Shown here one piece after another: positions 1 through 37,269 of a DNA stretch of 37,269 nucleotides. The notes beneath the pieces are model-generated. The model did no database searches. It had not been told where the DNA came from and saw nothing but the letters and a program-made list of their open reading frames with translations. A program made the position numbers and the translations under genes. Each line of letters starts with the position of its first letter. The first letter of the stretch is position 1. Source of the DNA: Nitrosomonadales bacterium (GTDB lineage: Bacteria; Pseudomonadota; Gammaproteobacteria; Burkholderiales; Gallionellaceae); the NCBI GenBank assembly GCA_023259015.1, contig JAHFRC010000001.1, positions 1 to 37,269 on the forward strand, in the 5' to 3' direction.

Positions 1-15
1 GCTTGCGCCAGCTCA

Positions 16-1605
16 TCAGGTTTTCCTTATTCTGAAAATCGAAAGCGCTTGCCTCCAGAATAGCGTCCGGGTATTTATCTGCCACCAGATAACCAACGCT
101 CCGATGCAAATAACAGCAGATAACAGGACATGAAAATCACCCATGTTCATTCCATAGAGCCGCCCAATCCCTGAAACGACGCCAACCCCCAACAGGGGGA
201 AAGCCACTTTCCAATTGTCCGCAAAAAGTGTTGCCGCAATCATCAGGAGCAGGTAATAGTAGCTGGCAAGCTCAGTCCACATGAACGGGACAAACAGCGC
301 GCTCAGGGCGACAGACTGCCAAGGTCCGCACGAGAGGGCCGCAGGTATAAACAAGAGTAATGCAACTGCAACTACGGCAACATAGATTGGCGCCACCTTC
401 TTTCTTGCCTCGATTATTGCTGTGCGCCACGGTATGCGGTCATCGAGGGTTTTGAAAGTTCTCTGGTGCGATTTCTCATCAAAGCCATAGACCAATACTT
501 GCCGCAGCCCGACGTTATTTAGCGCGATAACTGCCGCGTGCCTCTTGCTGTTGTCGAAAAATCCTTTATAAGCATCCCCTCCATAAACAGCGGTTGCAGA
601 AGCCACAAGGACAGCCGAAGAGATAACCATTCCAGCAAAAAAATTGGCGTAAGTCGCCTTAAGATCGTGCTGCCGTTTATAGACCGCATAAAGCAAACCG
701 GCAAAAGGCCCTAATGCAAACACTGCCGGGAAAAGCCGCAGCATCGCCGCATAACCCAAAGCAGCACCCGCAAGCACATAATGTTCCCTTTTCATCGTGC
801 AAATCGAAAAGATTGCCATAAAGAGCCAGTCAAAACGCAACATCGAACCACCGATCATGTCCCATGAATCTATCGTTGCGGTGCCGATGATGACTGCAAA
901 TGCGGCTGTCGACAGCCCAAAGGCCCAAACCATGCAAGCAATAATTCCGAATAAGAGGGCAATATCGATCAGTGTAACCCCCATTAACGCCGGATCGGAT
1001 AATGGGATCATATTGGAAATGAATCCCCCCATGAGCGTCCAGGCAGGAGGGGGGTTAAACCCATGATCTCCCTGGGTGGCCGTCCAATTCCAGTCACTCA
1101 TCCTGGAATGAAAAAATGCAACATCGCTCTTGAAGTTATCCCAACGCAAAGCTGAAAAACGCGATCTGCAAAAAGCATCATCGAAAATATAACGTCTTGC
1201 AGGAACCAATCTTGTCACGACATTAGCCTGACCTTCGGCAATGCCGATATCGCCAATCAAGCGTGAATACGCACTGATCCTCACCGATGGATCAGTGCTT
1301 TCTGCCTCAGCCCTCGCTACACAGGCATAAAGTCTGGTATAACCAAGCTCGGGAAAGTACTTTGATCCGATGTAGTAATGAAATGAGTCCCGGTATTGTT
1401 GCCTTGGGGAAAATGGCTGGAAATTGACATAAGCCAGAAGCGCGAAAACCCCCAGCCCCACAAGGGCATAATTACATGCCCTTGTTAACCAAACCTTGCC
1501 GTCACTCAACCTTGGGTATGACCTGACCAATATCACCAGCAATGCGACAACAACAATGGCAAGCTGAATTTGGATTAGTGTTGATTCGTTGATGTTGATG
1601 TTCAA
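16..1605 (-). CDS. Multi-pass membrane protein, probable GT-C-type (GT87-like) glycosyltransferase
   Basis: 529-aa ORF with many hydrophobic segments; length and layout resemble polyprenol-phosphate-sugar-dependent GT-C enzymes. Confidence 0.6.
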   Translation of the reverse strand: MNININESTLIQIQLAIVVVALLVILVRSYPRLSDGKVWLTRACNYALVGLGVFALLAYVNFQPFSPRQQYRDSFHYYIGSKYFPELGYTRLYACVARAEAESTDPSVRISAYSRLIGDIGIAEGQANVVTRLVPARRYIFDDAFCRSRFSALRWDNFKSDVAFFHSRMSDWNWTATQGDHGFNPPPAWTLMGGFISNMIPLSDPALMGVTLIDIALLFGIIACMVWAFGLSTAAFAVIIGTATIDSWDMIGGSMLRFDWLFMAIFSICTMKREHYVLAGAALGYAAMLRLFPAVFALGPFAGLLYAVYKRQHDLKATYANFFAGMVISSAVLVASATAVYGGDAYKGFFDNSKRHAAVIALNNVGLRQVLVYGFDEKSHQRTFKTLDDRIPWRTAIIEARKKVAPIYVAVVAVALLLFIPAALSCGPWQSVALSALFVPFMWTELASYYYLLLMIAATLFADNWKVAFPLLGVGVVSGIGRLYGMNMGDFHVLLSAVICIGALVIWWQINTRTLFWRQALSIFRIRKT

Positions 1606-1619
1606 GCTTTACCCCTTTA

Positions 1620-1781
1620 CAGCCTCATGAGGCCAAACCGCATGATCTTGCCCTTGCGTTCCGTATCTCTTAACGGGCTCATTATGCGGCTCCCTTCAAC
1701 GGTTGCAAACCAGTATTGTTCGATCCGTATCGGGCTGACATAAGCCAGCGTCGAGTGAAGCGCAGGCATTACTTCGATGAA
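1620..1781 (-). pseudogene. Probable C-terminal remnant of an IS3-family transposase (OrfB)
   Basis: In-frame reading FIEVMPALHSTLAYVSPIRIEQYWFA resembles the IS3 OrfB tail (FIEVFYNRxRLHSTLGYVSPxxFE.xW); no IS ends found. Confidence 0.5.
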
Positions 1782-2188
1782 AATACAAATCGCGCCATCA
1801 GAAAATATGAAAGGATTGCCATTGGAAATACAAGAATGGCCTGAGCCAATATCTTATTGCCCAGCAATGGAATAATTAACTCGATTAGCTCAAGATTAAT
1901 GAAATAGATAAGCAGATAGCAAAGAACAAAACGGGGAAAACGCGCTGCCAAGAGCTCTCGGAATACATAACCGCCAGTGGTGAAAAAATTGAATACGGTT
2001 CCCAGCAGCATGCCAACCAGCAGGGCAAGCCATACTTCCATTCCGGTTACGGTCAACAGGCTGTAGGCCACGAAACCAAAAAGTGTATTAACGCCTCCTG
2101 CAACCAGGAAACGCAGGAATCTATCCCTGCGCGGATTGGAACTGTCGTCATGAACACCAGCTACAAACCGGCAGAATCGGTCAAACAT
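1769..2188 (-). CDS. GtrA-like small membrane protein
   Basis: 139 aa, four hydrophobic helices, FLVAGGVNTLFGFVAYSLL near the N-terminus typical of GtrA/DPMS family. Confidence 0.8.
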   Translation of the reverse strand: MFDRFCRFVAGVHDDSSNPRRDRFLRFLVAGGVNTLFGFVAYSLLTVTGMEVWLALLVGMLLGTVFNFFTTGGYVFRELLAARFPRFVLCYLLIYFINLELIELIIPLLGNKILAQAILVFPMAILSYFLMARFVFSSK

Positions 2189-3086
2189 GTTTGAAACCGG
2201 TAGCGATGAGATTGCCCACGTTCACACCCAGCTTTGCATTACCTAATCCCAGGGATGCCATCAAGCCGGATGCTGCCGACTTGATGCTGCGGGGCAACGG
2301 CGCCAGGCGCACCCAGTAGCGCAGTGAGTAAGTATTGACGAAGGCTTTTACCGCAACGTCGGCATAGCCGGAATTCTCGAAGAGATAGCGCACACTGCGG
2401 CCGGAAAAAAGCTGCATGTGCTCAATGTCAATAATGGGCGAGCGCCTGCCGAGCAACTTGTTGACAAGGCTGCGGTAGTCGTGCGTCACGGTTACGAAAG
2501 CCCCTCCCGGGCGCAGCAGGTTGAATGCCGCGCGGGCAATGAGCTGCGGGTCGCGCACATGCTCCATGGTCATGAAGCAACAGACCAGATCGAACGATTC
2601 CGGGGCAAAATCTTTTTCCTCGAACATGCCTTCGCGTATCCACGCTTGCCGGTGCGCCGGTGCAGCCGCAATTGCGGCAGATGACGGTTCGACGCCGACG
2701 AGTTCAGCAAAGCCCTCATGTGACAGGTGCTCAAGAAAAATACCGGTGCCGGAGCCTATCTCCAGCGCGCTCCGGCGCCCCGCGAGCATGCCTAACACCG
2801 GCTGTATGGCCAGAATATAAGCCGCTGCGGCATCGTTCGCCTCTTCTGAACTATCGTAGTCAGCCACATGGTACGCGTGTGCTAGTTCACGCTCATCAGG
2901 AGGCTGGTCTGCGTAGACCAGATCGCAGTTTTGGCATTGCAACAGACGGTGGCACATGTACTCCGGTTCCTTGCGCGAAGCAAAGCTGAATCCGGACAAT
3001 TTGGCCGGATCAATATTTTGCTCGATAAACAGCTTTGCTTTCGCTGAATCTGTGTGGCAGACCGGGCAAGGCCGGGATTCACTCAT
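2181..3086 (-). CDS. Class I SAM-dependent methyltransferase with N-terminal zinc-ribbon-like CxxC pair
   Basis: CPVC...CQNC N-terminus, ALEIGSGTGIFLEHL SAM motif; overlaps the gtrA-like gene by 8 bp. Confidence 0.8.
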   Translation of the reverse strand: MSESRPCPVCHTDSAKAKLFIEQNIDPAKLSGFSFASRKEPEYMCHRLLQCQNCDLVYADQPPDERELAHAYHVADYDSSEEANDAAAAYILAIQPVLGMLAGRRSALEIGSGTGIFLEHLSHEGFAELVGVEPSSAAIAAAPAHRQAWIREGMFEEKDFAPESFDLVCCFMTMEHVRDPQLIARAAFNLLRPGGAFVTVTHDYRSLVNKLLGRRSPIIDIEHMQLFSGRSVRYLFENSGYADVAVKAFVNTYSLRYWVRLAPLPRSIKSAASGLMASLGLGNAKLGVNVGNLIATGFKHV

Positions 3087-3166
3087 TATCTGTTACTCCT
3101 CCAGCAGTCAAGTCAGTCAAGAGTTGGGCATTTATACTTCCCGGCAGAGCCTTGGCCGGGTTTGGG

Positions 3167-4312
3167 CTATTTATTGGCAGATGTCCTGGAAAAATACTTG
3201 TCTTTTAAATTGATGAACCGTTTCTCCATAAGCTCGTAACTCACAGCGCTGATCACAACAGTAATCAAAAGGGTCGTTGCGGCTCGCGCGATTTCCGGAA
3301 AATTTTGCATCTTTACATATATCACTGCCAGAACCGGAAGATGAAATACATACATACCGTAGCTGATATTGCCCAAGTAAACCAGCAGGGGGTTTTCAAA
3401 AAGCGCGGGCAAAAAAGCCTTCTCCCGCACATTAACCAGCACATATGAAAACATCAGGTTCATCGCCGAATATCCCCATATATATTTATATGAATCCTTC
3501 ATGTATGGCGCGTAACCTAGCTGATCCCATTGAATCTGCCCTGCCGTCAACCAGGTCGTCGCCAGCCCCAGCATGAACACGGTCAATATGCACATCCACA
3601 CAAAATAACCTGCTTTGCTTTTTCCATACAGGGAAAAATATCCACCCATTGCAAACGCATCGACATATGAAAAAGGCAGAAGGTATATGACACTATCCTT
3701 CAAGTCATCCACAGGAAGCAGGTGCGCATCCACCGCCACAGCCAGCAATAAGCGCATTAATGGGCCTAACACGATCACCAGCAACAGGAATTTTTTCAAG
3801 TAATCAGCCGGAATAAAAAATATTGCCAATGGCCATACCAGGTAGAACTGTTCTTCGACCGCCAAAGACCAGAAGTGGGTATCGAAACCGGAGCCATTGT
3901 AACCATTGCTCACATGGTAAAAATCATAGGTATATGTCAACGTCCAGGGCAGGCTATCAATGAACTTATCCAGCCCGATACCGAGGAGGTGTACATCCGA
4001 CGGAATGAGATATCCATATCGGGATTTTGTCAGGAAATATACAGATGCGACCAAGGCTATGTATGAATAGTAAAGCGGAAATATCCTGAGCGCGCGCCTG
4101 CCATAAAAATGGATAAAAAAATCCATGCTACTCAAGCTGGATTTCATGTTTATCAATATGGGCGTCAGCAGGAATCCAGATAAGACAAAAAAAGCCTGAA
4201 CTCCCAGGTAACCCCCATTAATGCCAAGTTCACGGCTGCCGCACACGTTCATGTGGAACAGGAAGATGGCAAAAAACGCCAATGCCCTGAATGAGGTAAG
4301 ACCTTTACTCAC
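3167..4312 (-). CDS. Acyltransferase 3 family membrane protein
   Basis: MSKGLTSFRALAFFAIFLFHMN, GVQAFFVLSGFLLTPIL, FWSLAVEEQFYLVWPL motifs; close paralogue at 6381..7490. Confidence 0.88.
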   Translation of the reverse strand: MSKGLTSFRALAFFAIFLFHMNVCGSRELGINGGYLGVQAFFVLSGFLLTPILINMKSSLSSMDFFIHFYGRRALRIFPLYYSYIALVASVYFLTKSRYGYLIPSDVHLLGIGLDKFIDSLPWTLTYTYDFYHVSNGYNGSGFDTHFWSLAVEEQFYLVWPLAIFFIPADYLKKFLLLVIVLGPLMRLLLAVAVDAHLLPVDDLKDSVIYLLPFSYVDAFAMGGYFSLYGKSKAGYFVWMCILTVFMLGLATTWLTAGQIQWDQLGYAPYMKDSYKYIWGYSAMNLMFSYVLVNVREKAFLPALFENPLLVYLGNISYGMYVFHLPVLAVIYVKMQNFPEIARAATTLLITVVISAVSYELMEKRFINLKDKYFSRTSANK

Positions 4313-4368
4313 GCTTATCCATACCAGTTAAATATCAACTCCAAATAAAAGCGCCCATAATAATCAGG

Positions 4369-4431
4369 CCATTTCCGCAAAAGTGCAAATTGCCGTATGC
4401 GGACAAGAGATGGTGGTGGATTTATTTCCAT
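4369..4431 (-). pseudogene. Decayed 5' end remnant of a further TMTC-like/TPR gene copy
   Basis: Reading MEINPPPSLVRIRQFALL resembles MNPRPSPAHMRQFAPMAL and MNPEKTNPTPSRARMRQYAPIAL starts of intact copies; lies directly after the stop of the 4445..6346 copy. Confidence 0.6.
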
Positions 4432-4444
4432 TGGGTTTCTTGCA

Positions 4445-6346
4445 TTATTTTTCGTTGGTTGTGCGGCCGGGGCAACTGGCTTCGGCGCGTGCCGCTTCTT
4501 CAAGCCGCCCTGCCTGTTTGTACACATCCGCGAGCAGGCAATGCGCCCGCAAGTCGGGTATCCATTGATCCAATGCGGCGCGTAGCGGAGCTTCCGCTTC
4601 GGCAGCGTGCCCGTCTAACAGCAAGGCGAGCCCCAGGTTCTTGAAGGCTGTGCCACGCATGGATTCCGGAAGGCGTTGCGACTCTGCTGCTGCACGTAAA
4701 TTGGCCGTTGCTTTTGCATAAACATCTAAATTCAATAACGTCAATCCAGCGTTGTAACGTACTGACGCATTATCAGGAAATTGTTTCGCCAGGTAATCCC
4801 ATTGCGCCGCAAAAATATCCCTGCAACGTTCCCAGAAATTCCTTGCGGGCGAATTCCATTTGCTTTGGACAGGCCAATTTTTAAGGCTAGACCACAAGTT
4901 CCAGAGCAGAGCCATTGCTTTTTGGGGATCACCTGTATCTACGGCATCGACATGCACGGTATGGTAAGCCTTGATCAACTGGAGCATGGTATCCCGGAAT
5001 TCGGGGATTGTTATGCTGTTGGCCGTTTCATTTGCATCTTGGTACGAGTTTTTTGGCAGTTGGTGCTCAATGATTTTAATTGCAGCAGGTAAATAATATC
5101 CAGGATAGGCGCGCAAATCGTTATTTAGCAGCGCTTCTTCGCTTCGCCAGTCGCGTGGCCGTTCAAAGGTCTGGAAGCCCCATGACAAAGCGATGACGAG
5201 CAACACGGCAGCACGTGGCGCAGGGTTTAAACGCCAAGACAGGGCGACAAGCAAAAGCACGGCCGGCCATGCCGCAAGCGCAAGGAAACGGTCGGAAACA
5301 AGTGAAGGCGCCCCATAGGGGATCAGTTGCAAATGAGGGATGGAGAACAGAAAAAAAACTATCAGGGCAAAACTTTCGATCGACCGCTTGCGCAGGAGCA
5401 ATACCGTGCCGGCGGCGACCGCCGCCAGAACTGTTGCCCCGAGGACGGCCATGGCGGGAAGATGTGGGTCCTCAAACACCGGGTAATTAAAATGGCGGCT
5501 CTCCGGGCTGACGGCAAGGCGAGCCAGCCAGCCCAGCACGGCCAATGTCCGGGTGATCGTCTCCATGCCAAAATAAGCAGGCTCTTTTCCGATGCTGCTG
5601 GCAATAAAAAAACGAACCAGCAACCATGCCAGGAGCAATATGGTTAAAGGCCACAGCAACTGGGAACGGCGCCTGTGTGACACCGGGGTGTCGAGCCAGA
5701 AGAATATCCAGAGCATGGCGATGACTGGCGACACGGCAACATAGGATGCCTTCGACAGCATCATCGCCACAAAAGCTGCCAGCGTTGCGGCGGCATATGG
5801 CGCGGAGAGTCCCTGTTCCCGCCGGGCGCGCATGGCAAGCCACAGCGCAAGCAGCGAGAATAGATTGGGAAGCATATACTTGCGCCCGCTGATCCATACC
5901 ACAGGCTCGACCAGGGTGGGGTGCAACGCAAACAAGGAGGTGATTGCCGCCGCCGCCCATGGCGCGCTTGCGGCATCTGCCGGACGGAAGTAGCGCCATA
6001 ACTCCAGCGTTGCGGCATAAGCCAGCGGCAGGCTAAGCAGGTACAGCAGGGTGTTGTGCAGCCGGAACGCAGACGGGTTGAGGCCGAACAGCGTCATGTC
6101 GAACCAGTAGGAAAGATCACGCAACGGGAGGAATTCGGAGAAAGGGTTGTATGGTTCGGTAAGCAGGCGCCAAAGCTCAGCCAAATGCAACCCTGCCAGT
6201 TTGGTGTTGTCGGCGAGATAAACTGTATCGTCAGAAACAAACGGGTAACTAATCGCCTGCAGGTAAGAGGCGGCCGCTATCGCAGCGCTGAGAAGCACAA
6301 GCGCCAAGGGTGCAAGTTGCGGCATGCGTGGATGGAGTGGGAGCAT
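4445..6346 (-). CDS. TMTC-like multi-pass membrane protein with C-terminal TPRs (putative polyprenol-linked glycosyltransferase)
   Basis: YPFVSDDTVYL acidic motif after TM1, HPTLVEPVVWISGRKYMLPNLFSLLALWLA, C-terminal TPRs; paralogous to four other genes in the window. Confidence 0.75.
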   Translation of the reverse strand: MLPLHPRMPQLAPLALVLLSAAIAAASYLQAISYPFVSDDTVYLADNTKLAGLHLAELWRLLTEPYNPFSEFLPLRDLSYWFDMTLFGLNPSAFRLHNTLLYLLSLPLAYAATLELWRYFRPADAASAPWAAAAITSLFALHPTLVEPVVWISGRKYMLPNLFSLLALWLAMRARREQGLSAPYAAATLAAFVAMMLSKASYVAVSPVIAMLWIFFWLDTPVSHRRRSQLLWPLTILLLAWLLVRFFIASSIGKEPAYFGMETITRTLAVLGWLARLAVSPESRHFNYPVFEDPHLPAMAVLGATVLAAVAAGTVLLLRKRSIESFALIVFFLFSIPHLQLIPYGAPSLVSDRFLALAAWPAVLLLVALSWRLNPAPRAAVLLVIALSWGFQTFERPRDWRSEEALLNNDLRAYPGYYLPAAIKIIEHQLPKNSYQDANETANSITIPEFRDTMLQLIKAYHTVHVDAVDTGDPQKAMALLWNLWSSLKNWPVQSKWNSPARNFWERCRDIFAAQWDYLAKQFPDNASVRYNAGLTLLNLDVYAKATANLRAAAESQRLPESMRGTAFKNLGLALLLDGHAAEAEAPLRAALDQWIPDLRAHCLLADVYKQAGRLEEAARAEASCPGRTTNEK

Positions 6347-6380
6347 TTCTTATTCTAGTGTTTAATTGCGTAATTCCACG

Positions 6381-7490
6381 TCAATATCTGGAAAAATATT
6401 TATCTTTTAACCTGATAATTTTTTTCTCCATAAACTCGTAACTGACCGCGCTAACCATGATGGTAATCAGAAGAGTCATCAATATCCGCACAACTTCCGG
6501 ATAGCTGGGCACCATGTTATTTACCATCCATAGAATGGGGAAATGAAATACATACAGGCCATAGCTGATGGTGCCCAGATAAACCAATAAGGGGTTTCCA
6601 AAAAATACAGGCATAAAAGTCTTATCCCGCACGTGAACCAGCATATATGAGAACATCAAGTTAACGGCCGAATATCCCCAAACATACTTGTATGAATCCT
6701 TCATGAACATCCCATAACCAAGCTGATTCCAATGAATCTGGCTTGTCGATAACCAATCCGTTATCATGCCCAGCATGAATACAGGCAATATGGACGCCCA
6801 CACGAGGTAACCCGGCCTGCTTTTCACATACAGGGAAAAATAACCACCTATCGCAAAGGCATCGACATGTGAAAAAGGCAGGACGTAAATAACCAAGTCT
6901 GTTTCGGGAAGAACAGGAAACATATTTGCATCCAAGATCACCGCCAGCAGTAAGCGTATTAATGGCCCAGCCACAATTACAGACAACAAGAACCTCTTCA
7001 GGTGGTTAGCCGGAATAAAGAATATCGCCAATGGCCATACCAGGTAGAACTGCTCTTCTATCGCCAATGACCAGAAATGAGTAGCTAAGCGTGTTCCTTC
7101 AAAATATTTGCTGGCATGAAAGAAGTTATAGGTGTATGTCAACGTCCAAGGCAAACTTTCGATGAATACATCTAAATTCGCAAAAATGGATTCATTCATT
7201 GGGATGAAATGCCCATACTTGGATATTGCAAAAAAAGATATGGTTGCAACTATGACCAGGTATGAATAGTAGAGCGGAAATATCCTGAGTGCGCGTCTGC
7301 CATAAAAGTGGGTAAAGAAATCCCTTTTGTTCAAGCTGGATTTCATGTCTACCAATATGGGCGTCAGCAAAAATCCGGACAAAACAAAAAAAGCCAGGAC
7401 ACCAATATAACCGCCTTTGCAGCTGCCAATGTGAAACAGGAAAATGGCAAAAAAAGCCAATGCCCTGAATGATGTTAAACCCTTATTCAT
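6381..7490 (-). CDS. Acyltransferase 3 family membrane protein
   Basis: Start set at MNKGLTSFRALAFFAIFLFHIG by alignment to the paralogue at 3167..4312; ORF track extends to 7706. Confidence 0.87.
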   Translation of the reverse strand: MNKGLTSFRALAFFAIFLFHIGSCKGGYIGVLAFFVLSGFLLTPILVDMKSSLNKRDFFTHFYGRRALRIFPLYYSYLVIVATISFFAISKYGHFIPMNESIFANLDVFIESLPWTLTYTYNFFHASKYFEGTRLATHFWSLAIEEQFYLVWPLAIFFIPANHLKRFLLSVIVAGPLIRLLLAVILDANMFPVLPETDLVIYVLPFSHVDAFAIGGYFSLYVKSRPGYLVWASILPVFMLGMITDWLSTSQIHWNQLGYGMFMKDSYKYVWGYSAVNLMFSYMLVHVRDKTFMPVFFGNPLLVYLGTISYGLYVFHFPILWMVNNMVPSYPEVVRILMTLLITIMVSAVSYEFMEKKIIRLKDKYFSRY

Positions 7491-7545
7491 TTGGGTCTTG
7501 GCGTAATGGTGTGAGTAAAAATGATCATGATATCGCCTGAACGCC

Positions 7546-7797
7546 TTACTGAATGTGGGTTTCAGAAGGTTGATGCTGCTGTGTAAACTGGCATGACTTT
7601 GCGATGGCTGCTTTACGCAAATATAAGCGTCTTTCAGACGCATGCCGGTTTGCCGGTTCTTGCATGCAGGAAAAGGCACGCAGAATCTCCGTTGATCCCA
7701 TGGCATGCGCCATCACTCTCATGCGGCGCTCAAGAAGTTTGTCCATTTCATTTGTCCCGTTATTTTTGATCCGCGACACTAGTTCTTCGACAACCAT
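7546..7797 (-). CDS. Small hypothetical protein (83 aa), possible orphan ORF
   Basis: ATG lies inside the last codons of the upstream acyltransferase gene; fills the gap between two genes; no recognised family. Confidence 0.3.
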   Translation of the reverse strand: MVVEELVSRIKNNGTNEMDKLLERRMRVMAHAMGSTEILRAFSCMQEPANRHASERRLYLRKAAIAKSCQFTQQHQPSETHIQ

Positions 7798-9827
7798 TTT
7801 AAGAAATCTCTTGCAACAAATGTACTACCGCGAAAACTCAAGTGGTTTGAGTCCCGGTAAAACAGCATTTCGTCATTCTCAAAGTTGCAATATTCATTAT
7901 CGCAAAGCAAATTGAACGGGTCATAAAGACGGACTTTCGGATGTGCGGTGACAAGCCTGTTCAGCATTCCCCTCAATTTTTCCTGCCTTTCCAATGCAAT
8001 TGGTTTTGGGAGTTTGCAAGTCTTGTCAGACATGAGAAACGCAGGGCGCCTGATGCAATCACGGGGAAAAAATGGAAGTTCTGAGATGTCGATGAATATT
8101 ACGATTGACTTGCCTTCTCTTTCGAGCGCACTTATTGCCATCTCGATGCCGGAGTAAAACAAGTCAACCTTGTTTTCTGATGGGGCGGTATGCCCCGGCA
8201 AGGATAGCTTAATGTCAGCAAGTTTAAAGTGAGCAGTTTTATCATCTGCGCTGAATGTTGTGTTTAAAATATAGCCGCCAAAAAAAGAAAAAACAACGGT
8301 GTGGATGCTTGGTGTATTTAGAAGGTATTCGACAGCCTCTTCACTTCTCCTTTTGCAGTTTTGAGGTAACTTGAATTGCGGGTCATACATCAATGGCATG
8401 GTAACTTCAATACCGATTATGGGCGGGCAGGCATTGCTGCCGATTATTTGCCAGGTATTATTTTTATCTGCCTCGACAATGCCGGGAAAAAGATGTGCCG
8501 CATGGCTATCACCAAAAATTGCAAGAGTAGGAACATTGTTGGATGAGAGCGCACAATTATTCAGGTGAGAATAGTACGACAAGACATCTGCTGGGCAAGG
8601 GATGAATTTATTATTTGCATTTGGTTGCCACAAGAGGTCTTGCGCCTTTCCGTTATTATTCCTAAAACTCAACCCTTCGTATTTGTAAGTGCCAAATCCT
8701 GCATAGCCAATTATCATCATCAAAACGCACAGCACAGTAATTTTGGCTCTGCCATGGTCGCCAAATCGAATTGGCTTTTCAACTAGTTTGTAGGTCAGCC
8801 ACGCAAGGGCTATTGAAGTCAGAACAGCGGCGATGCGGATTTCTCGAGAAAGTGCGCCGGATTCGACGATTCTGGCAAATGACAGCAACGGCCAGTGCCA
8901 CAAATAAAGCGGATAGCTGATCAGCCCAAGCCAAACCATTGCACGGTGTGACAGCACTACACGATTTAACCACGCTTGCGGCCCTGCCGAGATAATCAGG
9001 TAAGCGCCCAGCGTTGGGAGCAGCGCCCACCAGCCGGGGAATGCCTTTTCCCTATTGATAACCAGCACTGCAATGCCGATGGCCGCAACACCCAGCATGG
9101 ATTGTGCGTTGCATAACAGCGCAATGCGCTGCTTTGCCTTGCCTGTAAAGCTTGTTTTATGCAGGGTGAGATAGGCCAATACGCTGCCAAGCATCAACTC
9201 CCAGAAACGTGAGACCGGGGAATAGAACGCCTGGACGGAGTCATCATGCACTTTCACGACGTTGACGGTAAAGGAAATTGTAATGATCGCGACAGTCAGG
9301 AACAGGAGATTGAACCGCCTTTTCCAGGTCAAATAAAGCAACAGCGGCCAGACGATATAAAACTGTTCTTCAATGCCAAGCGACCACAGGTGCAGCATGG
9401 GCTTGGTTTCGGCGGCATTGTCAAAATAGCCTGCTTCCTGCCAGAAGAAAAAGTTGGATACGAACCCCGCGCCGGCAGCGATGTGCTTGCCCAGTTGCAT
9501 GTATTCATCGGGGAGCAGCACAAACCAGCCCAATGCATAGCTGGCGGCCATTACCAGGATCAATGCGGGAAAGATGCGTTTGATGCGGCGCGCATAAAAT
9601 TCCCTGAAGCTGAAGGCGTTTTTGTCCAGGCTGCCGAAAATAATGGTGGAGATCAGGAGGCCGGAGATGACGAAGAATATGTCGACTCCGATAAACCCGC
9701 CCTTAACCCAGCCTGGGAAAGCGTGGTAGCCGACGACAGACAGGATGGCGACAGCCCGCAAACCATCAATGTCAGCGCGATATTTGGGATGGGTCAGGTG
9801 ATGTTGCCCGGCGGCGTGTGGTGTCAT
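7779..9827 (-). CDS. OafA/YrhL-like acyltransferase-3 membrane domain fused to SGNH domain
   Basis: YRADIDGLRAVAILSVVGYHAFP, GVDIFFVISGLLIS, LWSLGIEEQFYIVWPL; C-terminal IFGDSHAAHLFPGI and DSNHLSFRGS. Confidence 0.92.
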   Translation of the reverse strand: MTPHAAGQHHLTHPKYRADIDGLRAVAILSVVGYHAFPGWVKGGFIGVDIFFVISGLLISTIIFGSLDKNAFSFREFYARRIKRIFPALILVMAASYALGWFVLLPDEYMQLGKHIAAGAGFVSNFFFWQEAGYFDNAAETKPMLHLWSLGIEEQFYIVWPLLLYLTWKRRFNLLFLTVAIITISFTVNVVKVHDDSVQAFYSPVSRFWELMLGSVLAYLTLHKTSFTGKAKQRIALLCNAQSMLGVAAIGIAVLVINREKAFPGWWALLPTLGAYLIISAGPQAWLNRVVLSHRAMVWLGLISYPLYLWHWPLLSFARIVESGALSREIRIAAVLTSIALAWLTYKLVEKPIRFGDHGRAKITVLCVLMMIIGYAGFGTYKYEGLSFRNNNGKAQDLLWQPNANNKFIPCPADVLSYYSHLNNCALSSNNVPTLAIFGDSHAAHLFPGIVEADKNNTWQIIGSNACPPIIGIEVTMPLMYDPQFKLPQNCKRRSEEAVEYLLNTPSIHTVVFSFFGGYILNTTFSADDKTAHFKLADIKLSLPGHTAPSENKVDLFYSGIEMAISALEREGKSIVIFIDISELPFFPRDCIRRPAFLMSDKTCKLPKPIALERQEKLRGMLNRLVTAHPKVRLYDPFNLLCDNEYCNFENDEMLFYRDSNHLSFRGSTFVARDFLKWLSKN

Positions 9828-10061
9828 TTATTTTCTGTTAATGATTGATTTTCTAAAGAAGGTGGTTGTATCAAGGATAAAGGAGTGATGAATTAATCTG
9901 TATTCCTATTTGAACCACGAAGGCTGCGAAGCAGAACAACGGCTTGCTCGCTCAATGGAAAATGTCTTTCTGGTGATAACCTGGCATCGTACATCGACAT
10001 GAAAAATCTTCGTGATCTCTGTGTTCTTCGTGGTGAAGTGAGCTTATTAGGCTTGGCTGTT

Positions 10062-11987
10062 TTACCGCGATATTTCATCATTGGTTACGCGGCCGGGGCA
10101 ACTGGCTTGGGCGCGTGCCGCTTCCTCAGGCCGCTTTGTCTGCTTGTACACTTCCGCCAGCAGGCAATGCGCCCGCAGGTCAGGTATTCTTTGCTCCAAT
10201 GCGGCACGTAGCGGAGCTTCCGCTTCGGCAACGTTCCCGTTACGCAGCAGGGCAAAGCCGAGGTTTTTGAAGGCTGCTCCACGCATGGATTCCGGCAGGC
10301 GTTGCGATTCGGCTGCGACACGTAAATGGGCTACTGCATCCTTGTAATTATAGAGATCCAACAGCCACAAGCCGGCGTTGTAGCGCACCGGTGCATTGTC
10401 AGGAAATTGCCTGGAAAGATCATCCCATTGCGCCGCAAAAACATCCCTGCAATGCCCCCAGAAATTTTCCACGGGCAAGTTCCATTTGCTTTGAGCAGGC
10501 CATTGCCTGAGGGAAAAGCCCAATTTTCGGAGCAGCGCCATTGCCTCCCGGGGATCGCCGGAAGTTGCAGCATCGACATGCACGGCATGTTCTGTCTCGA
10601 TCAACTCGATCAGGATATTGCGGAATTCCGGGATGGTTACGCTGCTGGCCGTCTCGTTTGCTTCGCGATATAACCCTTGCGGCAACTGGACAGTGATGAT
10701 CTTGTACAAGGCAGGCATATAGTAGCCTGGGTAAGCGCGCAGGTCGGCATCGGCGAGCGCATCGAAACTGCGCCAGTCGCGCGGACGTTCGGCGTTCTGG
10801 AAGCACCATGACAAAGCGATGACGAGCAACACGGCGATGCGTGGCGCGGGTTTTAAGCGCCATGACAGGGCGACCAGCAACAATGCGGCAGGCCATACTG
10901 CGAGAAACACAAAACGGTCTGAAACAAGTGAGGGCGGCATGTACGGGACCAGTTGCAGGGAGGGTGCACAGAGCAGCAAAAAAGCGATGCCGGCAAAACC
11001 CTCCAGCGAGCGTTTGCGCAGGAACATTATCGCCCCAGCCGTTACCGCTGCCAGAACCGCCGCCCCGAGGGCGACCATGACATAAAAGTACGGGTCTTCG
11101 AACACCGGATAAAAGAAATGGCGGCTTTCCGGGCTGACGGCAAGACGGGCCAGCCACCCCAGAATGGCTAATGTGCGGGTGACTGTCTCGACCCCGAAAT
11201 AGATCGGAACCTTTTGCGTATTGATCGTCGCGAAAACAAGGGCTATGCACGCTGCCAGCAACAGGCTGGACAGGGGCAACAGCAGCAATGAGCGGCGCCT
11301 GCGAGGCGCCGGAATACCGTACCAGAAGGCCAGCCAAAGCATGGCAATGACCGGCGCCACCGCAACTGCGGTTGCCTTCGACAGCATTGCCGCCAGCAGC
11401 GCAACCAGTGCGGCGGCGGAGTACGCTATGGAAATCCCCCCTTCCCGAATTGCCCTCACGGCAAGCCACAGCGCCAGCAGCGAGAACAGGGCTGAAAGCA
11501 CGTCCTTGCGGCCGGCGACCCACACCACCGCTTCGGCGTGCGAGGGGTGCAGCGCAAACAAGGCGGCAACTGCCGCTGCAGCCCATGGCGCACTGGCGGC
11601 ATCCGCCGGGCGGAAATAGCGCCACAAACCTGACGTCGTGGCATACACCAGCGGCAGGCACAGCAGATACAGGATGATGTTGTGCAGCCGGAATGCGGCG
11701 GGGTTCAGGCCGAACAGCTTCATGTCGAGCCAGTAGGAAAGGTCACGCAACGGAAGGAACTCAAAAACAGAATTGTATGGCTCGTTAAAGAGACGCCATA
11801 GCTCGGTTAGGTGCAGCCCCGCCAGCTTGGTATTTTCGGTGAGGTAAATTGCATCGTCAGAAATAAACGGGTAGTCAAGCGCCCGCAGGTAGGCGGCAAC
11901 GGCCGCCACAGCACCGGCCAATATCAGCGCCAGAGGCGCCAGCCGCCGCATACTGGCGCGTAATGGGGACGAGTTATTTTGTTTCAT
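10062..11987 (-). CDS. TMTC-like multi-pass membrane protein with C-terminal TPRs
   Basis: YPFISDDAIYL, HPSHAEAVVWVAGRKDVLSALFSLLALWLAVRA, C-terminal TPRs; 4-bp ATGA overlap with 11984..13915. Confidence 0.77.
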   Translation of the reverse strand: MKQNNSSPLRASMRRLAPLALILAGAVAAVAAYLRALDYPFISDDAIYLTENTKLAGLHLTELWRLFNEPYNSVFEFLPLRDLSYWLDMKLFGLNPAAFRLHNIILYLLCLPLVYATTSGLWRYFRPADAASAPWAAAAVAALFALHPSHAEAVVWVAGRKDVLSALFSLLALWLAVRAIREGGISIAYSAAALVALLAAMLSKATAVAVAPVIAMLWLAFWYGIPAPRRRRSLLLLPLSSLLLAACIALVFATINTQKVPIYFGVETVTRTLAILGWLARLAVSPESRHFFYPVFEDPYFYVMVALGAAVLAAVTAGAIMFLRKRSLEGFAGIAFLLLCAPSLQLVPYMPPSLVSDRFVFLAVWPAALLLVALSWRLKPAPRIAVLLVIALSWCFQNAERPRDWRSFDALADADLRAYPGYYMPALYKIITVQLPQGLYREANETASSVTIPEFRNILIELIETEHAVHVDAATSGDPREAMALLRKLGFSLRQWPAQSKWNLPVENFWGHCRDVFAAQWDDLSRQFPDNAPVRYNAGLWLLDLYNYKDAVAHLRVAAESQRLPESMRGAAFKNLGFALLRNGNVAEAEAPLRAALEQRIPDLRAHCLLAEVYKQTKRPEEAARAQASCPGRVTNDEISR

Positions 11988-13915
11988 TGCGCTGTTTTCT
12001 CATTGGGTGTACGGCCAGGGCAGCTGGCTTCGGCACGTGCCGTTTCTTCAAACCGCTTAGCCTGCTTATACACTCTGGAGAGCAGGCAATAAGCCCACAA
12101 ATCTGGCGTCTGCTGTTCCAGGGCGGCACGCAGTGGAACCTCTGCTTCGGCAACATGCCCACTGAGTAACAAGGCGAGACCGAGATTATAGAAGGCTGTT
12201 CCACGCAAGGTTTCAGGCAGGTGTTGCGACCCGGTTGCGGCGCGTAAATGCATTGCGGCATCTGCATAAAAATTGAAATTTATCAGCGATAGCCCTGCGT
12301 TGTATCGCACCGATGCATTATCGGGAAAATGCTTAACCAGGGAATTCCACTCATATACAAAATTATCTTTGCAAAGTTCCATGGAGAGAACTATGGGCGA
12401 ATTCCATCTGGCTTGAGCAATAGGCTGCTTCAAGGCAAGCCGCAGTTTTTCCAGCAGCGCCATTGCTTCGTTTGGATTGCCCGTTGCAACGGCATCGACA
12501 CTCACGGCATGGTCAGCCTCAACCAATTTGACCGCGATATCCCGAAACTCGGGAGTTGTTATGCTGTTGGCCGTATCCATTGCGTCGCGATGCAATCCCT
12601 GCGGCAATTGGATGGCAACGATTTTGAATACGGCAGACATGTAGTGTCCGGGAAAGGCGCGCAAGTCGGCATCTATTACCGCTTCAAGACTGCGCCAGTC
12701 ACGCGGCTTTTCCATGGTTTGGAAGCCCCATGGCAGTGCAATGGCGAGCAGCAGCGCGATGCGGGGCGCGGGTTGCAAGCGCCAGGACAGGGCGACAAGC
12801 AACAATACCGCCGGCCATGCCGCGATAGCCAGATAACGATCTGCAACAAGCGTGGGCGACCCATAGGGGATCAGTTGCAAGTAGGGTACGCAGAGCAGCA
12901 AAAAAGCAGCCAGGGCAAACCACACCAGCGACCGTTTGCGCAGGAACATCACCCCGCCAGTCACCGTCGCTGCCAGTGACGCCACCCCCAGTGCGGCCAT
13001 TGCGGTAAAGTGTGGATCCTCGAATACCGGATAAAATGAATGGCGGCCTTCCGGGCTGAAGGCAAGGCGGGTCAGCCACCCCAGCACGGCCAGTGTTCGG
13101 GTGGCCATCTCAATCCCGAAATAACCCTGCTCTTTCCCGATGCTGGTCGCAACAAAAATACGGAGCATGAGTCCTGCCAGAAGCAAAATGGCGAGGGGCC
13201 ACAACAACAGGGAGCGGCGCCTGTCCGGCGCCGGGATGTCGAGCCAGAAGGCCATCCAGAGCATGGCAATGACTGGCGCCACGGCAACATAGGATGCTTT
13301 CGATAACATCACCGCCGCAAATGCCGCCAGGGCTGCGGCGGCATGGGGCGCGGAAAGCCCGTGATTCCGCCTGGCGCGCACGGCAAGCCACAGCGCAAGC
13401 ATCGAAAACAGATTGGGCAGCACATACTTGCGCCCGCTGACCGCAACCACGGGCTCGATCAGGGCGGGATGCAGCGCAAATAATGCGGTGACCACCGCCG
13501 CCACCCATGGCGCGCTGGCGGCGTCCACCGAACGGAAATAGCGCCATAACTCCGACGTCGTGGCATAAACCAGCGGCAGGCAGAACAGGTACAGCAGGAT
13601 GTTGTGCGCCCGGAACGCGGCTGGGTTCAGGCCGAACAGTTTGAGGTCAAGCCAGTAGGAAAGATCACGCAGGGGGAGGAATTCGGAAAAACCATTGTAT
13701 GGCTCGGTAAAGAGGCGCCATAGTTCTGTCAGGTGCAGCCCTGACAGTTTGGGATTATTGGTGAGGTAAATCGTATCGTCAGAAATAAATGGGTAGTCGA
13801 GCGCTTGCAAGTAGGCGGCCGCCGCCGCCATAGCACAGGCCAATACCAGCGCCATGGGTGCAAATTGCCGCATGTGGGCAGGAGAGGGGCGCGGGTTCAT
13901 TTCCTCCGGGTTCAC
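11984..13915 (-). CDS. TMTC-like multi-pass membrane protein with C-terminal TPRs
   Basis: GTG start; YPFISDDTIYL, HPALIEPVVAVSGRKYVLPNLFS; tandem with 10062..11987. Confidence 0.77.
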   Translation of the reverse strand: MNPEEMNPRPSPAHMRQFAPMALVLACAMAAAAAYLQALDYPFISDDTIYLTNNPKLSGLHLTELWRLFTEPYNGFSEFLPLRDLSYWLDLKLFGLNPAAFRAHNILLYLFCLPLVYATTSELWRYFRSVDAASAPWVAAVVTALFALHPALIEPVVAVSGRKYVLPNLFSMLALWLAVRARRNHGLSAPHAAAALAAFAAVMLSKASYVAVAPVIAMLWMAFWLDIPAPDRRRSLLLWPLAILLLAGLMLRIFVATSIGKEQGYFGIEMATRTLAVLGWLTRLAFSPEGRHSFYPVFEDPHFTAMAALGVASLAATVTGGVMFLRKRSLVWFALAAFLLLCVPYLQLIPYGSPTLVADRYLAIAAWPAVLLLVALSWRLQPAPRIALLLAIALPWGFQTMEKPRDWRSLEAVIDADLRAFPGHYMSAVFKIVAIQLPQGLHRDAMDTANSITTPEFRDIAVKLVEADHAVSVDAVATGNPNEAMALLEKLRLALKQPIAQARWNSPIVLSMELCKDNFVYEWNSLVKHFPDNASVRYNAGLSLINFNFYADAAMHLRAATGSQHLPETLRGTAFYNLGLALLLSGHVAEAEVPLRAALEQQTPDLWAYCLLSRVYKQAKRFEETARAEASCPGRTPNEKTAQ

Positions 13916-13962
13916 TGCGCTGTTCTTTCATCGCGTGCGTTGCCAGAATGGTTGGCTCCAGT
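13912..13962 (-). pseudogene. Decayed 3' end remnant of a further TMTC-like/TPR gene copy
   Basis: Reading GANHSGNARDERTAQ* aligns to ASCPGRTPNEKTAQ*; TGA overlaps the GTG start of 11984..13915 as in the intact tandem pair. Confidence 0.5.
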
Positions 13963-14365
13963 GCACGATACTTCATCAATCATTGATTGGTTTTTCCACT
14001 GATATTTCAGGAAGAGCTATTCGCGTTATTTTCATATGGCCAAGTTTGCCCTTATGGTTTTTGTGGTTGTAAAACCTGATAGATGGCGGCATATATCAGG
14101 CCATGGCATATTCGCCATAGCATATTCGATGAGCAGATAGTATCCCTAGTCCACCAACCCTGGCAAAAACTTGTTGCATTCTTGTTGCATTCATGCCCTG
14201 ATATCCATACCTGCGGCGGGTTGCAATAGCCAACTGTGACATGATCAACGTATAATTGCATTGCATAAGTATCCGGTTCTGCCGGGGGATTCGCCCAACG
14301 AAATTCGCCAAAGTTTGACCTGTGCGGCGGGCTTGTTCCGGAATGTTGTTTGGAGCTGTTGCATA

Positions 14366-14382
14366 CCCCTTTGCCAAAGGGG
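14366..14382. promoter_or_regulatory. Near-perfect palindrome CCCCTTTGCCAAAGGGG in the divergent intergenic region
   Basis: 8-bp arms around one central base, about 130 bp upstream of the 14510 operon start; function unknown. Confidence 0.3.
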
Positions 14383-14509
14383 AAGGCGGATCCCGGGAAT
14401 CGCAGTTGACCGTTTGCATTTACATGAAAGTCTGCGTGATGATTTATTCTTGCGCCTTCGATGCTACTCACCGTTTGGCGAACCATTATGCTACAGGGAC
14501 GGTTAAGCG

Positions 14510-15622
14510 ATGAATTCAAACAAGCCTATCTATATTACCCAGCCGATGCTGCCTCCGCTGGAAGAATTCATTCCCTATTTGCAACAAATATGGGACAGGA
14601 AAATCCTCACCAATTGCGGCCCATTTCATGAGCAACTGGAGCAGGCTCTGTGCGATTATCTTGGCGTAAAGCACATTTCCCTGTTCACCAACGGCACCAT
14701 TGCACTTGTTACAGCCCTGCAAACCTTGCGCATAGTTGGCGAGGTCATTACTACGCCATACTCTTTCGTGGCCACCACCCACTCCCTGCTGTGGAATGGC
14801 ATCAAGCCGGTATTTGTGGATGTTGACCCGAACACGCTAAATCTCAACCCGGACAGAATCGAGGCTGCCATCACCCCGCAAACTACCGCTATCATGCCGG
14901 TGCACTGCTATGGGCATCCGTGTGATGTCGATGCCATCCAGAAAATCGCCGACAACTACAACCTCAAGGTCATTTACGACGCGGCGCATGCCTTTGGCGT
15001 GCAAGACGCCAATGGCAGCATACTCAGGCATGGTGATTTATCGGTGCTGAGTTTTCATGCCACAAAAGTGTTCAACACCTTTGAAGGCGGCGCTATCGTG
15101 TGTCCCGACGCCAAGACAAAGGTGCGTATTGACCAACTGAAAAACTTCGGCCATGTCGGAGAAGTGACTGTGGTGGCTCCCGGCATCAACGGCAAGATGA
15201 GCGAATTCAACGCGGCCTTGGGTTTATTGCAGTTGAAATATATAGGCCAGGCGCTCGCAAGCCGCAAGAAGATTGATGCTGCTTACCGTAAGCGGCTGCA
15301 AGGGGTTAAGGGAATACGCTGCTTGAACGATGCGGGCGAAAAAATTGCCAACTATGCATATTTTCCGGTCATGGTGGATGCAGGCTACCCCATCTGCCGG
15401 GATGAACTTTACCAGAGGCTCAAGGACAACGGCATCCATCCTCGCCGCTATTTTTACCCTTTGATATCGGACTTTCCCATGTATCGCGGCTTGCCTTCCG
15501 CACATAAAGAAAATCTGCCAGTGGCAACGGCAGCGGCCCTGCAAATTCTTTGTCTGCCGATCTATCCAGATATGGACATGTCGGTAGTCGATGAAATCGC
15601 CAGTTTCATTGCGGCCCAATAG
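14510..15622 (+). CDS. DegT/DnrJ/EryC1/StrS-family sugar aminotransferase
   Basis: ALCDYLGVKHISLFTNGTIALVTALQ, TPYSFVATTHSLLW, VIYDAAHAFGV, SFHATKVFNTFEGGAIV (PLP lysine region). Confidence 0.93.
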   Translation: MNSNKPIYITQPMLPPLEEFIPYLQQIWDRKILTNCGPFHEQLEQALCDYLGVKHISLFTNGTIALVTALQTLRIVGEVITTPYSFVATTHSLLWNGIKPVFVDVDPNTLNLNPDRIEAAITPQTTAIMPVHCYGHPCDVDAIQKIADNYNLKVIYDAAHAFGVQDANGSILRHGDLSVLSFHATKVFNTFEGGAIVCPDAKTKVRIDQLKNFGHVGEVTVVAPGINGKMSEFNAALGLLQLKYIGQALASRKKIDAAYRKRLQGVKGIRCLNDAGEKIANYAYFPVMVDAGYPICRDELYQRLKDNGIHPRRYFYPLISDFPMYRGLPSAHKENLPVATAAALQILCLPIYPDMDMSVVDEIASFIAAQ

Positions 15623-15665
15623 CAGTGGATCCAATGCTATTGAGCGGCTTTGCGGGGGTGGCGAG

Positions 15666-16364
15666 ATGAGGCTGGCCATCATGCAGCCGTACTTCTTTCC
15701 CTACATCGGTTATTTCCAGCTCATCGCGGCGGTGGATATGTTCATCGTGTACGACAACATCAAATACACCAAGAAGGGATGGATTAACCGCAACCGCATA
15801 TTGCAGAACGGCAAGGACGTGATGTTTTCGCTGCCGCTGAAAAGTGGCTCAGACTCTCTGGATGTGCGCGACCGGGAACTGGCGGCGGATTTCAACCGTG
15901 ACAAATTGCTGAACCAGTTCAAGGAAGCCTATCGGCGCGCGCCGTATTTTGTGCAGACGTTCCCGCTGCTGGAGCAGATTGTGCGGTATGAAAATACGAA
16001 TCTGTTTCACTTCCTGTATCACTCTATCGGCAGTATTTGCGGGCATTTGGGTATTGCGACGGAAATCAGGATATCTTCCGGCATCGCCATCGACCATGGC
16101 CTGAAGAATCAGGACAGGGTGCTTGCCATGTGTGCAGCGGTCGGCGCAAACACCTATGTGAACACCATTGGAGGGATGAGCCTGTATTCGAATGAAATAT
16201 TCCGGCAGAATGGCGTCGACTTGAAGTTCATCCAGGCAAAGCCATTCGGATATGCGCAGTTCGGCGGCGAATTCGTGCCATCGCTGTCGATCGTTGACGT
16301 GATGATGTTCAATCCACTTGATGTGATACGAACCGCCATCACGACTGACTATGAGTTGATTTGA
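15666..16364 (+). CDS. WbqC-like family protein
   Basis: MRLAIMQPYFFPYIGYFQLIAAVDMFIVYDNIKYTKKGWINRNRIL is characteristic of WbqC-like proteins; start moved from ORF start 15591. Confidence 0.9.
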   Translation: MRLAIMQPYFFPYIGYFQLIAAVDMFIVYDNIKYTKKGWINRNRILQNGKDVMFSLPLKSGSDSLDVRDRELAADFNRDKLLNQFKEAYRRAPYFVQTFPLLEQIVRYENTNLFHFLYHSIGSICGHLGIATEIRISSGIAIDHGLKNQDRVLAMCAAVGANTYVNTIGGMSLYSNEIFRQNGVDLKFIQAKPFGYAQFGGEFVPSLSIVDVMMFNPLDVIRTAITTDYELI

Positions 16365-16367
16365 ACC

Positions 16368-17330
16368 ATGTTCAAGTGGAAGAAACTAGGCAAGGTTTTT
16401 ACGCCGCAAGAAGTGGAAGGGCGCAGTTGGCTAAAGGAATTTGCGCAAGCTCCGGCTACACTGGTGTTCGATGATTTTGTGCGCGTGTATTTTTCCTGCC
16501 GCCCGCCGGTGGACGAGAATGGCCAGTATGTGAGCCATTCTGCCTATGTCGATCTGGAGCGCGCTGATCTGTTCAGGGTACGGCATATTGGCGAGCAACC
16601 CATATTAAGCTTGGGTGGGCTGGGCGAGTTCGACGAGTTCGGCACTTACCCGGTCTCCGTCATTCGCAATGGCGATGAAGTGCGCGCCTATTATGCGGGA
16701 TGGACGCGTTGCGAATCGGTGCCGTTTAACGTGGCGATCGGTGTCGCGACCAGCCGCGATGGGGGGAAGACTTTCGCCAAGCTCGGTAATGGCCCGGTAT
16801 TGTCGTATTCGCCGGACGAGCCTTTTGTGTTGAGTGGGCCAAAAATTCGGCGTTTCAACGATATCTGGTATCTGTGGTACATCGCCGGGCGCAAGTGGAA
16901 GCTGGTGGATGGGCGCGCGGAGCCGGTCTACAAAATACGCATGGCGTCTTCGAACGACGGCATCCATTGGAATAAGGCCAACAAGGATCTGATCGAGAGC
17001 CGCATCGAAGAAGGTGAAGCGCAAGCCAGCCCGGACGTATTCTATGCCAACGGCAAGTATCACATGTTCTTCTGCTACCGCTACAGCAGCCACTACCGGG
17101 GCAAGGAGAATGGTTACCGCATTGGTTACGCTTCCAGCGCCAACCTGACCGACTGGGTGCGCGATGATGCGAAAGCGGGCATCGACGTGTCGGAAGAAGG
17201 TTGGGATGCGGAGATGATCAGCTACCCGCATGTGTTCGAACTGGATGGAAGAACCTACCTGGCTTACCTGGGCAACCAGGTCGGCCGGCACGGCTTTGGC
17301 TTGGCAGTACTGGACGGGAAGCTGGAGTAA
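16368..17330 (+). CDS. Beta-propeller glycosidase-like protein (GH43/GH32/GH130-like fold)
   Basis: Repeated blades such as ATSRDGGKTFAKLGNGPVL, ASSNDGIHWNKA, ISYPHVFELDGRTYLAYLGNQVGRHGFGLAVL. Confidence 0.7.
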   Translation: MFKWKKLGKVFTPQEVEGRSWLKEFAQAPATLVFDDFVRVYFSCRPPVDENGQYVSHSAYVDLERADLFRVRHIGEQPILSLGGLGEFDEFGTYPVSVIRNGDEVRAYYAGWTRCESVPFNVAIGVATSRDGGKTFAKLGNGPVLSYSPDEPFVLSGPKIRRFNDIWYLWYIAGRKWKLVDGRAEPVYKIRMASSNDGIHWNKANKDLIESRIEEGEAQASPDVFYANGKYHMFFCYRYSSHYRGKENGYRIGYASSANLTDWVRDDAKAGIDVSEEGWDAEMISYPHVFELDGRTYLAYLGNQVGRHGFGLAVLDGKLE

Positions 17331-17333
17331 GGC

Positions 17334-18302
17334 ATGGGTGCGATGAAGTGGAAGAAACTCGGCAAGATATTCGACCCGGCGCAGTACAAGCTGCCGAACG
17401 ATTGCACGCAATTCGCCCAGTCGCCACAGGCGCTGGTGTTCGATGATTTCGTGCGCATTTATTTTTCCACCCGCTCTGTAGACAAGAGTAATGGCAAATA
17501 CCTCAGCCACATTGCCTTTGTCGAGATGCATAAGAACCTGCGCGATGTCATCCGCGTCTCCGACAAGACGGCCATCCCGCTCGGCAAGCTTGGCTGTTTT
17601 GACGAGCATGGTATCTTCCCGATGAGCGTCATGCGCCACGGCGATGCCGTGTATGGTTATACCTGCGGCTGGAGCCGGCGTGTTTCCGTCTCGGTGGATA
17701 CCGCCATCGGCCTGGCCATCAGCCGCGATGACGGCATCACCTTCCAGCGTATCGGCGACGGCCCTGTGCTGGCGTCGTCGCTGCATGAGCCGTGCCTGGT
17801 CGGCGACGGTTTCGTGAGAGTCATCGGCGGCGTATTCCACATGTGGTACATCTTCGGCACCGGCTGGAAACGGTTTTCGCCGGGCGTAGCGCCGGATCGC
17901 ACCTACAAGATCGGCCATGCGGTTTCCGGCGACGGCATTAACTGGGTCAAGGAAGAAGCGCGGCAGATCATTCCGGATCGCCTGGGTGCGGATGAGAGCC
18001 AGGCGCTGCCGACGGTGATCGCGATTGATGGCAGGCACCACATGTTTTTTTGCTATCGCCATTCGTTCGATTTCAGGAAGAACAAGGATCGCGGCTACCG
18101 CATCGGCCATGCATGGTCGGACGATTTGGTTAACTGGACGCGGGACGATGATAATCCGCTGCTCGACGTCACGGCGGGGGACTGGGATGCTGATATGCTG
18201 TGCTACCCGCATGTATTCGAGTGTGACGGGGAAGTGTACTTGCTCTACAACGGCAACGAATTCGGGCGCCACGGCTTCGGGTTGGCGGTATTGGAGCGAT
18301 GA
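17334..18302 (+). CDS. Beta-propeller glycosidase-like protein, tandem paralogue of 16368..17330
   Basis: MKWKKLGKIFDPAQ...LVFDDFVRIYFSTR, ISRDDGITFQRIGDGPVL, YPHVFECDGEVYLLYNGNEFGRHGFGLAVL. Confidence 0.72.
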   Translation: MGAMKWKKLGKIFDPAQYKLPNDCTQFAQSPQALVFDDFVRIYFSTRSVDKSNGKYLSHIAFVEMHKNLRDVIRVSDKTAIPLGKLGCFDEHGIFPMSVMRHGDAVYGYTCGWSRRVSVSVDTAIGLAISRDDGITFQRIGDGPVLASSLHEPCLVGDGFVRVIGGVFHMWYIFGTGWKRFSPGVAPDRTYKIGHAVSGDGINWVKEEARQIIPDRLGADESQALPTVIAIDGRHHMFFCYRHSFDFRKNKDRGYRIGHAWSDDLVNWTRDDDNPLLDVTAGDWDADMLCYPHVFECDGEVYLLYNGNEFGRHGFGLAVLER

Positions 18303-18766
18303 GCGCAGGAGTTCGATATTTTATGAACAAGGCATCCGCGGCGGAAATCGCCGAACATTTGGCGCGTTGTGATGCCAATTTCGTGCCGCTCCTGAGTGGG
18401 CGTGTCGAGATAAACAGCTATGCGCAAAAGATTGCAAGCTTTGCCACACGGTTTGAGGCATGGTCAGATGGCACGCTGGTCGGGCTGGTGGCGGCCTATT
18501 GCAACGATCATGAAAAGCGCATCGCCTATATCACCAGCATCAGTGTGTTGAAGGAGTGGGCGGGCAAGGGCATCGCCACATGTTTAATGAGCCGGTGCAT
18601 CGAGTACGCGCAAACACTGGGAATGAGGCAAGTCAGCCTGGAGGTGGCGCAGGAGAATGCGCCAGCCATCAGTTTATATGAGAAGAATGGTTTTGTCAGG
18701 GGCAGGGAGAATGCGCCGCTCGCCAGCATGCATCTGTATTTGAAAAATGGGGATGAACATGGATAA
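18299..18766 (+). CDS. GNAT-family N-acetyltransferase
   Basis: ITSISVLKEWAGKGIATCLMSRCIEYAQTLGMRQVSLEVAQENAPAISLYEKNGF. Confidence 0.9.
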   Translation: MSAGVRYFMNKASAAEIAEHLARCDANFVPLLSGRVEINSYAQKIASFATRFEAWSDGTLVGLVAAYCNDHEKRIAYITSISVLKEWAGKGIATCLMSRCIEYAQTLGMRQVSLEVAQENAPAISLYEKNGFVRGRENAPLASMHLYLKNGDEHG

Positions 18767-19508
18767 CAAACGTGACTACAACGCCGAAATAAATGATGCG
18801 GATAACCATAGGTATGCATATGATTTTGACTTCGACGTGATACACCCTTTCATGATCAAATCGTTTGAGCCTTTCTTCAACCAGGGAAGCCTGCTTGAAC
18901 TGGGAAGTTTCAAGGGCGATTTCACCAAACGATTTCTGTCTTATTTCGATGATGTGACTTGCGTAGAAGCATCAGATGTCGCGATTGAAGAAGCAAAGCG
19001 GAAGTTGGGCGATAAAGTAAAATTCGTAAATTCGCTTTTTGAGACTGCGCACCTGTCCAAACGCTATGACAATATCGTGCTGACTCATGTGTTGGAACAT
19101 CTGAATGATCCGGTGCTGGTGTTGAAACGCATCAATGAGGAGTGGCTGGCTGAGAACGGCCGGTTCTTCTTGGTGTGCCCCAATGCAAACGCACCATCGC
19201 GGCAGATCGCCGTCAAGATGGGATTGATTCCGCACAACGCTGCCGTTACGCCAGCCGAGGCGGAGCATGGTCACCGCTGTACCTATTCATTGGATACGCT
19301 GGAGCGGGATGCAGTATCGGCGGGGCTGAAGGTGGTGCACCGCTCCGGGATATTCTTCAAGGCGTTGGCGAACTTCCAGTGGGATCGGTTGCTGCAAACG
19401 GACATTATCTCTAATGAATATCTTGAAGGCTGCTACAAACTCGGGCAACAATATCCGGATTTGTGCTCCAGCATTTTTCTTCTGTGTGAACGGGGTGATA
19501 ACAAATGA
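18759..19508 (+). CDS. Class I SAM-dependent methyltransferase
   Basis: LLELGSFKGDFTKRFL, VLTHVLEHLNDPVLVLKRI; possible upstream starts at 18747/18753. Confidence 0.85.
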   Translation: MDNKRDYNAEINDADNHRYAYDFDFDVIHPFMIKSFEPFFNQGSLLELGSFKGDFTKRFLSYFDDVTCVEASDVAIEEAKRKLGDKVKFVNSLFETAHLSKRYDNIVLTHVLEHLNDPVLVLKRINEEWLAENGRFFLVCPNANAPSRQIAVKMGLIPHNAAVTPAEAEHGHRCTYSLDTLERDAVSAGLKVVHRSGIFFKALANFQWDRLLQTDIISNEYLEGCYKLGQQYPDLCSSIFLLCERGDNK

Positions 19509-20425
19509 AAATTTCTTTTGTTGTTGCCGTTTATTACAACGAGGGCGCCCTTTCCAAAACTCATGAAAAGATACAGTCGGTATTCTCGAATGAACTTGCG
19601 CAGCATGAATACGAGATCGTCTTTGTGGATGATGGATCAAAGGATGGCTCTTTGCGGGAAATATTAAACCTCAGGGAAAGCGACCCTCGGGTCAAGGTGA
19701 TCACTTTCACCAGAAACTTCGGCCAGATGGCTGCCATGCTGGCCGGATTCAGGGAAACCACCGGTGATGCGGTCATCAATATATCTGCCGACCTGCAGGA
19801 TCCGGTTGAACTGATCCCGCAGATGGTGAAGAGATGGCAGGATGGTTCCGAGATTGTTATTTGCTACCGGACGGATCGCTCGGACACATTATCCGCAAAA
19901 CTGTTTTCGCGCCTTGCCTACGGCGTGTTGCGCATGTCGCTGCCGCAAATACCCCCTGGCGGATTCGATTTTGTGTTGATGGACAGGAAGGTAATGGACT
20001 CTTTCAATGCGATCGACGTGCGACATCGGTTCTTTCAGGGAGATCTGCTATGGACCGGTTACCACACCAGCTTCATTCCGTATGTTCGCCTGAAGAGAAC
20101 GATCGGGAAATCGCAATATAATTTCGGGAAGAAGCTGAAAAATTTCCTGGATGCGGTACTGGATGCTTCATATCTGCCGATCAGGTTCATCTCCCTGGCA
20201 GGGATAGTTACTTCCATGCTTGGGGTGTTGTATAGCATAAGTATTGTCATCAGTTGGATGCGCGGTGAGACTCCATTTTCCGGCTGGGCGCCCATCATGA
20301 TCGCAATCCTGTTGGTGGGCGGGTTGATCATGGTGATGCTGGGCGTGATCGGGGAATATGTTTGGCGTATCAATGAAGAGGTGCGCAAGAGGCCGAACTA
20401 TGTCATCCGGGATAAATTTCTGTAA
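19505..20425 (+). CDS. GT2 glycosyltransferase, GtrB/DPM1-like with two C-terminal TM helices
   Basis: ISFVVAVYYNEGALSKTHEKI, IVFVDDGSKDGS, FTRNFGQMAAMLAGF, ISADLQDPVE. Confidence 0.92.
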   Translation: MKISFVVAVYYNEGALSKTHEKIQSVFSNELAQHEYEIVFVDDGSKDGSLREILNLRESDPRVKVITFTRNFGQMAAMLAGFRETTGDAVINISADLQDPVELIPQMVKRWQDGSEIVICYRTDRSDTLSAKLFSRLAYGVLRMSLPQIPPGGFDFVLMDRKVMDSFNAIDVRHRFFQGDLLWTGYHTSFIPYVRLKRTIGKSQYNFGKKLKNFLDAVLDASYLPIRFISLAGIVTSMLGVLYSISIVISWMRGETPFSGWAPIMIAILLVGGLIMVMLGVIGEYVWRINEEVRKRPNYVIRDKFL

Positions 20426-20449
20426 GGCAGTGATGGCACAGGGCATGGA

Positions 20450-20839
20450 ATGCATAAGCTGAGAATTGAATTCTCGAAGTTTACTGTGGTGGGTGCGGTG
20501 AATTTTGTTTTTACCTTCGTTTTGTATTACCTGTCAGTCAAGATAATCAAATGGAATTATTTGATTTCCCTTGTCGCGGTGTCACTGCTGGGCATGATCC
20601 TTACCTATGCGTTAAACCATATCTGGGTATTTAAGCCAGAGCAAAAATTGGCGTTCAGGGGGCGGTTTTTAAAATATATTTTTGCCGGTTTTGTGTCAAT
20701 CTTGTTGAATCTTGTTGCATTGGGCTATATCGTTGAACATACTGGTTATGACCCCTTTTATGTGCAAACGGGGCTGATTCCTTTCATCGTCATTTTCAAT
20801 TTCTCCACGGCAAAATACTGGTCGTTGCGTTTAATCTAA
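20450..20839 (+). CDS. GtrA-like small membrane protein
   Basis: FSKFTVVGAVNFVFTFVLYYL, YALNHIWVFKPEQKLAFRGRFLKYI; stop TAA lies in the CTAA duplication of the following element. Confidence 0.85.
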   Translation: MHKLRIEFSKFTVVGAVNFVFTFVLYYLSVKIIKWNYLISLVAVSLLGMILTYALNHIWVFKPEQKLAFRGRFLKYIFAGFVSILLNLVALGYIVEHTGYDPFYVQTGLIPFIVIFNFSTAKYWSLRLI

Positions 20840-21113
20840 GGAAACACTGAACAAGTTCTCCATGAGCCGCGTTGCTGTCCAAATCGCGATGATCGCAAGG
20901 CGCGCGACGAAGGTCGTAGCCGGGACTACGATGCCGAGGAGCACAACGCAGTGAGCGCGCGATTTTGCTGCAACCAGCATGGGCACAGGTTTTGCGGGCG
21001 GTCTGCGGCGTTGCGCTCGTTGCGAAGGGGGGTTCCATTCGCTGCCTCGCGCGCCTTGCATTCCATCCCGCAAAACCGAGTGCGCGGCCATGTGGGGCTT
21101 GTTCAGTGTTTCC
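20840..21113. mobile_element. MITE-like element (274 bp), candidate IS5-family-derived
   Basis: Perfect 16-bp TIRs GGAAACACTGAACAAG (20840..20855) / CTTGTTCAGTGTTTCC (21098..21113); CTAA direct repeats at 20836..20839 and 21114..21117; subterminal inverted pair GCAAGGCGCGCG (20895..20906) / CGCGCGCCTTGC (21048..21059); no transposase. Confidence 0.85.
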
Positions 21114-21224
21114 CTAATGGAAATTGAGTTATTGAGGGTTTTCTTGAAACGTTTTTGTGCAGTATCTGATTTTGGAAGGGGTCATCGGAGTGGCAAGATT
21201 ATTGTGTCATGCAAGTTTGTTTTA

Positions 21225-23108
21225 TTAATCCAGTTGCAGTGCCGAATGTTCAGAAGCAACCAGATATTTGCCGAAAGCATCAATCATTGCTGAGGGTTGT
21301 AAATGAAACTGATCGATATGCCACTCCCCGTTGGCGATGCCATCGCCTCGATCAGTAAGTGCAAATACGTCAAGAAAATCCAAGCCTGCAACCAAGGCAT
21401 TTTCTTTGAGAATTGCATTAAAAAGCCTTATTAGCTTTACAAGCTGATCTGCCGTTTCTGTATCCAACGTATGCAATCGAACAATATTGACTGCGGGTAT
21501 GCCGCCAACTATCACTCGATGCCCAAATTTGGCTGCAACTCTGGCCACGTAAGAAATGTACGAAGTTACTGTAGCTCTTGCTATATCTTCCATAGTCATT
21601 TCCGGTGATTTCTTCCATGCCTTGATAACACCTTCGTCGTGGCGACAGTCAATTTCACCGATGAGCAGCAAGATTTCAGAAGCGTGTGGAAGTGTTTCCA
21701 CGATGTTCTGGAATTGGGATTTGAACCTGTTCTGACTATTATTGCCAAGATGCCATTGTTTGCACCCCACAATCAATTCCGCAGAGCATTTCATTTCTCG
21801 ATCACGGTAGGAAACCAGTGCACCATGGGCAGACAGGCAGTGGCTGTCGCCGATAACATATAGCTGGCCAGCACCTTTTTCTTGATGTTTTTTATCGTTA
21901 TCTTCTTGTTTTTTCGACAAAAGAAAACCCATATAATTCCAGTAAGCACGAGCATTTTGTTGTTCGAAACCGGAGGTTGCATTTATTGGTTGTGAAATAT
22001 CCAGCATGCGTCTGCTTTGCCCGATATTTTCATTCAAGTAATATAGTACCGTCAAAGATACGGCTGCATTTACCCCCTCGCCATGCGGGTCGATGGTCAA
22101 AACTTTTTGAAAAATGGAGATAGCCTGATCAGTATTGCCTAAGTAACGATGTATGTTGCCAAAATTATTATATTCCTTAGCGTAATCCGGTTTGATCTCC
22201 AGTGCCTGTCGATAGCAGGCTTCTGCTTCATTCAGCCGGCCAAGTTTCAGTAATATGCGGCCGAGACTGATGTGAGCTTCGAAGAAATCTGGTTTTATAT
22301 CCAGCGCACGTCGGCACAAGGATTCTGCTTCGGACAATTTTCCTAGTTTTAAGAGCATGCTTCCCAGGTTATCGTATGCTTCGGCAATATCTGGATTGAT
22401 CTGCAATGCTTGCCGGTGGCTGGCTTCTGCCTCATCCAGCCGGCCCAGTTCATGAAGAGTGATGCCAAGGTTGCAGTGTGCCTGGGCAAAGTCGGGTTTG
22501 ATTTGCAGGGCACGCCGGTAGCTGGCTTCTGCCTCGTTTAGCCTGCCAAGTCCCTTGAGGGTGTTGCCCAGGTTGTAATGCGTTTCAGCGATACCGGGTT
22601 TGATTTGCAGCGCCCGCCGGTAACTTGCCTCGGCCTCATCCAGCCGACCAAGGTCGCCGAGGGTGATGCCCAGGTTGCTGAGCACATTGGCGTTATGCGG
22701 ATCGATCTGTAATGCCCGCCGATAACTTGCCTCGGCTTCATCCAACCGTCCCAGGTCGCCGAGGACATTGCCCAGATTGCTATGTACATCGGCATCATCA
22801 GGCAAGAATTTTGCTGCATTCTGCAAGGCAGCCAGGCCATCCTTGCCCTGCATTTGAAGGGATGCGCCCAATAAATTCCAGACAAATCCGGATTCCGGAT
22901 ATTTCTCAAGCAGCAGGTGCGCTTGGCTTTCCAACTCTGCAAGGCGTCCGGCATTAAACAAGGCTTCAAGCTGATCGCATTCGACGGCGGTGGGCGCCGC
23001 TTTCTTCCAGGCAACTTTGGGCTTGGCGGATTCGTACCACTCCAGGCAGCATTTTTCAAATGTCTTTCCGCTGCCGCAGGGGCACGGGGCATTTCTTTCC
23101 GGTTTCAT
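21225..23108 (-). CDS. SEC-C zinc motif + TPR array + C-terminal SGNH-hydrolase-like domain
   Basis: MKPERNAPCPCGSGKTFEKCC; about eight TPRs; YVIGDSHCLSAHG, LLLIGEIDCRH, WHIDQFHLQPSAM. Confidence 0.8.
   Translation of the reverse strand: MKPERNAPCPCGSGKTFEKCCLEWYESAKPKVAWKKAAPTAVECDQLEALFNAGRLAELESQAHLLLEKYPESGFVWNLLGASLQMQGKDGLAALQNAAKFLPDDADVHSNLGNVLGDLGRLDEAEASYRRALQIDPHNANVLSNLGITLGDLGRLDEAEASYRRALQIKPGIAETHYNLGNTLKGLGRLNEAEASYRRALQIKPDFAQAHCNLGITLHELGRLDEAEASHRQALQINPDIAEAYDNLGSMLLKLGKLSEAESLCRRALDIKPDFFEAHISLGRILLKLGRLNEAEACYRQALEIKPDYAKEYNNFGNIHRYLGNTDQAISIFQKVLTIDPHGEGVNAAVSLTVLYYLNENIGQSRRMLDISQPINATSGFEQQNARAYWNYMGFLLSKKQEDNDKKHQEKGAGQLYVIGDSHCLSAHGALVSYRDREMKCSAELIVGCKQWHLGNNSQNRFKSQFQNIVETLPHASEILLLIGEIDCRHDEGVIKAWKKSPEMTMEDIARATVTSYISYVARVAAKFGHRVIVGGIPAVNIVRLHTLDTETADQLVKLIRLFNAILKENALVAGLDFLDVFALTDRGDGIANGEWHIDQFHLQPSAMIDAFGKYLVASEHSALQLD
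22190..22800 (-). repeat. 102-bp tandem repeats encoding near-identical 34-aa TPR units
   Basis: Repeated LGRLDEAEASYRRALQIKPxxAxxHxNLGxxLxx units, also similar at DNA level. Confidence 0.85.
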
Positions 23109-23138
23109 TGCTACCCTTGATCAAGTTATGGGCGCTTC

Positions 23139-23509
23139 TATACATAGCGACATAAATCTACTGATAAAACTACCATTCCACTGATGGAACTACTAGCCAC
23201 TCGACTAAGCGAGCAAAGTACGCTCGCCAAGTCGCTGGTTATAAGCGCGATGAAACATGCGCTAAGTGGCTGGTTATGTATAACTCTGGGGCTGGATCAG
23301 GCGGTGTTGGTTCCAGCATAACATGCTACGCATGTGAGCCTGCGCCGCAACTTTGTTGTCGCGCTCCTCAATACTACTGTGTATGCTCCGGGCGCTGTGC
23401 TGACCAGCGACTTGGCTGGCGTATTTTGCCAGCTTAGTCGAATGGCCATGTAACGCTCCGGCTTCACCCACCCCAGAGCCGCTCGCTACGATTTCTGTCG
23501 CCATGTATA
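23139..23509. mobile_element. 371-bp inverted-repeat element, unclassified
   Basis: Terminal IR tatacatagcgacataaatc (23139..23158) / gatttctgtcgccatgtata (23490..23509), 18/20 matching; internal 33-nt inverted hairpins at 23202..23234 and 23408..23440. Confidence 0.65.
23274..23504 (-). CDS. 76-codon ORF inside the inverted-repeat element; coding status unknown
   Basis: ATG lies in the right terminal repeat; MATEIVASGSGVGEAGALHGHSTKLAKYASQVAGQHSARS...; no recognised family. Confidence 0.25.
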   Translation of the reverse strand: MATEIVASGSGVGEAGALHGHSTKLAKYASQVAGQHSARSIHSSIEERDNKVAAQAHMRSMLCWNQHRLIQPQSYT

Positions 23510-23727
23510 AAAATACGATTAAATTTGCCCATTAATAGTGCGTTGCAGTTCTTTTGCAGTACGACTAATTTTAGTGCAAAAGTAATGTAATTACGGTTTC
23601 TTTCTTGGGCATCCCCGCGCCTTATGCCACCGCAGATCCTAGTTGGTCACTTTGTGGGGTATCTAGGTTCCCACAGTTCTTCGTGGTTTAGATTATTGAC
23701 CTTTACATAATTCACGACACACATGTT

Positions 23728-23810
23728 GTCATTCCCGCGAAGGCGGGAATCCAGCAAGACAAGAAGTTTTTCGTTTAAACCCACTGGATTCCCGCCTTCG
23801 CGGGAATGAC
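23728..23810. repeat. Palindromic intergenic repeat with 27-bp perfect inverted arms
   Basis: GTCATTCCCGCGAAGGCGGGAATCCAG (23728..23754) / CTGGATTCCCGCCTTCGCGGGAATGAC (23784..23810); each arm is itself a CCCGC-GAAG-GCGGG hairpin; a common proteobacterial dispersed repeat. Confidence 0.9.
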
Positions 23811-23910
23811 GCAGCAATTTTATTGTTTTCCAAATTCCATTCCGGGTGATGCAGCGTTGTCTTCAATTATGTAAACCCCAATAGGGAGGTTAGATATATC
23901 CCCCATGGCT

Positions 23911-25863
23911 TCATTGCTGTATTGTTTCCTCATCTGGTACCGGGCTTGGGCAGGTGGCTTCGGCGCGTGCCGCTTCCTCCAGCCTTCCGGACTGTTTGTA
24001 TATTTCCGAGAGCAGGCAATATGCCCGTCGGTCGGGACTCTCCTGCAACAATGCGGCGCGTAGTGCAGTTTCCGCTTCAACAGGTTGCCCGTAACTCATC
24101 AGCGCAAGGCCAAGTTTATAGAAGGCCGCCCCACGCAGCGGTTCCGGGAGGCTTTGCGACCCGGCCGCAGAGCGCAAGTGGGATATGGCGTGTTTATATT
24201 CATGCATGTCAAGCATCCACAGCCCGGCGTTGTAGCGCACCGATGCATCATCGGGAAATTGCCTTGCCAGATGATCCCACAGCAATTTGAGCCTCTGTTG
24301 ATAGTGTCCCCAGACGTGGCGCATGGATGGATTCCAGTTGACCAGATCAGGCGGTTGCTTGAGTATGGATCCCAGATTTTGCAGAAGAGCCGCAGCCTCA
24401 TGAGGATTGCCAGTTGATACGCTTTTGATATGCACGGCATTGTCGGTATAGACCAGTTTAAGCAATACATTGCGCAGCTCGGGAGAGTTTATGTTATTGG
24501 CTGTCTCGCCCGCATCGCGATACAATCTTTGGGGCAGTTGGTAATCGTTTATTTTAATTGTGGCAGGCAGGTAGTATCCAGGGTAAGCGCGCAAATCGGC
24601 GTCTATGATCGCTTCGAAACTGCGCCAGTCGCGTACCCGTTCAACGGTTTGCAAGCCCCACGACAATGCGATTAAGAGCAACATGGCCGTGCGCGGCAAG
24701 GGTTTCAGGCGCCAGACAAGGGCAACAAGCAACAATATGGCCGGCCATGCTGCGAGGGCTAAGTAGCGGTCGGAAACAAGCGTGGGCGATGCATAGGAAA
24801 CCAGTTGCATGTAGGGCATGCAAAATAATAAAAAAACAACCAGAGTAAAATATTCCAGCGACCTTTTGCGCAGGAGCATCACCCCGCAGGCCATGGCCGC
24901 CGCCAGAATTGACATCCCCAGTACGACCATGGCTGGAAGATACGGATCTTCCAGCACCATGTAATAGAAATGGCGGTTTTCCGGTGAAACGGCAAGACGG
25001 GCCAGCCAACCCAGCACGGCTAATGTCCGGGTGGCTGCCTCAGTTCCGAAATAAACGGGAACCCCTGTAACTCCCATAACTCCTGTATCTCCCGTGCCGC
25101 CGCTAGCGGCAATAAATATCCGGAACAGGAGCCCTGCCAGCAGCAATATGGCGAGAGGCCATAGCAACTGGAAGCGATGCCTGTGCTGTGCTGAGGTGTC
25201 GAGCCAGAAGGCCATCCAGAGCAGGGCGATGACTGGCGCCACGGCAACATAGGATGCTTTCGACAGCATCACCGCCGCAAATGCAACCATGGCTGCGGCG
25301 GCATGGGGCGCGGAAAGCCCTTTCTCCCGCCGGGCGCGCACGGCAAGCCACAGCGCAAGCATCGAAAACAGGTTGGGCAGCACGTACTTGCGCCCGCTGA
25401 TCCACACTACGGGTTCGACCAAGGTGGGGTGCAGCGCAAACAAGGCGGTGACCGCAGCAGCAGCCCATGGTGCGCCGGCGGCGTCCGCCGGGCGGAAATA
25501 GCGCCATAGTTCTGCCGTGGCCGCATATGCCAGCGGCAGGCAGAGCAGGTGCAACAGAATATTGTGCATCCGGAGCGCGGATGGGTTCAGGCCAAACAGC
25601 TTGATGTCGATCCAGTAAGAAAAGTCGCGCAGGGGGAGGAATTCGGAAAAACTGGTGTATGGTTCGGTAAAAATGCGCCACAGTCCGGATAGATGCAATC
25701 CAGCCAGCTTGATGTTGTCAGTGAGGTAAAGCTTATCGTCGGAAACAAACGGGTAGTCGAGCGCCTGCAGGTAGGCGGTTGCCGCTGCTATCACGCTGGC
25801 CAATACCAGCGCCAAGGGCGCAAATCGCCGCAGGCGTTCGATGAAAAGGGGTGACGGATCCAT
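23911..25863 (-). CDS. TMTC-like multi-pass membrane protein with C-terminal TPRs
   Basis: YPFVSDDKLYL, HPTLVEPVVWISGRKYVLPNLFSMLALWLAVRARRE; paralogue with a unique TG(V/D) insertion. Confidence 0.76.
   Translation of the reverse strand: MDPSPLFIERLRRFAPLALVLASVIAAATAYLQALDYPFVSDDKLYLTDNIKLAGLHLSGLWRIFTEPYTSFSEFLPLRDFSYWIDIKLFGLNPSALRMHNILLHLLCLPLAYAATAELWRYFRPADAAGAPWAAAAVTALFALHPTLVEPVVWISGRKYVLPNLFSMLALWLAVRARREKGLSAPHAAAAMVAFAAVMLSKASYVAVAPVIALLWMAFWLDTSAQHRHRFQLLWPLAILLLAGLLFRIFIAASGGTGDTGVMGVTGVPVYFGTEAATRTLAVLGWLARLAVSPENRHFYYMVLEDPYLPAMVVLGMSILAAAMACGVMLLRKRSLEYFTLVVFLLFCMPYMQLVSYASPTLVSDRYLALAAWPAILLLVALVWRLKPLPRTAMLLLIALSWGLQTVERVRDWRSFEAIIDADLRAYPGYYLPATIKINDYQLPQRLYRDAGETANNINSPELRNVLLKLVYTDNAVHIKSVSTGNPHEAAALLQNLGSILKQPPDLVNWNPSMRHVWGHYQQRLKLLWDHLARQFPDDASVRYNAGLWMLDMHEYKHAISHLRSAAGSQSLPEPLRGAAFYKLGLALMSYGQPVEAETALRAALLQESPDRRAYCLLSEIYKQSGRLEEAARAEATCPSPVPDEETIQQ
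25060..25095 (-). repeat. Four imperfect 9-bp tandem repeats inside 23911..25863
   Basis: Coding strand ACGGGAGAT ACAGGAGTT ATGGGAGTT ACAGGGGTT encodes TGD-TGV-MGV-TGV. Confidence 0.85.
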
Positions 25864-25888
25864 TTATGTTGACATCCAACTTATCGGT

Positions 25889-26464
25889 TCATCCGTTTTT
25901 GCCTGATGTGTCGCCGCTGTTCTCCGTCCTGCCTCTGATCAGGCGCGCTGGGTTGCCAGCCATGATTGAGTTCTCCTGGATATCTTTTGTTACGACGCTA
26001 CCGGCGCCGATAACGCTGCTTGATCCAACCTTTACACCCGGCAAGATGATCGCGTTCGCCCCGATCCAGACATGGTCACCAACTACAATATCGTTGCCGG
26101 CAAGCTGCGACAAGTCATTTAAGTCATGCCCCGATGCAAAAAAACAAACGTTAGGCCCAATGTAAACATCGTTTCCAATCACAATCTTGTGGCTCCCTTT
26201 GAATGCCGGGAAAAATTGGGCGCCACGGTTGACGCTCACGTCGTCGCCCATTTCAACGAGCCATGGAAATTTGATATAAATGCCATAGTCAAAGAAAACG
26301 TGCTTTCCCGTTCGTCCAAGCATGAGCCGGAAACCAAGGTTCCTGATGAACGGCGGCATCAAATCAAGGAAGGCCTGTAGCAGGTGGATGAAATAGACAT
26401 ACAGCTGATTGAATGTGCGCATGCGAACCTTGCTGCGGAACAAGAATTTTTTAGACACCGGCAT
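25889..26464 (-). CDS. Left-handed beta-helix (hexapeptide) O-acetyltransferase
   Basis: IVIGNDVYIGPNVCFFASGHD, VGDHVWIGANAIILPGVKVGSSSVIGAGSVVTKDIQENSIMAGNPARLIRGR. Confidence 0.93.
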   Translation of the reverse strand: MPVSKKFLFRSKVRMRTFNQLYVYFIHLLQAFLDLMPPFIRNLGFRLMLGRTGKHVFFDYGIYIKFPWLVEMGDDVSVNRGAQFFPAFKGSHKIVIGNDVYIGPNVCFFASGHDLNDLSQLAGNDIVVGDHVWIGANAIILPGVKVGSSSVIGAGSVVTKDIQENSIMAGNPARLIRGRTENSGDTSGKNG

Positions 26465-26493
26465 AACTAACCACCTTTGGCAAAATCATCCCG

Positions 26494-26817
26494 TCAATAA
26501 TTGAATATGAAAATTCCTGCCACGATAAAAGCCATCGCAATCATATGCCGCTTTGCGATGATTTCATCGAGAAATATGCGGGACATGACAAGCACCAATA
26601 CATTCGTAAAGGCTGTGCTCATGTAAACAGCCGCCAGCGAAAGATTAAGCAGGGCCAGATAACTGAACGCAGGCACAATGATAAACGTGCCCAGGGCCGA
26701 GAAGAGGAATACTCTCCTTGCCCGCACATAATACATCTTGAACAGCAGTTGGCCGGTTGCGGTGGCGAATAACGCGATTGCCAGGCAGAGCAAGGACGAG
26801 GCCACTTTAAGGCTCAC
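26494..26817 (-). CDS. Small EamA/SMR-like membrane protein (ArnE-like)
   Basis: 107 aa, four hydrophobic helices, ends IAMAFIVAGIFIFNY; overlaps the next SMR-like gene by 4 bp. Confidence 0.72.
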   Translation of the reverse strand: MSLKVASSLLCLAIALFATATGQLLFKMYYVRARRVFLFSALGTFIIVPAFSYLALLNLSLAAVYMSTAFTNVLVLVMSRIFLDEIIAKRHMIAMAFIVAGIFIFNY

Positions 26818-27200
26818 GCTTCCGGCATCATCGGCTTGCCAGGCCGGGGCGTTGCGCCGTCTTCACGTGTCACCAGAACGACAACACCAAACGTGATGAA
26901 GAGCGTGCCCACAATTTTGCCCACGCCAATACTCTCCCCGTACAGGGCGGAGATTGCCAGGATCATCGGAAAAAAGATGCTGGTCAGCGGATAGGAATCG
27001 CTCAGCGGAAAACGCCGATGAATGGCGGCCCAGAACATCACACGCAGCAGGTTGATGAGTGCCACGAGCATGATGATGCCGACAATGACCAGCAAAGCCG
27101 GATGCCCCATGTCAGCCGCCTCCTTGAGCACAATTGCGCTCAGGAGATTGAGGGCAACCGCAATACTTACCAGCAGGAGCGGTAACAAACGTTGTGTCAT
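26814..27200 (-). CDS. Small EamA/SMR-like membrane protein
   Basis: Start set at MTQRLLPLLLVSIAVALNLLSAIVLKEA with ATGA overlap to the sulfotransferase stop; about four TM segments. Confidence 0.72.
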   Translation of the reverse strand: MTQRLLPLLLVSIAVALNLLSAIVLKEAADMGHPALLVIVGIIMLVALINLLRVMFWAAIHRRFPLSDSYPLTSIFFPMILAISALYGESIGVGKIVGTLFITFGVVVLVTREDGATPRPGKPMMPEA

Positions 27201-27958
27201 GACATGCCCCTCCAGCACGACAGATCCAGGCCGAAATGCTCGGCCAGTCTTATATTCCACGGCCTGAGCTGTTCTGCCAGCGCGTCGCCCAAGCTGTCCG
27301 GAATTTTATACTCCATGCGGTCATCGCAGCCCGCGTTTACCCGCATATTAAGGCTTGACGGCAGTGCGGCTTTATCAAGGCCAAGCCGGATATACAGGTT
27401 TTCGATCGCTTCCTTATTGCCGATGAACTGTTCGGTGACGAGCAAAATAAGGTGCTCCCTGCCGACATGCCGCTCCCAGAACTCCAGATACTGCATATAC
27501 TTTCCGCGCTCCATGTATGCGTGCGGCGAGGCAGAGGTAACATTGCGGTCCCACATCGGAATACGCTCCGCTTCCTTAAGCAACGCACGCTCGATATCAT
27601 ACGGCTCCAACCCATGCTCTCTTGTGAAGTAGTAATTTGAAATGGCGCGTTCAACGGGATCGCGAAGCATCACGATGATCATGGCTTCCGGAATCATCGA
27701 TTTGATATTGCAGGCGACATCTTCCCGCTCTATATAGGACGTGCCCTTCTCACCCAGCCATATGTCTGGCGCAGCACCATGGAAATACCGCTCGCGGTAG
27801 GCGTCGTATCCGGCGGCAACGTTTTTTGGATCGAGAAAGTATTTCGGCTCAGGCCGGAGGGGTTTTGCCATGAATACGCCCGGGTGCGCTTCAAGGATAT
27901 TCCACAGATATGAAGTCCCTGAGCGCTGGGCGCCCACTATAAACAAATGCCTATTCAC
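27197..27958 (-). CDS. Sulfotransferase family protein (PAPS-dependent)
   Basis: GTG start VNRHLFIVGAQRSGTSYLWNILEAHPGV (5'-PSB loop) and VMLRDPVERAISNYY (3'-PB motif). Confidence 0.88.
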   Translation of the reverse strand: MNRHLFIVGAQRSGTSYLWNILEAHPGVFMAKPLRPEPKYFLDPKNVAAGYDAYRERYFHGAAPDIWLGEKGTSYIEREDVACNIKSMIPEAMIIVMLRDPVERAISNYYFTREHGLEPYDIERALLKEAERIPMWDRNVTSASPHAYMERGKYMQYLEFWERHVGREHLILLVTEQFIGNKEAIENLYIRLGLDKAALPSSLNMRVNAGCDDRMEYKIPDSLGDALAEQLRPWNIRLAEHFGLDLSCWRGMS

Positions 27959-28883
27959 GAACGATCTCTTTGATATGGTATGGCTCGGCGTGGCTGCCCT
28001 GGTTAATGAGCCGAACCAGATACTCTCCCAGCATGCCGAGCACAAACAGCGTCATGCCATTAAAGAATGACAGGAGTACGACGACGGTTGCCCAACCGGG
28101 TACACTGGTTCCCACAAGAAAAGCTCTCGATAAATAAAAAATACTGAACATAAAACTCAATGCAGCCGTCAGTAGCCCGATTCCCGCCACCAGCCGGAGC
28201 GGGTAAGAGGAATAGTTGAATAGCAGTTCGGAAACCAGTTTGACTATGCGCCATATATTGTAATTGCTTGTGCCAACGCTGCGTTCATGGTGATCAACCA
28301 GGACATTCGCTCTGTTTGTCGAGAACATCAGGACAAGGCCGGGAACATAGGGGTAGCTCGTTTTGTACTGGCACGCGCGCGCTATGACATCGCGATGGAT
28401 AATGCGGAAATTGGTCAGTACAAGATCTTTCTGTCCGTGAAATATCTTCCTGTTGATTAAACCAACGATCCGGCTCCCAATGCGTCGCACAAGCGGATGT
28501 TTCTTTTCCCTGAAGCGCCCGACCACCAAGTCATAACCCTCGGCAGCCTTCTCGATCAGTTTCTTTATTTCTTCCGGCGGGTTTTGCATGTCATCATCCA
28601 TAGTGATGACATAATCTCCATGAGATTGCCGGAAACCGCAGAGGTTTGCCGCGTGCTGGCCATAATTGCGCAACAGGTTTACCGCGATGACCTCCCGATA
28701 TTCATGTGCCTTTTGTCGTATCACGTCCCAACTGCCATCAGGGCTTCCATCATTGACCATGATGAGCTCGAATTCCAAGCCTTCCCGCCGGAAAAAGGCC
28801 ACGGTTCGTTCAATGGTCTCGCCGACTATTTTTTCACTGTTAAAAACAGGAATAACCACGCTGTACTTCAAGCTTGCACTCAC
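27951..28883 (-). CDS. GT2 glycosyltransferase, DPM1/ArnC-like with two C-terminal TM helices
   Basis: YSVVIPVFNSEKIVGETIERT, MVNDGSPDGSWDVI, LLRNYGQHAANLCGF, ITMDDDMQNPPEEI. Confidence 0.93.
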   Translation of the reverse strand: MSASLKYSVVIPVFNSEKIVGETIERTVAFFRREGLEFELIMVNDGSPDGSWDVIRQKAHEYREVIAVNLLRNYGQHAANLCGFRQSHGDYVITMDDDMQNPPEEIKKLIEKAAEGYDLVVGRFREKKHPLVRRIGSRIVGLINRKIFHGQKDLVLTNFRIIHRDVIARACQYKTSYPYVPGLVLMFSTNRANVLVDHHERSVGTSNYNIWRIVKLVSELLFNYSSYPLRLVAGIGLLTAALSFMFSIFYLSRAFLVGTSVPGWATVVVLLSFFNGMTLFVLGMLGEYLVRLINQGSHAEPYHIKEIVRE

Positions 28884-29158
28884 CTTCTTGCAGTCCTTTT
28901 GGCTAACTAACTTACTGAAATTTGAATTTCAGGGCAGGAATCGAATCTTCAAATTAATGCGGCATGCAACGGAAATTCTGGATGAATGCCTGCTATGCAT
29001 TTTTGCACCGATAGCTTTCGCTCACCTGTGGGCTTTCTTGCGCTACATTCTGATTATACACAAGGAGCATGGCATGTTCGAGGTCGCCAAACGCTGGGAC
29101 TCGTGTCCCATTAACAGCTTTATCCGTTGCGGTTAGCTCGAAAGATGGTGTGGCTGGC

Positions 29159-31090
29159 TCACCGAGCAGTTTCCTTATTGGATGCGCGATTAGGGCAACT
29201 TGCTTCGGCGCGCGCCGCTTCCTCCGGCCGCCCTGTCTGTTTGTACACATCCGCGAGCAGACAATGCGCCCGCAAGTCGGGTATCCGCTGCTCTAATGCG
29301 GCACGTAGCGGGGCTTCCGCTTCAGCAACTTGCTCGCTGTTTATCAAGGCAAGACCAAGGCTATAGAAAGCAGTCCCGCGCACGGATTCCGGAAGCTGTT
29401 GCGACTCGGTTGCGGCGCGCAAATGAGCTGCTGCGTTCTTGTGTCTAAGTGTATCCACCATCCACAATCCGGCGTTGTAGCGTACTGGTGCATCGTCCGG
29501 AAATTGTTCGGCCAAACGCCTCCATTGCCAGGTAAGCAATATGTTTTTACAGTAATACCAGGCGTAGCTCATGGACGCATTCCATTCGACCTGGACAGGC
29601 GGTTGCTTAAGGGTGAGCCCCAAATTTTGCAGGAGAGTCACCGTTTCATGTGGATTGGCAGTTGTCGCGTCTTTGGTGCGCATGGATGCCCGCGTTATCC
29701 CGCTCATGATGTCGCGTAACACGGGGACGGTTATGCTGTTGGCTGTCTCACTTGCTTCGTGGAATAATGAATGCCTTAATTGAATCTCCATAATATACAT
29801 AGCAGGCAAATAGTATCCTGGGTAGGTGCGTAAATCGGCGCTCATCAGCGCTCCGAAACTGCTCCAGTCGCGTGTCCTCTCAGCGGTTTGAAAACCCCAA
29901 GGCAACGCAATGGCAAGCAGCAACACTATGCGTGATACTGGTCTTAAGCGCCAGCAAAGGGCAACAAGCAACAGCACGGCAGGCCATACCGCAAGGGCCA
30001 GATAACGGTCTGCAACGAGCGAGGGTGCTCCATGCGGGAGCAGTTGTATATAGGGTATGCATAGCAGTAAAAATGCAGCCAGGGCGAATCCCTCCAGCGA
30101 CCGTTTGCGCAGGAGCATTATCCCGCCGGCCAATGTTGCTGCCAGAACCACCGCCCCCAGTGCGGCCATTGCGGGCAGGCGCGGATCCTCAAATACCGGG
30201 TAAAAGAAATGGCGGCCTTCCGGGCTGACAGCAAGACGGGCCAGCCAGCCCAGCACGGCCAATGTTCGAGTGACCGCCTCTACTCCAAAGTAAAATGGAA
30301 ACCCGTCAAAACCTTTGTTATGGACGATAAAAATAAGGGTCAACAATCCCGCCAGAAATAATATGGCGAGGGGCCACAGCAGCAGGGAGCGGCGTCTGTG
30401 CGGCGCCGGGATGTCGAGCCAGAAGACCACCCAGAGCATGGCAATGACTGGCGCCACGGCAACATAGGATGATTTCGACAGCATGACTGCTCCAAATGCC
30501 GCCAAAGCTGCGGCGGCATGCGGCGCAGAAAGGCCATGTTCCCGCCGCGAGCGCACAGTGAACCACAGCGCAAGCATCGAGAACAGGTTGGGCAGCACGT
30601 ACTTGCGTCCGCTGACCCACACCACGGATTCGACCAGCGCCGGATGCAGCGCAAACAAGGCGGCAACCGCCGCCGCCGCCCATGGCGCACTGGCGGCGTC
30701 CGTCGGGCGGAAATAGCGCCATAATTCAGCCGTGGTTGCATATACCAAGGGCAGGCAAAGCAGATGCAACAGGATGTTTTGTGTCCGGGAAGCTGCTGGA
30801 GTTGAGCCGAAAAGCTTTATGTCGAGCCAGTAAGAGAAATCACGCAGTGGAAGAAATTCAAAACAGCAATTATATGGCTCGATAAAGAGGCGCCATAATT
30901 CGCTCAGGTGCAGTTCCAGCAGCTTTTTATTTTCGGGGATATAGCTTATGTCGTCAGAAATGAACGGGTAGTCAAGTGCTTGCAAGTAAGCGGCAACTGC
31001 CATTGCCGCAGCAGCCAATATCAGCGCTATGGGAGCATATTGCCGCATCCGTGCGCGGGATGGGGTAGGGTTCGTTTTTTCCGGGTTCAT
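29159..31090 (-). CDS. TMTC-like multi-pass membrane protein with C-terminal TPRs
   Basis: YPFISDDISYI, HPALVESVVWVSGRKYVLPNLFS, C-terminal TPRs. Confidence 0.76.
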   Translation of the reverse strand: MNPEKTNPTPSRARMRQYAPIALILAAAAMAVAAYLQALDYPFISDDISYIPENKKLLELHLSELWRLFIEPYNCCFEFLPLRDFSYWLDIKLFGSTPAASRTQNILLHLLCLPLVYATTAELWRYFRPTDAASAPWAAAAVAALFALHPALVESVVWVSGRKYVLPNLFSMLALWFTVRSRREHGLSAPHAAAALAAFGAVMLSKSSYVAVAPVIAMLWVVFWLDIPAPHRRRSLLLWPLAILFLAGLLTLIFIVHNKGFDGFPFYFGVEAVTRTLAVLGWLARLAVSPEGRHFFYPVFEDPRLPAMAALGAVVLAATLAGGIMLLRKRSLEGFALAAFLLLCIPYIQLLPHGAPSLVADRYLALAVWPAVLLLVALCWRLRPVSRIVLLLAIALPWGFQTAERTRDWSSFGALMSADLRTYPGYYLPAMYIMEIQLRHSLFHEASETANSITVPVLRDIMSGITRASMRTKDATTANPHETVTLLQNLGLTLKQPPVQVEWNASMSYAWYYCKNILLTWQWRRLAEQFPDDAPVRYNAGLWMVDTLRHKNAAAHLRAATESQQLPESVRGTAFYSLGLALINSEQVAEAEAPLRAALEQRIPDLRAHCLLADVYKQTGRPEEAARAEASCPNRASNKETAR

Positions 31091-31187
31091 TGCGCTGCTT
31101 CTTCATTAGCAACGCGAACGGGGCAACTGGCTTCGGCACGTGCAGCTTCCTCGAACTGTTTAGTTTGTCTATACACTTCAGCCAATA
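31087..31187 (-). pseudogene. 3' end remnant of a further TMTC-like/TPR gene copy
   Basis: Reading ILAEVYRQTKQFEEAARAEASCPVRVANEEAAQ* matches the C-termini of intact copies; its TGA overlaps the ATG of 29159..31090. Confidence 0.85.
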
Positions 31188-33268
31188 TCATTTACATAGA
31201 GGTGATCCGGCAAAAGGGCATCTTGATGTCTTTGCCACATCTGGGTGTAGGCATCCTCGATATGCCCTGTGATCAGTGCAGTATTGAACAATGAGTGCGT
31301 GATTCGATTTTTTTCCAGCTTCTGTCTGATCAAGGCGAGTTTCCCAGGGTTTGTTGCAAGTTCCAGTGCAAGGGTTTTATATTCTCCATGGGAACGCGTT
31401 ATCAGTTCGGACAGCCCTATTGAGTTGAGCAGGCTTGCCGCAACCCTGCCCGCAAACGTATCGCCAAGGCAGGTGAGCAGGGGTAGTCCAACCCTCAAGG
31501 CATCGCTTGCCGTAGTGGCGGCATTATAGAAAAATGTGTCGAGGAATAAATCCGCCAGTCGATGGCGCGCCAGATGATCTGGCAGGGCCATTCTTTTTGC
31601 AAATACAATCCGTTCCGGGGAAATGCCACGACTACTTGCTTCGTTTCGCAGGTTCCGCTCCGTCTGCGCGTTGCTTTCGAGCAGCCATAAAATGCTTCCC
31701 TCAACCTGCTTGAGCAGTTGCATCCAGATATCAAAAACGGTTGGGGTGATTTTGTGGCAGCTGTTAAAGCAACAAAAAACGAATCCTGTTTCGGGCAGCC
31801 CCACTTTGCTGCGGGTAATCTTGTGTTTCGAAATATGTTTGTTGGAATCGTTGGCCTGGAAGGAGTTTGGTAAATAGACCACTTTCTCATTATAGAAAAC
31901 ACGGCTGCTCTCCGGGATGACAAGCCGGTCAGCCATGATGTAATCCATGTAGCCCGCTCCCATCGTCCCTGTGTATCCCAGATAGTTTACCTGCACCGGC
32001 GCAGGGCGCAGGGCAAAAATACCGGTGCGTGAGCCGGATGTATGGCCGTTAAGATCCACGGCAATATCTATTTCCAAATCGCGCATCAGTTCTGCTATTT
32101 GTGCGGTCTTCATCTGGCTGGCATCTACAAACTTGTCGAATGCCTTGACTATGCGTTTTCGCAACTGGCTTTGGTCGTCAAGGCAAAGCGAGATGGCAAT
32201 GGTCTCAAACCGTGATTTATCATGTTGCTCAAACACCCCTGCTATCAGTTCCCCAACCGGGTGCTCGCGAAAATCTGCTGAAACATAAGCCAGCCTTATT
32301 TTGTTGTGCGAGTGCCTGTGGCTGGTTTTTGTATCGGGCGCAGCTTCAGGGTATAGTTTCCGAACATATATTTCAGCGCACCGTTTTTGCTGCGCCGGTG
32401 TGGAGGGGATCGCCAGCAGGAAGAAAGGACTGGATACTTCCTTTCCAGCTTCAACCCCGGCCAATAATTCATGAAAGTCGTTTTCAATTCCTTCCCAATC
32501 GCAACAATGCATTTTGCTATCCAGATACGAGCCAACTGCGAAAATATAATCAGGTTTTATCGATAATAATTTCTTGAAACAGGCGGCAGCTTCTTCATGC
32601 AGCGATGCTTCGAATAAGGCGCCGGCAAGGTTCTGGTATGTGTCAGCATGATCCGGCATGGACATCAATACTTTTTTAAAGCAGGTGGCCGCCTCCTTGT
32701 ACCGTTTTGCTTCGGCGAGGACTATGCCAAGGTTGTTATGCGCTTCAGTGAAATCAGGCTTGATCTGGATCGCCTGCCGGAAGCACGCCTCGGCTTCACC
32801 CAGCCTGCCCAAGCCCTTGAGGGTGATGCCCAGGTTGTTATGTGCGTTGGCGCTCTGCCGATTTAATTGCAGCCCTCGCCGGTGGCAGGCCTCGGCCTCT
32901 TCCAGCCTGCCAAGGTCGTAAAGGGCATTACCCAAGTTGCCATGCGCATCAGCGTCAAGGGGAGAAAATTTGGCTGCATTTTTTAATGCAGGCAGGCCAT
33001 CCTTGCCTTGCATTCGAAGCGACACACCCAATAAATTCCAGACGAGCCCTGAATCGGGGTATCGTTCGAGCATTAAATGCGCCAGATTCCCTAGTTCCAT
33101 GAGTTGCCCAGCGTTAAACAGGGTAATCAACTGGTGGCATTCGGCTGCGGGTGGCGCCGCTTTTTTAGCGGAAGGCTTTGACTTGGCGGACTCATACCAT
33201 TCCTGGCAGCATCTTTCGAATATTTCTCCGCTGCCGCAGGGGCATGGATCGTTACTTCCTGGTTTCAT
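31178..33268 (-). CDS. SEC-C motif + TPR + GT41 (OGT/SPINDLY-like) glycosyltransferase
   Basis: MKPGSNDPCPCGSGEIFERCC; TPRs; IRLAYVSADFREHPVGELIAGVFEQHD, DIAVDLNGHTSGSRTGIFALRPAPVQVNYLGYTGTMGAGYMDYIMADR. Confidence 0.92.
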   Translation of the reverse strand: MKPGSNDPCPCGSGEIFERCCQEWYESAKSKPSAKKAAPPAAECHQLITLFNAGQLMELGNLAHLMLERYPDSGLVWNLLGVSLRMQGKDGLPALKNAAKFSPLDADAHGNLGNALYDLGRLEEAEACHRRGLQLNRQSANAHNNLGITLKGLGRLGEAEACFRQAIQIKPDFTEAHNNLGIVLAEAKRYKEAATCFKKVLMSMPDHADTYQNLAGALFEASLHEEAAACFKKLLSIKPDYIFAVGSYLDSKMHCCDWEGIENDFHELLAGVEAGKEVSSPFFLLAIPSTPAQQKRCAEIYVRKLYPEAAPDTKTSHRHSHNKIRLAYVSADFREHPVGELIAGVFEQHDKSRFETIAISLCLDDQSQLRKRIVKAFDKFVDASQMKTAQIAELMRDLEIDIAVDLNGHTSGSRTGIFALRPAPVQVNYLGYTGTMGAGYMDYIMADRLVIPESSRVFYNEKVVYLPNSFQANDSNKHISKHKITRSKVGLPETGFVFCCFNSCHKITPTVFDIWMQLLKQVEGSILWLLESNAQTERNLRNEASSRGISPERIVFAKRMALPDHLARHRLADLFLDTFFYNAATTASDALRVGLPLLTCLGDTFAGRVAASLLNSIGLSELITRSHGEYKTLALELATNPGKLALIRQKLEKNRITHSLFNTALITGHIEDAYTQMWQRHQDALLPDHLYVNDIG

Positions 33269-33367
33269 GCTTGTCTTTTTTAAACGGTTATCAGGAACTG
33301 CAAATGAACAAGGGTAACCGCAAAGCAGTCGTCCTGATTTGAAACAATTATTGCATCAAATATTGCT

Positions 33368-34445
33368 TTCCGCCAGAAACATATTGCACTCCCATGAGGA
33401 GTGAGGAAGGCAGATGCAACAACTGGAATTGGGGTCTGGAATTGGGGTTAAGGAGTAAAAGGGCTGCAGAGGATAAAGCGGTATGCTGCCCGGATGGAGA
33501 TGATTACCGAAGAGGCCGCCAGACGGCTGGAAGCGCTCAAGTTCTGGGACAAGCATGGACTGGGAGCGGCATTGGACTTTTACAGGGTTTCACGGCGCAT
33601 CCTGTTCAACTGGAAGCGCCAGTACCGTGAGTCCGACGGCAATGCGGGGAGCCTGAATGCTCAAAGCCGAGCGCCGAAGCGACGTCGCACACGACAAAGG
33701 CCTGCTGCCGTATTGAACCGTTTGGGGGAGTTGAGGAAGCGCCATCCCGGTTTGGGGGCAGAAAAGCTGCAATTATTCTTGGCCGACTGGTGCGAGCCAC
33801 GCAACCTTTCAGCGCCGTCTGTGCGCACTGTCATTCGCTTGGTTGCCGAACGACCGGAGTTCAAAAAGGCCAAACCATCCAAGGCCAGGACAAACCGCCG
33901 CAAAGCGGCGCATGATCGCAAGCCCAAAGGGTTCAAGGCTGCGCACCCGGGGCAGTGTGTGGGCGTAGACACCATCGAGATACAGCGCGATGGACTCAAG
34001 AGCTACATCAGCCCTTCACCGATATTCACAGCCGCTTTGCCTTGGCGGTAGCCTCGACCTCCAAGAGCAGCAAGCGCGCCACCATCCTGTGGCGGCTTTC
34101 CAAGGCCTGTTTCCCCTACCCGATTGAGCGGGTGTTGTCGGACAACGGCAGCGAGTTCAAGTTGGCTTTCGACGCCTAGGTGGTCAAAGGTGGCTCGGGC
34201 CGCTGGTTAACCTACCCCGGGATACTCAAGATGAACGCGCACGTCGAGCGCTTCAACGGCAGCCTGCAGCAGGAATTCGTTGCCTACCACGAGGACTTGC
34301 TGTTCACGGACATCGACCTGTTCAACGATAAACTGTTCGATTACCTGGTTTGGTTTAACTCCGAGCGACCGCATTATGGCCTCGAGTTAAAATCCCCCTG
34401 CGAGTTTTTGAGAGACAACCATCAGTGCAATATGTATTGGCGGAA
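33368..34445 (+). mobile_element. Degenerate IS481/IS3-like insertion sequence with imperfect terminal inverted repeats
   Basis: TTCCGCCAGAAACATATTGCAC (33368..33389) inverted to GTGCAATATGTATTGGCGGAA (34425..34445), about one indel and one mismatch apart; encloses transposase remnants. Confidence 0.7.
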
Positions 34446-34476
34446 GACAAAGCCTAGCTGGGGGCAGGTCAAATGA
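33494..34476 (+). pseudogene. IS481-like DDE (rve) transposase, frameshifted and with in-frame stop
   Basis: MEMITEEAARRLEALKFWDKHGLGAALDFYRVSRRILFNWKRQYRE; frameshift near 34010..34020; VLSDNGSEFKLAFDA then TAG at 34177..34179; MNAHVERFNGSLQQEFV continues. Confidence 0.85.
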
Positions 34477-34522
34477 TTTAAAACATCATGGCACAACATC
34501 CACATGAACTCCAAAGACAACA

Positions 34523-35545
34523 TTAGTTAGGTAGCGGATGAAAAGCCTTGGCAATATAAGCGATGATTGCGGTAATTTCCCTATCGTTGAGGACGGACTT
34601 CCATGCCGGCATTGAGGTATCCGGTAGGCCTTCGCGTATTGTTGCAGACAGACGGGTTCGGGTCATGGTGCCCATGAAGAGGGGGTCGCGCAGGTTTCGC
34701 GGATGAGGCTCGAGAAAGCTGCCGATCCAGTTTTTGCCGGTGCCATCGGCGGCATGGCAGAAGGCGCAATTGTTTTGCCAGAGCTTCTGGCCTTTGCGTT
34801 CTAACTGAGTCATGCCCGTGAGTTGTAGCGGCCTGTCATGCAACAGGTAAGGGCTGGCGCTGGACATTGCATCAACGGTAGCAGTATAGGAGTAGTTATT
34901 GCGCGGATAGGATAGCGGATAAGCTTCCCAAGTGATGCCGGTGCTACTGTTGCCTGTGGAATTAGCAGGGCCGCCGCCGCGATCATGGCAGACAACGCAA
35001 CTGGATAGGAATAGGCGCTTGCCGCGAGCCTGCTCCAGGCTTAACTTTTCCCACGGGTAACTGACGGAGATTTCACCCGTGGCAAATGGAAACGCCGCTT
35101 GGTAGCGTTGGTGATCCGGCCAGCCGTTCTCTGGGGTATGGTAGTGCGTGTTGATAGCCTTGCGGTGTACAAATTCATCCATCACAAATGCGGCAACCTG
35201 CGCCATTTCCGTGTCGTTCAGCACGTTACGGAAAGAATTCATCGCTGTTCCAGGTTTGCCGTTACGCAATATCGAGGCGATATGTTCCTGGGTAAACTGC
35301 GCAGTCTTGGGGCCGGTAAAATCAATGGGCGGCGGCCTGAGGAAGCTGGCGGCTACCGTTTGCGCGTTACCGGAATAGCCATGGCAGAAATAACACCGGA
35401 AATTATAGATTTTCCGGCCGGCTTCAAGTTGCGCCGAAGTTGGAACAGGGTGAAGCGCGTCGGTGCTTGAGGCAGCCACCATTTTGCCGTAATGGGCGGT
35501 GGCTGCGAAAGCCAAGAGGCCTGTTGCCAAAATCCGCCATTTCAC
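34523..35545 (-). CDS. Tri-haem c-type cytochrome
   Basis: CYFCH, CVVCH, CAFCH motifs; GTG start overlapping the upstream stop (GTGA) is more likely than the 35644 ORF start; hydrophobic leader VKWRILATGLLAFAATA. Confidence 0.88.
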   Translation of the reverse strand: MKWRILATGLLAFAATAHYGKMVAASSTDALHPVPTSAQLEAGRKIYNFRCYFCHGYSGNAQTVAASFLRPPPIDFTGPKTAQFTQEHIASILRNGKPGTAMNSFRNVLNDTEMAQVAAFVMDEFVHRKAINTHYHTPENGWPDHQRYQAAFPFATGEISVSYPWEKLSLEQARGKRLFLSSCVVCHDRGGGPANSTGNSSTGITWEAYPLSYPRNNYSYTATVDAMSSASPYLLHDRPLQLTGMTQLERKGQKLWQNNCAFCHAADGTGKNWIGSFLEPHPRNLRDPLFMGTMTRTRLSATIREGLPDTSMPAWKSVLNDREITAIIAYIAKAFHPLPN

Positions 35546-36687
35546 TTGGTGCTTGCTTTCGCCCCGAGATTTGGCTGAATGAAGGTCTGGAAGACGAATT
35601 CTGTGATGTTGGCAATTTCCTGTTCGGTAAGCACCTTGCCCCATGCCGGCATTTCGGTTCCAGGGCGCCCATCGGATACAGAAAGAAAAATTCTCGGGCG
35701 ATTAAGCGTGACACGCGAGTAGTCATCCTTGAAATTGCGCACCTTGGGGTTTATGAAGTAGGCTCGCGGCCCTTGCGCATCCCCCTCAATGCCATGGCAG
35801 GTAGCACAATTTGCCATGAAAAATTGTTTGCCGAGCTGTGCATTGCCTTTAAGTTTTTTGGGCAGCGGCAAACTCATATCGGATTCAGTTGGCGCAGTTG
35901 GTAGCTGGCTGGCGGGAGTTTTGGCGCCGGGTGTAGCTTGGGCGATGGCCGGAACCTGTTTGTCGGAAGGGGATTTGGGGAGACTGGGTATCATTACAAG
36001 GCGGATATAGTCCACCACGGCCCCGATATTTTCTGCGGTTATCCTGTCGGCAAAACCGGCCTTGACCGAGCCATGACGTCCTTTGGTGACAGAAGCGATC
36101 ATGCGTTCGCGGGTGAGGGTTGTCTGGTTCTTGGGTACCGTCAGGTCGGGTGGTGTGCCAGTCATTTCGTCGGATTGCACGCCTTGGCCACGGTCACCAT
36201 GGCAAACCTGGCAAAAGTGGCCGTAAACACCACGGCCAAGGGCTATGCGTGGGTCAAGGGCTACCAGCATGAACCTGCCGCGGATGTAATCCACAACCGA
36301 AGAAATTTCATTTTCGCTAAACCTGGTTTTCCATGAAACCATGGCGGTGCCAGGCTTGCCATTTGTGACGACATTAATCATTTGTTCGCGGGTGAGATTG
36401 GCAGCCGCATTGAAATCGCGTGGTGGAGGAATCAGGTTTGTGTCAGCCCGGCTGTTGCCGGAACCACGGTCACCATGGCAAACCGAGCAATGTCTTTTAT
36501 ATAGGGCTTCAGCAGGTTCATCGCCCGTTCTTTGCGAACGGTAGCCGGGTGTGGCTTGGGCTGGAGAGAAACTGCCAATACACGCCAGGAGCAGGCCAAG
36601 CGCCAAAGTGATGCAGGCTCGCAGGACGCTGGTGTTGTTTGACATGGGGGTGTCTTTGCGCATCATATGGGATGTTTTCATTAACAT
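35542..36687 (-). CDS. Tri-haem c-type cytochrome (three tandem monohaem-type domains)
   Basis: CSVCH, CQVCH, CATCH motifs; leader RACITLALGLLLACIGSFSPAQA; GAAGGAAAACATG suggests start at 36687. Confidence 0.88.
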   Translation of the reverse strand: MLMKTSHMMRKDTPMSNNTSVLRACITLALGLLLACIGSFSPAQATPGYRSQRTGDEPAEALYKRHCSVCHGDRGSGNSRADTNLIPPPRDFNAAANLTREQMINVVTNGKPGTAMVSWKTRFSENEISSVVDYIRGRFMLVALDPRIALGRGVYGHFCQVCHGDRGQGVQSDEMTGTPPDLTVPKNQTTLTRERMIASVTKGRHGSVKAGFADRITAENIGAVVDYIRLVMIPSLPKSPSDKQVPAIAQATPGAKTPASQLPTAPTESDMSLPLPKKLKGNAQLGKQFFMANCATCHGIEGDAQGPRAYFINPKVRNFKDDYSRVTLNRPRIFLSVSDGRPGTEMPAWGKVLTEQEIANITEFVFQTFIQPNLGAKASTK

Positions 36688-37086
36688 GTTTTCCTTCGGT
36701 CTGTCGCAACTTTGCTGGCTGGGAGCAGCAATAATCAAGCCGATCCTGGCGCTAAGGCAATGAATTTAAGTAAGTGAATGAAGCGTTGCTTGATATGCTG
36801 GCACGCAGGTTGCATTCTATAACAAGCCAACGCATATTGCCACAGTATCGACATGGCAATTACTTTGTCAGCCTGCTGCAAGATACCCGTGAACTTGCGC
36901 GGCAAACTGATACTTACATTGATTTTTATAATATTTTGTTCTGCAGCCATTGCATGGTGTGTAATTACAACAAGAGCTTGCTAGTTTAAAGCAACAAAGT
37001 AGACCAAAAATTTTTATGATAGTTTCCTAAAAATTCAGTGTCCGCATAAATGCACTACTAAGGGGATATACGGACTAAAGTTCATA

Positions 37087-37126
37087 CAGTATTGCCAACA
37101 AGAAGCGGAGTAAGCAGGCAATACTG
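37087..37126. other. Perfect 10-bp inverted repeat with 20-nt spacer
   Basis: CAGTATTGCC (37087..37096) / GGCAATACTG (37117..37126) in the terminal intergenic region. Confidence 0.5.
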
Positions 37127-37269
37127 CAAATATTCTTCTTCGCGTAAAAACTTCATTAATGCACTGCCGCAACTACTGACATGTAAGCAAGAAAACCAAG
37201 AGTCAGTAAAGGTAATTTTGCTGGTTGGACGAATCCAAGTTTTTTGTAATGCAAAAATTGGGGTAAGGA

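Follow-up and report, generated by a model that had tools for sequence, protein, structure and literature searches.

The remnant of a tandem TMTC-like copy supplies the stop codon of a GT41 gene in a Gallionellaceae genome

A GT41 gene and a TMTC-like gene of a Nitrosomonadales bacterium are encoded in the same direction, and the short stretch that connects them reads in one frame as the C-terminus of the TMTC-like family and in another as the end of the GT41 gene. This raises the question of how a GT41 gene came to end in bases of an unrelated gene family, and what became of the copy to which these bases belonged. The window, that is the whole stretch of 37,269 nt that was analysed, belongs to a metagenome-assembled genome (MAG) of 1.79 Mb in 94 contigs (73% complete), which is the only genome found to carry this junction. 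The features concerned are compiled in Table 1.

Table 1. Features of the GT41 locus and further family remnants in the window
Feature	Position	Strand	Basis
TMTC-like copy following the stub; ATG and stub TGA have bases in common	29159..31090	-	
3' stub of lost TMTC-like copy X, last 33 codons and TGA	31087..31185	-	nucleotide identity, profile
34-codon mini-ORF, ATG to TGA, predicted	31087..31190	-	read from sequence
GT41 stop codon TGA, in TMTC-derived bases, out of frame	31178..31180	-	sequence reading
GT41 gene (SEC-C motif, TPR, Glyco_transf_41), complete	31178..33268	-	Pfam PF13844, E 1.4e-88; homologue ends
IS with terminal inverted repeats (33363-33390 / 34424-34450) and frame-broken rve-type transposase (+ strand)	33363..34450		
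Cytochrome c gene, collinearity with G003 stops at its end	34523..35644	-	
Intact tandem pair 11984..13915 / 10062..11987 with ATGA overlap, model for X and copy 29159	10062..13915	-	
Head remnant left by another lost copy, immediately following copy 4445..6346	4371..4431	-	MEINPPPSLVRIRQFA
Possible short tail trace, ending in DERTAQ and a stop, before copy 11984..13915	13916..13975	-	anchored 36/60 identity, p 8e-8

A family tail between two genes

The TMTC-like genes form an uncharacterised, Gallionellaceae-centred family of membrane-plus-TPR proteins, whose named hits come from Gallionella and other Nitrosomonadales MAGs. The proteins consist of N-terminal membrane helices, a DD pair after helix 1 and C-terminal TPRs. 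D46 and D47 are invariant in 22 sequences and follow helix 10-36 of a structure model of a family protein (pLDDT 82); TPR structures were matched at profile positions 420-633, and TPR_16 was detected in 20 of the 22 members, lying under the curated cut-off in copy 29159. The N-terminal multi-helix part, the acidic DD after the first helix and the C-terminal TPRs are shared with the TMTC O-mannosyltransferases of the GT-C/PMT clan (PMC7801869), in which the DD motif is said to align with the active site of GT-C transferases; uncharacterised prokaryotic TMTC homologues have been noted in the same work (PMC7801869). Unlike these enzymes, the family of the window has only few C-terminal TPRs and none of its 22 members matched DUF1736, the TMTC Pfam domain, at E values up to 1. 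The label TMTC-like, given in the first-pass annotation, is thus reasonable by architecture and finds no match to any TMTC model; membership in TMTC is not claimed.

On the minus strand, the frame ending at 31087 reads LAEVYRQTKQFEEAARAEASCPVRVANEEAAQ followed by a stop codon and aligns with the last 33 codons of the intact TMTC-like copies. The first-pass annotation had described about 100 bp carrying the family C-terminus and had proposed aligning 31087..31190 to the 3' ends of the copies. The alignment bears this description out, with 77% nucleotide identity to the tail of copy 10062, the nearest of the intact tails (E 7e-12), and 75% to that of copy 11984 (E 2e-10), both in a search against the genome of the window, so that the objection of missing nucleotide similarity does not apply. 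The stub reached a local score of 94, dinucleotide shuffles not exceeding 40, a DNA profile of the intact tails matched minus 31184..31088 with an E value of 4.8e-16 (309 kb searched), and a protein profile matched the stub with an E value of 4.5e-12 (whole genomes searched). Chance similarity was ruled out by the shuffles, 326 decoy segments and the whole-genome searches. The rest of the gene is absent from the locus: upstream of the stub there is no TMTC-like sequence, and GT41 is found there instead. The stub is evidently the tail remnant of a vanished TMTC-like copy, which will be referred to as X. It had been counted as the sixth copy; the vanished copy stands, the count does not, as six copies are intact in this genome, the sixth being located on contig C70, which makes the remnant the trace of a seventh.

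The TMTC homology begins at TTGGCTGAAG (31185), which places the join at about 31186/31185. The open frame extends slightly further upstream: minus 31190..31087 reads ATG ATA TTG GCT GAA GTG TAT ... GCG CAA TGA and would encode MILAEVYRQTKQFEEAARAEASCPVRVANEEAAQ, its first two codons (ATG ATA) not being TMTC-derived. This mini-ORF has 13 nt in common with the end of GT41 and 4 nt with the start of copy 29159, the TGA of the stub (31089..31087) and the ATG of the copy (31090..31088) sharing bases as ATGA at 31090..31087. The same ATGA was read in the intact tandem pair, as had been claimed at first pass.

The GT41 reading frame ends with PDHLYVNDIG and the stop. As the first-pass annotation had pointed out, these final codons run into the remnant in another frame; TMTC-derived are the stop, the final Gly codon and part of the preceding Ile codon. 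Homologues of GT41 in relatives mostly stop a few residues past a conserved ..xHIxV motif (for example with PPEHIYVPA, PPEHIFIKN or PDHIAVTA), within 1-5 residues of the point at which GT41 of the window ends. The gene is therefore essentially complete, and a loss of real C-terminal residues was ruled out. The exchange was confined to the natural stop and, at most, a few variable residues. Since the last codons of homologues elsewhere differ from those in the window, the counterargument of a complete GT41 gene with the same end in genomes lacking the TMTC-like family does not apply.

The same slot in related genomes

A genome of the same genus (G003, 99% complete) carries a contig (C42) that is collinear over approximately 15 kb with the window from 34524 onwards and with the contig that follows (to C7:50000). 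The collinearity breaks off where the cytochrome c gene ends. In G003 a TMTC-like copy starts ~50-60 bp past the cytochrome gene, the contig ending 387 bp into the copy, whereas in the window the slot is taken by the IS, GT41, the tail stub and copy 29159. Synteny with G003, where a TMTC-like copy begins in the same slot, thus lends independent support to the claim of a vanished copy. This head is closest to copy 10062 (80.6% nucleotide identity) and farthest from copy 29159 (72.1%). The probable orthologue of copy 29159 in G003 was found on contig C117 (75.6% versus at most 71.5%), an orthology call that is weak, since the paralogues of the family are old and partly mosaic and the tree of the copies is star-like. 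Support in this tree was low, and it does not date the loss of X. Adjacency of a cytochrome gene and a TMTC-like copy was not found in the 1.5-kb flanks retrieved from 18 other genomes of the family.

The catalytic domain of GT41 was missing in all three same-genus genomes, as was, at the level of similarity seen among paralogues, its N-terminal SEC-C/TPR module; the window genome contains many paralogues of this module. The absence of GT41 from the same-genus genomes, together with the IS in the slot, argues for a replacement and not for a deletion that joined old neighbours. The first-pass annotation had proposed that a deletion joined GT41 to the tail; of this, the lost copy stands, and the plain deletion is amended to a probable replacement of X by an incoming GT41. 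In this history, X would have formed a tandem with copy 29159, linked to it by an ATGA overlap, and would have been flanked on its other side by the cytochrome gene (34523). The incoming GT41 would then have replaced the body of X in this lineage, with the IS beside it and a breakpoint within the last 33 codons of X. Joined just past the natural end of its catalytic domain, GT41 would read about two codons into the stub and stop at the out-of-frame TGA, and the stub would have been retained as the holder of the translation start region of copy 29159. We give this reading, in which the body of X was replaced by GT41 and the stub supplies the stop of GT41 and holds the start region of the next gene, a probability of roughly 0.8. 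The replacement, in one step or two, its recency and the retention of the stub for initiation are what we infer; the stop-donating gene remnant, left where a tandem copy was replaced, is real and well supported. The IS was excluded as the direct cause of the join between GT41 and the tail, as it lies on the opposite side of GT41.

The strongest competitor is a plain deletion, in which GT41 already lay upstream of X and one later event removed the 3' flank of GT41 and the body of X. It would yield the same junction, and a 12-bp repeat at the join (TGATATTGGCTG) recurs at 31034-31023 in the head of copy 29159, possibly as a trace of microhomology, with an estimated chance occurrence of ~5%. However, in G003 the TMTC-like copy follows the cytochrome gene directly, none of the three same-genus genomes has GT41, and GT41 would first have had to insert before X, which adds one step. 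A two-step history of this kind, insertion before X and subsequent deletion, is conceivable, and the plain deletion is altogether possible but distinctly less probable than the replacement.

The stub did not show a signature of decay over its 33 codons: its frame is open, and 57.5% of its differences to intact tails fall on third codon positions, as among the intact tails themselves (55%). In a decayed stub on contig C70, the third-position share is 31% and an in-frame TAG is present. The intact-like pattern suggests that the loss of X is recent or that the frame of the stub is still constrained.

The start of the downstream copy

In relatives, family members in tandem start with ATG AAY about ten bases past the upstream stop (in locus L083: TGA, 10 nt, ATG). 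The equivalent codon is ACG in copy 29159, AAG in the C70 copy and AAT in copy 10062. As the ancestral start codon has become ACG in copy 29159 and AAG in the C70 copy, the ATG overlapping the upstream TGA would now be the start, and the same start is likely for copy 10062. Since the start of copy 29159 shares bases with the stop of X, removal of the stub would remove its initiation region as well, and this shared region would be the simplest reason for survival of the stub.

Co-directed genes with a 4-nt overlap of stop and start resemble the ATGA-overlapping termination-reinitiation pairs, which in E. coli need no more than a short 3' region to be coupled (PMC6728339, PMC10666635). In contrast to those pairs, the upstream partner here is a 34-codon stub and not a gene, and any coupling is putative. 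The last 15 nt of the upstream gene, if translated, are sufficient for termination-reinitiation in E. coli, which is lost with intergenic gaps of around 20 nt (PMC10666635). By this limit, the 87-nt gap should uncouple copy 29159 from GT41 unless the 34-codon frame (ATG at 31190) is translated. No promoter- or terminator-like site was found between the two genes on their strand. The remnant may relay translation from GT41 to copy 29159 via the mini-ORF. The stub might even be a maintained short gene that passes ribosomes on in this way, for which its open frame, its overlaps with both neighbours, the lack of decay and the gap, which by the E. coli rules (PMC10666635) should uncouple copy 29159 in the absence of the mini-ORF, can be put forward. 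Recent loss of X accounts for the intact frame equally well, however; the mini-ORF has no clear Shine-Dalgarno sequence, and a single example of 33 codons is too short for a test of selection, so that we regard a maintained gene as unlikely. Such a relay is compatible with the replacement of X by GT41 and not exclusive of it. If the mini-ORF does relay translation, it would exemplify how gene debris can become functional by simple means.

Further remnants and the setting of the locus

The locus is not the only one at which the family left fragments. Before the C70 copy, a decayed tail of ~170 bp was detected (50 bits, E 2.5e-14). The head remnant after copy 4445..6346 reached a local score of 60 against a shuffle maximum of 34.5, and 12.6 bits against 4.9 for the best decoy. 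The short tail trace before copy 11984..13915 was not significant in unanchored tests (shuffles, decoys), and a tail remnant was sought before copies 6346 and 25863 and not found. In G003, contig C68 carries a tail pseudogene followed by a TMTC-like head (MDLPPTLARIRQVAP) that forms an in-frame fusion with an unrelated membrane protein, an unfused paralogue of which is present at L064:4295..5917. The family donates a start codon at this locus of G003 and a stop codon at 31178. In a Gallionella MAG (L089), an internal deletion has removed the last TPR helices of one copy. Head and tail searches at the other named Gallionella and Nitrosomonadales loci yielded tandem pairs (L083, L089) and no clear orphan stub. 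Taken together, arrays of the family repeatedly lose copies by breaks within genes, the stubs supplying starts or stops to their neighbours.

The arrangement on C70 is also what would be expected if copy 29159 had been duplicated or moved to its present site with the tail of a former upstream neighbour, no copy having vanished here, as a tail plus a whole copy would look alike. The best matches elsewhere reach at most 77% for the stub and 67% for copy 29159, which excludes a recent duplication, and in G003 the slot is already occupied by a copy; we consider this transfer improbable, slightly more so than a maintained short gene. An assembly artefact fusing GT41 to a TMTC-like tail, suggested by a MAG of 94 contigs with a repeated family, is very improbable, as no exact match longer than 12 bp spans the join (window, C70 and flanking stretches), so that a usual assembly k-mer could not have caused it, the stub is identical to no known copy, and similar stubs occur at other loci and in another assembly.

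In a more speculative generalisation of the replacement of X, tandem ATGA-linked copies would serve as landing slots, in which newcomers replace the body of a copy and reuse its ends (the tail stop for GT41, the head start in G003), and a tail stub translated as relay ORF would keep the next copy coupled. At present we hold this to be doubtful.

The window encodes acyltransferases, a GT2 protein, a DegT-type sugar aminotransferase, WbqC and methyltransferases; it is a surface-glycan region, in which gene exchange is expected. The GT41 case is a clear and fairly ordinary gene replacement in a fast-changing surface-sugar region and not a new kind of system. Its moderate interest rests on the repeated donation of heads and tails and on a relay that can be tested. 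It depicts gene swapping in such a region at base resolution, with a break inside a reading frame, a borrowed stop and a start kept via the stub, and annotation pipelines would probably regard the 87-bp gap as empty and GT41 as ordinary. Together with the other stubs, it documents how members of a little-known family centred on the Gallionellaceae have been gained and lost.

Among known parallels, the prokaryotic gene remnants and truncated pseudogenes (for example PMC522871, PMC2374718) likewise include short 3' pieces of a family that lack the body and lie beside an intact paralogue. Unlike these remnants, the stub of the window still serves both neighbours, as the end of the upstream gene and the start of the downstream gene, and its frame is undecayed. 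Displacement of Rhs C-termini (PMC2935791) is similar in that part of an old gene gives way to a new coding segment, dissociated ends being left in an array. It differs in that here a tandem copy lost its entire body to an unrelated gene, no core is shared, and the orphan end is found ahead of the next copy rather than behind it. In addition, the window encodes a protein that, judged by eye, is sulfotransferase-like.

Make-up of the GT41 gene

The GT41 gene (31178-33268) itself looks chimeric, in that the closest relatives of its catalytic half are found in other genera. Its SEC-C/TPR N-terminal module, which has many paralogues within the genome, is shared (67%) with 21225-23108, likewise on the minus strand, whereas the C-terminal domains are unrelated, being GT41 in the former and a different domain in the latter. 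At the join to the TMTC-like stub, the 12-mer TGATATTGGCTG (31190-31179, minus strand) recurs in the head of copy 29159 (31034-31023, minus strand), which could reflect either microhomology or chance.

Remnants of TMTC-like copies

The decayed tail on contig C70, immediately upstream of the sixth copy, derives from another lost copy. On contig C68 of G003, a same-genus genome, the head and a membrane protein of no relation to it form an in-frame fusion; an unfused paralogue of this protein exists (contig C117, L064:4295-5917). The Gallionella copy has lost its last TPR helices with the reading frame intact.

Remnants, rearranged copies and the insertion sequence (IS)
Feature	Location	Strand	Remarks
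Decayed tail	L063:9962-9789 (C70)	-	~170 bp; one in-frame TAG
Head remnant reading MEINPPPSLVRIRQFA	window 4371-4431	-	after copy 4445..6346
Tail pseudogene, then head	L137:2477-2707 (G003 C68)		
Orphan internal piece, residues 60-90	L064:2400-2492 (G003 C117)	-	E 9e-5
Tandem copy ending ..GSGRVAENEKQAQ and stop	L089:3207-4976 (Gallionella GL140_2)		internal deletion
IS, single-copy	window 33363-34450		~1.09 kb; terminal inverted repeats

Insertion sequence

The rve-type transposase of the IS is frame-broken.
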